Source: Bacillota bacterium
GTDB taxonomy: Bacteria > Bacillota > Dethiobacteria > DTU022
Reading direction: 5' to 3'
NCBI GenBank assembly: GCA_033549065.1
Contig: JAWSUE010000004.1
Span: 1 to 64,000, forward strand
Length of the DNA stretch: 64,000 bases
The first letter of the stretch is position 1. The number at the start of each line of letters is the position of its first letter. Shown here one piece after another: positions 1 through 64,000 of the stretch. Under the pieces are notes generated by a model that saw nothing but the letters and a program-made list of their open reading frames with translations, did not search any database and was not told where the DNA came from. The translations under genes were made by a program, and so were the position numbers.

Positions 1-201
1 GTCTAATTACTTTCGCAAACACCTCCCTGGATGTTATTAAATGATGAAATAAATATTCCCGAAATATTATGCAATTCACTGAAGTTATCATAATCTTAAA
101 TCTCATAAAATTTTTTAACATCACCGGATAGTCTACATTTCACTACTACTAAAGTGTAAAAGTGTAGGTGCAGAAATTAGTTGTTCGAGTGGAGAAAAAG
201 T
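1..201. other. Intergenic sequence, no gene seen
   Basis: AT-rich sequence at the left edge with no convincing reading frame on either strand. It ends at the promoter-like sequence that precedes the riboswitch. The gene to the left lies outside the window. Confidence 0.5.
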
Positions 202-231
202 TTGCTTTATACCACCTTGTTGGGTTATACT
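202..231 (+). promoter_or_regulatory. Candidate sigma-A promoter for the riboswitch leader
   Basis: TTGCTT at 202-207 and TATACT at 226-231 are separated by 18 nt. Transcription from here would start near 238 and give a leader of about 195 nt containing the whole c-di-GMP aptamer. A weaker alternative is TTGTTG (217-222) with TAGCAT (240-245). Confidence 0.35.
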
Positions 232-273
232 GATTTCAGTAGCATAAATATATGTTTTTAACAGAGAAATAAA

Positions 274-366
274 CCTGACGATAATGGCAAAGCTTTCGAA
301 AGGAAGCGACGCAAAGCTATGGGTCTAAGCCCTGTAAGGGTATGACTGCCAGGCTACCGAAACAGG
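274..366 (+). promoter_or_regulatory. Cyclic-di-GMP-I (GEMM-I) riboswitch aptamer
   Basis: The conserved GEMM-I blocks appear in order: GGCAAA (286-291), a 6-bp hairpin 292-297/302-307 capped by a GAAA tetraloop (298-301), the near-invariant GACGCAAAGC (308-317), a GGGTCTAAG receptor strand, a hairpin, TATGACTGCC and GGCTACCGAA. The GAAA loop and its receptor are the tertiary contact expected of the class. The aptamer's basal helix looks weak here (CCTG 274-277 with CAGG 363-366). It lies directly upstream of the M50 protease gene. Confidence 0.92.
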
Positions 367-376
367 ATTTTTGCTG

Positions 377-432
377 TACTCCTCCATTATCGTCGGATGG
401 AAATTGATTCCGTATGATGGAGGAAGCAAAAA
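377..432 (+). promoter_or_regulatory. Expression platform of the c-di-GMP riboswitch (anti-SD)
   Basis: TCCTCCAT (380-387) is perfectly complementary to ATGGAGGA (417-424), which holds the ribosome binding site of the protease gene. The segment 384-394 is also perfectly complementary over 11 bp to 277-287, which includes the GG of the aptamer's GGCAAA. The two pairings share bases 384-387, so they exclude each other. The layout indicates translational control; the sign of the response is not settled by sequence alone. Confidence 0.65.
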
Positions 433-783
433 ATGATTATTGCAATATTGTTTACTGTTTTTATTCACGAAGCCGGCCATGCTTTGGGAATAATGCTCAC
501 CCGGGCTGGACGCATTCAAGGATTGGTCTTGAATCTAAAAGGTATCGGTATCAGCTGGGAGCCTTATGCAAATGAACCGCTTAAAAGGACGTTTGTTTCT
601 TTAGCGGGTCCGGCAATAAATCTTCTTTTCGCAATTTCGTTCTTCATAACAGGACAGGAACTTCTCTTTCTGACCAACCTCGTATTCGGTCTTGTCAATC
701 TGCTGCCACTGCCCGGTTCAGACGGATCAAGAGTATTAACAAACCTTAAACATGTATTTCAGCAGCTTCAAGCAATAAGTTAA
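433..783 (+). CDS. Minimal M50-type (site-2 protease) membrane metalloprotease
   Basis: A 116-residue integral membrane protein carrying both hallmarks of M50 peptidases: the zinc motif HEAGH at residues 12-16 inside the first membrane segment, and the third-ligand motif NLLPLPGSDG at 89-98 with Asp97. A further hydrophobic segment lies at about 55-80. Known site-2 proteases are usually 200 residues or more, so this is close to the bare three-helix catalytic core. The ATG has an ideal GGAGGA site 8 nt upstream, and that site can be masked by the riboswitch. Cleavage of a membrane-bound factor is inferred from the family; the substrate is unknown. The stop codon falls inside a copy of a short repeat (774-803). 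Confidence 0.82.
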   Translation: MIIAILFTVFIHEAGHALGIMLTRAGRIQGLVLNLKGIGISWEPYANEPLKRTFVSLAGPAINLLFAISFFITGQELLFLTNLVFGLVNLLPLPGSDGSRVLTNLKHVFQQLQAIS

Positions 784-803
784 TAAGTTAGTATTCAGAG
801 TAC
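774..803 (+). repeat. Dispersed 28-30 nt repeat, copy 1
   Basis: AATAAGTT twice in tandem, then AGTATTCAGAGTAC. It differs from copy 3 (2092-2121) at only two positions. It overlaps the stop codon of the M50 gene. Confidence 0.7.
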
Positions 804-810
804 AAAAATA

Positions 811-847
811 ATTGCCTGCCTCAGAATTATTCTCTAAGGCAGGCAAT
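811..847 (-). terminator. Terminator of the exported protein gene, possibly bidirectional
   Basis: A perfect 11-bp stem, ATTGCCTGCCT (811-821) with AGGCAGGCAAT (837-847). Read on the minus strand it is followed by TATTTTTG, so it suits the gene ending at 877. On the plus strand the U-tract is missing. Confidence 0.7.
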
Positions 848-874
848 AAGTTAGTAATTTAGCACACAGAGTAG
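845..874 (+). repeat. Dispersed repeat, copy 2 (diverged)
   Basis: AATAAGTTAGTAATTTAGCA then CACAGAGTAG; same order of blocks as copies 1 and 3 but more diverged. With copy 1 it flanks the terminator hairpin 811-847. Confidence 0.45.
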
Positions 875-876
875 TT

Positions 877-1932
877 TTATTCTAAAGTATATTCAAAGTA
901 TGTTGCCCAATTCCCCTGATTTGTAAAGCGGTTTCCTGCGCCCCAGGCAGTTTCGATATTAATTTCTACACATGGTTCTTCAAGCCGAACCCAATCCCAA
1001 AATGTTCCATCTCCATTAGTATGTTGGAATCTTATCGTTTGTAATCCATCTGCTAGAGGTGAAACAATCACGGAATGTTCTACAAGAAGATATTGATCCA
1101 TAAACCATCCTTGGCCAGATGCTACACTTCCATTTGCAGTTACGATAGTTTCAGTTATCCCATCGCCACTAATAACTTTGCGTTCAAATGCAGAATTACC
1201 AGGTGACCATGAAATAGTTAGTTTGCCTCCGTAATTTAGTGCCCCGTCCCATTTAACTTCGAAATCGGTTGCGTAACCCCTAACTGCATTTGAATTAAAC
1301 GGAAACTCACTGGTAGGTGTAGTTCCAACTATAAATGGGTTGGTAAAAGGTGGTGTTTCCTGGGCTAAAGTTAGCCCCATAGTCGTCGGTCCAGCCGGGG
1401 CTCCCCAGTTGAATTCATCAGCATAATTGTATAGTAATCCTGTTGCCGGATCTCTTTCTTCTACATCGCCTATTTGCCATACTGTTTCCCAACAATCCAA
1501 GACTACTGTATTCTTGACCACCGCATGGGCAGCAACCAGAAGTTCATCACCTACCAGCCAACCATCTAAGGAAATTTCATAAAGATACTCCGGTACACAT
1601 CCATGGGGGTCACTGTAATCGAATTGGCCGGGAACAGGGTTTTGCTGACGGCCTGCCAGCGGAAATTCATCAAGAGATTTCCCAACATGGAGATGTGTTT
1701 CAGAAATGCACCAGCCATCCTCCAATGCACCTTCGCTTAATTTATATAGGACGAACAGGTTCTCACTGTCATTCCAGACAAAAACCGAACCGACTTCGAT
1801 ATTTTGCCCGGCATACAAGGGCACCTCCTGAGCGTCACCTGGTGGATCCATTGCTAATACTGATCCACCAAATATCCCAATCAACATCATTACTGCCAAA
1901 GTAACTGCCAGCCACTTGCTCTTTTTAATCAT
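877..1932 (-). CDS. Secreted protein of unknown function
   Basis: A 351-residue protein with a clear signal peptide: a Lys-rich start, a hydrophobic core and likely cleavage after Ala27 (SVLA). The mature N-terminal half contains an acidic, aromatic-rich stretch (VFVWNDSENLFVLYK, then GWCISETHLHVG) of a type I recall from bacterial surface and secreted proteins of unknown function. The extreme C-terminus (GNWATYFEYTLE) also looks like a conserved surface-protein motif. Several Cys residues in the first half could form disulfides. No catalytic motif is apparent. Start ATG has a strong GAGGAGG site. It converges on the M50 gene and is divergent from the histidine kinase. Confidence 0.75.
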   Translation of the reverse strand: MIKKSKWLAVTLAVMMLIGIFGGSVLAMDPPGDAQEVPLYAGQNIEVGSVFVWNDSENLFVLYKLSEGALEDGWCISETHLHVGKSLDEFPLAGRQQNPVPGQFDYSDPHGCVPEYLYEISLDGWLVGDELLVAAHAVVKNTVVLDCWETVWQIGDVEERDPATGLLYNYADEFNWGAPAGPTTMGLTLAQETPPFTNPFIVGTTPTSEFPFNSNAVRGYATDFEVKWDGALNYGGKLTISWSPGNSAFERKVISGDGITETIVTANGSVASGQGWFMDQYLLVEHSVIVSPLADGLQTIRFQHTNGDGTFWDWVRLEEPCVEINIETAWGAGNRFTNQGNWATYFEYTLE

Positions 1933-2091
1933 CTTGTAAATCTCCTCCTCATTTCATTTTATTATGTATAATTTCATGAGGTTGGATCTATGTGAAGGGC
2001 ACATACGCCCACTTTAAAAATTATCACTCTTAGCCGTTTACTGCATGGTTCTTATTACCCATTTTTTGTGGGTATTAAGTATTATTTCGAC

Positions 2092-2121
2092 AATAAGTTA
2101 ATAAGTTAGTACTCAGGGTAC
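2092..2121 (+). repeat. Dispersed repeat, copy 3
   Basis: AATAAGTT twice, then AGTACTCAGGGTAC. The final block can fold as AGTAC-loop-GTACT. Unlike the other copies it is not next to a gene's 3' end. Confidence 0.7.
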
Positions 2122-2220
2122 TTTTAATGGTTGGGGTTACGAAAATTCGTACTTTCAAAAAAAGGAATTATTGTCACCATGTCGAAAATTTAAATGTTGA
2201 TAATAATTCTTAATTTTTTA

Positions 2221-2244
2221 ATGCCGGTACATTGATACCGGCAT
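2221..2244 (+). promoter_or_regulatory. Perfect 9-bp inverted repeat just upstream of the histidine kinase start
   Basis: ATGCCGGTA (2221-2229) and TACCGGCAT (2236-2244) with a 6-nt loop, ending 12 nt before the ATG. No U-tract follows on either strand, so it is unlikely to be a terminator. It could be an operator or an RNA hairpin next to the ribosome binding site. Confidence 0.5.
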
Positions 2245-2256
2245 ACGAGGCTTACA

Positions 2257-4530
2257 ATGAAAACAGAACTCGAAACACTACAAAGTGACGATTCTGTGGA
2301 GTTGGAGGAAGAGGTAAGGGAGAAACGAAAAGTTCCTGTCCAACTCGGTAGATTATTAGCCAACATGAAGCCTACCAGCATAATCCGCCTCTACCGGTTG
2401 CTTTCCCTGCTGCTTTCATCAACTCTATTTTTGCTGTTCCCCGGTAACTTTGACCTGCTTTCACAGCTAAGTTTAATTCTTTTACTTACCGCCTCGGCCA
2501 TTTTATTGATCAGCCTTTATGAGCATTACTGGAACAATATAAAAGTTGTATCCTTCCTTATAATTACTGAAGTTGTTGGTATATCCTTGTTGTTAACTTA
2601 TACAGGTGGATTTCACGGCCCCTTTCTCTGGTATGCATTAAACCCCTTCATTGTTTCTACTGCCTTTTTTAGCCTGGCCTATGCTCTCTTAATACTTGGG
2701 GTATTGATTGTCGGGACTATTGGCTGGAAATACTTCCTGCTGGGGGCTTTCTTCACCCTTTCCGATATTCTAAATAATAATTACTACGCCGCGCTCAATT
2801 TAACAGTAATTGTGATCATCATGTATATGTTCGCCCGCATGCATTTAAACTTATCCGAACAGACAATGGAAAGCAAAAGCCAAAAGAGAGAACTGCTTTC
2901 TGCCTATCAGAACCTCTCTGAAAACTACCAGGTCTTTCAGAGCCTCTCAAAATTCCAGCGTGAAGTGGCAACATGTAAAAGCCAGAAAGACATCTACAAT
3001 GCTTTGATTGAGACTCTTGTTGGTTTATTCCCCTTTCGGCAGGCCGCTGTATTTATAACATTAGTAAATGAAGAAATTCCTGACAACAATGCTGTAATAA
3101 ATATTAAGATTGCATGTTCAAATTCAAATATTCGCGGTTTACAGGCAAATGTTGTTCGCAATGAATTAGAAGATCGTTGGGACGAACTATCTCATACCGG
3201 ATCAAAAAAAATGTTGATCGGTAGAAATAGAAACTTTGTTGCCGTATCGCTAAAGGGTGAGAAGAACCAGGTTTCCGCTTTATTTGTTGGCTGGTTGAAG
3301 CCAATGATCAATCCCTTATCTTTTTCGGAAAACCTTCTGTTATTCATCCGTTTTGCCGAACAAACTGCCGAATGGCTATCCATGTTCAAACAGCGCGAGA
3401 GGGTTCTGCAGCATATCTCCTCTATATACGCCGCCGTTGAAACTGTATCAAGACATAATGATCCACGTATGGTTATTGAACTTTTTGCTTCCTATGCCCG
3501 GGCGCTGACAGGTTGTGCCAAGGCAATCTTCTGGATGCAAAACGTAGGCCGTGAGGAGTATGATGAATACTATCCGATTTTTTCTGTAAAGGGACCGAAG
3601 AGCCTTTTTCCCGAAGAAGAGTGGCGGCAGCCTTTGCTTGAATCATGGGATGAGGTCTCCCAGAGTAAAAAACCGGTTATAAAGCCACTCATAAACTCAC
3701 CCTCAAATGGTGCAAGACTGATCAGCATCCCGGTGAAAACCGGTTCTCACTGTTTTGGCATGCTGGCCGGCATTCAGTTAAACAATACCTACCAGACCGA
3801 TGAGACGATTCACATCCTCAATATTTTAGCCGATCTGAGCGCCATCGCCGTGGAAAGAGCCCGTGCCGAGCAGTTTGCAGATAAGCTGCTGGTCATAGAT
3901 GAACAGAAGAGGATCGCCAATGAAATCCACGATACTATTTCACAGAATCTGTTCAGCATTGTATACAGCATCGACTCATTATCAAAAGAAACCGACGGCA
4001 TGCTTGAAGAAAAATATCATGATACCCTGGTAGACATCAAAAACCTGTCCGCCCAGACTGCCCGCGAATTGCGTTCGCTGATCTACCGTCTTAACCCGCG
4101 CCAGGAAACAAATAAGGAGTTTATTGATGAAATATCGAGCTACCTGGATAAACTGGCCAGAATGAACTCGATAAAAATTGCCAACACGGTAAACGGCAGT
4201 ACGGAATATTTAAACCCGGCCATCTGCAAGGTGCTCTACAGGATCATCAGGGAAGCAACGGGAAATGCCCTGCGGCACGGGAAATGTTCTGAAGTCATAG
4301 TACACCTTGATATAACACCTTTCAGATCAATTCTAAAAGTAAGTGATAACGGCAGAGGCTTTGATGTTCAGAGCAGCCTGGACCTTTATTCCGCCGGAAA
4401 CCGGCTGGGCCTGGTCAATATGCGTGAGTTAGCCCTTTCCCTGCAGGGTTCCCTTGACATAAAGAGCAAGCAGGGTAAAGGAACTGAAGTAACCTGTTCA
4501 ATACCGACATCACCGGTTTCAGTGGAGTAA
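2257..4530 (+). CDS. Membrane sensor histidine kinase, NarL/LiaS type (HisKA_3)
   Basis: A 757-residue sensor. About five membrane segments lie between residues 45 and 205, then a coiled-coil linker, then two regions of GAF-like character (about 210-390 and 395-545). The dimerisation domain follows, with phospho-acceptor His558 in RIANEIHDTISQNLF, and a GHKL ATPase with REATGNALRHG (N-box), DNGRGFD (G1) and GLVNMRE. This is the family that pairs with LuxR-type regulators. The partner regulator starts 32 nt downstream on the same strand, so the pair is very likely co-transcribed. The stimulus is unknown; the polytopic N-terminus with little extracytoplasmic loop suggests sensing in or at the membrane. 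Confidence 0.93.
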   Translation: MKTELETLQSDDSVELEEEVREKRKVPVQLGRLLANMKPTSIIRLYRLLSLLLSSTLFLLFPGNFDLLSQLSLILLLTASAILLISLYEHYWNNIKVVSFLIITEVVGISLLLTYTGGFHGPFLWYALNPFIVSTAFFSLAYALLILGVLIVGTIGWKYFLLGAFFTLSDILNNNYYAALNLTVIVIIMYMFARMHLNLSEQTMESKSQKRELLSAYQNLSENYQVFQSLSKFQREVATCKSQKDIYNALIETLVGLFPFRQAAVFITLVNEEIPDNNAVINIKIACSNSNIRGLQANVVRNELEDRWDELSHTGSKKMLIGRNRNFVAVSLKGEKNQVSALFVGWLKPMINPLSFSENLLLFIRFAEQTAEWLSMFKQRERVLQHISSIYAAVETVSRHNDPRMVIELFASYARALTGCAKAIFWMQNVGREEYDEYYPIFSVKGPKSLFPEEEWRQPLLESWDEVSQSKKPVIKPLINSPSNGARLISIPVKTGSHCFGMLAGIQLNNTYQTDETIHILNILADLSAIAVERARAEQFADKLLVIDEQKRIANEIHDTISQNLFSIVYSIDSLSKETDGMLEEKYHDTLVDIKNLSAQTARELRSLIYRLNPRQETNKEFIDEISSYLDKLARMNSIKIANTVNGSTEYLNPAICKVLYRIIREATGNALRHGKCSEVIVHLDITPFRSILKVSDNGRGFDVQSSLDLYSAGNRLGLVNMRELALSLQGSLDIKSKQGKGTEVTCSIPTSPVSVE

Positions 4531-4562
4531 GCCGGTGATTTAAGAGAAGGAGGGAGCATGTG

Positions 4563-5198
4563 ATGATCAAAGTAATGATGGTTGATGACCACCCCCTGGT
4601 TCGAAGAGGGATAGAGGCGGCAACCAGGTTGGAAAAAGATATGGAGCTGACAGGAAGCGCATCGAATATAAAAGAGGCATTAAAAATCATTAAAGAGCAG
4701 GAACCCGATGTAGCCCTGGTTGATTTAAGGCTGAATAATGAACATGGCCTGGGAATTGTCCGGCAGGGCAGGCAGATCTGTGATAAAACCAGGTACATCA
4801 TTCTGACTTCATACTCAACAGAAGAGGAGATACAGGCTGCAATAGCTGAAAATGTAGATGGCTACATCCTTAAAGAAGCACTTCCGGAAGAACTGATCAA
4901 CGCTGTAAGAACTGTCAGCCAGGGCAGAAAATATTTTGATCCCGTTGTAGTCCAGATGGCCATGGAAAAAGGCCGGTTCAGCAGAAAACCCGACCTCAGC
5001 GAATTAACACCCAGAGAGTTGGAAGTTCTTAAAGCACTCAGCAGAGGACTAAATAATCAATGCATAGCTGATGAGTTGTACATAAGCGAACATACTGTTA
5101 AAAAACATGTTGGTTCTATTCTTGAAAAGCTTGAATTAAATGACCGCACTCAGGCTGCACTCTATGCTGTATCGAAAGGCCTGCACCGGATTGATTAG
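4563..5198 (+). CDS. NarL/FixJ-family response regulator (REC-LuxR)
   Basis: An N-terminal receiver domain carries the acidic pair in VDDHP, phospho-acceptor Asp54 in ALVDLRL and the conserved Lys in YILKEA. A C-terminal LuxR-type helix-turn-helix follows (LTPRELEVLKALSRG, then ISEHTVKKHVGSILEKL). Length (about 211 residues) is normal. The ATG at 4563 sits best behind the AAGGAGGG site; a GTG at 4560 is the alternative. Presumed to be phosphorylated by the kinase just upstream and to activate nearby promoters. Its stop overlaps the 3' end of the convergent exported-protein gene by four bases. Confidence 0.94.
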   Translation: MIKVMMVDDHPLVRRGIEAATRLEKDMELTGSASNIKEALKIIKEQEPDVALVDLRLNNEHGLGIVRQGRQICDKTRYIILTSYSTEEEIQAAIAENVDGYILKEALPEELINAVRTVSQGRKYFDPVVVQMAMEKGRFSRKPDLSELTPRELEVLKALSRGLNNQCIADELYISEHTVKKHVGSILEKLELNDRTQAALYAVSKGLHRID

Positions 5199-6067
5199 AA
5201 TTCCCACCATTCGGGGACTTCTTCTTCCACTTCCTGGCTGGCTTTCATTGCTTCCTGACGCATCTTTTTCTTCCACATCAGGTATTCCCATGTGCCGATT
5301 GGAGGCGGTTCCGGTTCTTTTTCTTCTTCGATTACAGGCTGAGCAGCAGCGGTTGCAGGAGCTTCAGCAACCGGTTCGGGTTCGGGAGTCTTGACGATTA
5401 TTTCCTCAACAGTGATATTTAAAAGCGCCACTGGTGATTCCACATCTCCCAGTTTCGCCCTGTATTCAAAATTGTAATCACCCGGTGCGAGATAACGGGG
5501 CGGTTCAACCCGTGGTGTTTCTCCCCAAACATCCCACTGACTTTCTCCGGGCTGACGGTAATAGACAAGTACTCCACGGGGTGCCGGATGCCCGTTCCAG
5601 AGTACAGCGAAACTGCCTTCAAGCTGTTCAAATGAGAGGTTACCTTCAACAACTCTAAAGCTTAAGGAAGTCTCTAACCCGATTCTTTCGCCGAGTATAT
5701 CAGCCCGCAGGTAGACGGGAAGATCGATCATGCCAACCGGACATTCCGGATCTATAACTATCTCAATTTCTCGTGAAAGTTCCGGCCCGATCTGGTCGCC
5801 CTGTGGCTGGAAAGTAACATAGGGGTTCTCGTGCCCTAAACTGAACCCGATTCTCTGCCCGGTGTTATTACGAATTGTCAGGGCTTTTGTACTCTCACCC
5901 TGAACAATTTCGAAGTAAGGGACTGGCAAGACGCTTAATGCCTGATCCGCCGGCACACTTTGAGGACCTTCGGGGGTTACAATAAGGTTTGCGGTTTGCG
6001 GCTTAATCGTTATAAATAGCGTCAGGGCCAGGCCGGTAATCACCAGGCCCAGTAAAATCTTCCTCAT
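5195..6067 (-). CDS. Membrane-anchored Ig-like protein, paralogue of the next gene
   Basis: 290 residues: one N-terminal membrane anchor or uncleaved signal (MRKILLGLVITGLALTLFIT), then a beta-rich module at about 45-145 with the FEIVQGESTKALTIRN pattern typical of Ig-like/MSP-type sandwich domains, a second module at about 145-225, and a low-complexity tail rich in Pro and Glu. Residues 1-225 align with the neighbouring gene 6252-7397 almost block by block (for example IRNNTGQRIGF against IQNNLSRPVRF, and PVYLRADILGERIG against PVYLRGDLEDERLG). The tails are unrelated. No enzyme motif is seen. Role at the cell surface is inference only. Confidence 0.75.
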   Translation of the reverse strand: MRKILLGLVITGLALTLFITIKPQTANLIVTPEGPQSVPADQALSVLPVPYFEIVQGESTKALTIRNNTGQRIGFSLGHENPYVTFQPQGDQIGPELSREIEIVIDPECPVGMIDLPVYLRADILGERIGLETSLSFRVVEGNLSFEQLEGSFAVLWNGHPAPRGVLVYYRQPGESQWDVWGETPRVEPPRYLAPGDYNFEYRAKLGDVESPVALLNITVEEIIVKTPEPEPVAEAPATAAAQPVIEEEKEPEPPPIGTWEYLMWKKKMRQEAMKASQEVEEEVPEWWEF

Positions 6068-6154
6068 CTGAAGCCCTCATTTCCGAAGAATATATTTCTC
6101 CTAATATAATTTATATTCTTTTAGGGTATTTATAACATCACACCGCAGGTGTAT

Positions 6155-6195
6155 CTTAAGTGGCACAAAAGAAGAGTTTACATCTACCACTTAAG
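6155..6195 (-). promoter_or_regulatory. Inverted repeat between the two paralogous genes
   Basis: CTTAAGTGG (6155-6163) and CCACTTAAG (6187-6195), a perfect 9-bp pairing with a 23-nt loop. It sits between the upstream gene's stop and the next gene's start on the minus strand. There is no U-tract. It may be an operator or a processing hairpin. Confidence 0.35.
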
Positions 6196-6251
6196 GACCA
6201 CACTTTAGGAAAAGTCCTTTTAAAATAGGGAAGCAGAGCTTAAGATCCGGT

Positions 6252-7397
6252 TTATCCACCATAATAAAAAATAATACTGGTAATGCCAAGGTATAGTTTA
6301 TTCTCCGGATTGACCGGCGGATGCAGGTAATAGTCGCCTACGGTCGGAGGGTTGTAGCGGTAGGTATTGAATGCCGGGCCGCCACGAACGACAACCATGG
6401 CAAAAGAATAATTTGAAGACCAGTCAAAATAGAGGCCGAGTCCATCCCGATCAAAAGATATATATACATAGGCATCATCAGGCAGGTAAAGCGAGTTTTC
6501 GGTCGGGTTGACATAGAAATTTCTAAAGTAGTAGAAACCGGATTTCTGATCGGCAGAAAGTTTCAGTTCATAGGCTGTGTAGCCTGGAATAGCCGGGGTA
6601 GCTTGAAATGGAAGAGGCGTGGGCTTCACTTCCGCTATTGGTTTGGGCGTTTTAACCGGTGCAGGTGTGGTTAGAGCTACTTCTTCAGGTGTTTGCAAAT
6701 CATCTATTTCTATTTCCGTAAAGGAAATGGTATCACTAACCGTAACCCTGTAGAGATCAGGTGTGGATTCCACTTCGCCCAGAACAGCCTTAAATTCGAA
6801 ATCATAAGTGCCATGATCAAGGTCAACCGACTGACTTATACGGGGCAGTTCACCCCACAGATTCCAGGCTTCTTCACCGGGTATTCTGTAATAGAGCTCT
6901 GTTCCGCGGGGAGCAGGTTCACCGTTCCAGAGAATTTCCGGATTGCCTTCAACCAGATTGAGGAAGAGGTATCCCGGTTTTACCCTGAAGGAAAGCACCG
7001 CTTCCATACCAAGTCTTTCATCTTCAAGATCACCACGAAGATACACAGGCAGCTCAATATCTCCCGGGGGGCAAAGGTGATCCAGATTAATATAAACATC
7101 TATAGTTCCTCCCGATGGGATGCTTTCGCTCTGCGGCTGAAAAGAAAGGTATGGGTGCTCGTATCCGATGCTGAATCGAACCGGCCTGGATAGATTGTTT
7201 TGAATAACCAGCGCCTTCGTACTGCCGCCCTGAGTTATGGTAAAGAAACCGACCGGTTCCATGACAACCTGTTCTTCAGATATAACCGTTCCCGGGGATG
7301 GAGGATTAATAACAATAGAGGAGGTATTTGATCTCACCGAAATAAATATAACAGTGGCGATGCCGGTAATTATTAACCCCAGAAATATTTTTCGCAT
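6252..7397 (-). CDS. Membrane-anchored Ig-like protein with a C-terminal beta domain
   Basis: 381 residues: N-terminal anchor (MRKIFLGLIITGIATVIFIS), two Ig-like modules matching the paralogue downstream, a Pro/Thr-rich linker at about 235-270 and a unique C-terminal domain of about 110 residues. That domain is rich in Tyr and Phe (GFYYFRNFYVNP, LGLYFDWSS) and ends in FYYGG. It may be a surface-exposed binding domain, but I do not recognise it. It lies 184 nt upstream of its paralogue in the same direction, so the pair likely arose by tandem duplication with tail replacement. Confidence 0.75.
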   Translation of the reverse strand: MRKIFLGLIITGIATVIFISVRSNTSSIVINPPSPGTVISEEQVVMEPVGFFTITQGGSTKALVIQNNLSRPVRFSIGYEHPYLSFQPQSESIPSGGTIDVYINLDHLCPPGDIELPVYLRGDLEDERLGMEAVLSFRVKPGYLFLNLVEGNPEILWNGEPAPRGTELYYRIPGEEAWNLWGELPRISQSVDLDHGTYDFEFKAVLGEVESTPDLYRVTVSDTISFTEIEIDDLQTPEEVALTTPAPVKTPKPIAEVKPTPLPFQATPAIPGYTAYELKLSADQKSGFYYFRNFYVNPTENSLYLPDDAYVYISFDRDGLGLYFDWSSNYSFAMVVVRGGPAFNTYRYNPPTVGDYYLHPPVNPENKLYLGITSIIFYYGG

Positions 7398-7540
7398 AAA
7401 AAAGACACCTTCCGGTAATAATTAGACTTCTACATTTATCATGCTACCTGAATCAATTAAATGGCACATCATACCGGAGGTCTATATTAACTGGACCGTT
7501 AGGGGAATTTGTTCATTATACTTTCGGGTTAACTTTATTG

Positions 7541-9106
7541 TTAGACGGGACGGCCCAACTTCTTAATGCTTTCAAAAATAACCTGCGGGACTTTTCTCCC
7601 TTTTTCATATTCCCGACCAGCCATGTAGAGCTTCTCCACTTTCAGTTTCAGCAAATCGGCAGGATCAAGTTTTAAGGGGTTGCGGTTTAATATAACCATA
7701 TCGGCCGCCTTGCCCTCTTCCAGAGTCCCTCTTTCTTTTTCATCGAATGAAGTATAGGCAATGTTGTAGGTATAGAGCCTGAGAGCTTCGTGAACACTTA
7801 GAGAATGATCGGGGTTATGCTGGTTACAGGCAGCATGGATACCTTCGATGGGGTCCGGAATGGTTACCGGCCCGTCTGAACCTCCACTGACATGAATACC
7901 CATGTTAACCATTTTACGCAGGGGAGAACCGGTAATGAACCTGTCACCCAGGATCTTTTCAAGATAATCCGGAGGTTCCAGCGGAGAGGTAAGTACGGCC
8001 GGCTGCAGGGTAATGCCGATCTTCAGTGCGGCGATTTTCTCCAGGGTTTCTTCAGGAATCATGCAGGCGTGAATTAGTGTATGCCGGTGATCGTTACGCG
8101 GGAAATCTTCAAGGGCGGATTCGATAGCCCGGACTGCCTGGTTAACGGCAGCATCACCGATACAGTGCATCTGGACCTGTAACCCGGCCCGGTTAGCTGC
8201 TTTGACGAAATCGATAACCTTTTCATCACTGTAGAAAAGAATGCCCCGGTTCCCGGGGTCATCGCTATACGGTTCGAGCAGAGCAGCATCTTTAGCCCCG
8301 AAACAGCCGTCAAGCTGGCAGGCAAAGCAGCCCCCGATGCGTGGTAATTTCCGGCGTAACACTTTCTTGATATCCATAGTCTGAAAGTAGACCCGAAATT
8401 CAAGCTGAGCACTCCTTGCTACAAAGCGGACCACATCTACATCCAGATCACGGGGAAAACCGACGCCTTCCACCGGATGGACCAGACCAACCCCGTAACC
8501 GGCAAGCGTATCCATCCCCTTAACCATAGATGAAAGCAGCCTGGTAAACGGAATTTTGTTGGTAATAAAATCGTTGGCTTTAAGAAATGCCTCGTTAAAT
8601 AACTGGCCGGACTCCAGGTTGAATCCATGAAGGGAGCGTATTTCCATCGGCATCAAACCGATAGCTGCGCTGTTGGCGACAGCCGAATGTCCGTCATAAT
8701 TGATCAGGTATATTGGCCGGTCTTTTACTATATCATCCAGTTCAGTCCTGGTGATCAAACGCCTTTCCGCTATGGAATTCTTGGAATAACCGAAACCAAC
8801 CAGTACTTTTGCCCCGGGGTCTCTCTCTGCATATTCTTTAATAATCGGGCCTACATCGGCGATTGACTGAGCTGCACGGACATCATATGTGGAATTAAAT
8901 ATAGCCCAGTTTGAAAAGTGGATATGGCCATCACCAAATGCAGGGAGAAGAGCTTTCGGACCGAGGTCAATCTGCCCGGATTCGCGCATGTAGGTCCTCG
9001 GCAGTTTATCGCCGACAAATACGATTTTTCCTTCATCCTCAACTAGGTACTGATATACTGTTCCTTTTTCGTCACAGGTTACAATGTCGCCATAGAATAC
9101 CTTCAT
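7541..9106 (-). CDS. Metal-dependent amidohydrolase, YtcJ-like (Amidohydro_3)
   Basis: 521 residues with the composite fold of amidohydrolases: the GDGHIHF metal motif (HxH) near residue 60, an HCIGDAAVNQAV helix typical of the YtcJ branch, a further conserved His in LIHACMIP, and the SGGSDGPV Asp near the C-terminus. It ends with GTLEEGKAADMVILNRNP, the usual return to the small beta domain. Substrates of this branch are mostly undefined N-acyl or carbamate-like compounds. It is the last gene of a leftward series after the iron ADH and the SDR, separated from the SDR by about 200 nt, so shared transcription is possible but not certain. Confidence 0.88.
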   Translation of the reverse strand: MKVFYGDIVTCDEKGTVYQYLVEDEGKIVFVGDKLPRTYMRESGQIDLGPKALLPAFGDGHIHFSNWAIFNSTYDVRAAQSIADVGPIIKEYAERDPGAKVLVGFGYSKNSIAERRLITRTELDDIVKDRPIYLINYDGHSAVANSAAIGLMPMEIRSLHGFNLESGQLFNEAFLKANDFITNKIPFTRLLSSMVKGMDTLAGYGVGLVHPVEGVGFPRDLDVDVVRFVARSAQLEFRVYFQTMDIKKVLRRKLPRIGGCFACQLDGCFGAKDAALLEPYSDDPGNRGILFYSDEKVIDFVKAANRAGLQVQMHCIGDAAVNQAVRAIESALEDFPRNDHRHTLIHACMIPEETLEKIAALKIGITLQPAVLTSPLEPPDYLEKILGDRFITGSPLRKMVNMGIHVSGGSDGPVTIPDPIEGIHAACNQHNPDHSLSVHEALRLYTYNIAYTSFDEKERGTLEEGKAADMVILNRNPLKLDPADLLKLKVEKLYMAGREYEKGRKVPQVIFESIKKLGRPV

Positions 9107-9312
9107 TGTTTGCTATCACACTCCCCGTTTGATTACACTACAAACGAATATTATTTGATACAAAAGAACCATTGTTATTTAAATTGTTAAGTAATTCTTT
9201 ATTATTCCCTGTAACCCTTCTGTTTAGCTACCTCTTCAAATAAAAAACACTGCTTCCGGGATAAACGAAAACAGCGTTTCGAAGCACCTCTGTAGGTTAA
9301 CCCATAAGTTTG

Positions 9313-10077
9313 TTACCAGGCTACCCATCCGCCATCAACGAGAATTGTACTACCGGTAATCAGATCGGCCGAGTCTGAGCAAAGATAGAGAACTGCACCA
9401 ACAACATCGTCAGGAGTGCCAATTTTACCTAGTGGTATTCTGCTCAGCACTTCGTTATAGAAATCAATATCCTCAAACATCGGCTCGGTTAAAGGAGTCT
9501 TCAAAAAAGTCGGGGCGACACAATTTACCTTGATATTGAATTCGGCCAGTTCAACCGCCATGGCCTTCGTAGCCTGGGTGAGTCCGCCCTTGCTTGCGCA
9601 GTAGGCAGCTCGCTTGAAAAAACCAACAAACGCCATCTGGGAAGTAATACTGATAATTCGTCCTTCATTAAATTCCTTCATTTTTCTGGCAGCAGCCTGT
9701 GATGTAAAAAATGAACCTTTCAGATTAGTATTGATTACTGTATCCCATTGTTCTTCGGTAACATCAAGGGTATGAGCCTGGATATTCAGACCGGCAGAAT
9801 TGACCAGAATATCAATCTTGCCTGCCTCTTCGCTAACTTTATCGACCATTTCACTTATCTGATTAACATTTTGAACATCACAGCTGAATATTGAACATTC
9901 TCCACCTCCTTTCCTTATTTCATCTCTAACTACTTCCAGATCTTTAAGGGTTCTGCTGACGGCAAAAACCTTGGCGCCTGATTCAGCCAGCTTCAATGCA
10001 ATTGCCCTGCCTATACCTTTCCCGGCTCCGGTAACTATTGCATTTTCCCCTGTCAGATCCACGCTTATTTTTCCCAT
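9313..10077 (-). CDS. Short-chain dehydrogenase/reductase (SDR)
   Basis: 254 residues, the usual SDR length. The NAD(P) motif TGAGKGIG is near residue 17, NSAGLN marks the beta-4 strand, the catalytic Ser lies in SITSQMAF, and YCASKGG supplies the YxxxK pair. The C-terminus (GSTILVDGGW) is typical of the gluconate 5-dehydrogenase and 3-oxoacyl-reductase branch. A strong AGGAGG site precedes the ATG. It starts 28 nt after the iron ADH gene, so the two are probably one transcript and act on the same alcohol or sugar-derived substrate. The exact substrate cannot be told. Confidence 0.92.
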   Translation of the reverse strand: MGKISVDLTGENAIVTGAGKGIGRAIALKLAESGAKVFAVSRTLKDLEVVRDEIRKGGGECSIFSCDVQNVNQISEMVDKVSEEAGKIDILVNSAGLNIQAHTLDVTEEQWDTVINTNLKGSFFTSQAAARKMKEFNEGRIISITSQMAFVGFFKRAAYCASKGGLTQATKAMAVELAEFNIKVNCVAPTFLKTPLTEPMFEDIDFYNEVLSRIPLGKIGTPDDVVGAVLYLCSDSADLITGSTILVDGGWVAW

Positions 10078-10105
10078 TTTAACCTCCTATCATACCTGTA
10101 CGACT

Positions 10106-11260
10106 TTAATCGAGAGCATTATATAAGCAGCTGGTAACTTCCTCAAGGGTCAGTTTTTTTGGGCTGTTATCCATCAAGCGGGTTACTTTCATAGCTGCCT
10201 CAGCCAGGTCGGGAATATCTTGCTTTTTCACCCCGAATAAGCTCAACTTTTGCGGAATACCGATATCCTTTGAAAGGGAAAATACCGCTTTGGGCGCGAG
10301 ATTGGCCTGTTCCCGCAGTGGCATTTGATCAGTAATTTCGCCAAGCGCATGGGCTATGTTTGCAAACTTTTTCAGGTTACCAACCAGGTTATATTCCATA
10401 ATATACGGCAGGAGAAGGGCATTGGTTACCCCGTGACCGGTTCCAAAGCGACCGCCAATCGGGTAAGCACAGGCGTGAACTGCCCCGACTCCGGCATTAG
10501 CTAATGAAATTCCTGCAAAAACGCTGCCCAGAGCCATATCTTCCCGGGCTTTTGCATCAGTTCCTGAAGCCACAGCTTGTCTTAAACTTTCTCCAATCAA
10601 CTCGATCGCTTTCAGAGCATAAAGATCTGTTTGAATAGTAGCCTTTGGTGCGGTGTAAGATTCAATCGCGTGAGTCAGAGCATCCATGCCGGTCGCAGCA
10701 GTTACGCTTGGAGGCATGGTTAAAGTTAAGTCTGAGTCAACAATGGCCACCTCCGGCAATAAATATTTACTAACTACTCCCTTTTTAAGCTGTTCTTTTT
10801 TATCGGTAAAGATAGCGTTCTTTGTTACTTCAGCCCCGGTACCGGCTGTGGTTGGTATCAGGATTTTTGGAATGCCCGATTTCGGAATCAGATTTATACC
10901 GACATAGTCAAGAATACTTCCCCCGTTTGTAGCAAGAATAGAGACGCCCTTCGCAACATCAAGCGGGCTGCCACCACCCAGGCCGATAATCAGATCGCAC
11001 GATTCCATTTTGAAAGCTTCCAGGCAGCGATCGAGATCTTCAACTGTTGGTTCCGGTTTAACATTAAGGTATAATAAAAATTCAGCAGTTGATTCCTTAA
11101 CCTGCCTGGCTACTTTTTCAATCAGGCCTGCATCGGCCACCCCTTTATCGGAAATCAGGAACACTTTTTTAGCCCGATATCCGGCAACCTCAGGGCCTAG
11201 TTCAGAAAGTGCACCTCTTCCGAAATAGTTAATACCTGGAAGACTGAATGGGAAAACCAT
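10106..11260 (-). CDS. Iron-containing (group III) alcohol dehydrogenase
   Basis: 384 residues with the family signatures GGGSPLDVAKG (NAD-binding loop), PTTAGTGAEVTKNAIF, and the iron ligands Asp/His in DSDLT, DALTHAIESYT and GHGVTNALLLPYIM, plus HACAYPIGG. It oxidises primary alcohols or diols, or reduces aldehydes, with NAD(P). It is the first gene of the leftward group and is preceded by two LacI-type operators. That suggests induction by a carbohydrate or polyol signal through the LacI-family protein encoded just upstream. AGGAGG site 7 nt from the ATG. Confidence 0.93.
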   Translation of the reverse strand: MVFPFSLPGINYFGRGALSELGPEVAGYRAKKVFLISDKGVADAGLIEKVARQVKESTAEFLLYLNVKPEPTVEDLDRCLEAFKMESCDLIIGLGGGSPLDVAKGVSILATNGGSILDYVGINLIPKSGIPKILIPTTAGTGAEVTKNAIFTDKKEQLKKGVVSKYLLPEVAIVDSDLTLTMPPSVTAATGMDALTHAIESYTAPKATIQTDLYALKAIELIGESLRQAVASGTDAKAREDMALGSVFAGISLANAGVGAVHACAYPIGGRFGTGHGVTNALLLPYIMEYNLVGNLKKFANIAHALGEITDQMPLREQANLAPKAVFSLSKDIGIPQKLSLFGVKKQDIPDLAEAAMKVTRLMDNSPKKLTLEEVTSCLYNALD

Positions 11261-11300
11261 CTATTTTACCTCCTAGCGTTGATCTCGACATGTACAAAAA

Positions 11301-11314
11301 TGTAAACGATTACA
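11301..11314. promoter_or_regulatory. LacI-family operator, proximal copy
   Basis: TGTAAACGATTACA, a near-palindrome with the central CG typical of LacI/GalR operators, 41 nt upstream of the iron ADH start. Its exact reverse complement occurs at 11404-11417. Confidence 0.7.
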
Positions 11315-11403
11315 CTTTTAGCCGCTTTGATGTTTAAATTCTAATGGTGTTTTGGCCTTATCCCGCTTAAGATTATGTAGGTTCCTGTTGCTGAGGATGT
11401 TTG

Positions 11404-11417
11404 TGTAATCGTTTACA
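11404..11417. promoter_or_regulatory. LacI-family operator, distal copy
   Basis: TGTAATCGTTTACA, the exact reverse complement of 11301-11314. Centre-to-centre spacing is 103 bp. Two operators at this distance fit a DNA-looping arrangement over the ADH promoter. Confidence 0.7.
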
Positions 11418-11499
11418 TTATCTTAAGCTATTCAATATTATCAATAATAATCCTGCTGGTTATTTATTAATTTTTATAGCTATTTCTATTATAAATCAT

Positions 11500-12504
11500 T
11501 TATAATGGCCCTGTTGTTTCCCTTACAGCCAAGGCAGGCTTGAGAACAATCTGGACAGGCTGTTGAATGCTTACTGCTGTAATAATTTTACAAAGATTAT
11601 CAATTGCAATTTCTGCCATTATATTCGGGTTCTGGGATACAGTTGTCAGTTTAATGCCGCTGTGAGATGAAATTTCGATATCATCAAAACCTACAAGAGA
11701 AATATCTTTGGGAATTGACAACCCGGAGGCAACAATTGCCTCCATGGCGCTTAAAGCCATCAAGTCGTTGCCGGCAAAGATTGCTGTCGGAGGATCAGCT
11801 AAAGAAAGCAGTTTCTTTGTCGCCTCGTACGATTCTTTACTTCTGTACTGACCCTGCACCACCAGTTTCTCGTCATAGGGCAGGCCAAAATATTTAAGAG
11901 CGTTGATATAACCACTGGTTCTTTCCCTTCCGGTAGAGAAGGTTTGCGGTCCCCTGATTAGAGCAATTCTTCGATGGCCGAGTTTATAAAGATGTTCGAC
12001 GGCAATAAAAGACCCTCTTTCATTGTCGAGAATAACGTAATTCAGGTTACTGCTTTTTGATGTCACCCGGTTATACAGCATATGTGGAATATTGTTCTGA
12101 ATTACCTTGTTAACCGCCGGATCTTTCCAATGTACTGAAGCGAAAATGAAACCGTCAACTTTACGCTGAAGCAGGATCTCAATATCTTTCTGCTGTTCAT
12201 CGAGATCATTGTTGGTATTGCAGAGAATAATTGAATAACCGTGCCTGCCGGCAGTTTCAATAATTGTTTTTGCAGTTTCAGCATAAAAAGGATTTGTTAT
12301 ATCAGCCAGGATCAGGCCGATGCTGTTTGTTTTTTTACTGCGCATGCCCCTGGCCAGGCTGTTGGGATAGTAGCTCAGTTCCTTGATTGCCTTTTGAACT
12401 TTCTCTCTTGTTTCCGGTTTTACATTCTTGGCATCATTGATCACTCGTGAGACTGTGGCTCCGGAAACACCCGCTTTGCGGGCTATATCCTTGATAGTTG
12501 ACAT
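11500..12504 (-). CDS. LacI-family transcriptional regulator
   Basis: 334 residues. The N-terminal helix-turn-helix is classical ([20 protein letters not shown]), followed by the hinge helix ([14 protein letters not shown]) that inserts at a central CpG, and a periplasmic-binding-protein-like core ([14 protein letters not shown] to the C-terminus) that binds a sugar-type effector. It lies directly upstream of, and in the same direction as, the iron ADH group. The only CG-centred palindromes nearby are the two between this gene and the ADH, so it most likely represses that group. Its own promoter region is short and shows no such operator. Confidence 0.93.
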
Positions 12505-12546
12505 GTTATAATTCCCATCTAAAAACTTATTAGTATTATTACAGAC

Positions 12547-13350
12547 TTAATTGTCTGAAACAGGCAATTCCGGGTACAAACTAGGCGAGCGCTTGATAAA
12601 TATAATGCTGAAAACAGCCAAAAGTAACAGGTATAATTCTGCATACAAAATATCCATTCCGAGGCCGGGGATTATAACTACCGGAATATTGACCGCTGCA
12701 TGAAGTAGGATTGCATAAAGCAGGTAGATGTAGTTACGCCTGGTTACAGCCAGCAAAACGATAAGGGAAAGAGCTATGTGAATAAAAATAGTAAATGCCC
12801 GTTCAAACCCGGCAACAAGATATATATGCGGTGGCAGACTGATCAGTTGTGTCTTGATATATTGGGCCATTTCAGGCCCCAACTGGGGGGCCAGGAGTTC
12901 ATCGTATGCACCGGTGTTGATCATAACACTGTAAACCAGATTATTTATATAGGTAAAGCCGGTCAGTATTATTGCCTCAATTCCACCGTGACCGATACCG
13001 AAGGCAATACCATTTTTCCATGAAAGGTGTTTTTTTAATAGAAATTTAAAACCGAGAAAGCGGGCAACTTCCTCAAACAATCCGGCAGTAAGTGACAGGA
13101 AGAGAGCGATCAGGATCAGGTTTGCTGCCATCTGTCGGTACCAATCCATGCCGGAAATTACACTAAGAATGGGAATACGGATAAAAACCTGTGATACCAG
13201 AAATGCAAGAGCGCCTACCAGTACAGCAACGATGGAGATGCGTTCTTTAACATAGAAGTAGATCAAGAGGATCAGGGGTAATCCGAAACAGATCAGGAGC
13301 GTGATGATCATCGCAACCAGGGAGGTTGAACCAACTGTTTCTGCTGCCAT
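12547..13350 (-). CDS. YhfC-family integral membrane protein (putative intramembrane protease fold)
   Basis: 267 residues with about seven or eight membrane helices. FEEVARFLGFKFLLKK near residue 93 and GIGHGGIEAI near 118 are the two conserved blocks of the YhfC family. Their Glu-Glu, Arg and His residues resemble CPBP/Abi-type membrane proteases, but activity in the YhfC family is not well established. The start has a GAGGT site. It ends 42 nt upstream of the LacI gene start on the same strand, so they may share a transcript, though no functional link is evident. Confidence 0.82.
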   Translation of the reverse strand: MAAETVGSTSLVAMIITLLICFGLPLILLIYFYVKERISIVAVLVGALAFLVSQVFIRIPILSVISGMDWYRQMAANLILIALFLSLTAGLFEEVARFLGFKFLLKKHLSWKNGIAFGIGHGGIEAIILTGFTYINNLVYSVMINTGAYDELLAPQLGPEMAQYIKTQLISLPPHIYLVAGFERAFTIFIHIALSLIVLLAVTRRNYIYLLYAILLHAAVNIPVVIIPGLGMDILYAELYLLLLAVFSIIFIKRSPSLYPELPVSDN

Positions 13351-13568
13351 TTCTTTACCTCACTTCTTATATTATACAGTCATATTCAACAACTTCTGAT
13401 TAATAACCTTCTCAATAATTCAGGATATTAGATGCCTTTTGACGCACAGGCATGCTCAGTAAAATAATACTACAGTGCAGCGGATACTAAAGCAGGTAAA
13501 AATGAAGGTGTTGTAGAAGAACAAAACCTGTTCTGCAGATTATTGCTGTTGGAAGATTGGAGGCTATC

Positions 13569-14465
13569 ATGACTGCGAAAGTGATACTGAACCCCTACTC
13601 AAACCGTTGGAATGCTCAAAAACGCTGGCCGGAAGCCAGAGCTGCCCTGGAGGAAGCCGGTGTGGATTTCTCCTTTGTTGTTTCAGAGCACAGCCGCCAT
13701 CCGGTTGATCTGGCCGAAGAAGCTGTGCGGGAAGGTTTTTCGACGATTATAGCTGCCGGCGGAGATGGTACGATCGGTGACGTGGTGAATGGGATGGCAA
13801 AAGCAAAGGGGAAAGCACATCTCGGAACCCTGGGCATTATGCCCCTGGGAACAGCCAATGATCTCGTCTGCAACCTCAACATGCCCCTGGATCTTAAAGA
13901 AGCTGCCGGGGTTATAGCCACCGGCAAAACGAGATCGATCGATGTCTGCGTCGCCGGTGAACGGGTTTTTGTCAATAATTCAGCCATGGGTTTGGAACCG
14001 TACATAACTGTTCTGCAGCAGCAGATGACATTCTTAAAAGGAATTCCCCGCTACCTGGCGGCAGCAGTAAAAGGGATTGCCCATAATCCCAGCTGGCAGG
14101 CTGAAATCGAATGGGATGGTGGAAGTTACAAAGGACCCCTGACGTTGATCTCGGTCGGCAATGCCCCACGAACCGGCGGTCTATTTTTCATGGCACCCCA
14201 TGCTGACCCGTCCGATGGCTTACTCACAGCCGTGCTGGCCTACAAGAAATCGTCTTTGAGTCTGCTTGCCCTGCTTCCCAAAGCTATGAAACCGGAAGGA
14301 ACCTTTGTTAAAGCTGAAGGCGTTCAGGAAATTCACACCAGGCAGATCAGCGTCCGGTTGAAATCGCCTTCACCCGCTCATTCGGATGGGGAGCTGTTCC
14401 CGGAATATGTAGACAGCCTTGAATACAGTATCATGCCCGGAATGATCGATATACTGGTCCCGTGA
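13569..14465 (+). CDS. YegS/DgkB-like lipid kinase
   Basis: 298 residues of the diacylglycerol kinase catalytic family. It shows the N-terminal NPYSN motif, the nucleotide loop AAGGDGTIGDVVNG and the MPLGTANDL motif, plus SVGNAPRTGGLFFMAPHADPSDG. A TTG at 13557 would extend the frame, but it overlaps the GGAGG site at 13559-13563; the ATG at 13569 is correctly spaced from that site, so I start there. Phosphorylates a membrane lipid such as diacylglycerol or a related alcohol. It stands alone, converging on the UPF0210 gene with 9 nt between stops. Confidence 0.9.
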   Translation: MTAKVILNPYSNRWNAQKRWPEARAALEEAGVDFSFVVSEHSRHPVDLAEEAVREGFSTIIAAGGDGTIGDVVNGMAKAKGKAHLGTLGIMPLGTANDLVCNLNMPLDLKEAAGVIATGKTRSIDVCVAGERVFVNNSAMGLEPYITVLQQQMTFLKGIPRYLAAAVKGIAHNPSWQAEIEWDGGSYKGPLTLISVGNAPRTGGLFFMAPHADPSDGLLTAVLAYKKSSLSLLALLPKAMKPEGTFVKAEGVQEIHTRQISVRLKSPSPAHSDGELFPEYVDSLEYSIMPGMIDILVP

Positions 14466-14474
14466 TAACCGATT

Positions 14475-15833
14475 TTAGTTGCGCAGGCTGTGAATCGGGG
14501 CTGGGATGCGACCGCCGCGCCTGACAAACTTCTCTGCCTTGAATTTATTTACAGCCATGATCGGTGCTCTCCCCAATAGACCGCCAAACTCAACAGAATC
14601 TCCAACTTTTTTGCCATAAGCCGGTATTATTCTCACCGCAGTCGTTTTATTATTAAATACACCGATGGCCGCTTCATCGGCGATAATGGCGGCAATAGTT
14701 TCTTCCGAAGTATTTCCGGGCACCGCAATCATATCAAGACCCACAGAGCAAACTGCGGTCATCGCTTCCAGCTTTTCCAGGTTCAGCGCTTTATCATTTA
14801 CAGCTCTGATCATCCCTGCATCTTCGCTGACCGGGATAAAGGCCCCGGATAAACCGCCCACATAAGAAGATGCCATGGCTCCGCCCTTTTTAACCGCATC
14901 ATTCAGCAAAGCCAGGGCGGCTGTCGAACCGGGAGCGCCGCACCTTTCAAGACCCATCTCCTCAAGGATCTCTGCCACACTATCACCGACAGCCGGTGTA
15001 GGGGCCAGTGATACATCGACAATACCGAAAGGAACACCCAGTTTTTTCGCCGCCGCCCGACCAACAAGTTCGCCCATGCGGGTTATCTTAAACGCTGTTT
15101 TCTTAATCGTTTCAGAAAGTTCACCCAGGTCGGCATCACCAACACGGCTGATCGCACTTTTTACCACGCCCGGTCCGCTTACCCCGGTATTGATCACGCA
15201 ATCCGGTTCGCCGATTCCGTGGAACGCCCCGGCCATAAAGGGATTATCCTCGGGAACATTGGCAAATACTACCAGTTTCGCACAGCCGATACTATCGCGA
15301 TCACCTGTCAGTTTCGCCGTCTCCCTGATCACCCTGCTGAGCATGTAGATTGCATCCATATTGATCCCGGTTCGCGAAGTTGCCACGTTTACCGAAGCGC
15401 AGACCCGTTCTGTTTCGCTCAAAGCCTGCGGGATCGATTGTATCAGCTTCAAATCGCCTCCGGTGAATCCCTTGTGCACCAAAGCGGAGAATCCGCCAAT
15501 AAAATTAACACCCACCTCTTGTGCTGCTTTCTCAAGGGCGTAGGCATATTCCATGTAGTTTTCAGCAGAACTCGCTTCGGCGACGAGTGCTATCGGGGTC
15601 ACCGAAATACGCTTATTAACAATGGGCAGCCCATATTCACGTGAAATTTCTTCACCGGCCTGAACCAGCGAACCAGCTAAGCGGGTGATCTTGTCATAAA
15701 TTTTTCTGCCCGCTGCTTTGTGGTCGGCATCGCTGCAGTCGCGCAGGCTTATACCCATCGTAATGGTCCGGATATCGAGATTTTCTTCCTGGACCATCTT
15801 GATCGTTTCCAGGATTTCTTCAATAGTAAGCAA
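14475..15833 (-). CDS. UPF0210 (DUF711) family protein, PFL-like
   Basis: 452 residues matching the conserved UPF0210 family along its length ([14 protein letters not shown] at the N-terminus, [20 protein letters not shown] in the middle, [10 protein letters not shown] near the end). The family has a pyruvate-formate-lyase-like barrel fold but no proven reaction. The start appears to be TTG. The gene for a UPF0237 ACT-domain protein lies 12 nt upstream on the same strand, the neighbour seen with this family in many Gram-positive bacteria. A sensor-enzyme pair is plausible, with the ACT protein binding a small ligand. Confidence 0.92.
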
Positions 15834-15845
15834 CAGCTTAACCCC

Positions 15846-16145
15846 CTAAATCCGGTGCATGAAGTTGAAAATATCTTCATGCTGGACATCAATTCTCATT
15901 TTTAACTCTTCACCTTTTTTCGCCAGCAGATCTTTCAGTGTAACGAGATCAACAGCTGCCTGGGCCATATCAGCCACGAGGACCATGACAAAAAATTCCT
16001 GCATTACTGTCTGACTGATATCGAGAATATTCACCCCGTTATCAGCGAGAACTGTTGCCACAGCGGCAATAATCCCCACCCGGTCCGGGCCGATTACGGT
16101 AATGACAACCCTGTTTCCTCCGGGAAGCGCTTTCAACCGGTTCAT
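15846..16145 (-). CDS. ACT-domain protein, UPF0237 family
   Basis: About 99 residues, essentially one ACT domain (VVITVIGPDRVGIIAAVATVLAD, then DISQTVMQEFFVMV). ACT domains bind amino acids or similar ligands at dimer interfaces. Two ATG codons are possible; the second (16145) is 7 nt from the AAAGGAG site, the first (16151) only 1 nt, so the second is chosen. Sits upstream of the UPF0210 gene and probably regulates or partners it. Confidence 0.9.
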   Translation of the reverse strand: MNRLKALPGGNRVVITVIGPDRVGIIAAVATVLADNGVNILDISQTVMQEFFVMVLVADMAQAAVDLVTLKDLLAKKGEELKMRIDVQHEDIFNFMHRI

Positions 16146-16174
16146 GGTCATACTCCTTTCTTAATGCTAATTGT

Positions 16175-17569
16175 TTACTCCAGCTCTATAAAATGGTTTC
16201 CCCTGTTTCGCAGATAATCAATAGCCAGAATAAGAAAACTGGCTGCCAGGCCGATATACAGCGGGTTCAAGGCTAATTTAATGATAGTCCCGATTATAAC
16301 AATCGATGGACCGAGGATTACCGACAGAGTGCCAGCCCCGGGGGAAATTTTTCCTTTCAGGAAGATTACGGCAAGCAGGGGAAAGCAGATTGTTGCTCCC
16401 CGCAGTCCAAGGGAAAGGTAGCTCCAGTTAAGAATAACCACATCATTGCCCACGATGAGGACAACTGCCAGGGCCAAAGACATGACTGCTATGATAGATA
16501 TCCGGAAAACGGTTAAAACCTGTTTATCGTCTGCTTTCGGTTTTAGCCGCAAATAGATATCCCGGTTAAACATGGTGCTAACCCCGAGTGTCAGGCCGGC
16601 TCCTGTGCCGATTGAGGCCAGAAGCAGGGTCGCCAGGACAATTCCGGCAAACCAGGGTGGCAAATGATTCAGTACGAAGAGCGGCAGAGCATGAGCCGGA
16701 TTTATACCCGGATAGTGCATCCGCATGAAAAGACCGACCAGGATTCCACCGAGTCCGATGGCCGGACCGAGAAGAGCGCTCAACAGGGCGCCGTTACGGG
16801 CTGCTTTTAAATCGCGGCTGCAAAATATACCCTGAAAATAAATCTGGCTCGAAAGAACACCGACCATGAGGGCAAAAGCTGAAGCGAGGTCAGTATTTAC
16901 TCCCCGGCCGAAGAGGCTGAACCAGGGGTATGAAGGGAAGTAGCCGGTGATCCCTGAAACTCCTCCGGAGAGAAGAAAGGCTACAAACCCGGCAGCAATC
17001 ATGGCAAAACAGGTGAGCATAATTTTACTTACGCCCATCAAGCCTGTCCCCCAGGCTCCGCCGAAGACAACATACAATATGGCCAGGGCAACTGTCAGTA
17101 AAGCAGCCAGGCTCAGATTAAGGGCAAACATTGAGGACAGCAGGGCCATCGAAGAGAACACCTGGGGCATTATATTGATAAACATTCCAAGGGATACAAA
17201 GACAGCGGCCATCACCCCGGCAGTTGTGCCATAGCTGGAAGATATAAACCGGGGAATTGTTTCAAACCTGGTCTCTCGCATCGGCTTGACCAGGAAGATG
17301 GCTATGATCAGGCATCCGATACCGCCTCCCAGGGTAAACCACCAGGCAGATAAACCGTATAGATAGGCCAGCTGCGAAGTGCCGATGGTTGAAGCGCCGC
17401 CGACGAGAGTGCCCAGTATAGTGCCCATAACCAGGAATGAACCGGCTTTGCGGCCGCTAACAGAAAAATCGAGAGCAGTCCGGACTTTGCGGCCGGAGTA
17501 GATGCCGATCCCAAATACAGCAATCAGGGTTATTACAATACCAACTGCATGCAGCGCTGTCAGTTCCAT
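16175..17569 (-). CDS. Sodium:solute symporter (SSS family)
   Basis: 464 residues with about 12-13 membrane helices. The N-terminal GIYSGRKVRTALDFSVSGRK and the GTLVGGASTIGTSQLAYLYG region are characteristic of SSS transporters, in which the latter helps form the Na+ and substrate site. Substrates of the family include carboxylates, amino acids, sugars and pantothenate; this sequence alone does not decide. It is 29 nt upstream of the ACT gene in the same direction, so transporter, ACT protein and UPF0210 protein may form one operon and handle a common ligand. Confidence 0.9.
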   Translation of the reverse strand: MELTALHAVGIVITLIAVFGIGIYSGRKVRTALDFSVSGRKAGSFLVMGTILGTLVGGASTIGTSQLAYLYGLSAWWFTLGGGIGCLIIAIFLVKPMRETRFETIPRFISSSYGTTAGVMAAVFVSLGMFINIMPQVFSSMALLSSMFALNLSLAALLTVALAILYVVFGGAWGTGLMGVSKIMLTCFAMIAAGFVAFLLSGGVSGITGYFPSYPWFSLFGRGVNTDLASAFALMVGVLSSQIYFQGIFCSRDLKAARNGALLSALLGPAIGLGGILVGLFMRMHYPGINPAHALPLFVLNHLPPWFAGIVLATLLLASIGTGAGLTLGVSTMFNRDIYLRLKPKADDKQVLTVFRISIIAVMSLALAVVLIVGNDVVILNWSYLSLGLRGATICFPLLAVIFLKGKISPGAGTLSVILGPSIVIIGTIIKLALNPLYIGLAASFLILAIDYLRNRGNHFIELE

Positions 17570-17684
17570 CTATTATTGCATCCTTTAATGGGCATTATAA
17601 GATTATTCCTATTATAGCTTATTGAATGAAATGAAAACAGCTAAACTTGGGTAATCTAGTGAGGCAGGTCAAGGCATAAATGAA

Positions 17685-17717
17685 AAGGCACCGGGATAAG
17701 ATCATTCCCGATGCCTT
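17685..17717 (-). terminator. Terminator of hsp20
   Basis: AAGGCACCGGGA (17685-17696) pairs with TCCCGATGCCTT (17706-17717) with one A-C mismatch; on the minus strand the stem is followed by TTTTCATTT. Confidence 0.75.
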
Positions 17718-17739
17718 GACTCTTGAGTTATTTTAAGTT

Positions 17740-18177
17740 TTACTTGGCTTCTTTGATCTTGATCGTCCTGCTTTTTAGCTCGTCGATCTTGGGCATTTCG
17801 ATACGCAGGACTCCGGCTTTATAGCTTGCGTCAACAGAATCGGCTTTGATCGGAACCGGCAGCTTGAAGCTTCGATAGAACTTGCCTCCTGTCCTTTCCT
17901 GCCAGAGCAGTTCGCCCTCGCCCACTTCAAATTTAATTTCACCCGAAATGGTCAGGGTATCATTGTTGGTTGTAACTTCCACTTCATTGATATCAACCCC
18001 TGGCAGGTTTATCAGGGCCACCAGTGAACCTTCTGTGTTGAAAAGATCAACGGGTGGAAATGCTCCCTGCCCGCCGGATGGCCAGTTACGGAAGAAAGCA
18101 TCTGCAAACACCGAATCGATTCCTGAACGGATCCGATCCATTTCATTGTTGTTTGCTCTTCTAATCAGATCCCTCAT
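17740..18177 (-). CDS. Small heat-shock protein, Hsp20/alpha-crystallin family
   Basis: 145 residues. An N-terminal MRDLIRRANNNEMDRIRSGI region leads into an alpha-crystallin domain (VALINLPGVDINEVEVTTNN, then FYRSFKLPVPIKADSVDASY and AGVLRIEMPK with the GVLxIxxPK signature). An ATP-independent holdase chaperone. An upstream start at 18246 is possible on paper but would run through the CIRCE operator. The ATG at 18177 has a GGGAGGG site and leaves the operator in the leader, so I use that. Confidence 0.94.
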   Translation of the reverse strand: MRDLIRRANNNEMDRIRSGIDSVFADAFFRNWPSGGQGAFPPVDLFNTEGSLVALINLPGVDINEVEVTTNNDTLTISGEIKFEVGEGELLWQERTGGKFYRSFKLPVPIKADSVDASYKAGVLRIEMPKIDELKSRTIKIKEAK

Positions 18178-18206
18178 GGTTTTCCCTCCCATATTTTTAG
18201 TTATTA

Positions 18207-18233
18207 TTAGCACTCTCGTTTGCCGAGTGCTAA
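18207..18233 (-). promoter_or_regulatory. CIRCE operator (HrcA) upstream of hsp20
   Basis: TTAGCACTC, nine bases, GAGTGCTAA: an exact consensus CIRCE inverted repeat, 30 nt upstream of the hsp20 start. On the minus strand a likely promoter (TTGATC, 19 nt, TAATAT) lies just upstream, so HrcA bound here would block the start of transcription. Confidence 0.97.
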
Positions 18234-18423
18234 TAATATTATGCAAAGGATTTCCATGGTGATCAAGTTCAAATATTATCTGAGAGAGGCAGATTTTCGC
18301 AAATATTCCCGGTTGGTCGTGATTTTTACTATATTTCGCATTAATGCATTGTATTTCTTCGTTTATCGCACGATATTGTTTCTTCGGGGTCGAGAGCAGT
18401 CAATAACCTGTAAAACGTATTTT

Positions 18424-18855
18424 CTACTCAAGTTCTACTTTAATTTCTTCCAACCGCTCCAAAATCTTTTGACCAAATATCCTTTTGATAATGGGGTTCA
18501 GCAGGTTTAGTGGAAAAGCAAAGAAGATGCTTTCTCGTTGAATTAGCTCGGTGGTGCCATTATTATCTATGAATTGGTAAGCAAGATGCCCCTTCATCCC
18601 AGCTCCTGAAAAATCTTCTTCAAGGTATTCATATGGTTCGTATCGGGTTATTATAGATAATATTTCACCCCTGTAAAACGGTAACATCTGAACAACTTCC
18701 CTGTATCTCGTACCTATACCAACAGGACCTTCAGATATTTGTTCTAATACAAGTACTGGTGAACCCTCTTTTTGCATATATTTATCTTTGTCCCGGAGGA
18801 ATATGAATACTTCTTTTTGTGGAAGGTTTAGATCTTTCGAGATCTCGAAATACAC
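18424..18855 (-). CDS. SRPBCC (START/polyketide cyclase-like) protein
   Basis: 143 residues with the SRPBCC pattern: an N-terminal strand leading to VFIFLRDKDKYMQK, a middle block EGPVGIGTRYREVVQM, alternating beta strands and a long C-terminal amphipathic helix (NPIIKRIFGQKILERLEEIKVELE). Such proteins bind hydrophobic ligands in a deep pocket. No catalytic residues can be assigned. It is isolated, between hsp20 and the tRNA-Gly gene, on the same strand. Confidence 0.78.
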   Translation of the reverse strand: MYFEISKDLNLPQKEVFIFLRDKDKYMQKEGSPVLVLEQISEGPVGIGTRYREVVQMLPFYRGEILSIITRYEPYEYLEEDFSGAGMKGHLAYQFIDNNGTTELIQRESIFFAFPLNLLNPIIKRIFGQKILERLEEIKVELE

Positions 18856-18996
18856 TTAATAGACCTACCTTTTTATAGACTTAGTTGCTATATAATTATG
18901 ACTATTACACTTCTGAAAAGGGTTAAACTAGTAACAGTTGATGGGTTAATGAAAGGTGGGAAGGTTTTTAGTTGATACTGATCATCTATAAAAAAT

Positions 18997-19070
18997 TGGA
19001 GCGGGTGATGGGAATCGAACCCACGTATCTAGCTTGGAAGGCTAGGGCTCTACCATTGAGCTACACCCGC
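18997..19070 (-). tRNA. tRNA-Gly (TCC anticodon)
   Basis: On the minus strand a full cloverleaf: acceptor GCGGGTG paired with CACCCGC, anticodon loop CTTCCAA (anticodon TCC), and the T-arm GTGGGTTCGATTCCCAT, discriminator T and an encoded CCA end. Confidence 0.97.
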
Positions 19071-19255
19071 ATGTCTGACATATAATCTCATGTTTAGGCA
19101 ACCTGCTTATTTCTCTATAATAATATAAACTCTTCAAGTTAATTATGCAAGTTTTTTTGTAGTTATTAAAACTATGATTAGGAATTGCAGGATAATTGTT
19201 TTTATTTATCGAAAATTATAAATATATTTTATAAAAATTTCGCGGGGTGTTCTAA

Positions 19256-21667
19256 ATGAAGCGAAAATGGCCGGTTATAGTTTTGTTTGTCCTTTTGCTG
19301 GTAATAGTTATTCTGGCGGCGGTAATTACTTTTATTGCTCGCGGCGGTCTGCCAAAGACAAGCGGAGTTATTTCTGCCGGGGTAAATGAACCGGTTGAAA
19401 TCTACCGGGATCAGTATGGCGTGCCGCATATCATTGCCGCTTCTATGGAAGACCTCTTTTTTGCCCAGGGGTATGCCCAGGCTCAGGACCGCTTGTGGCA
19501 AATGGATATGAGCAGGCGGGGTGTTGGGGGGAAACTGTCTGAAATCCTCGGTGAAGAGTTTATTGAAACCGATCTATTTACCCTGACGGTCGGATTTTAC
19601 CGGGCAGCCGAAAAAAATTATCAACTGTTCGACCCGGAGACCCTCGCTTTGTTTGAAGCCTACTCTGCGGGAGTTAATGCATTCATTGAGGAAAACTATA
19701 ATCGCCTCTCCCCGGAATTTATTTTGCTGGGATACAAACCGGAGCTGTGGACGCCCATAGACAGCCTGGCCATAGGCGTTTATATGTCCTGGTACCTGGG
19801 GAGTAACATGCAGACTGAACTATTTCATACAGCCCTGATTGAGCATGTCGGCTTTGGACTTGCTTCGGAAATTTTTCCTGATTACCCGGATTACGGGCCT
19901 GTTATTATTTCCTCATCAGAAAAAGAGAATAGAGCCGAAACAAATTTAACCGTGAGTAATCGAGTCCAATCATTAATAGAGTTGTCCCGTATTGCCGAAT
20001 TGAATGGGCAAACGAGGTATGTACCGGGATTAGGCTCAAACAACTGGGTGATCAGCGGAGACCTTGCTTCCGGCAAGGGTGCCATACTGGCCAACGACAT
20101 GCACCTGGCCATGGGACTGCCTTCAATCTGGCATACTGCTCACCTTGTAGTGGAGGACCGGCTTAATATTACCGGAGTTGTTTTTCCGGGTGTGCCCGGC
20201 ATCATTGTAGGCTTCAATGAATATATCGCCTGGGGCTTTACAAACACCGGCCCGGATGTGCAGGATTTATACGTTCTGGAATTAAATCCTGATGATCCCA
20301 AGCAGTACCTCTACATGGATGAATGGGTTGATGCAGAAATCGTCATTGAAGAGTTTTCGGTCAAAGGAGAAAATGAACCGCGGCAGATTGAAGTGATGAT
20401 CTCCCGGTTTGGGCCGGTCATCAGCAGTGTTGTTGACCTGGAGATACCTTTATCCCTTAAGTGGACTGCCCTTGAAGGAACACGGGAATTCGCGGCAATC
20501 CTCGGTTACATGGAAGCGAGAAACTGGGAAGAGTTTACAGAGGCACTTGAAGACTTCGCCACACCAACCCAAAACATGGTCTACGCTGACAGGGAGGGTA
20601 ATATAGGTTACAGGGCTAACGGTCTTATTCCGATCCGCCGCAGTGGAAACGGTTTGCTGCCGGCAGATGGAACAACAGATCAGCATGAATGGATAGGATA
20701 TATCCCCTATGATGAACTCCCTACTTTGTATAACCCTCCGGGGGGTATTATTGTAACCGCTAACCACCGGGTAGTTGATGATGATTATCCATATTTTATT
20801 ACCGCCTCCTGGGCGCCACCATACCGGGCAATGAGTATCTGGCGGGAATATGAAGGCCAATCCAGCTTTACTCTTGAAGATATGATTAAAGGACAGAGCA
20901 GCCTTTACAACACTCAGGCAGAAATCCTGGGACCAGTCCTTGTTGGCGCTCTGGAAAGGGCAGAGCTCAGTGATAAAGAAGCTGCTGTGCTGGAACTTTT
21001 CAGGGCCTGGCTGGATGAGCCTTTAGAGCCAGCCGATTCGGTTGGTCCTTCAATATACAACACACTGTACATGAATCTTCTTGAAATGACTTTTTCCGAT
21101 GAAATGGGTGAAGAACTATACGAGCGTTTTCTCGTTCAGAGAGCGAGCACAAATGCTTTCGACCGGATGCTGCTAAGCGGTGAATCGGGCTGGTTCAATG
21201 ATGTAAATACCGAAAGCGTTGAAAACAGGGATGACATAATTCTTAATGCATTCAGGGCTTCCGTCTCCTATCTGGATGAAGAGATCGGCGGGGAGCCAAC
21301 CGGATGGCAGTGGGGCAAGCTTCATACGATCACTTTCAAGCATAATTTAGGTTCGGTAGCCCTGTTGGCTCGGTTCTATAACCGTGGTCCCGATCCGGTG
21401 GGCGGAAGTTTTCACACCCCGGCAAACATGAGCTACCAGCTCACCGAACCCTTCAGAGTTACCCATTCGGCTCCCTGGCGCTATATGGTCGACATGACGG
21501 ACCGTCGGGCTTTTGATGCCCTGGCTATAGGAAATTCAGGTCATTTCTTAAGCAAACATTACGATGACCAGCATCAAATGTGGCTTGATGGTGAATATAA
21601 AGAAATGATTTTTGAGGTCGACGACGTTAAAACTTTGAAAGAAAAACTTACACTTGAGCCGCGCTAG
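19256..21667 (+). CDS. Penicillin acylase family (S45) Ntn-hydrolase
   Basis: 803 residues. An N-terminal signal or anchor (about residues 6-28) exports it. The alpha region contains EIYRDQYGVPHIIAAS and FFAQGYAQAQDRLWQMD, both typical. The beta chain would begin at Ser261 in GLGSNNWVISG, the N-terminal nucleophile freed by autoproteolysis. NDMHLAMGLPSIWH, GVVFPGVPGIIVGFNEYIAWG and NHRV follow in the expected order, and a C-terminal block contains RVTHSAPWRYMVDM and GNSGHF. Length is normal. Family members hydrolyse amide bonds of acyl compounds, including beta-lactams and acyl-homoserine lactones; the substrate here is unknown. It is followed after 63 nt by phosphofructokinase. Confidence 0.93.
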   Translation: MKRKWPVIVLFVLLLVIVILAAVITFIARGGLPKTSGVISAGVNEPVEIYRDQYGVPHIIAASMEDLFFAQGYAQAQDRLWQMDMSRRGVGGKLSEILGEEFIETDLFTLTVGFYRAAEKNYQLFDPETLALFEAYSAGVNAFIEENYNRLSPEFILLGYKPELWTPIDSLAIGVYMSWYLGSNMQTELFHTALIEHVGFGLASEIFPDYPDYGPVIISSSEKENRAETNLTVSNRVQSLIELSRIAELNGQTRYVPGLGSNNWVISGDLASGKGAILANDMHLAMGLPSIWHTAHLVVEDRLNITGVVFPGVPGIIVGFNEYIAWGFTNTGPDVQDLYVLELNPDDPKQYLYMDEWVDAEIVIEEFSVKGENEPRQIEVMISRFGPVISSVVDLEIPLSLKWTALEGTREFAAILGYMEARNWEEFTEALEDFATPTQNMVYADREGNIGYRANGLIPIRRSGNGLLPADGTTDQHEWIGYIPYDELPTLYNPPGGIIVTANHRVVDDDYPYFITASWAPPYRAMSIWREYEGQSSFTLEDMIKGQSSLYNTQAEILGPVLVGALERAELSDKEAAVLELFRAWLDEPLEPADSVGPSIYNTLYMNLLEMTFSDEMGEELYERFLVQRASTNAFDRMLLSGESGWFNDVNTESVENRDDIILNAFRASVSYLDEEIGGEPTGWQWGKLHTITFKHNLGSVALLARFYNRGPDPVGGSFHTPANMSYQLTEPFRVTHSAPWRYMVDMTDRRAFDALAIGNSGHFLSKHYDDQHQMWLDGEYKEMIFEVDDVKTLKEKLTLEPR

Positions 21668-21730
21668 TAATTTTTGATATGGTAAAATAGAGGACAATCC
21701 GAAACATAATAAAAATTTGGAGTGTTGATA

Positions 21731-22876
21731 ATGACCCGCAAAATTGCATTAATAACCGGCGGGGGAGATTGTCCGGGAATAAACGCTTTTCTTGCCTCAG
21801 TTGTCCGCAGGGGTAACAGTGAGTATGGCGTGGAGTTTATTGGAGTCAGGAACGCTTTTGCTGGTTTAGCTGCCGATAACCTGGATGACCACCTCTTATA
21901 CCTGGATACGGCTAAAGTGATAGGCCTGGAAAATCGATCGAGCACTATTTTGGAGTCATCCCGCTTTAACCCTTTTACCGATGAAAATGAGGCAAAGGGC
22001 TATCCTGATATAATATTGAACAACCTGAAGCGCCTTGGTGTAGATGGAATTCTGGGAACAGGCGGAAATGATACCCTGCTTTCTGCCCTCCGATTTGAAA
22101 ACAGGGGGTTACCGACCGTGATGGCTCCCAAAAGTATTGACAATGATGTATCGGGCACCGATGTGATGATCGGTTTCCGCACGGCAATCTTCTTCGGAGC
22201 TCAGGCTGCAAGAAGCACGGCGGATTCTGCACGGGCGCACAGACGTATCTCATTGGTCGAAGTAATGGGCAGACAGGCAGGATGGTTAGCCCTGGAAATT
22301 GGCGTTGCCTCCGGGGCAGATTTGATCACCATACCCGAACGCCCGGTAAACCTTCGCGAGTTTTGTGCGCAAGTAGACCAACTTTATAAAGAACGTCAGT
22401 ATGTCAACCTGGTTGTGGCTGAAGGAACCAGCATATCCTGCAGCGATCCGGTTATTTTGAAAGCCCAACAGGAAAGTGCTGTTGTCAAATCACTGTTGGA
22501 AGAAACGCCGGAAGTTGACACCTTTGGCAATCCAAAGCTGGGCGGCATTTCGCAGATATTACGCAGGGTGCTGAGAATTGAACTGGGGCTAAAGAAAATT
22601 GAAGAGGTAAGGACTACCGATTTAGGATTTACCTTAAGAGGGCTTGCCCCGGTAGCTGATGATATCATCCTGGGCACCCGCTTCGGGATCAGGGCAGCTG
22701 ATATCCTGCTTGGCGAAAACCGCTCTGGTGTAATGGTCGGCATCCGGGGGCTTGAAATAGCAGATGTGCCCTATGAGGATGCTCTAAAACCGAAAACCGT
22801 CAACCGCTCCGACCGCGAACTGAAGGCGCTGGGTGTCTTCATCTCCTCAACCTGTCACCCAACCAACAAATCATAA
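21731..22876 (+). CDS. 6-phosphofructokinase, pyrophosphate-type signature
   Basis: 381 residues of the PFK family: ALITGGGDCPGINAFL at the N-terminus, GTGGNDTLLSA, then APKSIDNDVSGTD and VEVMGRQAGWLAL. In E. coli PfkA numbering, ATP enzymes have Gly104 and Gly124; here the corresponding residues are Asp (GGND) and Lys (PKSIDND), the pattern of PPi-dependent enzymes. Unusually, the preceding catalytic Asp103 is Asn. The frame can extend to a GTG at 21722, but that codon sits in the GGAG site; ATG 21731 is correctly spaced. It would phosphorylate fructose 6-phosphate reversibly in glycolysis. A strong hairpin follows the stop. Confidence 0.88.
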   Translation: MTRKIALITGGGDCPGINAFLASVVRRGNSEYGVEFIGVRNAFAGLAADNLDDHLLYLDTAKVIGLENRSSTILESSRFNPFTDENEAKGYPDIILNNLKRLGVDGILGTGGNDTLLSALRFENRGLPTVMAPKSIDNDVSGTDVMIGFRTAIFFGAQAARSTADSARAHRRISLVEVMGRQAGWLALEIGVASGADLITIPERPVNLREFCAQVDQLYKERQYVNLVVAEGTSISCSDPVILKAQQESAVVKSLLEETPEVDTFGNPKLGGISQILRRVLRIELGLKKIEEVRTTDLGFTLRGLAPVADDIILGTRFGIRAADILLGENRSGVMVGIRGLEIADVPYEDALKPKTVNRSDRELKALGVFISSTCHPTNKS

Positions 22877-22880
22877 AACA

Positions 22881-22925
22881 AATAAGTGTACGAAAAGTGG
22901 ACAGGCTTTAAATCGTACACTTATT
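22881..22925. terminator. Hairpin repeat R45, copy 1 (probable bidirectional terminator)
   Basis: AATAAGTGTACGA (22881-22893) and TCGTACACTTATT (22913-22925) form a perfect 13-bp stem around a 19-nt loop. It lies between convergent genes and its right arm overlaps the stop codon of the GlcF-like gene. The same 45 nt occurs at 49612-49656 with one base changed. Confidence 0.8.
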
Positions 22926-24006
22926 TTGGTTTGCCGCAGGCAGCGGCGAGAAGTTCAACCAGTTCGAGGGCCTGGCGATCGTCCTGGATCAGGCCTTCCC
23001 GGCAGAAGGGACAGGCAGTTACAATTGTAGCCTCTGCGGGAAATTCAGCCAGGCGGCGTTTGGCAATTTCGTTGGCTGTTTTTGGAAATGCAAGCTGAAA
23101 CATTCTGCCCCCGCCGCAGCAGCGGGTAAGTTCTTTTGATGCAAAAGGTTCTTCTAATTTCAGGCCGGGAATGCTTTTTAAAGTTTCTCTCGGCTCCTCT
23201 GTTTTTTGGGCTGTCCGGGCCCAGATACAGGGATCATGGTAACTGACTTTCCTGATAGCCAATTCCTCCGGTTTTAGTTTTTCAGATCGGATTAAGCTTA
23301 GAAAATATGAAGGCCCATCAATAATTTCCAAAGGAAGCTTAAAACCCCAGGCAGCATAGCGATCAGTGAAAACAGACCAGCATTCCGGGCAGTTCGTCAC
23401 CAGAACTTTTGCCCCGCTTTCAATCATTTTTCTGCGATTCTCTGAAGCAAGCTGTTTGGCCAGATCAATATCTCCCCATGTTTCTGCCGGATATCCACAG
23501 CAGTCTTCATCAATCATCTGGTATGAAATACCCGCGTTTTCAAAAAGGTACTTTGCTGCTTCGATTGATTGCGGATGATTAGCAATAGAAGTACATCCTG
23601 CAAAAAAGATTATCTTGGAATCGTTTGAGATTTTTAAGGACTCTTCCGGTTTCTGCCCGTAGGGACTACCGTATTTTTTCAGGTTGTTCAGGTACGGAGT
23701 CCAGGAAGGCAGGGTTACCCCTTTTCCCTTTTCTTCAAGGCGGGTAAATAATAACTCGTCACATAGGTTCAACTCAGGAAAGGGGCAGTGGATGGTGCAG
23801 CCGCGGCAGCCCAGGCAGTTGGCTACAGCTTCAAGCAGCTCTTCATTCCATTCCAGGTGCCCTACATTAAGCATGGCGGCAATCCTTGCCTTGCCTGCCG
23901 GGGCAACAGCCTCGCGCCCGAGAGTTTGCACTGCCGGGCATTCACAGCGGCACATGTTCGGGCAGAGCGCACAGTTTAGGAGTTGTTCCATATTTACTTC
24001 TGCCAT
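22921..24006 (-). CDS. GlcF-like iron-sulfur oxidoreductase subunit (two CCG domains)
   Basis: 361 residues. Two N-terminal 4Fe-4S motifs (CALCPNMCRCECP and CLGCRGCTIHCP) are followed by two CCG (DUF3400-like) cysteine-rich domains with CCGYPAETWG near residue 165 and CCGGGRMFQLA near 300. This is the electron-transfer subunit that accompanies FAD-linked hydroxyacid oxidases. Its start overlaps the 3' end of the flavoprotein gene by 13 nt, so the two are translationally coupled. Similar CCG domains occur in HdrB. Its stop codon lies inside the hairpin repeat 22881-22925. Confidence 0.9.
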   Translation of the reverse strand: MAEVNMEQLLNCALCPNMCRCECPAVQTLGREAVAPAGKARIAAMLNVGHLEWNEELLEAVANCLGCRGCTIHCPFPELNLCDELLFTRLEEKGKGVTLPSWTPYLNNLKKYGSPYGQKPEESLKISNDSKIIFFAGCTSIANHPQSIEAAKYLFENAGISYQMIDEDCCGYPAETWGDIDLAKQLASENRRKMIESGAKVLVTNCPECWSVFTDRYAAWGFKLPLEIIDGPSYFLSLIRSEKLKPEELAIRKVSYHDPCIWARTAQKTEEPRETLKSIPGLKLEEPFASKELTRCCGGGRMFQLAFPKTANEIAKRRLAEFPAEATIVTACPFCREGLIQDDRQALELVELLAAACGKPK

Positions 24007-25457
24007 TTCCGCACCTCCCCGATGCCCAGTTTGCCGGGATTCATTATCCCCAGGGGATCGAGAGCGCTTTTTATTCGCCGGATAATCTCCAACCCCTCAC
24101 CATGTTCTTCTCTCATAAATAAGCCTCTTTGCAGCCCAACTCCGTGGTGGTGTGATATGGCCGCTCCTTCCTTCAGGCATGCTTCCATTGCCCCTGACCA
24201 TAATTTTTTATAGTAATCAATTTTATCACCCGAAGGAAACCCCACAGTTGTAATATAGAGCGCCGTCCCTTCAGGATAAACGTGCGAGTAATGACCGGAA
24301 GCCAGCATAGTCCCTTCTACTTTTAATAAGGCTTCCTGCATAGTCAGGTATGTTGAATAGGCGTTATGCCAGTTGGTGGAGACCTCTATAGTGTCCAAAA
24401 CAGCTCCTTTTTGAAATAACATCGAGGCCAGACTGATATTGAAGCGTTTCTCAAGCCAGTGCTCCACATGCTTCGAACCTGATTTCAAAGCTCCTTGTTT
24501 AAAGACTATTTTATCAATCAGAGAGGCTTCGGCATTAACAATTTCCTCTGCCCCTTCGAACAGCAAGATCAGTGCGGGACGCTTGTCGCCAAGTTCGGGA
24601 AAATGGTTACCCGTTTCCTGGGCATCGTAGAGGCGAACCACCGCCGGCCGGGTACCGGTCCTCATGAAAAGACGAATCGCTTCCAAACCGCTTTCCAGGC
24701 TGTCAAAAGTATATGAATTTAAATACCGCTTTTCCGGCAGGGGCCAGATCCGCAAAGTTGCGGCAGTGATTACCCCCAGGATGCCCTCAGAACCTAGAAA
24801 GAGGTGATCTACCCTCGGCCCCGTTGATGTCCGGGGAACAGCGCGCCCTTTAAAGATCGTCCCGTCAGGAAGGACAGCTTCCAGGGATACGGTCATATCT
24901 TCAATTTTACCGTAGCGGGTTGAAAATTGCCCTGCAGCCCTGCAGGCAAGCCAGCCTCCTACGGAGGAGCACCGCAGGGACTGGGGGAAATGGCCGCCGG
25001 TGTAGCCGGCCCGGTTTAACTCTTCTTCATACAGCGCTCCATTCATTCCGCATTCTACTGTTACCATTAAATTATCATGGTCCAGGTCCCGGATACGGTT
25101 CATTTTCTTCATGTCAAGAACGGCGCCACCGTAAAGGGGTATTACTCCTCCCAGGGCGCCCGAACCTTCACCGTAAGGAGTAACAGGTATTTTCTCCCTG
25201 TTAGCAAGCGACAGTATCTTTGATACATCATCTGTATTACCAGGCCAGATAATTACCTGCGGGAGAGCAGGGAATTCGCCATTGAGCATCCAGATACTGT
25301 TCACGGGCCAGTAGTCGCGGCAGGTGGATATTAAATCTGCCCTGTTAACAGAGACATTCTCTTCTCCGATCAATGCTGCTGCTTCCTTTGTAAATTTCTC
25401 AATTGCAGACTGGCTGACCATGTCTTCCTGAATTATAGTGCTATCAGGTCTGTCCAT
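23994..25457 (-). CDS. FAD-binding oxidase, alkyldihydroxyacetonephosphate-synthase/GlcD-like
   Basis: 487 residues of the FAD_binding_4 family: PYGEGSGALGG (FAD pyrophosphate loop), SLRCSSVGGWLACRAAGQ, RYGKIEDM, GPRVDHLFLGSEGILGVITAATLRIWP, and the late motif AISHHHGVG. The last motif, along with RPAVVRLYDAQET, is closer to alkyl-DHAP synthases and their bacterial oxidase relatives than to lactate dehydrogenases. Co-translation with a GlcF-type FeS subunit argues for an oxidoreductase acting on a hydroxyacid or glycerol-derived substrate. ATG 25457 is chosen because the upstream GTG falls in the GGGGAGGT site. Confidence 0.87.
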   Translation of the reverse strand: MDRPDSTIIQEDMVSQSAIEKFTKEAAALIGEENVSVNRADLISTCRDYWPVNSIWMLNGEFPALPQVIIWPGNTDDVSKILSLANREKIPVTPYGEGSGALGGVIPLYGGAVLDMKKMNRIRDLDHDNLMVTVECGMNGALYEEELNRAGYTGGHFPQSLRCSSVGGWLACRAAGQFSTRYGKIEDMTVSLEAVLPDGTIFKGRAVPRTSTGPRVDHLFLGSEGILGVITAATLRIWPLPEKRYLNSYTFDSLESGLEAIRLFMRTGTRPAVVRLYDAQETGNHFPELGDKRPALILLFEGAEEIVNAEASLIDKIVFKQGALKSGSKHVEHWLEKRFNISLASMLFQKGAVLDTIEVSTNWHNAYSTYLTMQEALLKVEGTMLASGHYSHVYPEGTALYITTVGFPSGDKIDYYKKLWSGAMEACLKEGAAISHHHGVGLQRGLFMREEHGEGLEIIRRIKSALDPLGIMNPGKLGIGEVRKWQK

Positions 25458-25651
25458 GCACACACCTCCCCGCAGAGTATATTCAATAACCCATAGAGAT
25501 TACCTGCATATTTTCATTATGGAATATAAAGAATGGATTCTACCATACAAATAATTTGTTTACTCCTTGTTAACAGACTGAGCATAAACTTTTATAAGAG
25601 GCTTTTCAATTTATGAAAGCTGGCCAATTAATTATACGGGGAGTGTAAGCG

Positions 25652-26077
25652 ATGAATGAAAAAGAAAAAGAAAGGTTCAAAAATGCAATTCTGGAAGGAT
25701 GGCATAAAGGTAACTTTGAGGCCTGGGACGAATATTATGCACCGGACTGCACATTTCACAAACCTCCTTTTGCTGATCTTCCAAACCTGGAAGCTGCCAA
25801 GGAATCAACCCGCGAATCCCGAAATGCATACTCCAATATCAAAGTTGACATCCCTAATATCGTATTCGAAGGAAATCTGAGCACCTGGCAGTATGCCTGG
25901 AAAGCTAAACATACAGGCCAGTCTCCGTCACTGCCAATTCCCCCAACCAACAAGGATGTAACCCTGGTAGGCTGTCTGATCAATCGTTGGGAAGGCGGTA
26001 AAATAGTCGAAGAATGGGAGTATTCTGATTATCTTGGATTTTTGCAGCAGCTGGGGGTAATTCCTCCTATGGGCTAA
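25652..26077 (+). CDS. SnoaL-like (ester cyclase/NTF2 fold) protein
   Basis: 141 residues with the SnoaL pattern: an N-terminal helix with the GxFEAWDEYYAPDCTFHKPP block, a middle AWKAKHTGQ strand and the closing GGKIVEEWEYSDYLGFLQQLG. Members bind or isomerise small hydrophobic ketones or esters; many are uncharacterised. GGGGAG site upstream of the ATG. It precedes the large SARP-type regulator by 209 nt on the same strand. Confidence 0.88.
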   Translation: MNEKEKERFKNAILEGWHKGNFEAWDEYYAPDCTFHKPPFADLPNLEAAKESTRESRNAYSNIKVDIPNIVFEGNLSTWQYAWKAKHTGQSPSLPIPPTNKDVTLVGCLINRWEGGKIVEEWEYSDYLGFLQQLGVIPPMG

Positions 26078-26180
26078 AAACAGAACCATTAATGATGAAA
26101 ACAGTGGGGTGCAGAAATATTTTTAAGCGCTCCACATCTTCTTGGGCAAATGTGGAACTAAACAATCATTGATTGCTATA

Positions 26181-26210
26181 TTGTTAAGGCTGTAGTATAT
26201 TAGTTATACT
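26181..26210 (+). promoter_or_regulatory. Candidate sigma-A promoter for the SARP-type regulator
   Basis: TTGTTA (26181-26186), 18-nt spacer, TATACT (26205-26210). Start of transcription would be near 26217, about 70 nt before the ATG. Confidence 0.45.
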
Positions 26211-26286
26211 AATTATTTGCATTATTTAGATAACACAGCCCATCTTGAAAAGCACAAAGAAGTCTTAAATACGGGATGTACCGTAA

Positions 26287-29200
26287 ATGGCTGAAGTGAT
26301 GCTTACCAAGCTGATGCCACCAAGAGAAGACAGAAATTTGCTGCCCAGGGAACGCCTTATAGAACCTGTTCTCAATGCAGATAAAACACGCATTATAATA
26401 ATCACCGCTCCTGCTGGTTACGGAAAAACCATTCTCACATTACAGCTTAGTCACAAATTAGAAAGACCACTGGTTTGGTTTCATCTTGATCGCAACGACA
26501 ACGATCCGGCTCTTTTTCTTCAATACCTTACGAAGGGCTTGCAATCCCACTGGCCAAATATCGGTGATAAGGTCCTTCAGCTGACTATGAGCGGTGAAAA
26601 ACTGAGAAAAATGCCTCGCTTTATAGCATCACTGCTGATCAATGACTTTGTTCGAACTGATGCCAACCCTCTTATTGTGCTTGATGACTATCATGTGATT
26701 AAGGAACCGGTTGTTCACTCAATAGCCCAGGAGTTTATAGAACATCTTCCACCGGAAGTATTTTTAATTATCGCTTCGAGAAATCTAATTCCTTTATCAC
26801 TTTCCCGTTTATATGTAAACAAATCGGCCATTCAGATAAGTACCGGTGAACTTTGTTTTACACAAGAAGAGGCTGGGGCTGTAATTTCCAAACTTTACGG
26901 TGCTCAAAGTGGAAAAACAGTGGAAAAAATCCATGGACTTACCGGAGGATGGCCGGCGATTATGGAACTGGTCAACCCAAAGCTAATAGATTCTATCCCA
27001 GTGAATTTTAAAGACAATTCCCCCATGTCCGGTTTGCTTTATGACTATCTGGCCTCGGAAATTCTTGAAAAACTCCCTTCCATATACCAGAAGTTTCTGA
27101 TTGAAAGCTCTGTATTAAAAGTACTCAACCCGGAAGAATGTGATTTACTGCTTGAACGTACCGACTCGGAAAAAATCTTACAATCCCTGGCCGAAAAATT
27201 TTTACTTCTAACCCCCCTGGTTGGCGTAAAAAGCACTTACCGCTGCCACCAGCTATTTAGAAAATTTCTAATGGATCGTCTAATCAATAAAAAGAACCAT
27301 TTATTCCACCGTGCAGGTCGCATAGCCCGGTGGAAAAATCAAACTGGAAAAGCTGTTGAATATTATCTTCAATCTGATTTTGACGAAGAAGCAAAGGCTG
27401 TACTGGAAGAAGCAGGGCGCCTAAATCTGCTGAATGGCCGCTGGCATACTGTAGCCAATTGGTTGGAACAACTTAGCGATGACCAGGTCCGAAACAGTGC
27501 TTGGCTATCATTTTATAAAGCAGTTATTGAAACTTACCGGGGCAGACTTGATCAGGCAGAGCAATGGATAGAAATTGCTACATCCATGTTCACAGTTGAT
27601 ACTGAAAATACCGGCCTTGCCGAATGCAGATTGCTGCAGGCAAGATTATTAAGGCACCGTGGATTATATAGTGATAGCATGACTTTACTTGACCAGGTTT
27701 CAGCCTGGTTGAATACCGAGGAAACAGCTCAACGTTATGATTTAATATTGGAGAAAGCTTACAATCTTACTTTATCAGGCAATCTAAAAGAAGCAGAAAC
27801 CTATCTGACAGATTCCTTGAAATTATCTAAACAAGCAGGCAATATGGTTGCCTGTACTCATATGGCTGAAGCACTGGGACATATACTATACCAACAGGGA
27901 CAGCATTCCAAAGCGCTGCAGATATACCAGTGGGGCATAAAAAATTCAACCGAAGGGACCCTTCCCGGGTATTATACCCAGGATGCTGTTCCCTATATCT
28001 ACTGTGACTGGGGCGAGATGGACAAAGCTCTAGAGTGGGCTCTTAAAAGCGTTGAAGTGAAGGAAAGATACCAACTGGTCGAAACGCTGCCATCAGCCTA
28101 CTGTGCCCTATCATATATATATTATGAAATAGGAGACTTTGAAAAAACAGAGGAGCTCATAACAAAAGCCCTTGAATTACAATATCATTATGGTTCGGAA
28201 AGATATTTTTTACTTTTAAACAAGATGTTGCTTTCCTGGTGTCGTTTTGCCCGGGGAAATTGGGTTGAATCTAAGCAGATATTGGACGAAACAATAAAGG
28301 CCGCTGAAATACAAAACGACCTGGCCTGTGGGCTAGTTCAAATGCTTGCCGGAACTATTCTCGCCTTGATGGGAAACATACCTGAAGCAAAAGCAATCCT
28401 GATGAGAGCTGAATTCAACCTTTCAGCTATGAATTTCAGGACCAGACTTTGTCAGGCTTATAAAGCAATCGCTTACATTCACTATTATTCAGGTGAGCAA
28501 AAAGAATTTGAAAAATATGCCCGTAAATTTTTAAGCCTTGGGGCAAAGTTAAATTTTATATGCAATGCCCTTCAGCCAACAGCCAAACTTCTTGAGCCTA
28601 TATTACGTTTCAGCCTGGAAAATGATATTGAAACAACCTACACCCAACAAATGTTAATCCGCCTTGGCAAATTATCACTCAACCTGCTTTATGAACTTTC
28701 TGAACATCCCAATCCGGCAGTGCGCCACAGAGTCATAGCACCATTGACAGAACTGTCAGGAGAAGATGCATTAAAAATAATAACTATCCTTTCCAGGGAT
28801 AATGCACCGGTAGTTCGTCAATCAGCCCAATCTTATCTACATTACATGCAGTTACCATCTAAAATGGGTTTAACTAATCCCAGAGTAAAGTTTGATGAAA
28901 AACCAGAAATTGAAGTAAAAACTTTTGGTTCCTTTCAGCTTTACAGGGGCGAAAAAGAAATAACCGGTTGGCGTACCAGAAAAACATGTGAACTATTAGC
29001 ATTAATGCTTCACCTTGAAAGGCCTGCTTGTAAAGAGAGGTTAATAGAAGAACTATGGCCGGAGACTGATCCTCAAAATGGTAGTGCCCTTTTCAGAACA
29101 ACCATGCATTACCTGCGCCGCCATTTCGAGTGTAAAGATTTACCGGATTTGGTGTTCTTTAAGCAGGACTGCTATGCGCTTCAATCAGGTTTATTTCAGC

Positions 29201-29643
29201 TGGATTTTAAAAACTTTGAAGGGTTGATCAATGCTGGTCTGCAGGAAGAACCACTTCGTGAACTGAGTGTTGGCATGCTCTCTAAAGCAGTTCAAATTTA
29301 CCGGGGAGATTATTTGGCAGAGCAAATCGAGTATGCATGGGCAATTCCACGTCAAGTGCGTCTCAGGCACCTATATTTTGAAGCTCTTCTCGCACTGGCA
29401 AGGTTCTATCGCCTTCGTGGGAGTTATCACAAGGCAATGGATTATCTGTTAAAACTAAAAGAGGCCGATCCACTTTGTGAACCGGCACACCGATTGCTGC
29501 TTCAGATATATTCGGCACTTGGAGACCGGCAAGCATTTACCGAAGAACAAAAATGGTTCAAGACGACTCTTTTAGAAGAGTCTGGACTCACACCGTCTCC
29601 GGAAACAGAAAAACTTTACCAAAAACTGGGTTGCTTCAGTTAA
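26287..29643 (+). CDS. Large NTPase-TPR-SARP transcriptional regulator
   Basis: 1118 residues. Domains in order: a STAND/MalT-like NTPase (Walker A APAGYGKT at 41-48, Walker B PLIVLDDYH, GLTGGWPA sensor block), a winged-helix linker ending near residue 370, about 12 TPR-like helical repeats (370-790), a short HEAT-like stretch (NPAVRHRVIAPL, then NAPVVRQSAQSYL; about 800-855), an OmpR-like DNA-binding domain (EVKTFGSFQLYRGEKEI to LWPETDPQNGSALFRTTMHYLRRHF), and a C-terminal bacterial transcriptional activation domain with three TPRs (ALLALARFYRLRGSYHKAMDYLLKL). MalT-like input with SARP output suggests inducer-triggered assembly on DNA. Target genes are unknown; the flanking SnoaL and monooxygenase-like genes are candidates. 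Confidence 0.92.
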   Translation: MAEVMLTKLMPPREDRNLLPRERLIEPVLNADKTRIIIITAPAGYGKTILTLQLSHKLERPLVWFHLDRNDNDPALFLQYLTKGLQSHWPNIGDKVLQLTMSGEKLRKMPRFIASLLINDFVRTDANPLIVLDDYHVIKEPVVHSIAQEFIEHLPPEVFLIIASRNLIPLSLSRLYVNKSAIQISTGELCFTQEEAGAVISKLYGAQSGKTVEKIHGLTGGWPAIMELVNPKLIDSIPVNFKDNSPMSGLLYDYLASEILEKLPSIYQKFLIESSVLKVLNPEECDLLLERTDSEKILQSLAEKFLLLTPLVGVKSTYRCHQLFRKFLMDRLINKKNHLFHRAGRIARWKNQTGKAVEYYLQSDFDEEAKAVLEEAGRLNLLNGRWHTVANWLEQLSDDQVRNSAWLSFYKAVIETYRGRLDQAEQWIEIATSMFTVDTENTGLAECRLLQARLLRHRGLYSDSMTLLDQVSAWLNTEETAQRYDLILEKAYNLTLSGNLKEAETYLTDSLKLSKQAGNMVACTHMAEALGHILYQQGQHSKALQIYQWGIKNSTEGTLPGYYTQDAVPYIYCDWGEMDKALEWALKSVEVKERYQLVETLPSAYCALSYIYYEIGDFEKTEELITKALELQYHYGSERYFLLLNKMLLSWCRFARGNWVESKQILDETIKAAEIQNDLACGLVQMLAGTILALMGNIPEAKAILMRAEFNLSAMNFRTRLCQAYKAIAYIHYYSGEQKEFEKYARKFLSLGAKLNFICNALQPTAKLLEPILRFSLENDIETTYTQQMLIRLGKLSLNLLYELSEHPNPAVRHRVIAPLTELSGEDALKIITILSRDNAPVVRQSAQSYLHYMQLPSKMGLTNPRVKFDEKPEIEVKTFGSFQLYRGEKEITGWRTRKTCELLALMLHLERPACKERLIEELWPETDPQNGSALFRTTMHYLRRHFECKDLPDLVFFKQDCYALQSGLFQLDFKNFEGLINAGLQEEPLRELSVGMLSKAVQIYRGDYLAEQIEYAWAIPRQVRLRHLYFEALLALARFYRLRGSYHKAMDYLLKLKEADPLCEPAHRLLLQIYSALGDRQAFTEEQKWFKTTLLEESGLTPSPETEKLYQKLGCFS

Positions 29644-29828
29644 ACGTTTTGTCAGGTTTCCATCCTCAACTTCAGGTTTTCTAGGAGTGTATCTGCTTCA
29701 CGTTCATTTTGCTTGAGTATAAAAGATTTGGCCAGCTTACCGAGGACTGATCCAGGAATTGCATATTCAACTCCTACTATTTAAAGTCTGATTTTGATGC
29801 ATCAAAGATACAGAACATGAGAAATCTT

Positions 29829-30143
29829 TCAATCACATGTCCGCATAGGTTCCGGGACAACCGGTGAAGGACCCCACAGTTCCAGCTTTATACCAGCGGC
29901 AACTGTGTGAAGTTCTGATAAAAGAGCCTGCATATCTTCGTGTCCCTGCCACGCAGCCCAGGATGACATGTCGGCAAATTCATAAGTTACAACAACCTGT
30001 GAACTTCCAGAGGCTGGTCTGTACGCCCTGAATTCAATAACTCCCGGTACTGACATGGTTCGTGGAATAGACGATTTGGTCCAATTCAGATACTCATCTA
30101 CTTTGTCAGGATGGATATTCCACTTCATAACATAAAGAACCAT
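29829..30143 (-). CDS. Antibiotic-biosynthesis-monooxygenase-like (ABM, dimeric alpha/beta barrel) protein
   Basis: About 104 residues. The pattern YVMKWNIHPDKVDEYLNW, then SVPGVIEFRAYRPASG, then VVVTYEFADMSSWAAWQ matches dimeric ferredoxin-like barrel proteins of the ABM type. A GTG at 30152 lies within the GGAGGTG site, so the ATG at 30143, 8 nt downstream of GGAGG, is preferred. Enzyme activity is not implied by the fold. It faces the large regulator gene convergently. Confidence 0.78.
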   Translation of the reverse strand: MVLYVMKWNIHPDKVDEYLNWTKSSIPRTMSVPGVIEFRAYRPASGSSQVVVTYEFADMSSWAAWQGHEDMQALLSELHTVAAGIKLELWGPSPVVPEPMRTCD

Positions 30144-30286
30144 TAGATCCACCTCCTTTCTAAGATATGAAGAATCGTTATGGCAAACTTTATTTAAGTT
30201 CAGGGTTAGTGCAAATCATTAAGTTGCTAAGTTGTTGATTGTAAGATAACTATAACAGCCTAAAGTTAACAATGAGTAAACAATGA

Positions 30287-30308
30287 GAGAGCCTTATTTG
30301 AGGCTCTC
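30287..30308 (-). terminator. Hairpin downstream of the GPH transporter
   Basis: GAGAGCCT (30287-30294) pairs with AGGCTCTC (30301-30308), loop of 6. On the minus strand it is followed by a loosely T-rich stretch (TCATTGTTTA), so terminator function is likely but weakly supported. Confidence 0.55.
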
Positions 30309-30403
30309 CCATTACGTAGGTATTGTATTAATTGAACAGAAGTTACCAGGATTTAGATTGATCTTTAACCCGGCAGTATATATAAAATCAAAATGGATTT
30401 GCT

Positions 30404-31756
30404 TTATTTGCCTTCCCTTTCGCTTAATCCCAATGCTGCGATTGTTTCAGGATCCAGTTTATAACGCCGCAAGAAGAAAATGCTCAGAGCCATCAGCAGA
30501 GCCGGCAGCAGGGCAAATCCAATCCTGACTCCCATTAAGGCTGAAGCCGGCTGATCAATGATAACCCCGCCTTCAGTCTCAATAAAACCGGTTACTGCGA
30601 GGATAGCAGCAAAAATTGCAGGACCAACAGCAAAGCCGGCTTTATCTGCGGCGGTCCATAAACCTGTGAAGGCACCAGCCCGCCTCATGCCCGTCCTGAG
30701 AGTATCGGCACTGATTGTATCCGGCAGCATGGAGAAGGGAAAAAGCTGGGTCCCGGCATAACCGGCGCCCATGACAAAGACTATCAGGTATACCAACCAA
30801 AGCTGGTTAGGGCTGGCCAGCATCAAAAAGAGTCCGCCGAGAGCAAAAAGCACTGTACAGATAATATATCCTGAAAGCTTTCCAAAACGGCGGCCAACCC
30901 TGACCCATAGAGGCATAGTAATCAGGGCTGGCCCAATCAGGCAGACAAATAAAATGCTGGTTTGTCCCGGATCGCCTAAAATATAGCTGGAGAAAAAGTC
31001 AACACCGGCCAGCATCGCCCCAATACCCAGGACCTGGATGATATATGCACCGAAGAGTATAAAGTAAGGTTTGTTTTCTCCCGCCGCCCGAAGTTGTTCT
31101 CTGAAAGAAGCGGTTACAGCCACCGGTTCAACTTTAGGCACCCGGGCGGTGCCAAAGAAAGATCCGATCAGTACCAGGAATAGGACCACCCCAACAACAA
31201 TTCCCATCAGGGCAAACCCATCCCTGCCTCCTCCACCGGCCGAGATAATTTCCGGTGCAGCGGCTCCACCCACCAGGATTCCCAATGTTAAAAAGGCAAC
31301 ACGCCAGGACATAATTGTTGTTCGTTCATAATAGTCCTCGCTCATTTCAGCCGGCATCGATACATACGGCACCTGGTAAATGGTGAAAAATGTAGTACAA
31401 AGAATGTAGATGAACATCAAGTACCAAGCAGCCTCGGTTCCAATCTGCTCGGGGACCCTGAAAAGTAAGGCAAATGCGACCGGCAAAGTTAAAGCACCGG
31501 CCAGCATCCAGGGTCTGCGCGCTCCCCATCTGCTGCGCGTCCTGTCGGAAAGAGAACCGGCGAAGGGATCGGTTATTACATCCCATAATCGTGGTATCAT
31601 GATCACGGTCCCGGCCAGTGCCGGTGGAATCTGCAGGTAGCGGACCATAAAACTAAGAAGCAGTAACCCGGGCACTGTCGCAAAAATACCGGTCCCCACC
31701 GAACCAATGCCATAACCGATATATGTTCCAACTGATAACGACCGCTTTTTCTCCAT
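30404..31756 (-). CDS. GPH-family (MelB-like) sugar:cation symporter
   Basis: 450 residues with about 12 membrane helices. The loop DPFAGSLSDRTRSRWGARRP after helix 2 is the GPH signature, together with IPRLWDVITDP and the YQVPYVSMPAEMSEDYYERT block. These transporters carry glycosides, pentosides or hexuronides with Na+ or H+. No sugar-metabolism gene adjoins it, so the substrate remains open. AGCGGAG-type ribosome site upstream of the ATG. Confidence 0.9.
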   Translation of the reverse strand: MEKKRSLSVGTYIGYGIGSVGTGIFATVPGLLLLSFMVRYLQIPPALAGTVIMIPRLWDVITDPFAGSLSDRTRSRWGARRPWMLAGALTLPVAFALLFRVPEQIGTEAAWYLMFIYILCTTFFTIYQVPYVSMPAEMSEDYYERTTIMSWRVAFLTLGILVGGAAAPEIISAGGGGRDGFALMGIVVGVVLFLVLIGSFFGTARVPKVEPVAVTASFREQLRAAGENKPYFILFGAYIIQVLGIGAMLAGVDFFSSYILGDPGQTSILFVCLIGPALITMPLWVRVGRRFGKLSGYIICTVLFALGGLFLMLASPNQLWLVYLIVFVMGAGYAGTQLFPFSMLPDTISADTLRTGMRRAGAFTGLWTAADKAGFAVGPAIFAAILAVTGFIETEGGVIIDQPASALMGVRIGFALLPALLMALSIFFLRRYKLDPETIAALGLSEREGK

Positions 31757-31941
31757 GTTTAATCAGCTCCGCTGGTTTATTTTTAAATCCTGATGGAAAG
31801 ATCTTAACACGGCGGTATTTTGTAAGTCAATTTGTATTTTTTATAATATTGTAAATATAAGCTGCCTAAACGTGCGATTTAATGATATAATGTCCAATAT
31901 ATGTAAATATTTTTTAACTCAGTTCGGAGGTGTTAATTTAA

Positions 31942-33372
31942 ATGGGTGCCTTACAGCCGACAGGAACAACGCGAGAAGAAGTCCTCAGGGAACTCAAAAA
32001 TTTTGCCGCGAAGGATGTAAACTGGCAGGATGGAAAAGTTTTATCAGGAGTCTATAATCCCGGTGATAAAGCCCACGAGCTTGCCATTGAAGCCTACAAC
32101 AAATTTCTGGCCCAGAATGCTCTTTGGATAACAATGTACCCAAGTATAGGACTGATCGAAAAAGAAATATTAGATTCTGTTGTTGAACTGCTCCGAGGAG
32201 ATGATGAAGCAGTAGGCAACATAACGAGTGGAGGTACCGAAAGTATCCTGATGGCTGTTAAAACAGCAAGGGATTGGGCCCGTATAAACCGACCTGAGAT
32301 AACCAGGCCGGAAATGGTCCTGCCGGTAACCGCTCATCCCGCTTTTCTTAAAGCTGCCCATTACTTTGACCTTAAGGTAATCCAGACTGCCGTAGAGTTG
32401 GATGAATTCCGCGCCGACCTCGACTCATATAAAAATGCTCTTGGCTCTAATACAATTCTTGCCGTTGGTTCGGCTCCCAATTATTCTCATGGTTCCATCG
32501 ATCCCATCAGTGAAATGGCCTCTCTGGCCAGCGAAAAGAACATTCTATTTCATGTCGATGGATGTGTTGGTGGAATATATCTTTCTGTATTGAGACGAAT
32601 GGGTGAAGAGGTCCGGGATTTTGACTTTTCTGTCCCAGGAGTAACCAGTATATCTGCTGACTTACACAAGTACGGATACACACCCAAAAATGCATCGGTG
32701 GTTTTATACCGTAACCGCGAACTTAGAAAATATGCCTGGTTTGTAAGTTCGGGCACAACCCTGTATTTCTTAATAAACCCGACCACTCAGAGCAGTCGAA
32801 CAGGTGGCCCGATTGCAGCTGCATACGCCGTAATGCGCTACCTTGGCGAAGAAGGTTTCAGGGAAATTGTCCGTCAATCCCAGGAAGCTACAAAAGTAAT
32901 ACTGGAGGGGATTGCCGGTATTGAAGGTTTAGATGTACTTGGAAAACCGGACATGTGCATGTTTACAATGACTTCCCATCAGGTTAACATCTTTGAAGTC
33001 GATGACTTGATGCGCAAGCGTGGCTGGCAGATGACCCCACAATATTCCTTTGGGGGTGGGCCGGCAAATCTGCATGTGAGCATAACCCAGGCCAACGTGC
33101 CGCAGGCTGAACTGTTTTTAAAGGATTTAAACGATGTAGTTGCTTCACTAGTTAGGTCGGGATCATCTGTAAACCGGGATGAGTTGGCTGAAATAGTAAA
33201 AGAAGTATCCGGTAAACCGGTTGAAGAGGTAATGATGGCCATCATACCGGTCATCGGGTTAACCGGCATGGAACTGCCCAAAGAGATGGCAACTCTAAAT
33301 ACTATCCTGGACTTACTACCGGCTGATGTCCGCGACGAATTGTTAAAAGTCTTTTTCAATATGACCAGCTAA
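31942..33372 (+). CDS. PLP-dependent lyase, sphingosine-1-phosphate-lyase-like (group II decarboxylase family)
   Basis: 476 residues. ITSGGTESILMAVKTARDWA is the PLP-phosphate-binding block, HVDGCVGGIYL contains the ring-stacking Asp, and SADLHKYGYTPKNASVVLY holds the Schiff-base Lys243. The arrangement matches sphingosine-1-phosphate lyase and its bacterial relatives rather than glutamate decarboxylase. No membrane anchor is present. Whether it cleaves a phosphorylated amino alcohol or decarboxylates an amino acid cannot be told. A GGAGGTG site precedes the ATG. The small FmdB-type gene follows 73 nt downstream. Confidence 0.9.
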   Translation: MGALQPTGTTREEVLRELKNFAAKDVNWQDGKVLSGVYNPGDKAHELAIEAYNKFLAQNALWITMYPSIGLIEKEILDSVVELLRGDDEAVGNITSGGTESILMAVKTARDWARINRPEITRPEMVLPVTAHPAFLKAAHYFDLKVIQTAVELDEFRADLDSYKNALGSNTILAVGSAPNYSHGSIDPISEMASLASEKNILFHVDGCVGGIYLSVLRRMGEEVRDFDFSVPGVTSISADLHKYGYTPKNASVVLYRNRELRKYAWFVSSGTTLYFLINPTTQSSRTGGPIAAAYAVMRYLGEEGFREIVRQSQEATKVILEGIAGIEGLDVLGKPDMCMFTMTSHQVNIFEVDDLMRKRGWQMTPQYSFGGGPANLHVSITQANVPQAELFLKDLNDVVASLVRSGSSVNRDELAEIVKEVSGKPVEEVMMAIIPVIGLTGMELPKEMATLNTILDLLPADVRDELLKVFFNMTS

Positions 33373-33445
33373 ACAAAATGAAGGATTTCTGAAAATCAAA
33401 GTAGAATATTTTAATAACAACAAGCCGGTAAGGAGGGTTGCTGTT

Positions 33446-33616
33446 ATGCCTAATTACGAATACATCTGCCGGGATTGTGGCAAGATCTTTGAGATTACGG
33501 AGACTCTCGCAGAAAAAGAAAAAGGCACAATTCATACCTGCCCGGAATGCAAAAGCAAAAAAACAATCCAATACTTTGGCAACAGCATTGTAATCGGATC
33601 GACCCACCTGCATTAA
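33446..33616 (+). CDS. FmdB-family zinc-ribbon protein
   Basis: A 56-residue protein starting MPNYEYICRDCGKIFE, with CxxC pairs at about residues 8-11 and 33-36 (CPEC) that would bind one zinc. The opening PxYEYxCxxCG is diagnostic of the FmdB-type regulatory zinc ribbon. AAGGAGGG site 8 nt before the ATG. A clear terminator follows at 33643-33671. Confidence 0.88.
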   Translation: MPNYEYICRDCGKIFEITETLAEKEKGTIHTCPECKSKKTIQYFGNSIVIGSTHLH

Positions 33617-33642
33617 AAAAATCAATATAGATTTATATGTAG

Positions 33643-33671
33643 AAAATCAGTGCCTCGCACTGATTTTTCTT
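33643..33671 (+). terminator. Rho-independent terminator after the zinc-ribbon gene
   Basis: AAAATCAGTGC (33643-33653), loop of 3, GCACTGATTTT (33657-33667), then TTCTTT. It ends the PLP-lyase/FmdB unit. Confidence 0.9.
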
Positions 33672-33760
33672 TATATTATTACAACTCAATTAATCATTTC
33701 TGCAGGGATATTCATTGATGACCAGAATCTTTCAGGTAAATACCCACAGGGGGAAAAGAA

Positions 33761-33907
33761 ATGCCCGATAAGGTGGATTTCAAAAAGGATTACAAAGATC
33801 TTTATTTACCAAAAGCAAAGCCGATGCTTATTGATGTTCCGCCTATGCATTTTATCAGGCGTAATAACATAAAGTCCTGCAACTACAAATGCTTAAGGAG
33901 GATCTGA
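33761..33907 (+). pseudogene. N-terminal fragment of a GyrI-like small-molecule-binding protein
   Basis: ATG with a good GGGGG site opens MPDKVDFKKDYKDLYLPK, then PMLIDVPPMHFI, the recognisable N-terminus of the GyrI-like (SOUL/AraC-effector domain) family. After that point the frame turns to unrelated Lys/Arg/Asn-rich residues and stops at codon 49, where a full protein has about 200 residues. It therefore looks truncated by deletion. The next remnant starts 2 nt later. Confidence 0.65.
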
Positions 33908-33909
33908 AG

Positions 33910-34091
33910 ATGACTGAAGCAACGCTGCAGGCGCTGGAAGGTTTGAGGGACTTAACCACTTTCAAATGGTATGGGTCATGCACCTTACCGGTTATTCTGC
34001 ATTCTGGACGGTTCCGGGCGATACGGCACTGCGAACGATGGTAGGCTGGAACCTGGAGATCATGTTCATGTTTTCCCTGATTAGTTTATGA
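33910..34091 (+). pseudogene. Remnant of a small integral membrane protein with internal frameshifting deletion
   Basis: Starts MTEATLQALEGLRDLTTFKW in one frame. From about 33972 the continuation is in another frame: MHLTGYSAFWTVPGDTALRT, then MVGWNLEIMFMFSLISL and a stop at 34089-34091. Both pieces resemble, by memory only, the two ends of one family of polytopic bacterial membrane proteins; the central membrane helices are missing. AGGAGG lies before the ATG, so the start signal survives. The stop is 9 nt from the convergent CodA-like gene. Confidence 0.65.
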
Positions 34092-34100
34092 AAATAAATC

Positions 34101-35339
34101 TTAACTGGCAATAATCGCTTGCATTTTTATCTGATCAACTAATTTACCATGGCTGATCACATATTTCGGTGCTTCATGATAACGCAGCGCCTCGAGTGTG
34201 TCGGGAACATCAAGAATAACCAGGTTAGCTTGTTCACCTACTTTAAGTTTAAAATTCCTGAGCCCGATACATTCTGCAGCCCTGGAAGTGATCATGTCAT
34301 ATAATACTTCGATTTCCGGTCGGGTAGTCATCCATAAGAGGTGTGAAGCCAGAAATGCTATTTCCAGCATGTTATTGCGGCCAAACGCATAGTAAGCATC
34401 TGATATATCGTCCTGTCCCAGGCAAACCAGGTTGCCCTCTTCTAAAAGGTCCTGAACGCGAGCATGCAGTGGACCGGTATGCGGGTCGCTGACTACCCCC
34501 ATTCCTGCTTTTTTTAGTAACGCTGACAGTTTTTGAAAATAAGGTTGGGGATAAAGAGCCATGGCCCTGGCATGATGAGCCAATGAACGGCCTACGCGAT
34601 TTCGCTTGATTGTCTCCAAAGCCATTAACTCTGTTGTTCGCAGTCCCGGGTCACCGGCATCATCGACCAACATTGATACATCGGCATCGAACTCTTCGGC
34701 AATATCAAATATAACTTTGATATGTTCCCTGATATCCGCTTCCGTATATTCGATCCAGGGAATACCGCCGACCACATCGGCCCCTAACTTCATCGCCTCT
34801 CGAACCAGCTTAGCGGCCTCCGGTTCACGGACAATACCGTCCTGGGCAAAGGCGACAACTTGTATTTCAACGATACCTTTAAATTCATCTCGGGCTTTGA
34901 GCAGAGCTTTAACACCTTCCAGGCGGGCTTTACTGTCAACATCAGCCAACGCCCGGATATGGGTGCCTCCATACAAAGCAGAGAGAGCAACTGCCTTCCT
35001 GACATTTTTGATGATCCACTTCTCGGCATAGTTTTCTTTTACCCGCATGGCCAGTTCAATCCCGGTCATCGCTTTACCCATAGATTTATCAGAACCCTGG
35101 TAAGACTTCATTGCTTCATCGTCCATCATCATCAGGGTATACACCTTGCACAAATGAAGGTGGGGGTTGACAAACGATTCGGTTACCAGGTTCCCTCGGG
35201 CATCAATTTCTATTTCAGCAGTGCCGTTTATTTCTTTCGCCAGGCTGGTGATCTTACCCCTACCGATACCTATTTGAAAAAGCCTGCCGCCCTGCCCTCG
35301 CAGCCGAGCATTTTGGATCAGGATGTCATAATTTTTCAT
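34101..35339 (-). CDS. CodA-like cytosine-deaminase-family amidohydrolase
   Basis: 412 residues. The HxH metal motif is VNPHLHLCK, and late motifs include LAHHARAMALYPQ and GQDDISDAYYAFGRNNMLE, which correspond to the third His region and the active-site Asp loop (GHDDxxDPWYPLG in CodA). The middle strand reads DVSMLVDDAGDPG, where CodA has DVHCDE: the His ligand is Ser and the catalytic Glu is not at its place. It may be a different branch with other ligands, or inactive. ATG 35339 is chosen over a GTG at 35348 that overlaps the GGGGTGA site. Confidence 0.82.
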   Translation of the reverse strand: MKNYDILIQNARLRGQGGRLFQIGIGRGKITSLAKEINGTAEIEIDARGNLVTESFVNPHLHLCKVYTLMMMDDEAMKSYQGSDKSMGKAMTGIELAMRVKENYAEKWIIKNVRKAVALSALYGGTHIRALADVDSKARLEGVKALLKARDEFKGIVEIQVVAFAQDGIVREPEAAKLVREAMKLGADVVGGIPWIEYTEADIREHIKVIFDIAEEFDADVSMLVDDAGDPGLRTTELMALETIKRNRVGRSLAHHARAMALYPQPYFQKLSALLKKAGMGVVSDPHTGPLHARVQDLLEEGNLVCLGQDDISDAYYAFGRNNMLEIAFLASHLLWMTTRPEIEVLYDMITSRAAECIGLRNFKLKVGEQANLVILDVPDTLEALRYHEAPKYVISHGKLVDQIKMQAIIAS

Positions 35340-35408
35340 TCTCGTCACCCCGCTTTCAGCGTATTTATAATATTATTTATCATCGCATCAGCCAAATCTG
35401 TAATAAAA

Positions 35409-35447
35409 AACTTCCGTTGCCCATTTTTCAGATCGACTCAGGAAGTT
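35409..35447 (-). terminator. Terminator downstream of the DUF937 remnant
   Basis: On the minus strand AACTTCC, a 25-nt loop, GGAAGTT, then TTTTTATT. The stem is only 7 bp but the U-tract is good. Confidence 0.5.
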
Positions 35448-35520
35448 TAGTTTTTGATGATTATTTAAATAGATTTTCAGATGCCTAATTTTTTCTACCC
35501 TCAGCTTGATAATTTTTAGG

Positions 35521-35901
35521 CTATTTCTTAAAGAAATTGCCCAGCATTCCGCCAATATCATCAACGATGCTGCCATCCTGATCTTTATCCAGCATGTTTG
35601 TAACCAGACCCATCACTCCGCTGTCACCCTGACCCATCAGCCCATTCAATAATCCTGAAATGCCTGATTCATCCAGTTTCTGCTCTTTTTTCTGTTGTCC
35701 TAACGCACCGATCAGTAATGGAGCCAACTGGGTCAAAACGCCTGATACCTGGTCCTTTTTCATTCCGGTTTGCCTGGCCAGGTTATTCTGGACCCGATCA
35801 TTGTTTCCGGAAAAGATATGCTGAAGCATTTTGGCTCCGTCCTTGGTATCAACATTCTTTAAGAAGTCTGTGATGTTATCAACCTTATCATCTTTAGTTT
35901 G
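35521..35901 (-). pseudogene. DUF937-family gene lacking its 5' half
   Basis: From an internal ATG (35829) 102 residues match the C-terminal half of DUF937 proteins (QHIFSGNNDRVQNNLARQTG, then LTQLAPLLIGALGQQ and LDKDQDGSIVDDIGGMLGNF). The same frame stays open and family-like for 24 more codons upstream (KVDNITDFLKNVDTKDGAK) but contains no ATG, GTG or TTG before a TAA at 35902-35904. No ribosome site precedes the internal ATG. The missing first repeat (about 70 residues) is not found upstream. I therefore read it as a 5'-truncated gene, though use of the internal ATG cannot be excluded. Confidence 0.6.
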
Positions 35902-35949
35902 TTATCAGCTCAATTATATCACTTAATCACACAGTATAATAAATTTCCT

Positions 35950-36432
35950 TCAATCATTTCCAGCTTCTCTTTTACGCTCCACAAGCCTGATTTTACGCCT
36001 CTCGGAAGCTTCCTGGTATCTTCTGTTCTCATCCTCACCCGCGAGAGCAAGGGGCGGTACTTTTGTGGGTTTTCCGTCCTTGTCAAGCGCTACGAAAGTG
36101 AGATAAGCAGAGGCTGTATGGCGGCATTCCCCTGTCATCACATTTTCAGCTTCTACCCTTACTCCCACTTCCATGGAAGATGTCCCCGTGTAATTAATTG
36201 AAGCACTTAATTTAAGAAGTTCCCCTACATAAACCGGATTATGGAAATCGAGCCGGTCTATCGAAGCAGTAACCACGTTGCTGGAAGAATGCCTGGCGGC
36301 AACAATTCCGGCTGTGCTGTCGATCAATTTCATGATAACTCCACCATGCACGTTCCCAGCCAGGTTTGCATCGGCCTGAACCATCTGCTGAACAATTGTC
36401 AGCTGGCTTTCTTTAATAGATTTTTCTTTCAT
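35950..36432 (-). CDS. Acyl-CoA thioesterase, hotdog fold (YciA/BACH type)
   Basis: 160 residues with one hotdog domain: QMVQADANLAGNVHGGVIMKLIDSTAGIVA (the NxxGxxHGG catalytic helix), followed by RLDFHNPVYVGELLKLSASI and VRVEAENVMTGE. Hydrolyses acyl-CoA thioesters, probably medium or short chain. A basic, Arg-rich tail of about 30 residues is unusual but not unique. GGGAGG site before the ATG. Divergent from the flavodiiron gene. Confidence 0.9.
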   Translation of the reverse strand: MKEKSIKESQLTIVQQMVQADANLAGNVHGGVIMKLIDSTAGIVAARHSSSNVVTASIDRLDFHNPVYVGELLKLSASINYTGTSSMEVGVRVEAENVMTGECRHTASAYLTFVALDKDGKPTKVPPLALAGEDENRRYQEASERRKIRLVERKREAGND

Positions 36433-36570
36433 GGTTCCTCCCTGGTTTTGTGTTATATGTCTGATATAAGACTTTTTCTAATTATACCTCAAGCGGTATT
36501 GATCTGTTTAATGATATAATAAATTATCTATAAGAATGCTTCGTTTATCATTTCAATTTAATTCCGGGAG

Positions 36571-37779
36571 GTGCCAGATATGCCTGCTGTTACCATTCAG
36601 CCTGATATTTACTGGATCGGAGTCAATGATCACACAACAGATCTTTTTGAGGGATTGTGGCCGATAACCAGGGAAGGGGTATCTTACAACTCTTACTTGA
36701 TTAACAGCGATAAGAAAGCAATCGTTGACCTGGCCAAATCAACAAAGATAGAGGAATATATTGACCGGATCAATGAAATCGTTGAGGTGTCAAAGATCGA
36801 TTACATTATTCTCAACCACATGGAGCCTGACCACACCGGGGTCTTAAAGATATTAAGGGAACTCGCCCCTGATGCAGAGATTCTCTGTTCGGCTAAAGCC
36901 GTTCCAATGGTAGCTAATTTTTTTGGCATAACTGAAAAGGTTCGCATAGTAAGCGATGGAGAAGAACTCGACCTTGGTGGAAAAATGATTAAATTCTTCA
37001 TGACTCCTTTTATTCACTGGCCGGAGACAATGATGACCTACGAGCCAGATTCGCAAATATTATTTTCCTGCGACGGATTTGGAGGATACGGCGCTTTAAG
37101 AGGGGACATATTTGATGATGATTATACTGATTTTGACTTTTACGAAAAAGAAGCTCTACGTTATTACGCAAACATAGTCGCATCTTTCAGCGGTCAGGTA
37201 TTAAAAGCGATAGCCCGGCTATCTGAAATTCCAATTAAAATTATTGCTCCATCCCATGGATTGGTTTGGCGAAAAAAACCCGGCAGAATAATAGAGCTTT
37301 ATAAGAAATGGGCTGAATATGCCAACAATCATGGAGAACCTGCTGTAACAGTTCTATACGGATCAATGTATGGCAATACCGGGGCAATGATGGATTCTGT
37401 TCTGCAGGGTTTAACTGGCGCCGGTGTTGAAGTTGATATTTATGATGTGGCAAGAACACACGGCAGTTATATTCTCCCTTCACTCTGGTCAAAACAGGGT
37501 GTTATACTTGGGGTACCGACTTACGAAGCCCGGCTTTTTCCACCTGCTGCCCACCTCCTTGATCTGGCAGAAAGAAAGGCAATTAAAAACAAGAAGTTAG
37601 CCTATTTTGGAAGTTACGGTTGGTCGGGAGGAGCTCGCAGAGAACTGGACAAACGGATTGAAGGTTTGAAATGGGAGTTAGTTGAAGCTTTTGATTTTAT
37701 CGGGGGACCATCACCTGAGGATTTTAAAGAAGGTGAAGCCTTTGGCAAAAAATTTGGTGAAATGATCTTGAATCGTTAG
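36571..37779 (+). CDS. fprA: FprA-type flavodiiron protein
   Basis: 402 residues. The N-terminal metallo-beta-lactamase-like domain holds the diiron ligands: His83, Glu85, Asp87 and His88 in NHMEPDHTG, a His in PFIHWPE, an Asp in SCDGFGGYG and a His in APSHGLVW. The C-terminal flavodoxin domain (VTVLYGSMYGNTGAMMDSV) binds FMN. It reduces O2 to water and/or NO to N2O, protecting anaerobes. No rubredoxin domain is fused. GGGAGGTG site upstream. The gene is followed by the structured RNA, which has its own promoter. Confidence 0.95.
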   Translation: MPDMPAVTIQPDIYWIGVNDHTTDLFEGLWPITREGVSYNSYLINSDKKAIVDLAKSTKIEEYIDRINEIVEVSKIDYIILNHMEPDHTGVLKILRELAPDAEILCSAKAVPMVANFFGITEKVRIVSDGEELDLGGKMIKFFMTPFIHWPETMMTYEPDSQILFSCDGFGGYGALRGDIFDDDYTDFDFYEKEALRYYANIVASFSGQVLKAIARLSEIPIKIIAPSHGLVWRKKPGRIIELYKKWAEYANNHGEPAVTVLYGSMYGNTGAMMDSVLQGLTGAGVEVDIYDVARTHGSYILPSLWSKQGVILGVPTYEARLFPPAAHLLDLAERKAIKNKKLAYFGSYGWSGGARRELDKRIEGLKWELVEAFDFIGGPSPEDFKEGEAFGKKFGEMILNR

Positions 37780-37799
37780 TATAAAATTTTAAAAATTCA

Positions 37800-37828
37800 T
37801 TGACAACTTTTTAGTAACATGCTAATAT
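37800..37828 (+). promoter_or_regulatory. Strong sigma-A promoter of the structured RNA
   Basis: TTGACA (37800-37805), exactly 17 nt, TAATAT (37823-37828). The predicted start (about 37834-37836) coincides with the first base of the RNA's closing stem. This is the best promoter match in the window. Confidence 0.8.
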
Positions 37829-37835
37829 ACTAGAT

Positions 37836-38148
37836 ACCAGGTTCTGAGGGACTGAAAGGTGAACCGGGCCCGGCTCAAAGGGAAAAACCGGAAAAAGAAA
37901 AGGGCGCAAGCCTGATTCGGAAGCCGGCGTTATCCAAGAGAACCAGGCAGTTGCAAGGAACTGAAGCGGAAAGGCAAAGTGAAGGGTTATACCGGAACGG
38001 AGCCGGGAAGCGCCGGAAACCGCAGCGCAGGAACACACAGAACCGGTCGGAGGCTGAAGGATCTCGTCTTTAGAGACGAAGGAATACAGCCGTAGATGGT
38101 CGGGAAAGTTGATTCTGCAGGTAAGCTAAAGGTCTGTTGGAACCTGGT
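37836..38148 (+). ncRNA. Large structured non-coding RNA, about 313 nt (raiA-class candidate)
   Basis: ACCAGGTTC (37836-37844) pairs perfectly with GAACCTGGT (38140-38148), closing the whole element. Inside are many G/A-rich internal loops and short stems: a GCAA tetraloop hairpin (37903-37912), CAGTT/AACTG (37948-37952/37959-37963), and a two-level arm GGCTG/CAGCC (38052-38056/38087-38091) enclosing TCGTCT-TTAG-AGACGA (38064-38079). Composition differs sharply from the AT-rich flanks, and no frame has coding character. It is not tmRNA, RNase P, SRP or 6S by their signatures. Size, lineage and purine-rich conserved-looking loops fit the raiA RNA class, but I could not test that. No clear terminator is seen just downstream. 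Confidence 0.82.
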
Positions 38149-38176
38149 TTAATTATGTACCGAAACTTTTCCCTTA

Positions 38177-38455
38177 TTATTTGCCTCCATCTTCAAGGCA
38201 AAAATACATCCCGGATAATTCATTTTCTTTGTATACCTCACACTTCCGGCAGATGCAGCCCTTTTCATCTTTTATACATTGACTCTTGCTGTAAGCACAG
38301 AACATGGTTTCGGCATGCAGCCTGTCATCTTTGGTATCCATCAATAGTATTATATTCCCCGGGATAGACATCATTTTGCAGGTAAATGAATAGGTAGGGC
38401 ATTTTTTACATAAACACTTTAGAAGGTTTTTCCTTGTCTTGGGCACTTTTTGCAT
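38177..38455 (-). CDS. DUF2769-like cysteine-rich protein
   Basis: 92 residues with ten Cys spread as CLCKKCPTYSFTC, FCAYSKSQC, GCICRKC and YFC, the pattern of the DUF2769 family, probably a metal-binding or FeS protein. The frame can extend to a TTG at 38473, but that codon lies before the GGAGGTGA site; ATG 38455 is correctly spaced. Function unknown. It converges on the structured RNA. Confidence 0.8.
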   Translation of the reverse strand: MQKVPKTRKNLLKCLCKKCPTYSFTCKMMSIPGNIILLMDTKDDRLHAETMFCAYSKSQCIKDEKGCICRKCEVYKENELSGMYFCLEDGGK

Positions 38456-38814
38456 ATAGATCACCTCCGACAATCTAATATATTTACTTATTCCTTAGTT
38501 TATTAGAATGTACAGATTGAACTGCTGCCTGTCAAGTGAACTTAAATTTATCAAAACAAAAAAGGCTTATCCGTGAGTTTCGTCGAAATGGTTCCATCTA
38601 AATTCTTATCATCGGGGGACCGATTATGAAAGACAAATACGAAGAGCCGAAATATCTGGATAAAAAGTATCCATTTAAATAGATAATCGTTCTCAACAGC
38701 CGGAGAGTATCAACATGATCTGTGGACTTACGATATCAGGTAATGCAAGGGTGTTAAAAGATATTTATGTTATTATAAAAACCCAATGATTCTATTAATC
38801 TATTACAGGGACTA
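38456..38814. other. Intergenic region, one possible 18-codon frame
   Basis: Mostly featureless. A short frame at 38626-38682 (MKDKYEEPKYLDKKYPFK) has a GGGGG element 7 nt upstream of its ATG, so it could encode a small charged peptide or be the residue of a lost gene. Nothing else is supportable. Confidence 0.3.
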
Positions 38815-39795
38815 ATGATGAATTTAAAAAGTTTGCGCAACCCAGACCTCTATCATGACCGGACAGAAAAAACCTTTTTTGAAGGTTGGTATTTTAAGCT
38901 GGTTGATGCCGGAATGGAAAATGCTTTTGCCTTTATACCCGGCATTTATTACAGCCCAAACAGAGATTACTCGCATTCATTTATTCAGATAGTTGACGGC
39001 ATGAAAAAAACTTATGATTACCTTCGGTTTCCTGTAGAGTCTTTCGGGACAGATAAAAGAATATTCTCTTTAAATATCGATAAAAACAAATTCGGAATAG
39101 AGGGTTTGAATTTTAAACTTGACCGCCCGGAAGTTAGTTTAATAGGTAAAATCAAATTCAGTAATCATAACAAATGGCCGGACAACTTTTTGAATCCGGG
39201 CAGTATGGGTTTTTATAACTATATCCCCAAAATGCAGTGCTACAGCCAGGTTTGTTCCATGGATTTTGATCTTTCAGGATCACTTGATTTCAAAGGACAA
39301 AACATAGATTTCGGAGGGGGCAAAGGTTACATTGAGAAAAACTGGGGATCTGCTTTTCCCTACTCATGGATCTGGATCCAATGCAACCATTTCCAAACGG
39401 CACGTGCCTCCTTTAGCTGTTCGATAGGCCACATTCCTTTTCTTTTCAGCAATTTCAGGGGATTTCTGGCCGGGCTCTACGTTAACAATGATTTTTATGA
39501 ATTTACTTCAATTAATCACAGTAAGATAGAGGTGGTCAGCAAAGGTAGCGATGTTATTATGAACTTCAATAATTCCCGACACAGATTACATGTGAAGTGT
39601 AAAACCGAATATGATAATTTTATATTGCTTAACGGACCCCGTGGAGATAAAATGATTCCCCTGGTCCAGGAAAACCTGCAGGGTAACTTACACCTGGAAT
39701 TAATAGATCTACAAACGGGGCAAACAATTATTAATGACTCTGGCAGATGTGCCGGAGTTGAATACGGTGGTAAGCAGATGATGGTGCTTGACTAA
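38815..39795 (+). CDS. Tocopherol-cyclase-family protein
   Basis: 326 residues. The opening EKTFFEGWYFKLVDAG, the PGIYYSP stretch, GYIEKNWGSAFPYSWIWIQCNHF in the middle and the closing GVEYGG block are the features of the tocopherol cyclase-like family (two lipocalin-like halves). In phototrophs the enzyme closes the chromanol ring; bacteria without tocopherol carry homologues of unknown function. It lies 33 nt upstream of larE in the same direction. Either of two adjacent ATG codons (38815, 38818) could start it. Confidence 0.88.
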   Translation: MMNLKSLRNPDLYHDRTEKTFFEGWYFKLVDAGMENAFAFIPGIYYSPNRDYSHSFIQIVDGMKKTYDYLRFPVESFGTDKRIFSLNIDKNKFGIEGLNFKLDRPEVSLIGKIKFSNHNKWPDNFLNPGSMGFYNYIPKMQCYSQVCSMDFDLSGSLDFKGQNIDFGGGKGYIEKNWGSAFPYSWIWIQCNHFQTARASFSCSIGHIPFLFSNFRGFLAGLYVNNDFYEFTSINHSKIEVVSKGSDVIMNFNNSRHRLHVKCKTEYDNFILLNGPRGDKMIPLVQENLQGNLHLELIDLQTGQTIINDSGRCAGVEYGGKQMMVLD

Positions 39796-39828
39796 TAATT
39801 GGATACAGACGGAACGGAGAGATTATTA

Positions 39829-40638
39829 ATGGTTAGTATAAATGAAAAGGTCGACAAGCTTCGCGATTACCTGAAAACCCTGGAAAGTGTTGCTGTTGCT
39901 TTTTCTGGCGGTGTCGATTCAACTTTCCTTTTAAAGATTGCCCATGATATTCTCGGTGATCGGGCAATAGCCGTAACTGCCCGTTCTCTGAGTTTTCCTA
40001 AGCGTGAACTTGAAGAAGCCTCGGTTTTTACCAAAGAAAACGGGATCAAACATATAATAATCGATTCAGAAGAACTTGATATCGACGGGTTTTCTGATAA
40101 TCCTGTAAACCGCTGTTACCTCTGCAAATCAGAACTTTTTTCAAAAATACAGTCTATAGCCAGTGAAAAAAACCTTAATCATGTTGTCGAGGGATCAAAT
40201 CTTGATGATGAAGGAGATTACCGGCCGGGACATATCGCCATTTCTGAACTTGGCGTAAAGAGTCCGCTGCGTCACGCCGGGCTGACTAAAGAAGAGATCC
40301 GCAAACTATCAAAAGAATTAGGCTTGCCAACCTGGAACAAGCAATCTTTTGCCTGTCTCTCTTCACGTTTCCCATATGGCGAAAGCATTACACCGGAAAG
40401 ATTGTTGATGATCGATGCTGCAGAACAATTTTTGTTGGATCTTGGCTTACACCAGGTCAGGGTACGCTATCATGGAAACCTGGCCAGGATAGAAACCGAT
40501 GAAACCGGTTTTGCCCGATTGATGGAAAGGATTAATCGACAATTGATCTATGACAAATTCAGAGAACTGGGTTTCACCTATGTTACTTTGGATATCCTGG
40601 GGTACAGGACAGGAAGTATGAATGAAACCTTGAAATAA
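39829..40638 (+). CDS. larE: LarE, ATP-dependent sacrificial sulfur transferase
   Basis: 269 residues from ATG 39829 (GGAG site 10 nt upstream; a TTG at 39799 would add ten unsupported residues). The PP-loop AFSGGVDSTFLLK near residue 25 activates the substrate carboxylate with ATP. NRCYLCKSELF supplies the Cys residues that donate sulfur or hold a cluster, and SPLRHAGLTKEEIR and QSFACLSSRFPYG are family blocks. LarE converts the carboxylates of the pyridinium precursor made by LarB into thiocarboxylates; LarC then inserts nickel. LarB and LarC are encoded 6-8 kb away in this window. Confidence 0.93.
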   Translation: MVSINEKVDKLRDYLKTLESVAVAFSGGVDSTFLLKIAHDILGDRAIAVTARSLSFPKRELEEASVFTKENGIKHIIIDSEELDIDGFSDNPVNRCYLCKSELFSKIQSIASEKNLNHVVEGSNLDDEGDYRPGHIAISELGVKSPLRHAGLTKEEIRKLSKELGLPTWNKQSFACLSSRFPYGESITPERLLMIDAAEQFLLDLGLHQVRVRYHGNLARIETDETGFARLMERINRQLIYDKFRELGFTYVTLDILGYRTGSMNETLK

Positions 40639-40664
40639 TAAGTTAATAAAAGTACTCTGAGTAC
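40637..40664 (+). repeat. Dispersed repeat, copy 4
   Basis: AATAAGTTAATAAAAGTACT then CTGAGTAC; same blocks as copies 1-3 with a 2-nt deletion. It begins at the larE stop codon and folds as AGTAC-TCTGA-GTACT, extended by AATAA/TTATT on the outside. Confidence 0.6.
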
Positions 40665-40681
40665 TATTATTAATTTATTAC

Positions 40682-41158
40682 TCAGCCGTGGAGACTGGAA
40701 GCCAGTTTTGCAATTCTTTTACCGAGATTCAAACACTGATCAAGAACCTTTTCATCAGGTGAACCGATAGAAACTGCACCAAAGTGATTTCCCTTGCTCT
40801 GACCCTGGATTATCATGCCGTGTACCAGCATCATCTGTAAAATGCTTAATATGGTGCTTTCAACCCCGCCACCCAGTATGGCAGAGCTGGCAAATGCCCC
40901 ACCGATTTTTCCCTCCAGTTTACCATGATGAATTACGCTTCGATCAAAGAAATCTTTAATCGGTCCTGCCACCAATCCATAATAGGTGGGAGAACCGACG
41001 ATTACTGCGTCATGTTTGAGCAGATCATCAACATTACATTCGGTAACTTTGCATAGAGTTGCTTCTGCTCCCGTGCCTTTGGCTCCCTTTACCACCGCTT
41101 CAGCCATTTTCCTGATATGGCCTGTACGGCTGTGATAGATAATCAGTATTTTAGCCAT
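40682..41158 (-). CDS. Flavodoxin/WrbA-like FMN protein
   Basis: About 158 residues from the ATG at 41158 that gives the family-typical MAKILIIYHSRTGHIRKMAE, in which the SRTGH loop binds FMN phosphate. VIVGSPTYYGLVAGPIKDFFDR and GAFASSAILGGGVESTI are the other flavin loops, as in WrbA/NAD(P)H:quinone oxidoreductases. The frame continues upstream to 41206, but those 16 residues are not family-like. Neither start has a strong ribosome site. Confidence 0.88.
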   Translation of the reverse strand: MAKILIIYHSRTGHIRKMAEAVVKGAKGTGAEATLCKVTECNVDDLLKHDAVIVGSPTYYGLVAGPIKDFFDRSVIHHGKLEGKIGGAFASSAILGGGVESTILSILQMMLVHGMIIQGQSKGNHFGAVSIGSPDEKVLDQCLNLGKRIAKLASSLHG

Positions 41159-41250
41159 CTTTGCCAGACCCGCAGCTAAATGATAAAACGGGTATTCTCC
41201 TTTCATCCTTTAATTTGCTATCACCGTAGTAGTTGCCTGATTAATAAAAA

Positions 41251-41270
41251 ACGCGGTCGGAGTTCCGCGT
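41251..41270 (-). terminator. Terminator of tRNA-Pro
   Basis: ACGCGG/CCGCGT stem (41251-41256 with 41265-41270), read on the minus strand, followed by a run of six T. It begins within 6 nt of the tRNA's CCA end. Confidence 0.85.
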
Positions 41271-41275
41271 TTTTA

Positions 41276-41352
<77 letters not shown>

Positions 41353-41430
41353 ACGTCACTGTAACTTTCATTTCTACAAAGCATATTGTAGCACAAGCAC
41401 AAGTAAATAACAATAATACAACGTTTATTG

Positions 41431-42030
41431 TCACTGGATGAATAATTTTTCAAGGACATGATAAGCGCTGCGCAATGCTTTTCCGCGGTGACTAACAGCA
41501 TTCTTCTCTTCCGGACTCATGCGGGCAAAGGTTGTTCCGGAAGGTTCATATATAAATAGCGGATCGTAGCCGAAACCGCCGTCGCCATCAGGGTTTTCAG
41601 CAATCCGTCCCGGACACGATTCTTCAACTATGTATGTTTGATCTCCGGGTACAGATACAGCAATAGCACAGACAAAACGAGCGGTTCGACTCTCAGGGGG
41701 GATACCTTCAAGTTCCTTGAGCAGCAGTTGATTATTAGCTTCGTAATTACCATCCTCTCCAGCGTAGCGTGCCGAATAAACACCGGGACGACCTTCTAAA
41801 GCATCAACCTCCAGACCTGAATCATCTGCCAAAGCTATCTCTCCGGTAAATTCAGATACTGCTTCTGCTTTTACAGCAGCATTTCCCGCAAATGTGGGCT
41901 GATCCTCCTCTGGCATAACCAGGCCGGGATAACCATCCATAGTAAGAATCTTAACGGGCAGGCCAGCCAACAGCTCCTTCATCTCCTTTACCTTGTTGCG
42001 ATTACCGGTTGCAAGAACCAACGTTTTCAA
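41431..42030 (-). CDS. rdgB: XTP/dITP diphosphatase (RdgB/HAM1)
   Basis: 199 residues. LVLATGNRNKVKEMKELL at the N-terminus, the catalytic SGLEVDALEGRPGVYSARYAG and GFGYDPLF are all canonical. Removes non-canonical purine nucleoside triphosphates. The start is TTG, with its GGAGG site inside the last codons of rph, 5 nt upstream. The rph-rdgB order is a common Bacillota operon. Confidence 0.96.
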   Translation of the reverse strand: MKTLVLATGNRNKVKEMKELLAGLPVKILTMDGYPGLVMPEEDQPTFAGNAAVKAEAVSEFTGEIALADDSGLEVDALEGRPGVYSARYAGEDGNYEANNQLLLKELEGIPPESRTARFVCAIAVSVPGDQTYIVEESCPGRIAENPDGDGGFGYDPLFIYEPSGTTFARMSPEEKNAVSHRGKALRSAYHVLEKLFIQ

Positions 42031-42035
42031 GACAG

Positions 42036-42806
42036 TTATTCCTCCAGGTTTTTTTGGCTGAATGATATCCGACTTTTATCAATCAAACCGGTTATCACTG
42101 ATCCAAGAACATGTTTCTGAACTGCAGTTATAGTTTTCACACCTTTTGAAGCTAGATCAATCATTTGATCGAGCTGAATCCGGTTAAATGGTTGATCTTC
42201 AGCCGAGCCCTGAATTTCTATCAGTTTGCCGTCTGCAGTCATAACCAGATTCATATCCACCTCAGCCACAGCATCTTCAATATAAGCGAGATCGAGCAGT
42301 ATACCGCCATTTACCATTCCAACACTGACCGCCGACAGGTAATCATAGAGGGGAAATTGATCGATTTTATCACTATCCTGAAGGTGATAAATCGCTTCGG
42401 CAAGGGCAACAAAAGCACCGCTTATTGCCGCCGTACGGGTACCACCATCAGCCTGAAGTACATCGCAATCGATCCATATTGTTCTTTCTCCCAGAGCTTT
42501 CAGGTCTATTACAGCGCGCAGTGATCGACCAATCAGACGCTGGATTTCCATGCTTCGTCCGCTTGCCCCTGATCGTTCCCTGGATGAACGTACAAATGTT
42601 GAGCGGGGAAGCATGGCATATTCCGCAGAAACCCAGCCCTGCTCCATTCCTTTAAGGAATGCGGGGATTTTATCTTCAATTGTAGCAGTGCAGATCACCC
42701 TGGTATCTCCCAGTTCAATGAGTGCAGAGCCTTCAGGAAATTTCAAATAAGAGCGTGTGATTTTAAGAGGACGCAGATGATCGTTTTCCCTGCCGTCATG
42801 TCGCAT
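42036..42806 (-). CDS. rph: Ribonuclease PH
   Basis: 256 residues. RPLKITRSYLKFPEGSALIE, the basic RSSRERSGASGRSMEIQRLIGRSLR stretch that binds RNA and phosphate, and DCDVLQADGGTRTAAISG with the catalytic Asp are all present. A phosphorolytic 3'-5' exonuclease that trims tRNA ends. AAAGGA site before the ATG. First gene of the rph-rdgB pair. Confidence 0.97.
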   Translation of the reverse strand: MRHDGRENDHLRPLKITRSYLKFPEGSALIELGDTRVICTATIEDKIPAFLKGMEQGWVSAEYAMLPRSTFVRSSRERSGASGRSMEIQRLIGRSLRAVIDLKALGERTIWIDCDVLQADGGTRTAAISGAFVALAEAIYHLQDSDKIDQFPLYDYLSAVSVGMVNGGILLDLAYIEDAVAEVDMNLVMTADGKLIEIQGSAEDQPFNRIQLDQMIDLASKGVKTITAVQKHVLGSVITGLIDKSRISFSQKNLEE

Positions 42807-42985
42807 ATGATCTTTCCTTTCATATTAATTTGTTTTCCTTCACTATTCCTCACCATGTATTCAATTCCTCTTCTTTTAAGATTTGGTATCGCAAGATTAT
42901 TTTTCTGTTTCACTGTATAATGTATAGAGGAAAACCATTGATAACAAAGAATAATTACTCTTAGCTCTCCGAAGGAGGTTATTTG

Positions 42986-43558
42986 ATGGATGGCCCATAC
43001 GTGATAGTGGCTGTAATCACCCTGGTTCTTTTTTTCATTGCTTATACTTACAACCGGCTGGTTGGTTTACGAAACATGGCTGATACTGCTTACGCAAATA
43101 TTGATACCCTGCTGCAAAAACGTTTTGACCTGGTACCCAACCTGGTCAATGTCGTTAAGGGTTACATGACTCACGAACGGGAACTTCTCGAGGCAATCAC
43201 AAAAGCAAGAACTGATTGGATGAAAGCCACATCCATTCAGGAAAACGCCGGTGCTGATAACATAGCGACTAATGCTTTAAAGAGTTTATTTGCAGTAGCG
43301 GAGAACTATCCAGAGTTAAAGGCAAACCAGAACTTTTTAATGCTCCAGGAAGAACTGGTTGGAATTGAAAATAAGATTGCATATGCCCGCCAGCGATATA
43401 ACCGGACAGTGATGGTTCTGAACATGGTAATCCAGCGATTCCCATCCAATCTTGTGGCAAATCTGTTAAAATTTAAGCCACGGGAATTTTTCGCCGTCGA
43501 ATCAGATAAGGCAAGATCTGCTCCCCATGTTGAAATAGGCGGTGGTGAAGCAAGGTGA
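42986..43558 (+). CDS. lemA: LemA-family protein
   Basis: 190 residues: one N-terminal membrane helix (YVIVAVITLVLFFIAYTY) then a long helical bundle with NRLVGLRNMADTAYANIDTLLQKRFDLVPNLV (in parts), the LemA signature, and ENKIAYARQRYNRTVMVLN. ATG 42986 is 6 nt from a strong GAAGGAGGT site. Its stop overlaps the start of the M48 protease gene (TGATG), so the two are coupled; LemA next to an HtpX-like protease is a recurrent pairing in membrane quality control. Molecular role unproven. Confidence 0.93.
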   Translation: MDGPYVIVAVITLVLFFIAYTYNRLVGLRNMADTAYANIDTLLQKRFDLVPNLVNVVKGYMTHERELLEAITKARTDWMKATSIQENAGADNIATNALKSLFAVAENYPELKANQNFLMLQEELVGIENKIAYARQRYNRTVMVLNMVIQRFPSNLVANLLKFKPREFFAVESDKARSAPHVEIGGGEAR

Positions 43559-44463
43559 TGGATCCAATCTACGGTCGAATTGCGGCCAATAAAAGAAAAA
43601 CCTTCCTCCTCTTTATCCTCTATGCCGTTCTATTTGCCATCATAGGCTATTTTGGTGGAATCTACATCGGTGATCCGGTAATAGGCTTTATCCTGGCCTT
43701 CCTGGTTTTCATAGTCCTCTTTTTGGTAAGTTATTTCGGTGGCCAGGGAGTGGTCACGTCAATGGCCGGAGCAAGAGAGGTTTCAAAAAAAGACGAACCT
43801 TTCCTTTATAATACAGTTGAAGCACTGAGTATAGCTGCCGGAAAACCGGTACCTAAGTTGTATATAATCGAGAGTGAAGTACCCAATGCTTTCGCAGCCG
43901 GAAGAAACCCGCAAAATTCGATAATCGCAGTTACAAGAGGACTGCTGAAGCGGTTGAACCGCCAGGAGCTTGAAGGGGTTATCGCTCATGAAATGGCTCA
44001 TATAAATAACTATGACGTGCTGCTGGCAACAGTAGCAGTTGTGCTGGCCGGAACAATTGTATTTCTGGGAGTTGTTGTCCGCCGATCGGCATTGTTTGGT
44101 GGACTTGGCCGTGGAGGTCGCAGGAGCGGGCAAGGGCAATTGATCGGCATTCTGGTCCTTGTCATTATCGGGATCCTGGCTCCCGTATTTGCTCAACTTC
44201 TCCGGTTTGCCATCTCCAGGCAGCGCGAGTATCTTGCAGATGCAACAGCAGCTGACTTTACCGGTTATCCCGAAGGACTGGCCAGCGCTCTGGAAAAAAT
44301 CACAAATATGCAGGTTCCCAATAACAGGCTTGAAAACAGTGCATTAAACGGACTATATATCGTAAACCCTGCACTTGGATTGAAAGCAGCAAATCGGATG
44401 AGCGTTCTTTTCTCAACCCACCCGCCGGCAGAGGATAGAATTAAACGCTTAAGAGCTATGTAA
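43558..44463 (+). CDS. M48-family (HtpX-like) membrane zinc metalloprotease
   Basis: 301 residues with two N-terminal and two central membrane helices. The zinc motif is IAHEMAHINNYDV (His144, Glu145, His148), with the third-ligand region RQREYLADATAADFTG. SEVPNAFAAGRNP and FSTHPPAEDRI are typical of the HtpX branch. It degrades misfolded membrane proteins. Translation is coupled to lemA by a 3-nt overlap. Confidence 0.94.
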   Translation: MDPIYGRIAANKRKTFLLFILYAVLFAIIGYFGGIYIGDPVIGFILAFLVFIVLFLVSYFGGQGVVTSMAGAREVSKKDEPFLYNTVEALSIAAGKPVPKLYIIESEVPNAFAAGRNPQNSIIAVTRGLLKRLNRQELEGVIAHEMAHINNYDVLLATVAVVLAGTIVFLGVVVRRSALFGGLGRGGRRSGQGQLIGILVLVIIGILAPVFAQLLRFAISRQREYLADATAADFTGYPEGLASALEKITNMQVPNNRLENSALNGLYIVNPALGLKAANRMSVLFSTHPPAEDRIKRLRAM

Positions 44464-44473
44464 ACAACCTGGT

Positions 44474-45298
44474 TTAAAACAGGACCTGGTATGCTATGAT
44501 ATCCTGTTGAAGCAGTTTTGCTCCTACCTCTTCAAATGATCTCGGATGACCGCTTACGAAAAACCGAAAGCGGTTTTCCTTACTTTTAAGCGGGTTGGTA
44601 AGTTCAGATTCTCTTAATATTGCTTTGATTTCAAAGGCTATCTCTTCAGCAGAATTAATTAATCTCACTTCAGGACCAACAACTTCCTGGATTAAATCTG
44701 CCATAAGTGGGTAATGTGTGCATCCCAGTATTAAGGTGTCAATTCCTTCATACACCAGGGGGTCGAGATATTCATGCGCTACTTTCTTTGCTTCAGGAGT
44801 GTTCACAAGGTTATTTTCCACCAGTAAAACAAATAAAGGGCAGGCTTTGGTAAAGATCCTTAGATTCCCGTTATTTTTTTGCAGGGCTTTAACATATTCT
44901 GAACTGTTTATTGTCCCGACTGTCCCGATTACCCCGATAGTTTTGTTGTGACTTGCAGCGAGAGCAGCCCTGACTCCGGGTTCGATCACGCCGATGACCG
45001 GCAAATCACAAAATGCCTGGTAATAGGGCAATCCAGCTGCGGTGGCAGAGTTACAGGCCACTACCAGCATTTTAATTTCCTGATGCTGCAGGTACTTGAT
45101 CATTTCAAAAACAAAACCGCGTACTTCTTCTGAAGAACGCGGTCCGTAAGGCATACGGGCTGTATCGCCAAAGTATATAATGCTTTCATCAGGCATTAAC
45201 CTGCTGATTTCGCGCACGACTGTCAACCCACCAACACCCGAATCAATTACGCCGATCGCCTTATGAGCATTGACTAGCTGTTCACCAGTTATTGCCAT
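44474..45298 (-). CDS. murI: Glutamate racemase
   Basis: 274 residues. IGVIDSGVGGLTVVREI holds the first catalytic Asp and Ser region, VVACNSATAAG and LGCTHYPLMADLI carry the two catalytic Cys. It makes D-glutamate for peptidoglycan. It begins 2 nt after the stop of the DUF2179 gene upstream and is presumably co-transcribed with it. Confidence 0.96.
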   Translation of the reverse strand: MAITGEQLVNAHKAIGVIDSGVGGLTVVREISRLMPDESIIYFGDTARMPYGPRSSEEVRGFVFEMIKYLQHQEIKMLVVACNSATAAGLPYYQAFCDLPVIGVIEPGVRAALAASHNKTIGVIGTVGTINSSEYVKALQKNNGNLRIFTKACPLFVLLVENNLVNTPEAKKVAHEYLDPLVYEGIDTLILGCTHYPLMADLIQEVVGPEVRLINSAEEIAFEIKAILRESELTNPLKSKENRFRFFVSGHPRSFEEVGAKLLQQDIIAYQVLF

Positions 45299-45300
45299 CT

Positions 45301-45822
45301 CTATTTCGCCTTCATTCTTGTAAAATATCCACCCATAATTTTGCGGGTATCAAATATTGAAATAAAAGCTTCAGGGGCTACCTTATCCATCAGTTTATGG
45401 AAATGGGGCAGTTCCCGTCTTTTAAGCAACACCTGGAGTGTCCTGTGTTCCCCTTCTTTGCCGTAGCAGGGAATTGAGGTAACCCCAAAGCCATTCTCTC
45501 GAAGGACTTCTTCAAGTGTACCGCAATTATGGATCGTTACAATTTGTATATGGACATAGCCAACTGCTAATTTTTCTTCGATAATACTACCGACAAGGTT
45601 TCCGACTGCAAACCCAAAACCGTAAACCAGTATATTGGACCACTGATCGAGGTTATTTAGAACCATACTCAATGCAAAAAGGTAGATAATTGCCTCGAAA
45701 AAACCGATAACTGCCGCTATCTTGCTCTGTCCTCTGGTGAGGTAAATAATGCGCAGAGTACCGAGGCTTACGTGGCTGATCTTTGCAACAAATATCGCTA
45801 AAAATGTCAAAAATATAGACAC
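45301..45822 (-). CDS. UPF0316 membrane protein (DUF5698-DUF2179)
   Basis: 173 residues: three membrane helices in the first 85 residues (SIFLTFLAIFVAKISHVSLG, then AVIGFFEAIIYLFALSMVLN and a third) followed by a soluble DUF2179 domain (VTIHNCGTLEEVLRENGFGVTSIPCYG, in parts). DUF2179 is thought to be a ligand-binding module. GTG start with GGAGGGG site. Leads directly into murI. Confidence 0.92.
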   Translation of the reverse strand: MSIFLTFLAIFVAKISHVSLGTLRIIYLTRGQSKIAAVIGFFEAIIYLFALSMVLNNLDQWSNILVYGFGFAVGNLVGSIIEEKLAVGYVHIQIVTIHNCGTLEEVLRENGFGVTSIPCYGKEGEHRTLQVLLKRRELPHFHKLMDKVAPEAFISIFDTRKIMGGYFTRMKAK

Positions 45823-45925
45823 TTAAAACCCCTCCATCTACAATTCGTGCTAAGTTAGTTTAAACATCAGACCTAATTGTAACAACCTGTAATAGTGCTG
45901 TCAATGAAATATCTTTAATATGAAA

Positions 45926-45960
45926 AACCGGTTATGCCTTTGAAAGTATCACAACCGGTT
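45926..45960 (-). terminator. Terminator of codY
   Basis: Two AACCGGTT blocks (45926-45933 and 45953-45960) pair with each other; on the minus strand the stem ends in TTTTTCAT. Confidence 0.75.
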
Positions 45961-46003
45961 GATTTCACTGTTTTATTTATTTGTGTTACTTTTATATCTA
46001 TTC

Positions 46004-46789
46004 TTAACGAAACGCTGCCCCAAAACGTTCGGACCTGGCTGCAACCAGTTCCAGTGCATGCGTGTTCTTAACCCTGATAAAGGTGCCTTTCATGCCTAAA
46101 GATCTCGATTCAATAATCCCTGCACTTTCAAATTTTCTTAAAGCATTTACAATAACTGACCTGGTGATGCCAAGGCTATCAGCTATCTTGCTGGCAACAA
46201 CTACGCTTTCATTATTCTCGAGATTTTTAAGAATTTCCCGAATTGCTTCAACCTCTGAATATGACAGGCTTTCAAAAGCTACTTCCGCCAGTTCTCTGTT
46301 TCTGGTGTCTTCCTCGTTCTGATCGATTACCTTATGCAAAATCATCATACCAATAAGCGCTGAGCCTGCTTCACCAACAACCAATTTTTCCTTATCTAAC
46401 TCTTTCTCACTGTAGCCTAATAATAAAGTAGCAAGGCATCTGCCTTTACTCAAAAGTGGGATCATGGAAAGTGTGAAGTTTTTTTTACTTCCGGATTTCT
46501 CTTTAAATGGTTTATCAACTAAAGGTTCGCAAGCTTTAACCAGGCCCATCAAGGCCGAGCCTTCCGGTAAAAAGCCTTCTTTAACCAGTGGTTCAAAGAA
46601 ATTATTGTTTCCCGCAGTGGGCAGCCCACTGCCTAAAACCTTGCCGTCTCGCTCTACAACCAGGACATCTGAACCAATGACCTCAGCAATAATTGTCGCT
46701 GCTTCATCCATTGTAAGCAATTGTTCATCGCTTCGGAGGAAAGCACGGTTCATCTGCCTGATTTTTTCCAGTATAATATTTCCGTCCAT
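46004..46789 (-). CDS. codY: Global nutrient regulator CodY
   Basis: 261 residues: an N-terminal GAF domain (about 1-155) that binds branched-chain amino acids and a C-terminal winged helix with ASKIADSLGITRSVIVNALR and the strongly conserved FESAGIIESRSLGMKGTF(I). A GTP- and amino-acid-responsive repressor of stationary-phase and nitrogen genes, restricted to Bacillota. Here it stands apart from the codW/hslUV cluster with which it is usually found in Bacilli. AAAGGAGG site before the ATG; a weak CodY-box-like sequence lies upstream. Confidence 0.96.
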   Translation of the reverse strand: MDGNIILEKIRQMNRAFLRSDEQLLTMDEAATIIAEVIGSDVLVVERDGKVLGSGLPTAGNNNFFEPLVKEGFLPEGSALMGLVKACEPLVDKPFKEKSGSKKNFTLSMIPLLSKGRCLATLLLGYSEKELDKEKLVVGEAGSALIGMMILHKVIDQNEEDTRNRELAEVAFESLSYSEVEAIREILKNLENNESVVVASKIADSLGITRSVIVNALRKFESAGIIESRSLGMKGTFIRVKNTHALELVAARSERFGAAFR

Positions 46790-46874
46790 TGATTAATCCT
46801 CCTTTTATTTGTTATATTACAAAATATTAAATATGTCAACAATATTCAAACTCTTAATAACCACTCTTTGTTTG

Positions 46875-46889
46875 TGTTTCCTGAAAATA
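46875..46889. promoter_or_regulatory. Weak CodY-box-like sequence upstream of codY
   Basis: TGTTTCCTGAAAATA matches 11 of 15 positions of AATTTTCWGAAAATT. It lies 86 nt upstream of the codY start, where an autoregulatory site would be expected, but such matches arise by chance in AT-rich DNA. Confidence 0.3.
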
Positions 46890-46899
46890 TTTATGGTTA

Positions 46900-48117
46900 T
46901 TATTTACGATAACCCGACCGGAATAAAGATTCCGCCAGTCTGTAAATTTCTTTAAGTGGTAGTGTTGATTTTTCAGCCACTGCCTGGCAGTCATCAAATT
47001 CGGGAGCGTAATGGACAGGAATTGCATTATCGCCTTGTGGAACATATTTGATTCTGATCGGCCCCCAGTCAGTCTCGACCACTGCTGTTTCGCGGTGCTT
47101 CATGATTTTTCGGCCATAAGTTAATCGCACCCCGAGGGTTGTTGTTTCAAGGAATAGAAGATCGCTTATTATGTTTGCCATGTCCGGAGATGTTAGTACT
47201 GTAATTTTAACTGCGGGACGGTTTTTCTTCATCTGTATCGGGGTGTAGTAAACATCCAGTGCGCCGGCAGTAAATAGTTTCTTCATTAGATAACCATAAA
47301 TTTCAGGATTTAAATCATCAATATTTGTCTCAAGCAGCAAAACTTCTTCATCATAACCTATAACTTTTCCGGCAGCAGTACCCATAAGAGTCCTCAGGTA
47401 GTTTGGATAGCCGGGATCGTGGCTTCCCGCCCCATAGCCAACCAATTCAAGCGTAAGGGCAGGAATTGGGCCAAATGCTTCGGCAAAAGTAGTAATAATA
47501 GCCGCACCCGTTGGGGTGACAAGCTCGAATTCTGCTTCAGAGCCCCTGATTGGAACATTTCGCAAAGCAAGCAGTTCCAAAGTTGCCGGTGCGGGGAGGG
47601 GTAACTTTCCGTGTGCCGTCTTGACTTCACCTCTACCTGTAGGCAGAGGTGAACAGAAAATATGCTCAACCTCCAAGAGGTAAAAAGCACAGCTCGCTCC
47701 CACAATGTCAACAATAGCATCAATTGCTCCGACTTCGTGAAAATGAACTTTTTCAACGGATATTCCATGAACCTTTGCTTCAGCAAGAGCCAGATTGTTA
47801 AATACGGCTGTACTGTTTTCCCGAACCGGCTGCGGCAGATCTGCTTTATCAATCAAGCTTAATATTTCCGGTAAATTTCTCATTACCGGTTTTTGATCTT
47901 CGAGGATCACCTTTGCCCTGGTTCCCTGAATTCCACCCCGGGATATCTTCTCTGATTCGAGCCGGTAACCTGGCAGTTTAAGACCATCAAGCATTTTCTG
48001 AAGTCGGTTCAGTTCCAGGCCAAGATCCAGGAGCGTCCCTAAAACCATGTCGCCGCTTATCCCACTGTAACAATCAAAATAAATGGTAATCCCGTTACGG
48101 GCTTCACTATTGTACAT
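46900..48117 (-). CDS. larC: LarC, nickel-pincer cofactor cyclometallase (single frame)
   Basis: 405 residues. YFDCYSGISGDMVLGTLLDLGL is the N-terminal signature, KVHFHEVGAIDAIVDIVG a His-rich block, and ETNIDDLNPEIYGYLMKKL opens the C-terminal domain. LarC inserts nickel into the P2TMN precursor with CTP. In Lactobacillus plantarum larC is split and needs a programmed frameshift; here both halves are in one uninterrupted frame. Start ATG overlaps the larB stop (TGATG); a TTG 3 nt earlier is possible. Confidence 0.94.
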   Translation of the reverse strand: MYNSEARNGITIYFDCYSGISGDMVLGTLLDLGLELNRLQKMLDGLKLPGYRLESEKISRGGIQGTRAKVILEDQKPVMRNLPEILSLIDKADLPQPVRENSTAVFNNLALAEAKVHGISVEKVHFHEVGAIDAIVDIVGASCAFYLLEVEHIFCSPLPTGRGEVKTAHGKLPLPAPATLELLALRNVPIRGSEAEFELVTPTGAAIITTFAEAFGPIPALTLELVGYGAGSHDPGYPNYLRTLMGTAAGKVIGYDEEVLLLETNIDDLNPEIYGYLMKKLFTAGALDVYYTPIQMKKNRPAVKITVLTSPDMANIISDLLFLETTTLGVRLTYGRKIMKHRETAVVETDWGPIRIKYVPQGDNAIPVHYAPEFDDCQAVAEKSTLPLKEIYRLAESLFRSGYRK

Positions 48118-48884
48118 CAAACTGTTTCTCCTTTGCCAACCTTGTTAATCAACGCTGCCATATAACCGGCCCCGTACCCATTATCAATATTAACCACAGC
48201 AACACCCGTTGCACAGCTGTTCAGCATAGTCAGTAGCGGAGCAAGCCCGCCAAAGTTTGCACCGTACCCTATACTTGTTGGCACAGCTATCACCGGACAG
48301 GCTGCCAGGCCTCCCACAACACTGGCCAGGGCACCCTCCATACCGGCTACAACAACGATAACCCTTGCCTTGCTGATTTTATCCCAGCAGTCAAATAACC
48401 GATGAATACCGGCAACCCCTACATCGTAAACTCTTTCGACTTTGCTGCCGATCAGTTCTGCTGTCAGAGCAGCTTCCTCGGCTACCGGAAGATCTGCTGT
48501 CCCTGCTGAAACAATAACCACCAATCCTGTCTTTTCAGAAATCTCTTCTCCAGGAACTACGATGGCTTTTGCTACTTTGTGGTATTCGGCACCGGGAAAT
48601 TCTATCCTGACCGCATCATAAATCTCAGGAGTTGCTCTGGTAGCCAAAACAGTACCACCTGTTACAGAAAGGCTGCCGACTATGGCAACTACCTGCTCTG
48701 CAGTTTTACCAGGACAGAAGATAACTTCAGGAAAACCACGGCGCAGGTGCCGATGGTGATCAACCCTGGCAAAACCAAGGTTCTCGTAAGGCATAAACTG
48801 TAATTTTTCAGAAGCCTTCTCGATACTTATCTTGCCATCACGGACATCCTTAAGCAGTTCCCGAAATTTATTTGCGTCGATAAT
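48117..48884 (-). CDS. larB: LarB, pyridinium biscarboxylate synthase (non-AUG start)
   Basis: A PurE-like carboxylase that carboxylates NaAD, the first step of nickel-pincer synthesis. DHHRHLRRGFPEVIFCPGKT, VSAGTADLPVAEEA and a late GYGAGYMAALI block are typical. The first ATG in frame (48794) has no ribosome site and would cut off a clearly LarB-like N-terminus (ANKFRELLKDVRDGKISIEK). That segment stays open to a TGA near 48925 with no ATG, GTG or TTG. An AAGGGAG site at 48891-48897 is followed by ATT, ATT and ATC; ATT 48884 is best spaced. I place the start there, giving 255 residues against about 246 in known LarB. Confidence 0.85.
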   Translation of the reverse strand: MIDANKFRELLKDVRDGKISIEKASEKLQFMPYENLGFARVDHHRHLRRGFPEVIFCPGKTAEQVVAIVGSLSVTGGTVLATRATPEIYDAVRIEFPGAEYHKVAKAIVVPGEEISEKTGLVVIVSAGTADLPVAEEAALTAELIGSKVERVYDVGVAGIHRLFDCWDKISKARVIVVVAGMEGALASVVGGLAACPVIAVPTSIGYGANFGGLAPLLTMLNSCATGVAVVNIDNGYGAGYMAALINKVGKGETV

Positions 48885-49086
48885 AATCGGCTCCCTTCGA
48901 AATTTTATTTGACATGGCGTATATAAATGTCACATTTTGCTGATTTGCAGATAACATTATAAATTATAACACAACCCGGACGTGCAGATTGAAGGAAAAG
49001 CGATTCATATATAGAAAAATAGGCTAACTATCTTTTAAAAGCAGCTGTAATAGCAGGTTGATCCTGATTCGAAAGGCGGGCTGACT

Positions 49087-49608
49087 ATGTTTGTAAGCTT
49101 TGAAGGTAAAACTCCGGAGGTCAGTGATGGCGCATTTGTAGCACCGACAGCAACTTTAATCGGAGATGTGATTGTCGAAGAAGGCGCAAGCATCTGGTTT
49201 GGAGCAGTTTTGAGAGGAGATTTCGGTAGGATAATCGTAAAAAAAGGCAGCAGCGTTCAGGATAATGTTGTGGTACATGTTATCCCTGATTGTGAAACTA
49301 TTGTCGGTGAAAATGTAACGGTTGCTCATGGTGCAGTACTTCACGGATGCACCATTGAGAAAGGAGCAATCATCGGCATGAATTCAGTCATTCAGGATTT
49401 TTCAGTTGTCGGAGAAGAAGCGATGGTTGCCGCCGGTAGTGTCGTTCCGGCGAACATGCAAATCCCACCCAGGCACCTTGTCGCCGGGGTTCCGGCAGAA
49501 GTTAAGAAGGAAATAACCGGCGCCTCACTCATGTGGGTTGCCACCAGCGCTCCAATGTACCAGGATCTGGCAAACAGATACATAAAACAGGGCATAGGCA
49601 AAAAATAA
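49087..49608 (+). CDS. Gamma-class carbonic anhydrase-like hexapeptide-repeat protein
   Basis: 173 residues of left-handed beta-helix built from [LIV]GxxxxV-type hexapeptides (APTATLIGDVIVEEGASIWFG in parts). QDNVVVHVIPD and VAHGAVLHGCTI provide the three zinc-binding His, and RGDFGRIIV the Arg-Asp pair seen in Cam/CamH and YrdA-type proteins. Activity in this YrdA-like branch is not assured. It stands alone, converging on the flx genes with repeat R45 copy 2 between. Confidence 0.92.
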   Translation: MFVSFEGKTPEVSDGAFVAPTATLIGDVIVEEGASIWFGAVLRGDFGRIIVKKGSSVQDNVVVHVIPDCETIVGENVTVAHGAVLHGCTIEKGAIIGMNSVIQDFSVVGEEAMVAAGSVVPANMQIPPRHLVAGVPAEVKKEITGASLMWVATSAPMYQDLANRYIKQGIGKK

Positions 49609-49611
49609 AAA

Positions 49612-49656
49612 AATAAGTGTACGAAAAGTGGACAGGCTTTGAATCGTACACTTATT
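49612..49656. terminator. Hairpin repeat R45, copy 2 (probable bidirectional terminator)
   Basis: AATAAGTGTACGA (49612-49624) and TCGTACACTTATT (49644-49656), a 13-bp perfect stem. The 19-nt loop differs from copy 1 (22881-22925) by one base. Here too it lies between two convergent genes, 4 nt after the carbonic anhydrase stop. Confidence 0.8.
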
Positions 49657-49672
49657 TAGGTTTGATTTTGAT

Positions 49673-50500
49673 TTAGTATTCGGCAGGGAGTTCGTTGAGT
49701 TCTGCCAGGGTAAATACAGGTCCGTCTTTGCATACGTAAACCGGGCCTATATTGCAGCGGCCGCATTTTCCCACACCGCATTTCATGCGCATTTCCAGGG
49801 TTGTGATTACCTGATCCGGTGAAAACCTAAGTTCGTCCAATGCTTTGAGAACAAATTTGATCATAATCGGAGGACCGCAGGTTATGGCTACCTTGCCTTC
49901 CGGTGTAAAGGCCAGTTCGGAAACATAGGAGGGCACAAAGCCAACATGTCCACTCCAGTCAGGAAACTCGGCATCAACTGTCAGGTATACACTGGTGTCC
50001 GGTTGAGCCGGCCAGTCTTCCCTGATCTCACTTTTCCTGATCAGGTCGGCCGGGCTGCGGGCTCCGTAGACAATATCGATATGACCGTATTCAACTCTAT
50101 TTGCAAAACAGTAACCGATCAGTGAACGAAGTGGGGCAAGTCCTATACCACCACCAATAAAAAGCAGATCTTTTCCACGCATTTGTTCAACTGGAAAACC
50201 ATTGCCGTAGGGACCCCTGATACCGATCTGCTGACCGGGATTGAGAGCGTGCAGCGCACTTGATACAGAACCGACTTCTTTAATACTGAATTCGAGACAG
50301 TCACGACAGGTGGGTGAAGAGGTAATAGAAAATATTGCTTCTCCGACCGGTGGAACTGAAATCATGGCGCACTGCCCGGGTTTAAAGTCAAAAGGCAGGC
50401 CATCTTTGCCGGATACCCGCAGGGTTTTTATATCCGGAGTCTCGGCAGTAATATCGAGCACGGTGGCCTTTTGAGGAACTAAGGGATTAGCGCTGCTCAA
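49673..50500 (-). CDS. flxA: FlxA-like FAD/NAD(P)-binding subunit
   Basis: 275 residues: a ferredoxin-reductase-type FAD domain (FKPGQCAMISVP, then FSITSSP), an NAD(P) domain (LFIGGGIGLAPLRSLIGYC) and a C-terminal 2Fe-2S site (CGVGKCGRCNIGPVYVC), as in PyrK, the sulfhydrogenase gamma subunit and FlxA. It would take electrons from or give them to NAD(H). Last gene of the seven-gene operon. A GTG at 50509 falls in the GGGAGGTG site; the TTG at 50500 is better spaced. Overlaps flxB by 14 nt. Confidence 0.87.
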   Translation of the reverse strand: MSSANPLVPQKATVLDITAETPDIKTLRVSGKDGLPFDFKPGQCAMISVPPVGEAIFSITSSPTCRDCLEFSIKEVGSVSSALHALNPGQQIGIRGPYGNGFPVEQMRGKDLLFIGGGIGLAPLRSLIGYCFANRVEYGHIDIVYGARSPADLIRKSEIREDWPAQPDTSVYLTVDAEFPDWSGHVGFVPSYVSELAFTPEGKVAITCGPPIMIKFVLKALDELRFSPDQVITTLEMRMKCGVGKCGRCNIGPVYVCKDGPVFTLAELNELPAEY

Positions 50501-51503
50501 CTTTTTCACCTCCCAGGGCTTTTATAACCTGCACAATATCGAGATTCACGGGACAGCTGCGCAGGCATCTACCACAGCCGACACAGGCAATTTCACCATA
50601 TGTCTCGGGATAGTACTGCAGTTTGTGAAGAAAACGCTGCCGAACTCTTTCTTTTCTGCCAGTCCGGGGATTATGTCCACCAGCCATCTGGGTAAATTCA
50701 CCGAACATGCAGCTGTCCCAGCAGCGGAAGCGCTCTCCTTCATAGGCATGTCCGTAATCTTCAACGTCGAAGCAGTAACAGGTTGGACAGACATAGGTAC
50801 AAACACCACAGCCAAGACAGCTTTTGTAGAGTTCATCCCAAAGGGGATCATCAAAGCGGCTCTTTAAATTATCCGCCAGACCTTCCAGACTGAGGTTAAA
50901 GTCGGCTGTCTTAAACTCATTCTGCCTCTGGTCTTCTTTGAAGCCATCCTCCAGTAATTCACCCAACTGTTCCAAAAGATTTTTACCCTTTTCAGTTCTT
51001 GCTTCAAGCAGCAGATTACTTTCAGTCAGGTGAGCCATCACGTCTGTACCCGGAGCATCGGCAGGGTTAATAGCAAAGTCATTGCAGAAACAGAATGGAT
51101 CCGGCTTATTACAGGCCAGGGCAACCACGGTAGTTTTTTCACGTCGCTTTTTATAGAGAGTATCGGCAGGTTCCTGATCCATGAAAACCTTATCGAGCAG
51201 CTCTACAGCTTTCAAATCACAGGGGTGAATACCAAATGCAACTGCTGGCTGGAAATCTTCCATTTCAGAAAGCTCCAGGGTCTGACCACTACAGTGGTAC
51301 TGTAGATATGTTTCCTCACGGGGCAGGAAAATATCTTTTACTGATATGGCAGTATTCACAGCATCGAGGTTAACATCTACGCCTTCCTCCCACTGTTTAA
51401 GAAGGACTGCCGGCCCATCCTGAACAGGCAGGTAAAGCTGCATTTTCCCTGCCAGGGTTTTCCATAGATCGGGTAATTTGTCCCTGCTTATTGTTTTCTT
51501 CAT
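50487..51503 (-). CDS. flxB: FlxB-like 4Fe-4S protein (sulfhydrogenase beta-type)
   Basis: 338 residues. The first 200 resemble the HydB/AsrA-type domain (AVAFGIHPCDLKAVELLDKVF, in parts). Two 4Fe-4S motifs follow: CLGCGVCTYVCPTCYCFD near residue 230 and CVGCGRCLRSCPVNLDIV near the end. It passes electrons between FlxA and the remaining subunits. The frame continues to 51542, but MKKTISRDKLPDLWKTL at 51503 has a GAGGTG site at proper spacing and leaves 10 nt from the previous gene. Confidence 0.85.
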   Translation of the reverse strand: MKKTISRDKLPDLWKTLAGKMQLYLPVQDGPAVLLKQWEEGVDVNLDAVNTAISVKDIFLPREETYLQYHCSGQTLELSEMEDFQPAVAFGIHPCDLKAVELLDKVFMDQEPADTLYKKRREKTTVVALACNKPDPFCFCNDFAINPADAPGTDVMAHLTESNLLLEARTEKGKNLLEQLGELLEDGFKEDQRQNEFKTADFNLSLEGLADNLKSRFDDPLWDELYKSCLGCGVCTYVCPTCYCFDVEDYGHAYEGERFRCWDSCMFGEFTQMAGGHNPRTGRKERVRQRFLHKLQYYPETYGEIACVGCGRCLRSCPVNLDIVQVIKALGGEKVEQR

Positions 51504-51513
51504 TGTGGCCACC

Positions 51514-52488
51514 TCACTTCTCAGAAAAAGCAGCAGGATCATCGGGCCGGTAAGTCAGCAGCGGTGGTTCTGTTTCATTATCCAGTCCGGCTTCATAATG
51601 ACCATACAGCTCATTAATATCTTTTATTAGCTTCCGATTCAGTTCCTGCAGGGGTATATCTACCGGGCATGCTCTCTGGCATTCCCCACAATCAATGCAG
51701 CGTCCCACACCGTGATAAGCCCTGATTAAATGGAACATAAAGTTCTCACTGGGCTGGTAAGCACGGCCCTGCCAGCGCGGATTTTCCTGTTCCACGAAAC
51801 ACTCACGGCAGCTGCAGTAGGGGCAGGCCTGACGGCAGGCATAACAGCGAAGACAGCGGGAAAGCTCTTTTTCCCAGTACGCATAACGTTCTTCGTCTGA
51901 AAGAGATTCAAGTTCTTCAATCGATTTAAAGCGCTCTTCAACCTCTTTTACACCCTGTGGTTCAAGTAGTAGTTGATCGTAAACCACAGGATCGGGATAG
52001 AGGCAGCCACGACATTTTTCCATAAGCAGTTGTTGACGATCAGCTGTTTTTTCGCCAGCGGCTGTTTTAATTACAACCTGCCCGTTCTGTTCGACAATTC
52101 CTACCGGCTCAGCTTCGGCATAATGAACAATAAGTTTATAATCCAGCATCCCCGGGCAGGGTAACCCATAAAGAATGACCTGTTCTCTTTTGACCATATT
52201 ATCCTGTAAAAGACGGTTAAAAGCCCGTGAGTCACAACCCTTGACCAAAACTCCTACTTTCTGGTGATCTTTCAGCTCTTCCAGAAGGTACCGACTGAGA
52301 TTAACAGCACAAAAAGAATCCCAGGTGAGCTTTTCAAGGTCCTCCTCCCTGGCGGCAAAAAGCGGGCGCGACTGCCACCAGTAATGACCCTTCTCCCAAC
52401 CGAGAAGCAGATCGATGCGACCACCCAGTAAATCCTGGCTTACAACATCGCGTATTTTCTTCAACTCGTCTACGTTACGCTCTGCCAT
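51514..52488 (-). CDS. flxC: FlxC-like iron-sulfur protein
   Basis: 324 residues. A globular N-terminal part includes VLVKGCDSRAFNRLLQ and a CRGC pair (KCRGCLYPDP), reminiscent of the HdrA/FrhB-type CDS motif, then two clusters of Cys: CLRCYACRQACPYCSCRECF near 215-235 and CIDCGECQRACPVDIPL near 270-285. It is the least recognisable subunit of the set but its position and cluster content match FlxC. It overlaps flxD by 19 nt and ends 10 nt before flxB. Confidence 0.78.
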   Translation of the reverse strand: MAERNVDELKKIRDVVSQDLLGGRIDLLLGWEKGHYWWQSRPLFAAREEDLEKLTWDSFCAVNLSRYLLEELKDHQKVGVLVKGCDSRAFNRLLQDNMVKREQVILYGLPCPGMLDYKLIVHYAEAEPVGIVEQNGQVVIKTAAGEKTADRQQLLMEKCRGCLYPDPVVYDQLLLEPQGVKEVEERFKSIEELESLSDEERYAYWEKELSRCLRCYACRQACPYCSCRECFVEQENPRWQGRAYQPSENFMFHLIRAYHGVGRCIDCGECQRACPVDIPLQELNRKLIKDINELYGHYEAGLDNETEPPLLTYRPDDPAAFSEK

Positions 52489-52928
52489 CTGGCATCCCTC
52501 ATCTTTCTGTTCGGCCCCAGGGCCTTGATCTTTTCGGTAATCGTCTCCATCTCTTCTGCGAATTTATCGCCCTCAGAGCTTGATATCCACCTTACCTCAA
52601 AACGTTCCGGCTCAAATCCGGCAAATTCAACGAGCTTCTTAAACGCGGAGAGGCGGCGGCGACCGTGATAGTTACCCGTTGTGTAATGGCAATCTCCCGG
52701 GTGGCAGCCGGCAACAAGAACACCATCAGCGCCTCGCTGAAATGCCCGGAGGACGAACATGGGGTTCATTCTTCCCGAACAGGGAACACGTATAACCTTC
52801 ACGTTGGAGGGGTAGCTCATCCTGCTGGTTCCGGCAAGGTCTCCGCCGGCATAACTACACCAGGTGCAGCAGAAGGCAACAATCAGGGGTTCCCAGTTAG
52901 CTTTGGTTTCGTTTAGCGCTGTAGACAT
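52470..52928 (-). CDS. flxD: FlxD/MvhD-like 2Fe-2S protein
   Basis: 152 residues. VAFCCTWCSYAGGDLAGTSR, VIRVPCSGRMNP and VAGCHPGDCHYTTGN contain the conserved Cys set of MvhD, the subunit that links an electron donor module to HdrA. In methanogens it joins hydrogenase to HdrABC; here the partner is the Flx module. GGAGGT site before the ATG; the start overlaps hdrA by 16 nt. Confidence 0.93.
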   Translation of the reverse strand: MSTALNETKANWEPLIVAFCCTWCSYAGGDLAGTSRMSYPSNVKVIRVPCSGRMNPMFVLRAFQRGADGVLVAGCHPGDCHYTTGNYHGRRRLSAFKKLVEFAGFEPERFEVRWISSSEGDKFAEEMETITEKIKALGPNRKMRDARWQSVT

Positions 52929-54898
52929 ATGGCATCCACCTCCGCCAAAATTTGTTCGTTTGTAAAGCCTCTCAGATTAATTGACCCTGACCGGCATATA
53001 ACGGTGCATGATCCACAGCCCTGACAGAGTGACGGATTGACTTCGGCAACCGTACGCTGCAGAGTGCCTCCGTGATATCGTTCTTCAATTTCAACCGGGT
53101 TAATTGCATTGTATGGACAGACTGCCTCACAGTAGAGGCAACCGGAACACTCAGCCTGATTAACTTCAGCAGTGCATGCCTCTCCCTTAAGGAGTTCTTT
53201 GGAGAGCAAACCGATTGCTTTTACCGCTGCCGCGCCGGCCTGGGCAACTGTATCGGGTATATCTTTCGGAGCCTGGCAGGCACCGGCGATAAATATACCG
53301 GCAGTATGAGTTTCTACCGGCTTTAGCTTGGGATGTGCTTCATTAAAGAATTTGTAACTGTCGCTGTTTATACCGACAATCCGTCCCAATTCAGTTGCAT
53401 CTGATCGGGCAATTGCCGCAGCAGCGAGGACTACCATATCAGCGTTGATCTCAATCGTTTTCCCACTGAGCGAATCAACTCCCCGGACAACCAGGTAATC
53501 ATTTTCAGGGAATATTTTCCCAACCTGACCTCTCAGGTAGGCAACATCGTATTCTTCTGCAGCCCGGCGTTGAAACTCCTCATAACCCTTCCCTGCTGTT
53601 CTGACATCAATATAAAATACATAACTTTTTGCATCCGGTAATTTTTCCTTGAGCAGTAAGGCCTGCTTGGCAGTGTACATGCAGCATATCTTTGAACAGT
53701 AATTCATTCCGCGTGCTTTGTCACGAGAACCGACACACTGGATGAAAACAACTTTTTTGGGCGGTTTGCCATCTGAAAGACGGACTACCTTGCCCGCTGT
53801 AGGTCCTGAAGCATTAAAGAGCCTCTCGAATTCAAGACCGGTAAGGATATCAGGATGCTGGCCGTAACCATATTCTCCGTAAATTGAAGGATCAAGCTGG
53901 TCGAAACCCGTAGCTACAACGATAACTCCGTAACGACGTTCGAGTATTTCATCCTGCTGTTCATAGTCAACAGCCTGAGGAGGACATTCCTTGGCACAGA
54001 TCTGGCAACGCCCTTTCTTGAAATAGAGGCAGTTTTCACGGTCGATGACCGGTATGTTAGGCACAGCCTGAGGAAAAGGCACATAAATCGCTTTTCGTTT
54101 AGCCCTGCCCATTTCAAATTCTGAAGGGGCTTTTGCCGGGCATTTTTCATAGCATATGCCGCAACCCGTACACTTGACCGGATCTATACTGCGTGCTTTC
54201 TGCCTTATCTTAACATCAAACTGGCCGACAAAACCTTTCACCTCTTCAACCTCGGAGTAAGTAATCAGGTTAATATTCGGATGCTGGGCTGCTTCAACCA
54301 TCTTTGGGGTCAGAATACATGCCGAGCAGTCAAGCGTTGGAAAAGTTTTCTCAAGCTGAGCCATGCGCCCGCCTATACTCGGTTCCCGTTCAACTAAATC
54401 GACAACATAACCCGCTTCAGCTATATCCAGTGCAGTCTGTATACCGGCGATCCCTCCACCGATAACCAGAGCTCTCTTCTCAACCTCAATGGCCGGGGCT
54501 TCCAGGGGATCATTCAGCGCAGCCTTGGCCGCAGCCGCCCTGACGAGAGCGACCGCTTTTGGGGTTGCTTCGTCCATGTTACGATGCACCCATGAACAAT
54601 GCTCTCTGATGTTAGCCACTTCAACCATATATGGATTAAGCCCGGCTTCAGAGGCTGCCTTGCGGAATGTTTGCTCGTGCATTCGCGGCGAACAGGTACC
54701 TACCACCACCCGATCGAGGTTGTTATCTTTAATAGCATTTTTAATTATATCCTGTCCCATTTCAGAACAGAGATACCGGTAATCATCAGCGTGCACCACA
54801 CCGGGGAAGCTGCGGGACGCTTTAACAGTTTTCTCAATATCTACCGTGCCGGCAATATTGGTACCGCAGTGACAGATAAATACTCCCGTTCTCGGCAA
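52913..54898 (-). CDS. hdrA: HdrA, FAD-containing heterodisulfide-reductase subunit
   Basis: 661 residues. N-terminal GVFICHCGTNIAG domain, FAD-binding VIGGGIAGIQTALDIAEAG, the EREPSIGGRMAQLEKTFPTLDCSAC insertion with Cys, 4Fe-4S motifs CTGCGICYEKCP and CQICAKECPP, and two C-terminal ferredoxin motifs (CSGCLYCEAVCPYNAINP and CQGCGSCTVICRSG). HdrA's flavin is the site of electron bifurcation. No ATG is available; TTG 54898 is 9 nt after GGGAGG, while TTG 54907 directly abuts that site. Follows hdrC by 15 nt. Confidence 0.94.
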   Translation of the reverse strand: MPRTGVFICHCGTNIAGTVDIEKTVKASRSFPGVVHADDYRYLCSEMGQDIIKNAIKDNNLDRVVVGTCSPRMHEQTFRKAASEAGLNPYMVEVANIREHCSWVHRNMDEATPKAVALVRAAAAKAALNDPLEAPAIEVEKRALVIGGGIAGIQTALDIAEAGYVVDLVEREPSIGGRMAQLEKTFPTLDCSACILTPKMVEAAQHPNINLITYSEVEEVKGFVGQFDVKIRQKARSIDPVKCTGCGICYEKCPAKAPSEFEMGRAKRKAIYVPFPQAVPNIPVIDRENCLYFKKGRCQICAKECPPQAVDYEQQDEILERRYGVIVVATGFDQLDPSIYGEYGYGQHPDILTGLEFERLFNASGPTAGKVVRLSDGKPPKKVVFIQCVGSRDKARGMNYCSKICCMYTAKQALLLKEKLPDAKSYVFYIDVRTAGKGYEEFQRRAAEEYDVAYLRGQVGKIFPENDYLVVRGVDSLSGKTIEINADMVVLAAAAIARSDATELGRIVGINSDSYKFFNEAHPKLKPVETHTAGIFIAGACQAPKDIPDTVAQAGAAAVKAIGLLSKELLKGEACTAEVNQAECSGCLYCEAVCPYNAINPVEIEERYHGGTLQRTVAEVNPSLCQGCGSCTVICRSGSINLRGFTNEQILAEVDAICLQR

Positions 54899-54913
54899 AG
54901 TCCACAACCTCCC

Positions 54914-55309
54914 TTATTTGTTATATTTACGGAAACCGCTGACCAAAGCCTGCTGTGGCAGTTTTTTTAACTGCTCGGGTGTAAGGTCTGCGGGTCCAAA
55001 TTTATTTCCATCCCGGCGGCGCAGCATAACCAGTCGAATACCTTCCATCATCCTGGCCAGATCAAGATCACGTGGACAGCGTGCTGCGCAGGTGAAACAG
55101 GAAGCACAGATCCAGGGCGTTTTGCTTTTTGCCAGGTCTTCTTCCAGACCGAGCTGTAAATAGCGGATTACCTGGTGTGGCAGTAAATCCATGGCGGCAG
55201 TTACCGGACAGGCAGCACTGCACTTGGCACACTGAAAACAGCACGAAGGATCCTGCCCGCTTTGCATACGCATTTCATCTATTAAACGGCTTTTACTGCT
55301 CGCTGTCAT
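54914..55309 (-). CDS. hdrC: HdrC, ferredoxin-like heterodisulfide-reductase subunit
   Basis: 131 residues with two 4Fe-4S motifs, CFQCAKCSAACPV near residue 24 and CASCFTCAARCPRDL near 68. It carries electrons between HdrA and the catalytic HdrB. AAGGAGG site before the ATG; its start overlaps the 3' end of hdrB by 17 nt. Confidence 0.93.
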   Translation of the reverse strand: MTASSKSRLIDEMRMQSGQDPSCCFQCAKCSAACPVTAAMDLLPHQVIRYLQLGLEEDLAKSKTPWICASCFTCAARCPRDLDLARMMEGIRLVMLRRRDGNKFGPADLTPEQLKKLPQQALVSGFRKYNK

Positions 55310-56132
55310 TACTGCTTCGCCTCCTTTCCAGGGCTGATGATATCAGTTGATCAAATTGTAAGCCGAGCGCCTCTGCAAGAAGTTCACTGAAATAATAGAT
55401 TTTGATGGGAGTTTTGCCGTCTTCTTCAGCACAGTTTTCAAGGTTGTAACGGCAAAGGGGGCAGGCAGTAATCAGCGCTTCCGCACCGACATTTCGGGCG
55501 GAATCTAGAATTTTTGCCACCGTATCGCGGGCAACCCCTTCTTCAGTAACCGAGAGATAAGCGCCACAGCATTCGATGCGATAGGGAGTCTTAACAACAT
55601 CAGCACCCAGGGCTTTTAACAAATCTTCCATGATTGAGGGATTTTCAGGATCATCAAACTGCATAACCTTTGAAGGCCTCAATAATAGACAACCATAATA
55701 GGCTGCTACTTTTCGTCCTTCAAGTGGCTTTTTAACCATTTCAGCAAGCTTATCAAAGCCAAGGTCATCGCGAAGGACTTCCAGAAAATGAAGAACCCGC
55801 CCCTCACCGGTATAGTCGACTTCGAGGTAGTCTGTAACTTTATTACGGGCATCTTCATTACGCTGCATCAATTCCTGAGCTCTTTTTAAAACGTGGTGGC
55901 AGGCGGCACACAGAGATACCAGCGGTTCACCTTCTGCCGCAGCAAGGGTTCGAACCGGGGAGAGAAGAGTGATCAGCTCATCTTCATACAATGGATAAAC
56001 AGCACCGCAGCACTGCCATTCATCCAGTTCGATCAGCTGGATTCCCAGGGCTGCAGCAGCAGCCATTGTGGCATTTTCCATGTTTTTTGCCTGTCCTTTG
56101 AGGGTACATCCTGGAAAATAACGATAGCGCAC
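55293..56132 (-). CDS. hdrB: HdrB, catalytic subunit with two CCG domains
   Basis: 279 residues. YFPGCTLKGQAKNMENAT, then WQCCGAVYP and CAACHHVLKRA make the first CCG motif; YYGCLLLRP, RIECCGAYLSV and TACPLCRYNLE the second. In methanogens these hold the non-cubane clusters that reduce CoM-S-S-CoB. Bacteria lack that disulfide, so the thiol/disulfide partner is unknown (a protein such as DsrC, or a small thiol, has been proposed for related systems). GTG start with AGGAGGTG site. First gene of the operon. Confidence 0.94.
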   Translation of the reverse strand: MRYRYFPGCTLKGQAKNMENATMAAAAALGIQLIELDEWQCCGAVYPLYEDELITLLSPVRTLAAAEGEPLVSLCAACHHVLKRAQELMQRNEDARNKVTDYLEVDYTGEGRVLHFLEVLRDDLGFDKLAEMVKKPLEGRKVAAYYGCLLLRPSKVMQFDDPENPSIMEDLLKALGADVVKTPYRIECCGAYLSVTEEGVARDTVAKILDSARNVGAEALITACPLCRYNLENCAEEDGKTPIKIYYFSELLAEALGLQFDQLISSALERRRSSNDSEQ

Positions 56133-56278
56133 TAAAGCGCACCTCCTATGGGCAGGTTAATAAAAAGCTAAATAACTAGATTCGACAGGAGTAAAAAAAC
56201 ACCTTTATAAATTTTAAAATAATAATTATAAATTTTAGAATCAATAAAAACTGTCAGGGGGACGGGGTTGTTGACAAC

Positions 56279-56992
56279 TTATTGCCAGAAAGAGCTTTTT
56301 AATAATGCAGAGCGAAATTTTTCACGTAGGTCAGGATAGCGGGTAACAAGTCCTTCAAAAAGTTCAGCTATTTCTTTTCGCTTTGTTTCACCACTGATGG
56401 GACAGGGGTTTTTAAGTAAGGGCAGGTTTTCCCTTGTAACAAGGGAAGCGAGGGTTTTTTCAGGCAGCTGGATCAGCGGTCTGATCATGTAGAGATCTGT
56501 GCGATCGAGGTAGGTAACCGGTTTAAAGGTTCCCATAAATCCGGTATAGATAAGATTTAGCATGAAGGTTTGTACTGCATCATCAAGATGGTGTCCCAGG
56601 GCAACCTTGTTACTTCCAATCTTTTTTGCTGCCTGGTGCAGAGCACCACGACGCATATTTGCGCAAAGCGCACATGGATTTTTCTCTTTCCTGGTCTCAA
56701 ATACTATCCGGGCAATCGCAGTTTCTTCAACATGTAACGGGATTTGCAGTTTTCTGGCGAGCAATTCAATTGGATCAAGGTTAACCGGCCAACCAAGATG
56801 AACATAAACTGCATGGAGATCATAATCAAAGGGGGCATGCTTTCTGAATAGATTCAGGATGTATAGCAGGGCGGCGCTATCCTTTCCCCCGGAAAGACCG
56901 ACTGCTACTTTATCACCCTCGCTGATCATCTTGAAATTGTAAATTGTTCTTTTTACCCTGGTGAAAAACCATTTTCCATCGCTACGGCGCAA
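56279..56992 (-). CDS. TtcA-like PP-loop tRNA thiolation protein
   Basis: 237 residues. The PP-loop VGLSGGKDSAALLYIL near residue 33 binds ATP, PCALCANMRRGAL supplies a CxxC pair, GHHLDDAVQTFMLNL is a conserved helix and LLKNPCPISG a third Cys. This is the TtcA family (2-thiocytidine at tRNA position 32) or a close relative of unknown target. Start is TTG. It lies 146 nt upstream of hdrB on the same strand. Confidence 0.88.
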   Translation of the reverse strand: MRRSDGKWFFTRVKRTIYNFKMISEGDKVAVGLSGGKDSAALLYILNLFRKHAPFDYDLHAVYVHLGWPVNLDPIELLARKLQIPLHVEETAIARIVFETRKEKNPCALCANMRRGALHQAAKKIGSNKVALGHHLDDAVQTFMLNLIYTGFMGTFKPVTYLDRTDLYMIRPLIQLPEKTLASLVTRENLPLLKNPCPISGETKRKEIAELFEGLVTRYPDLREKFRSALLKSSFWQ

Positions 56993-57191
56993 TGCTCGGG
57001 CATCCTTTCGCCTTCCAGTTTAGCTACTTAAATAAGCTTTTCAGCCTTATTTATTTATAATATATAACTAGAGTGCTGACAACGCTGAAGTTTAAATGAA
57101 ATCGGATGTACAGGATAAATACATTGTGCTTGTCTATCCATGTTATAATAATTTGGACAGCAATTTTGATTTCTTTTATGGAGGCACTTAA

Positions 57192-57302
57192 TTGGCACGC
57201 CACCTGAAAAAAACCACGAAACGACGCAAACATCCCTGGAGACTTGTGCTAATATTTTCTGTATTAGCCTTTATTTTGGGATACTGGATCACTGCCTTTT
57301 GA
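57192..57302 (+). CDS. Small basic membrane protein (36 aa)
   Basis: TTG start 8 nt after GGAGG; a strongly basic N-terminus (MARHLKKTTKRRKHP) is followed by one hydrophobic helix (LVLIFSVLAFILGYWITAF). The TATAAT at 57144-57149 may be its -10 element, though no good -35 is seen. The charge layout predicts an inside-out single-span protein. No family is recognised. Confidence 0.5.
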   Translation: MARHLKKTTKRRKHPWRLVLIFSVLAFILGYWITAF

Positions 57303-57316
57303 CTGGAAACAATCTG

Positions 57317-59092
57317 CTACCTCTTTTGAAAAACAACTTCAATAGGCGGTAATTTTTTCTTCCTTTTTTCGTTTACGAAAAAAGCAAATGAATGCTTATC
57401 GGGTATGACAATTACCTGTAACCTGCGTACTCTGGATGCCAGCCGTTCTATATATGACCAAAACCTTCCCGCTGTTTTTTCAGAAACAAACCCGAGCCCT
57501 TCCATGTTAATTACCAGTTGGCTGTATTGTTTTGTAAGCGGTCCATTCAGGGAACGTTTAAGATCTTTTATCTGTAAGCTGTTGATCAAACCTCTCAGTT
57601 TTAAATACAAAATTCCTTTTTGCTCGGATATCGAAATCTTTAAGTGTGATTTAGCGACATTCAAATCCATTCTCGGATAGTCCGTTCCTCTGAATAACCG
57701 ATAAAATAGAGCGATCGGTTTTTCAGCCGGAGTTTTATTCTGTTTTAGAAGTTTATAGTACCAACGGTTTCGACGTTCGAAATGTCTGGTCAGAATCCAT
57801 CCAATTGTCCTGTGGATCGCTGTTGCCCAACCGGTAAGCGGAACATTAAGAAAAATATTCCTGAAAGAATAGAATTTTTTCAGGGCTTTAACCGATTCAA
57901 GCTGGAGTTCTTCAGCAGGAATAAGGGCAGGCTGAAATACGGTATGGTGACCATCGTAAAGTGACCAGTCACGGGTTAAAATCCTTCCCTCTTTTTCCAG
58001 TTTATCGTAGAAAGCAGTCCCCGGAAATGGGGTTAGTGTCATAAACTGAATACTATCAATCCTATTCTGCAGTGCAAAGTCTTTAGTCTGTCTGATCGTA
58101 TCGACAGTATCTGCTTCACCACCGAAAACGAACATACCATGAATTCTTATACCGTGATTATGAAAGCAGTTGATTGCTTTTTCAATATCTTCTATCGTTT
58201 GCTGTTTTTGAAAATCTTTCAGTGTTTCGGGGTTGATAGATTCAAAACCTATATAGACTATTCCACAACCCGAAAGTTTCATCAGGCTTAAAAGCTCTTC
58301 ATCCCGGGCAGCATCTACCCGAACCTGTGCACCCCATCGATTTAGCTTTATCCCACGATCAATAATTCCCCTTAGCAGCTCCTTGGTCAGCCCGGGGTTA
58401 GCTGTGAAATTATCATCACAGAAAAATATATTTTTGCCTTCATAACGCTCCAGCTCCTGCAATACGCTTTCAGTGCAACGATGTCGATAGCGTCTTCCGA
58501 ACATCTCGGTTACACAACAGAAGGTACAGCTAAAAGGGCATCCTCTGGATGTCATGACAGGAATAGTCCGCAATTTTGAATGACCATTGAATAAAGAGAG
58601 GTCCGGTATGGGAAAGGAGTCCATGTCTATCTTTATTTCGGACCCGGGGTTATGGATTTCTTCTCCATTACACCAGTAAGATATTCCGGGAATATCATGT
58701 TTCAGTTTGTTTTCTTCTATAGATTGAATGAGTGGAAGAAAAGTTTCTTCCGCTTCTCCACGTACTACATAATCAGCAAATTTGAGAGCTTCTTCAGGTA
58801 AAAAAGTAGCATGAATACCACCGATAACGACCGGAATATTATTTGTTCTCAATAAACCGGCTATCTGATATGCTTCACGACAGGTAGCTGTTGTTGTAGA
58901 TATACCGACAAGATCTGCTGCAAGCAACTTTTCCATGGGCAATGAATCTGCGGTTCCCATATATATTTCAACATCATACCCTTTGTTTTTTAGTTGTGTG
59001 GCTAGAATAGGCAGCCCCAGGCGGGGCATACGGACATGCTTGTAGACATGGTCTTCCTTCGATTGAGGTTCAACCAGTAAGATCTTATTCAT
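57317..59092 (-). CDS. B12-binding-domain radical SAM protein with C-terminal STAS-like domain
   Basis: 591 residues. An N-terminal Rossmann-like cobalamin-binding-type domain (KILLVEPQ to VVIGGIHATFLPEEAL, about 1-125; the usual DxHxxG is not evident), a radical SAM core with C185xxxC189xxC192 (RGCPFSCTFC), FFCDDNF, and GFESINPETLKDFQKQQT, then a connecting region rich in aromatic and basic residues to about 480. The last 110 residues look like a STAS/anti-sigma-antagonist fold (LKISISEQKGILYLKLRG, then YSQLVINMEGLGFVSEKTAG). Such a fusion is unusual. Possibly modifies a lipid or natural product; substrate unknown. Confidence 0.88.
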   Translation of the reverse strand: MNKILLVEPQSKEDHVYKHVRMPRLGLPILATQLKNKGYDVEIYMGTADSLPMEKLLAADLVGISTTTATCREAYQIAGLLRTNNIPVVIGGIHATFLPEEALKFADYVVRGEAEETFLPLIQSIEENKLKHDIPGISYWCNGEEIHNPGSEIKIDMDSFPIPDLSLFNGHSKLRTIPVMTSRGCPFSCTFCCVTEMFGRRYRHRCTESVLQELERYEGKNIFFCDDNFTANPGLTKELLRGIIDRGIKLNRWGAQVRVDAARDEELLSLMKLSGCGIVYIGFESINPETLKDFQKQQTIEDIEKAINCFHNHGIRIHGMFVFGGEADTVDTIRQTKDFALQNRIDSIQFMTLTPFPGTAFYDKLEKEGRILTRDWSLYDGHHTVFQPALIPAEELQLESVKALKKFYSFRNIFLNVPLTGWATAIHRTIGWILTRHFERRNRWYYKLLKQNKTPAEKPIALFYRLFRGTDYPRMDLNVAKSHLKISISEQKGILYLKLRGLINSLQIKDLKRSLNGPLTKQYSQLVINMEGLGFVSEKTAGRFWSYIERLASRVRRLQVIVIPDKHSFAFFVNEKRKKKLPPIEVVFQKR

Positions 59093-59226
59093 TTATGACA
59101 CTCCCCCTTGGTTTTAATACGGACAGAAATAATGCTGATAAGTGCACTTATTTGGCAATCCTTATAAATATGTCCGCAATTATACCGGAGCGTCATTGGT
59201 GCTTCGGAATCTTTTATTGAGACCTT

Positions 59227-59251
59227 AGGGGTAGGATTTTATCCTACCCCT
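59227..59251. repeat. Perfect 11-bp hairpin between DUF4870 and radical SAM genes
   Basis: AGGGGTAGGAT (59227-59237), TTT, ATCCTACCCCT (59241-59251). Very stable, but no U-tract on either strand. Acts on the minus strand as a transcript barrier, a processing site or an attenuated terminator. Confidence 0.6.
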
Positions 59252-59282
59252 ATTCAAAGGAATAATTCTATATAACCTGATT

Positions 59283-59639
59283 CTACTTGATAAACCGGAT
59301 GCACAGCGGATACTGATAATCCTCTCCGTTATTTGTTTTTACGGTAGCAATAATGATCATGATCAGAGAGAATATACCAACTGCAATCAGCAATAATACT
59401 CCGATTACTATAATAGTCAGTATACCGGCTACGATCGCATAGATGGTGATCGAAATCTGGAAGTTAAGTGATTCTTTACCCTGCTTGTCTACCCATGCTG
59501 ACTGATCTTTCTTAATCAACCAAACAACAAGCGGCCCGATGATGTTGCCAAAAGGAATAATAAAGCCGGCAAGTGCAGCCAGATGAGCTAGCATTCCAAA
59601 CGTTTTTTCTTCCTGGGTTAACTGTATACCATTTGTCAT
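59283..59639 (-). CDS. DUF4870 (Tic20-like) membrane protein
   Basis: 118 residues: TQEEKTFGMLAHLAALAGF, a Pro/Gly-rich turn (GNIIGPLVVWLIKKDQ), the conserved GKESLNFQISITIYAIV and two further helices, ending in YQYPLCIRFIK. This is the DUF4870 pattern of small four-helix membrane proteins of unknown function. GGAGGG site before the ATG. Confidence 0.93.
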   Translation of the reverse strand: MTNGIQLTQEEKTFGMLAHLAALAGFIIPFGNIIGPLVVWLIKKDQSAWVDKQGKESLNFQISITIYAIVAGILTIIVIGVLLLIAVGIFSLIMIIIATVKTNNGEDYQYPLCIRFIK

Positions 59640-59744
59640 TAGAATCCCTCCTTAATATCAGTATGCCGGTAATCGAAACCCGACTCTTGTTTAATCATAA
59701 GCGATTATGCCGATTATTTCAAGTGTTCCGGCTAAACTATAGAT

Positions 59745-60632
59745 TTAATCATAATACTGGGGCTTTGAATCCAGGTATTCATTTAGGGTGAGTCCATATG
59801 CTTTCCATTCAGCAGCTGCACCCACCCCGATGTAACGATAATGCCATGGCTCAAATATATATCCCGTTATCTCTTCCTTTCCTTCCGGGTAACTCAAAAC
59901 AAAGCCAAATCGGTGTGCATTTTCAGCAAGCCATTGCCCCTGTTCTGTCCGGGCAAAAGCCGCCTTAAGATCAACGTCAGTTCCTCCAAAATCGACAGTA
60001 GTGCCCAACTGATGCTCAGACTGGCCCGCCCTGGCACTGAAGCGGTTAGCCTGGGTTTCACCATACCTGTTCGCATAACTTTGAAAAAGGCTCTTTTGAT
60101 AACTATAGCTGCGATATGCCGAGATGATCTTAAGAATAACCCCGTCTGCTTCAGCAGCATTCCAGAGATCGGTCAGGTACATCAAAGCTTCTTCCCTTAA
60201 ATATAGTTCTCTGGAAGGAAACATGTATGCCGGAATAGGGCTTAAATCAGTTGGATGATAGTCACTTTTCAGGGTTGTTTCTTTTGTCACCAGGGCCAAC
60301 AGGTAATCACCGTCAGAAACTACTTTTACACCGGAAAGATTCTCATTATCACTTTCATGATCTATTAATGGTGAACCATCTTCCGGGTTATCTTCTTCTG
60401 GAGGAACATCTATTTCAGATTCATCTTCACCAATTTCTTCATCTCCCGAATCCGATGAAGACCCGTTTGCCTCTTCATTATTTAGATCATCTTCTTCAGC
60501 CACTTCCAGTGGCAAATCCTGCGATGCCTGGTCACAGCCGGTTAGATTAAGGGTTAAAACCACAGTAAAGAGAATGATAATAAACATGCTTATATATTTA
60601 ATAGTTAATTCAAGATCTGAGCGATTTAACAA
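59745..60632 (-). CDS. VanY-type (M15) D-alanyl-D-alanine carboxypeptidase, lipoprotein
   Basis: 295 residues from TTG 60632, chosen because GGAGG lies 8 nt upstream; a longer frame to 60692 would run into tkt. A signal peptide ends in a lipobox (TLNLTGCDQ), so the protein is a lipoprotein. An acidic, Ser/Glu/Asp-rich linker of about 60 residues follows. The M15 domain has the zinc motif SEHQLGTTVDFG (SxHxxGxxxD) and the closing FEPWHYRYIG (ExxWH). It trims peptidoglycan stem peptides. It begins 16 nt after tkt on the same strand. Confidence 0.92.
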   Translation of the reverse strand: MLNRSDLELTIKYISMFIIILFTVVLTLNLTGCDQASQDLPLEVAEEDDLNNEEANGSSSDSGDEEIGEDESEIDVPPEEDNPEDGSPLIDHESDNENLSGVKVVSDGDYLLALVTKETTLKSDYHPTDLSPIPAYMFPSRELYLREEALMYLTDLWNAAEADGVILKIISAYRSYSYQKSLFQSYANRYGETQANRFSARAGQSEHQLGTTVDFGGTDVDLKAAFARTEQGQWLAENAHRFGFVLSYPEGKEEITGYIFEPWHYRYIGVGAAAEWKAYGLTLNEYLDSKPQYYD

Positions 60633-60648
60633 TAAGGAGCCTCCATAT

Positions 60649-62637
60649 TTATGCAAGCATTTTCTCTGCTTTTTCAACGATAGCCTCAGCACATATACCT
60701 CTTTTTTCCATAACTAATTCTCCGGGAGCTGACGCCCCAAAATCATCTACACCGATAAATTCTCCTCCCGGGCCGGCAATTTTTTCCCAACCCATAGGCA
60801 AAGCAGCCTCTACAACCAGTCTTTTCTGAACTGATTCCGGCAGCACAAGCTTTTGGTAATGTTTATCCTGGGCTATAAACAGTTCCCGGCAAACCATACT
60901 GACAACGCGGATCGAGTAACCCCTATCCTCCAAAACCTTCTTTGCCTTCAGGACCAGGTTAACTTCCGATCCGGAAGCAACTATTATCATATCCGGCTTA
61001 TCTGTTGTCTCCCTACTTAATATGTATCCACCTTTAAGAGCATCTTTACCTGTGCCGGCCAACTGCGGCAGATTCTGCCGGGATAAAATCAAGGCCGACG
61101 GTCCGCAACGCCGCTGCAGGATATGCAGCCATGCTGCCGCAGTTTCCGCCCCGTCAGCAGGCCTTAAGACATGCATATTGGGAATTGACCTCAGATTGGA
61201 AAGGTGTTCAACGGGTTGATGGGTGGGGCCATCTTCACCCACAGCAATACTATCATGTGTGTAAATAAAAACAACCGGAATACCCATTATAGCCGAGAGC
61301 CTGACCGCAGGTTTCATATAATCGAAGAAGACTAGGAAGGTCGATCCGTAAGGCCTTAATCCTCCATGCAGGGCAATTCCTGATAATACAGCCCCCATCG
61401 CATGCTCCCGAATACCGAAATGAATGTTGTTTCCAGCGGGTTCTCCTGCCTGAAAATCTCCAAAACCCTTCAGGCTGGTCTTAGTTGAAGCATTCAAGTC
61501 TGCTGAACCCCCGATCAGGTTTGGAATGTATTCTGCCAAAACCTGCATGATCTGACCGGAAGCGGAACGTGTTGCCATTTCTTTACCATCAAATTCCCAA
61601 AGCCGGGAATCATCAAGAAGTTCTTCAGGTACCTGCCCGGAAAACCATTTATTCCAGCTATCTGCAAGTTCCGGGTACTCTTCCCGATATCTAGAAAAGA
61701 GTTTGTCCCATTCCTCTTTTTCATTTTTGTGTTTCAGGTTAATTTCATTGAACAGGGTGTAGACTTCTTCCGGAACATAAAATTTAGGCTCCAGCGGCCA
61801 ACCAAGATTTTTCTTGGCCAGTTCTGCCTCTTCCTTACCCAGGGGAGCCCCGTGCACATCAGCAGTGCCCTGCTTGTTAGGAGCTCCGTAACCTATTTGG
61901 GTTCTGACCATAATGAGACTGGGCTTATTGTTTTCTTTCTTGGCCATTGCCAAAGCTTCAGTAATCAGGTCAATCCGGTTGCCATCTTCAACCTGTAAAA
62001 CCTGCCAGCCGTATGCTCTAAACCGGAGACCGGTATCTTCAGTAAATGCCAGGTCCGTGCTGCCATCTATGGTAATTTTATTATCATCATAAAGGCAAAT
62101 TAGTTTCCCCAATCCAAGATGGCCGGCCAGCGAGGCAGCTTCAGACGTTACCCCCTCCATCATGCAGCCATCACTGGAGAGGACATAAGTATAATGATCA
62201 ATCAGTGTATACCCCGGCCGGTTAAATTCTGCTGCCAGTCTTCTTTCTGCAATGGCCATTCCCACCGCATTGGCAAAACCCTGGCCTAAAGGTCCGGTAG
62301 TTGTTTCAACACCTGGAGTGTATCCATATTCGGGGTGGCCTGGGGTTTTACTCCCCCACTGCCTGAAATTTTTTATTTCCTCCAGGGGAAGAGCATATCC
62401 TGACAGGTGGAGGAGCCCGTAAAGCAGCATCGAACCATGTCCTGCTGAAAGAACGAAACGGTCACGGTCAACCCAATCCGGACAATCGGGGCAATGCTTC
62501 AGATGGTGTTTCCAGAGAGTATAGCCTACAGCTGCCGCTCCCATGGGAAGTCCGGGATGTCCTGAGTTAGCTTTTTCAACTGCATCAACCGCTAAAAACC
62601 GGATTGTATTTACAGCCACTTGATCAATATTGTTCAA
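60649..62637 (-). CDS. tkt: Transketolase
   Basis: 662 residues. [20 protein letters not shown], then [18 protein letters not shown], the thiamine-diphosphate motif [20 protein letters not shown] and ending with DDNKITIDG, the catalytic His/Glu region [20 protein letters not shown], and [17 protein letters not shown]. Single chain of normal length. Transfers two-carbon units between pentose, triose and tetrose phosphates. Start is TTG with a GGAG site. It is third in a leftward series, after the SLC13-type and lipoprotein genes. Confidence 0.97.
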
Positions 62638-62655
62638 TTTCCAAACACTCCTTCT

Positions 62656-63306
62656 TTATGGATTACCAATGACTATCATTTCTACGTCCAGGGCAATGTA
62701 ATCGCTTAGCCCGCCAGTCACAGCGCTCTCCTGTTGTTTGCCAAAAATAATTGTATTAATAATTACTTTGAAACCCTGTTGTTCATCAGATTGATTTACA
62801 ATCACTTCACGGATACCTTCCTCACCGGACTCTAACATAAGGTCTTCAATATTAAATTCAAAGTAGATGTCAGACAACCACTCATTTTGTTCATAATATT
62901 CTACATCAAATGCCAGATTTACCCAATCCAGATCAAATACATCCGACTCTTCAACGAACCAGATCAGCCGGCCGGTATAAGCATATTCTTCGGTAAACTC
63001 AGCAATAAATCCAATATCGGATACAAAAAGATCCGGGCCAAGAATGACCTCTCCACTGGATAAACTTAGTTGGGCATGACTGATCCAGGGCCAATAGTAG
63101 TCAGAGATGATTGTCGCCGGAGGCTGATCAGGCTCACCAACTTCATCATTTTCATCTATTTCTACCTCTTCTACCTCAGGTTCTTCGTCAATCTCTTCTT
63201 CTGCCGGCGGACTTACCTGAGTAGGTTCAACTAGACATCCAATAAGCAAAATCATAAATATGGTGGTCAGCAAAAATACCATTAAAAAGCGGGTATTAAA
63301 TTTCAA
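62656..63306 (-). CDS. Acidic lipoprotein of unknown function
   Basis: 216 residues starting at TTG (GGAGGT site 9 nt upstream). Signal peptide with a lipobox ILLIGC at about residue 24, a Glu/Asp/Pro-rich linker (about 30-62) and a beta-rich globular domain (about 65-216) with many acidic and aromatic residues (FVEESDVFDLDWVNLAFDVE). The acidic linker resembles that of the VanY lipoprotein two genes downstream. No enzyme motif is seen. It lies 18 nt upstream of tkt. Confidence 0.75.
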   Translation of the reverse strand: MKFNTRFLMVFLLTTIFMILLIGCLVEPTQVSPPAEEEIDEEPEVEEVEIDENDEVGEPDQPPATIISDYYWPWISHAQLSLSSGEVILGPDLFVSDIGFIAEFTEEYAYTGRLIWFVEESDVFDLDWVNLAFDVEYYEQNEWLSDIYFEFNIEDLMLESGEEGIREVIVNQSDEQQGFKVIINTIIFGKQQESAVTGGLSDYIALDVEMIVIGNP

Positions 63307-63418
63307 TGCATTCCACCTCCCTCAATAATTCAGATCGTGAATTAAAAGCAATCTATTTAATATGTACAACTTAGTACTTTTTCGACACAAGCCATTTAGA
63401 ACCTTCACCCAGCAATTC

Positions 63419-64000
63419 CTAAAGCGGCCAGACAATCATTATCAGCGGAATAGCAACCAAAACAATAATTATTTCCAGAGGAAGACCCATCCGCCAGTAA
63501 TCACCAAATCTATATCCACCAGGACCCATCACCAAAGTGTTGGATTGATGCCCGATGGGGGTTAGAAAAGCACAGGAAGCTCCAATTGCAACGGCCATCA
63601 AGAAAGGATCTACCGAAAAACCGGAACCAACCGCAACGCTGATGGCAATTGGGGCCATTAACACTGCTGCTGCTGCATTGTTGACCAGATCCGAAAGAAA
63701 CATTGTGCCGACCAGGATTAGCGTAAGGGTAACCCAGGGCATGGCATTCCCGGAAGTATGCATAATTAATTCTGCAATCATACCGGCTCCCCCGGTGGTT
63801 TCAAGAGCCTGGCTAACCGGAATCATTGCTCCCAACAATACAATAACCGGCCAATCCACGCTTTCATAGATCTCCCTTAAAGAAATAAAACCGGCTAATA
63901 CCATAACCAGGGCTGCAGATGTAAAAGCGATCTGGATCGGAAGAAGTCCCGTTGCCGCAAGTGTTAAGGCTGCAGCGAATATCAGTATCCCCAGGAAAAC
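63419..64000 (-). CDS. SLC13-type anion/dicarboxylate permease, C-terminal part (runs off the window)
   Basis: The frame is open to the right edge, so only the last 193 residues or so are visible. SDLVNNAAAAVLMAPIAISVAV and GASCAFLTPIGHQSNTLVMGPGGYRFGDYWRMG are the second SNT-like motif and following helix of the SLC13/DASS (CitT, SAC1) family. Four or five membrane helices are seen. The N-terminal half and any TrkA-C domains lie outside. Confidence 0.88.
   Translation of the reverse strand, partial: VFLGILIFAAALTLAATGLLPIQIAFTSAALVMVLAGFISLREIYESVDWPVIVLLGAMIPVSQALETTGGAGMIAELIMHTSGNAMPWVTLTLILVGTMFLSDLVNNAAAAVLMAPIAISVAVGSGFSVDPFLMAVAIGASCAFLTPIGHQSNTLVMGPGGYRFGDYWRMGLPLEIIIVLVAIPLIMIVWPL

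Follow-up and report, generated by a model that had tools for sequence, protein, structure and literature searches.

A c-di-GMP-I riboswitch leader with P1, a competing long helix and a Shine–Dalgarno mask as a probable translational OFF switch of an M50 protease gene

How might a c-di-GMP aptamer in an mRNA leader control a small membrane protease? The question is raised by the window, the first 64 kb (64,000 nucleotides) of contig 4 in the 2.39-Mb draft genome of a Bacillota bacterium, in which such an aptamer lies ahead of an M50 protease gene (Table 1). We propose, with a probability of about 0.75, that the leader turns translation of this protease off in response to c-di-GMP. The aptamer spans the full RF01051 model (positions 1–87) and scores 87.1 bits against a gathering cut-off of 35 bits, which bears out its assignment as GEMM-I in the initial annotation. 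Its G286 occupies model position 11, equivalent to Vc2 G20, and is the base expected for selectivity toward c-di-GMP; cGAMP riboswitch variants carry an A at this position. The G at the Vc2 G20-equivalent position is described as a selectivity factor for c-di-GMP (PMC9262584). Judged from its sequence, the aptamer at 276–361 appears to sense c-di-GMP as its putative ligand. The genome has ten RF01051 matches; for one of them (L009) the GGC subclass RF03167 is the better fit. It also has 11 GGDEF matches, so that production of c-di-GMP is to be expected. The possible promoter seen by eye upstream of the aptamer is not among the calls of a promoter scan of the window, and a similar promoter-like match, TTGCAT-17-TATACT, is present in the orthologous leader of genome G025 (L012:455-483). 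The promoter-like scan match at 258–285 was rejected as the promoter of the aptamer, because it is located inside the aptamer.

Table 1. Elements of the riboswitch leader and protease gene, in window coordinates
Feature	Positions	Strand	Details
Possible promoter	202–231	+	TTGCTT 202–207, 18 nt, TATACT 226–231; by eye
P1 5' strand, CCUG	274–277	+	Pairs with 363–366; kept in all three orthologues with aptamer
Long helix 5' strand	275–287	+	13 pairs with 384–396; includes G286 and G287 of GGCAAA
c-di-GMP-I (GEMM-I) aptamer	276–361	+	RF01051, 87.1 bits, E 7.7e-16
P1 3' strand, CAGG	363–366	+	Pairs with 274–277
Outer mask helix 5' strand	368–375	+	Pairs with 425–432; partly in MFE fold
Anti-SD strand	380–390	+	11 pairs with 414–424
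Long helix 3' strand	384–396	+	13 pairs with 275–287; 384–390 common to anti-SD
SD region (GGAGG)	414–424	+	Masked by 380–390; 11 pairs
Outer mask helix 3' strand	425–432	+	Reaches the base preceding AUG
M50 site-2-protease-like membrane protein, 116 aa	433–783	+	PF02163, PF13398

The protease carries the motifs HEAGH and NLLPLPGSDG and has a SpoIVFB-like core. Among 97 genomes of the class, a search with the protease gave four strong matches, its own included, and all four orthologues keep the HExGH and NL(L/M)PLPG(S/A)DG motifs; a profile built from them matches SpoIVFB (PDB 8vjl, E 2.9e-5) over profile positions 4–102. The HExxH and the putative second metal-ligand motif, together with the four helices of a low-confidence predicted model (mean pLDDT 67) as candidate membrane helices, place the protein among the M50 site-2 proteases. 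A search of 398 genomes across the phylum returned the window's own match alone, and a related-locus search with the protease as query gave no match. A histidine kinase and then a NarL-type regulator follow the protease (window 2257–5198) and also follow the G025 protease (L153), and a similar kind of kinase lies near the protease on the G065 contig (L156). On the minus strand, a strong terminator-like hairpin of 16 pairs (811–847) separates the protease from the minus-strand ORF 877–1932, just after the stop of the latter.

The switch consists of three competing helices and a P1. The longest is a perfect 11-bp helix between 277–287 (GACGATAATGG) and 384–394 (CCATTATCGTC), lengthened to 13 bp by U276–G395 and C275–G396; its score of 30.5 was reached in none of 5000 trials in which the sequence downstream was dinucleotide-shuffled, the best of which scored 23.5. 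The initial annotation had described this pairing as perfect and as claiming the GG of GGCAAA, and both statements hold, with G286 and G287 each paired in the 13-bp helix. P1, absent from its description of the competing helices, closes the three-helix junction, and an asymmetric interior loop lies between P1 and the ligand pocket; the CAGG of its 3' strand is present a second time inside the aptamer. Since bases 275–277 are common to P1 and the long helix and the two helices would cross, they are mutually exclusive.

The remaining two helices mask the Shine–Dalgarno (SD) region. The segment 380–387 (TCCTCCAT) is the exact complement of 417–424 (ATGGAGGA), as first annotated, and the helix grows to 11 pairs with one G–U (380–390/414–424), equalled by 20 of 5000 linker shuffles. 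It is continued by an outer helix of 8 pairs between 368–375 (UUUUUGCU) and 425–432 (AGCAAAAA), equalled by 27 of 5000 linker shuffles, so that the mask extends to the edge of the start codon. The overlap between anti-SD and long helix, placed earlier at 384–387, is real but larger, covering 384–390. The hairpin 380–424 is followed by AGCAAAAAAUG, which is not a U run, and a terminator scan of positions 1–1000 of the window found no intrinsic terminator on the plus strand; a terminator reading of this leader, with a Cd1-like intrinsic terminator before the gene, was rejected on these grounds.

The order in which these helices form was computed by growing the transcript from base 238 and taking the minimum free energy (MFE) fold at each length, with ligand energy left out. 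Along this path P1 is present to base 390, the long helix takes over at 396 and lasts to 420, and at 424 the fold shows the SD hairpin together with P1; a finer run placed the two fold switches at about 392 and 423. In full-length ensembles, P1 gives –63.0 kcal/mol versus –58.7 kcal/mol for the long helix, and the mean unpaired probability of the SD is 0.014 with P1 enforced versus 0.589 with the long helix enforced. The initial proposal that the long helix leaves the SD open without ligand is corrected in one respect: at full length the masked fold is predicted to be the more stable one even without ligand. Because the masked full-length fold is favoured in this way, the ON state would be kinetic, resting on folding order, and the mechanism would lean on that order and on translation start before the mask invades.

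The proposed sequence of events is as follows. The aptamer and P1 would be the first to fold. With c-di-GMP bound, this form would be held and the later strand 384–396 would stay free of it, so that the anti-SD and outer strands may pair with 414–424 and 425–432 and mask the SD as far as the AUG. In the absence of c-di-GMP, 384–396 would invade once made, taking the P1 5' strand and the ligand-contacting G286; the long helix would then sequester part of the anti-SD, and the SD may remain accessible for a time sufficient for ribosome loading on the protease mRNA.

The aptamer, P1, long helix and SD mask are kept in three of the four protease orthologues, namely the window, G025 (L012) and G065 (L098), and no aptamer was found in the 240 bases ahead of the fourth gene (L013, G020). 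All 39 of 39 long-helix cells are paired across the three, with one compensatory change (U–A to A–U at 285/386) and two one-sided changes. In the SD helix, U383–A421 becomes A–U in G065, and the outer helix is altered at several pairs among the orthologues. Covariation in both helices, as the initial annotation had anticipated, is seen as compensatory changes. For the long helix, the pair count of three sequences is not distinguishable from that of column shuffles (187 of 500), but slid versions pair at only 23 to 67%. The masks themselves read CUCCUCC/GGAGGA in the window, CUCCACC/GGUGGAG in G065 and CCCAUC/GAUGGG in G025, and the outer helices UUUUUGC/GCAAAAA, AUCUUGU/ACAAGAU and AUUUU/AAAAU, respectively. 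Taken alone, the anti-SD matches of G065 and G025 are not rare (equalled by 418 and 468 of 5000 shuffles). In the three-row MAFFT alignment the SD segment is misaligned for G025, and it was excluded from the counts.

An SD mask that competes with an aptamer-tied helix, as expected of a Vc2-like OFF switch, was found in the window and in weaker form in G065 and G025. The bases common to mask and long helix, read from the sequences, number 7 in the window, 5 in G025 and 2 in G065, the latter being the only bases shared by its long helix and core anti-SD. In G065 the ensembles give –54.3 kcal/mol for P1 versus –59.7 kcal/mol for the long helix, with the SD unpaired at 0.002 versus 0.253, and long helix and paired SD coexist on the MFE path from nt 193. 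In G025 the values are –86.7 versus –83.3 kcal/mol, and the change in unpaired SD is small (0.109 versus 0.208).

The same architecture was then surveyed in the family, where RF01051 matches occur in 41 of 43 genomes and sum to 227. The sample of 114 comprised all ten of the window's genome, L012, and 103 from the best-scoring matches listed. A long helix at a score of at least 20 was found for 44 of the 114 aptamers versus 58 of 5700 shuffles, for 0/114 when the search window was placed 60 bases further down and for 1/114 with reversed sequence; shuffles took the place of a mismatched-pair control, which was inflated by paralogues with common motifs. The long helix is missing in more than half of the 114, many of them other variants or the first of tandem pairs. 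Several pairs distinguish the two main versions, GACCGACAAAGG/CCUUUGUCGGUC and UGACGAUAAUGG/CCAUUAUCGUCA. The kind of base pair changes at many sites along the helix, the pocket-adjacent pair being A–U, U–A, G–C or G–U where formed, in a table that is not an independent test as the 44 helices were selected for pairing. In 48 helices chosen on positions –16 to –3 alone, a C stands opposite the ligand-contacting G in 32, versus 48 of 274 beyond the pocket (p 2e-11, overstated because the rows are related). P1 is also widespread: among the 114 aptamers, CAGG or CGGG is present in 70 of the 82 rows with CCUG, and 15 of the 32 non-CCUG rows pair as P1 at a score of at least 12, versus 8 to 12% with swapped partners, a swap test being used since shuffles of so short and G/U-rich a stretch of ten bases are uninformative. 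Tandem c-di-GMP-I aptamer pairs are frequent in the family (e.g. G065:C54:23045-23316 and G020:C24:6616-6886).

These data bear on the sign of the switch. An ON switch, in which the long helix would lengthen the P1 of the bound aptamer and c-di-GMP would hold back the anti-SD and open the SD, was raised in the initial annotation as the opposite possibility and is in our view unlikely. Pairs 277–285/386–394 would surround the aptamer with G286 left out of the pairing, and the full-length masked state is more stable without ligand, as an ON switch needs. Against this stand the conserved separate P1 adjacent to the aptamer, whose pairing would cross that of the long helix, and the frequent C opposite the ligand-contacting G, for which an outer P1 has no need; the ON alternative is disfavoured because of these two features. 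The OFF sign, favoured from the start, is thereby the better supported, since the aptamer's own P1 excludes the long helix and the ligand-contacting G tends to be paired.

It is less probable still that the c-di-GMP sensor acts mainly on transcription, by termination, or on mRNA stability, with the SD mask being secondary. The relatives lend this reading some weight. In 47 of 48 helix rows the 3' strand of the long helix has at least 2 bases in common with the 5' arm of the next hairpin, a count favoured by the hairpin search, which required a start at or before the end of that strand. Many of these hairpins are GUCCCUC/GAGGGAC and hold GGAGG, followed by U's and then AUG, so that the switching strand of relatives abuts hairpins followed by U runs. 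A U-rich tract also follows the aptamer at positions 6–16 in the family (46–70% U per position among the 114), and as it lies directly after P1, P1 and U tract together look terminator-like. In the window, however, neither a U run after the hairpin 380–424 nor a plus-strand terminator was found, as described above. In L004, L033, L042 and others, a GUCCCUC-UGAA-GAGGGAC hairpin is followed by UUUUU and AUG, and SD holder and terminator look combined. A real aptamer in a weakly regulated or decayed element, whose SD hairpin always wins, would fit the paired SD favoured without ligand in full-length ensembles, but is very improbable given that long helix and masks are kept in orthologues by compensatory changes.

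Our comparison with known systems starts from Vc2, a c-di-GMP-I riboswitch reportedly studied by Inuzuka in 2016 and 2018, the later work being said, by its title, to concern masking of a distant ribosome-binding site. The OFF reading makes the window leader a well-supported further example of known translational OFF c-di-GMP-I riboswitches of the Vc2 type, not a new kind. In Vc2 of Vibrio cholerae tfoY, a translational OFF switch, binding limits translation (PMC7371385), and P1 is key (PMC9262584). Vc2 and the window leader thus share the c-di-GMP-I aptamer and the translational OFF action, the sign in the leader being inferred, and differ in target, tfoY in the former and the M50 protease in the latter. 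Cd1 of Clostridioides difficile folds in the order aptamer, antiterminator, terminator, and its outcome is decided during transcription (PMC9262584). Both it and the proposed switch in the window are OFF and pass from aptamer to a competing anti-helix to an OFF hairpin; Cd1 acts by a terminator and its antiterminator consists of strands A and T (PMC9262584), whereas the window anti-helix consists of the P1 5' strand (P) and T and takes the ligand-contacting G. P1 is not detected in Cd1 and is present in the window. In Bc1 of Bacillus thuringiensis, the ligand draws the RBS and AUG into a stem-loop (PMC11218506), which resembles the mask proposed for the window leader; unlike that leader, Bc1 has a dual terminator with opposite effects on transcription and translation. 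Among open-licence papers, no title or abstract opening described a c-di-GMP riboswitch linked to an M50 protease, or a window-type switching strand.

Beyond the protease leaders, the same long helix occurs ahead of prepilin-like ORFs (L002, at C15:563-648 of the window's own genome, L032, L035, L105, L113 and L045). These pilin leaders hold an SD-like purine stretch (e.g. AAAGGAGGUG) with no start codon nearby, the pilin starting further down; the SD-like site is possibly mRNA-stabilising and under riboswitch control. A pattern scan of the phylum with at most 1 mismatch gave matches in 86 of 398 genomes, probably mostly by chance, and does not count as evidence here. In named genomes, a c-di-GMP-I-type aptamer was found at 7 of 16 pattern matches, with one of these (L142) called GGC subclass, and none was found at the other nine. 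Five of the seven carriers of the window-type aptamer are Syntrophomonadaceae MAGs (CSSed and T1Sed, which we take to be soda-lake sediments), and two are a Bacillota MAG.

Taken together, there is about an even chance that a lineage-wide c-di-GMP-I platform exists, in which the ligand-contacting G and the P1 5' strand are captured together by one switching strand (pocket capture), this module being plugged into SD masks, SD-holding terminator-like hairpins and pilin leaders, forming one c-di-GMP OFF regulon that includes the minimal SpoIVFB-like protease. The leader described here would connect a small intramembrane protease with c-di-GMP and presents a complete P1/anti-helix/SD-mask switch with comparative evidence in uncultured relatives of Syntrophomonadaceae. 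Furthermore, the dozens of natural variants in the family, in which the switching strand feeds an SD mask or a terminator-like hairpin, make a good set for the study of riboswitch expression-platform evolution.

Follow-up and report, generated by a model that had tools for sequence, protein, structure and literature searches.

What kind of transcript fills the gap between a flavodiiron protein gene and its convergent neighbour in a bacterium of the class Dethiobacteria (phylum Bacillota), and with which proteins might it work? The window, a stretch of 64,000 nucleotides at the start of contig JAWSUE010000004.1, contains a structured RNA of 313 nucleotides at positions 37836–38148 of the forward strand, measured between the outermost bases of its closing helix P1. 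The element is defined by a covariance model, which matches 37833–38157 with 329 bits, and by covariation among homologues. The upstream gene (36571–37779, forward strand) encodes a flavodiiron protein with ODP beta-lactamase and flavodoxin domains (Pfam PF19583 and PF00258), and the downstream gene (38177–38473, reverse strand) encodes a DUF2769 protein (PF10967, E 1.2e-15). Both lie outside the RNA and provide context only. Elsewhere on the forward strand of the window are a c-di-GMP-I riboswitch (276–361, 87.1 bits) and a Pfam match to tocopherol cyclase (38815–39795, E 8.4e-32), which is unexpected for such an anaerobe.

Promoter, ends and fold of the RNA

The −35 hexamer TTGACA (37800–37805) and the −10 hexamer TAATAT (37823–37828), both on the forward strand and separated by 17 nucleotides, are located exactly where the first-pass annotation of the sequence had placed a consensus promoter. 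The −35 hexamer is exact in 91 of the 97 family copies, and the spacer is 17 nucleotides long in 91 of 97. In 80 of the 97 copies, a −10-like hexamer occupies a constant position, 10–11 nucleotides upstream of the GRTT of P1. The closing stem that had been proposed to bound an RNA of about 313 nucleotides is a perfect duplex of nine base pairs between ACCAGGTTC (37836–37844) and GAACCTGGT (38140–38148). The G+C content is 54% within the element versus 18% immediately upstream and 32% immediately downstream, in agreement with the contrast to AT-rich flanks noticed earlier.

The minimum free energy of the element is −114.5 kcal/mol (z −3.97), and none of 100 shuffled sequences is equally stable. 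An alignment of 27 copies (A3) yields a consensus of 65 pairs, 35 of which change on both sides; the mean for shuffled alignments is 19.0, and none of 500 shuffles reaches the observed number. In this alignment 95.7% of the cells are paired, and shifting the partner strand by one column lowers the value to 48%. The dense structure read from a single copy is matched by covariation among homologues; the first-pass annotation had named a lack of covariation, together with a lack of transcript, as grounds for abandoning its proposal. The insertions and deletions that separate homologues are nearly all 1–2 nucleotides long and break every reading frame; therefore, the element is not a reading frame, and the claim that it carries no gene holds. 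Open reading frames antisense to the element were rejected on the same grounds, since their likeness among homologues reflects only the conservation of the RNA.

The 5′ strand of P1 in the window copy, ACCAGGTTCTGAGGGACT (37836–37853; family consensus CCAGRTYCCGAGAGRY), is defined by pairing and compensatory changes in 93 distinct copies. It reads TGAGGG at the position of the family CGAGAG, of which it is a variant, and contributes G37848 to a G.G mismatch with position 38136. Domain 2 (37869–37947; consensus helices 3–6 of A3) consists of covarying helices that lead to a hairpin capped by the GCAA tetraloop at 37906–37909; this is the GNRA loop noted earlier, and its hairpin covaries. The outermost pairs of domain 2 are the least regular ones in the window copy. 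Domain 3 (37950–38026; helices 7–10) is purine-rich and built from short helices, with four pairs changed on both sides. Domain 4 (38043–38103; helices 11–13) is a long hairpin and the best-covarying internal domain, with 13 of its 18 pairs changed on both sides. The 3′ strand of P1, GGTCTGTTGGAACCTGGT (38131–38148), reads GGTCTGTTGG or GGCCTGTTGG in 76 of 97 copies. It is followed immediately by the T-rich tail TTAATTATG (38149–38157), which, from the T count in other copies, is the likely 3′ end and probably acts as a terminator. All of these features are on the forward strand.

A constant closing helix around a variable interior

The anatomy of the family was assessed in 97 usable copies with 93 distinct end pairs. 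Three features are near-constant over the 93 distinct copies: a sigma-A-type promoter at the first base of P1, P1 itself, and the U-rich tail. The core positions of P1 are paired in 99–100% of the distinct copies, and the core is nearly invariant, with CGAGAG on the 5′ side and CUGUUGG on the 3′ side arranged around the G.G mismatch (92 of 93). Most of the outer pairs have compensatory changes, with 26, 17, 15 and 9 double-sided cells at four positions. At least five of the nine nucleotides that follow P1 are T in 91 of the 97 copies.

The interior is conserved within subfamilies only, and the length over P1 ranges from about 150 to 410 nucleotides. The f6 and f5 forms have the same P1 closing different inner helices, which have weaker covariation support. 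Tandem pairs occur at three loci (L114, L116 and L303). Locus L301 of genome G129 (1066–1519, reverse strand) contains two head-to-tail units, the second being TAAGCTCCGAGAGGC...GGGGCTTA, which seems to follow the first directly, with no promoter between them. Natural forms of about 150 nucleotides that retain P1 (L307 1422–1588 in G058 and L119 345–510 in G041) offer useful minimal versions. A short relative of about 150 nucleotides in family f38 keeps CCGAGAGGUC, the closing helix with one mismatch, the promoter and the T-tail; its homology to the RNA family is likely, not proved. The f38 loci L364 (G127) and L367 (G204) each have two such relatives, one between the genes CLK and hpt described below and one after hpt, and the palindrome AAGTATAC(C)GGTATACTT precedes each of them. 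Two elements in the single-contig genome G093 (L106 3115–3410 and 4600–4928) consist of the 3′ half only, joined to identical unrelated 5′ sequence from which the usual promoter is absent; they look like truncated copies within a repeat.

Distribution of the family

The RNA is present in more than 60 genomes, including 25 of the 35 high-quality genomes from the order of the window genome. The window genome has four copies: that of the window, further ones found by BLASTN at 79% and 71% identity, and a fourth at C6:23437–23735 (117 bits) found with the covariance model R1. BLASTN identified copies in 22 of 60 relatives. The covariance-model search of related genomes that had been suggested with the original proposal gave matches to R1 in 45 of the 71 genomes searched from the order and in 58 of the 98 from the class, within which presence is patchy. 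An even sample of the phylum (398 genomes) contains ten convincing genomes with the RNA, of which two, G129 and G181, are not members of the class. The pattern of promoter and 5′ motif adds one more genome from this sample (G246). The match in G195 covers 34 nucleotides only and was attributed to chance.

The named relatives are mostly metagenome-assembled genomes labelled Syntrophomonadaceae, and many have names resembling a soda-lake sediment series, which we take to indicate soda-lake origin. A contig labelled Nitriliruptoria (L058) has a genuine copy of the RNA and is perhaps misbinned. The pattern match in a Microbacteriaceae contig (L064) is inside an ABC-transporter frame and was discarded as chance, and where viral contigs match the 3′ motif or the promoter pattern, the matches are either fortuitous or in coding sequence. 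A search of phages and plasmids gave no match, so that an origin from either was rejected.

Comparison with known RNA classes

None of the 4227 models of Rfam 15 matches the window copy, including when the region was searched in sensitive mode, and none matches 18 close homologue loci, 20 more distant loci or the short relatives. The hits of the sensitive mode, Clostridiales-3 (11 bits), ST7-OT4_3 and TeloSII_ncR43, score far below the gathering thresholds and were dismissed as chance. The models include those of raiA, OLE, GOLLD, ROOL, HEARO and RNase P, for which a scan had been proposed at the outset, as well as tmRNA, SRP and group I and II introns. The reported absence of tmRNA, RNase P, SRP and 6S signatures is thereby upheld. 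The model of 6S RNA (RF00013) finds nothing in the region, and the genome has its own 6S RNA at C2:39435–39614 (97.8 bits).

The best guess of the first-pass annotation, raiA, failed: RF03072, a model of 209 positions, does not match the region at a threshold as permissive as E ≤ 5, nor any of the homologues scanned. It also finds nothing in the whole genome, where its absence is weak evidence alone as the control genomes are silent too. RaiA, or ModT, is a heavily folded RNA of anaerobic Bacillota, a few hundred nucleotides long and transcribed as a separate unit, with a P1–P8 architecture, two pseudoknots (pk1 and pk2) and an unsolved molecular function (PMC11706538). The family described here shares the heavy folding, the separate transcription, the size range and the hosts; however, it differs from raiA in its closing element, in its length and in its link to hpt, which has not been reported for raiA. 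OLE RNA, for which RF01071 is presumably the Rfam model, is likewise a large structured RNA beside the gene of a protein partner (a candidate one in the present family), but it is about 600 nucleotides long as opposed to 313, gives no Rfam match here and has other neighbour genes. OLE occurs in Gram-positive extremophiles and anaerobes, and its partner OapA was found through the adjacent gene (PMC11332333). No OapA gene adjoins the present RNA, the neighbours of which are CLK and hpt, NuoEF, flavodiiron and DUF456 genes. The smtA motif, or 'Soda Lake RNA', comes from soda-lake bacteria, where this structured RNA of more than 350 nucleotides, the function of which is unknown, was found beside purH (PMC11109978). 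It resembles the family as a large soda-lake RNA near a purine gene, but is reported only from Thioalkalivibrio, which is Gram-negative. A strict pattern search among named genomes gave no Thioalkalivibrio match.

Y RNA was considered because the helix formed by its two ends is conserved and is a protein site, its interior is variable and it has a 3′ U tail; it was rejected, since a Ro60/TROVE protein (PF05731) is absent from the 22 genomes searched, with a positive control genome. A diverged member of one of these families (raiA, OLE, 6S, RNase P, tmRNA, ROOL, GOLLD, HEARO or Y RNA) could explain the size and abundance of helices, which recall raiA and OLE, and the closing helix with U tail, which recalls Y RNA. 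The silence of Rfam 15 over every homologue scanned, the normal 6S RNA elsewhere in the genome and the missing Ro60 make this explanation extremely improbable. A cis-acting riboswitch or attenuator was also rejected as a general description, because most copies are convergent to their neighbours or separate from them, and only the short f38 form precedes hpt. The features by which membership of the family is judged were found: the promoter at the start of P1, CGAGAG and CUGUUGG with the G.G mismatch, and the T-rich tail. A search of the openly accessible literature, main texts only, returned nothing on a link of any RNA with hpt or with the organisms concerned. We rate the RNA as a new class, the fallback that the first-pass annotation had allowed for, with smtA set apart by description only. 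Its nearest published counterparts in kind are raiA, OLE and smtA; like OLE and raiA, it is a large RNA with extensive structure and a function still to be solved.

Neighbouring genes CLK and HPRT2

In seven families, five in the class (f1, f5, f6, f7 and f8) and two outside it (f40 and f54), usually one copy of the RNA per genome adjoins hpt together with the gene of a cytidylate-kinase-like protein, CLK. The RNA is usually convergent at the 3′ end of hpt, and in f5 it is also found divergent beside the 5′ end of CLK. In most of the hpt-linked cases, about 0–190 nucleotides separate the 3′ ends of the RNA and the gene. The genes outside the CLK–hpt operon vary between families (atpD, a ROK kinase, tRNAs and others). 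Other copies lie between aminotransferase and NuoEF genes in many f1 genomes, beside the flavodiiron gene of the window, or beside DUF456, and some (for example L309 and L311) have neither CLK nor hpt in the stretch read. Genome G129 has a second CLK–hpt locus with its own RNA (L356, contig C71), so that the RNA accompanies the duplicated locus. A fluoride riboswitch (L023 224–296, forward strand, 41.8 bits) is located near one f1 copy.

The hpt product meets the HGPRTase model TIGR01203. It is a second paralogue of the purine-salvage enzyme HPRT (hypoxanthine phosphoribosyltransferase), named HPRT2, that retains the catalytic residues E104, D105 and D108; the RNA-free genomes have an ordinary HPRT, which is about 50% identical. 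Residues 3–165 of CLK correspond to Cytidylate_kin2 and are followed by an extra C-terminal domain, which is better conserved than the kinase part and contains the motifs SEEEFA...YEP...PDFYLP...E-LTT. The C-terminal domain is present in 38 of the 398 phylum genomes, with hpt adjacent at every locus read (for example L066:1601–1930, forward strand). It has no significant match in Pfam and weakly resembles phage endonuclease I (PF05367, E 0.077; PDB 3cae, E 0.14). A PD-(D/E)xK fold, with threonine in place of the usual lysine of ExK, is a lead from these sequence similarities. An AlphaFold2 model of CLK computed from 12 close sequences has a mean pLDDT of 40 and was set aside.

Co-occurrence of the RNA with CLK and HPRT2

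The RNA-linked HPRTs form a single clade with support of 100/100, in which 45 of 46 rows have an adjacent RNA, a result that is not an independent test, since most of the rows were collected through the RNA. When the CLK-linked HPRTs of other families are added to the tree, the f38 sequences are the neighbours of this clade. A search for hpt in 36 genomes that had been scored RNA-negative found HPRT2 in four of them. An overlooked RNA was present beside HPRT2 in two (G075 and G086), a copy was cut by the contig end in a third (G034), and none was found beside HPRT2 in the fourth (G096). Among the 15 genomes of the same class in the phylum sample, nine have both the C-terminal domain of CLK and the promoter and 5′ motif of the RNA, and the other six have neither. 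These two results come closer to independent tests, though both carry less weight because the genomes share ancestry.

CLK with hpt is also found in about ten further families of the phylum, at loci with no recognisable RNA. Therefore, either the operon can do without the RNA, or the RNA of those families is too diverged to be recognised. Such operons weigh most heavily against the partnership being obligatory. The linkage does not imply direct contact, as the genes and the RNA can be inherited as a single block among relatives that are not independent.

Proposed mechanism and its alternatives

The reading that we propose, and to which we give about an even chance, is that the RNA belongs to a new trans-acting class that works with CLK and HPRT2 through a ribonucleoprotein held at P1 and responsive to PRPP or purine nucleotides. 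Every copy would have a strong sigma-A-type promoter of its own, from which transcription begins with the initial base of P1. The ends of the transcript would then pair to form P1, which together with the U-rich tail closes the molecule and probably terminates transcription. P1 is the likely protein-binding handle, because it persists while the interior, a putative subfamily-specific cargo, is replaced. The protein bound to it may be HPRT2 or CLK, because these are linked to the RNA. The resulting complex would respond to PRPP or purine nucleotides, given what enzymes of the HPRT2 and CLK type bind. Action in trans is suggested by the up to four copies per genome, scattered at unrelated loci, and extra copies such as that of the window would provide more of the same RNA. 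PyrR, a nucleotide-sensing phosphoribosyltransferase that binds structured RNA, in its case the cis leaders of pyr mRNAs, serves as a working model only. HPRT2 would share with PyrR the phosphoribosyltransferase fold only; it belongs to the HPRT family, and its presumed RNA is a separate gene.

The scattered copies could instead belong to an RNA of the OLE, raiA or 6S sort, with a global function in stress, transcription, the membrane or the ribosome, that is unrelated to HPRT2 and merely inherited with it in one block. Copies at the flavodiiron, aminotransferase/NuoEF and DUF456 sites and the CLK–hpt loci without a recognisable RNA fit such a function. However, RNA and CLK are jointly present or absent in 15 of 15 genomes of the class, HPRT2 predicted RNAs that had been overlooked, and the neighbours outside the operon are not kept, which makes this explanation rather unlikely. 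The proximity of the 3′ ends of RNA and hpt2, and the short forms at L364 and L367 with their own promoter and T-tail immediately 5′ of hpt, would suit a regulator of the adjacent hpt2, acting by antisense or convergent transcription or, in the short f38 form, as an attenuator. We consider such regulation quite improbable, since the orientation varies (convergent, divergent beside CLK, or on the same strand), paralogues including the window copy adjoin other genes, and the interior has no conserved sequence complementary to a target.

The conserved motifs in the C-terminal domain of CLK and the weak resemblance of this domain to endonuclease I of phage, an enzyme of the PD-(D/E)xK type, together with the patchy presence within the class, raise the prospect of a mobile or defence-type ribonucleoprotein, with the C-terminal domain as nuclease and the RNA as its cofactor. 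Nevertheless, neither the similarity to PF05367 nor that to 3cae reaches an accepted cut-off, a threonine (ExT) replaces the catalytic lysine that is usual in ExK, phage and plasmid matches are lacking, inheritance looks vertical, and HPRT2 appears from its residues to be catalytically intact; such a system is very improbable. A further idea, speculative and on balance unlikely, is that the RNA, HPRT2 and CLK with its possible PD-(D/E)xK-type domain form a ribonucleoprotein enzyme on the RNA handle, which would link purine status to an RNA-dependent activity.

Significance

Large structured bacterial RNAs outside the known families are rare. For most of them, OLE, raiA, ROOL and GOLLD being examples, the obstacle has been the absence of a lead to a partner. 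Two candidate partners accompany the family described here, the kinase-like CLK and a dedicated paralogue of HPRT, both co-present and co-absent with the RNA. The function of the family can therefore be tested directly. Should HPRT2 or CLK bind P1, the family would represent a new RNA–protein system connecting purine salvage and RNA.
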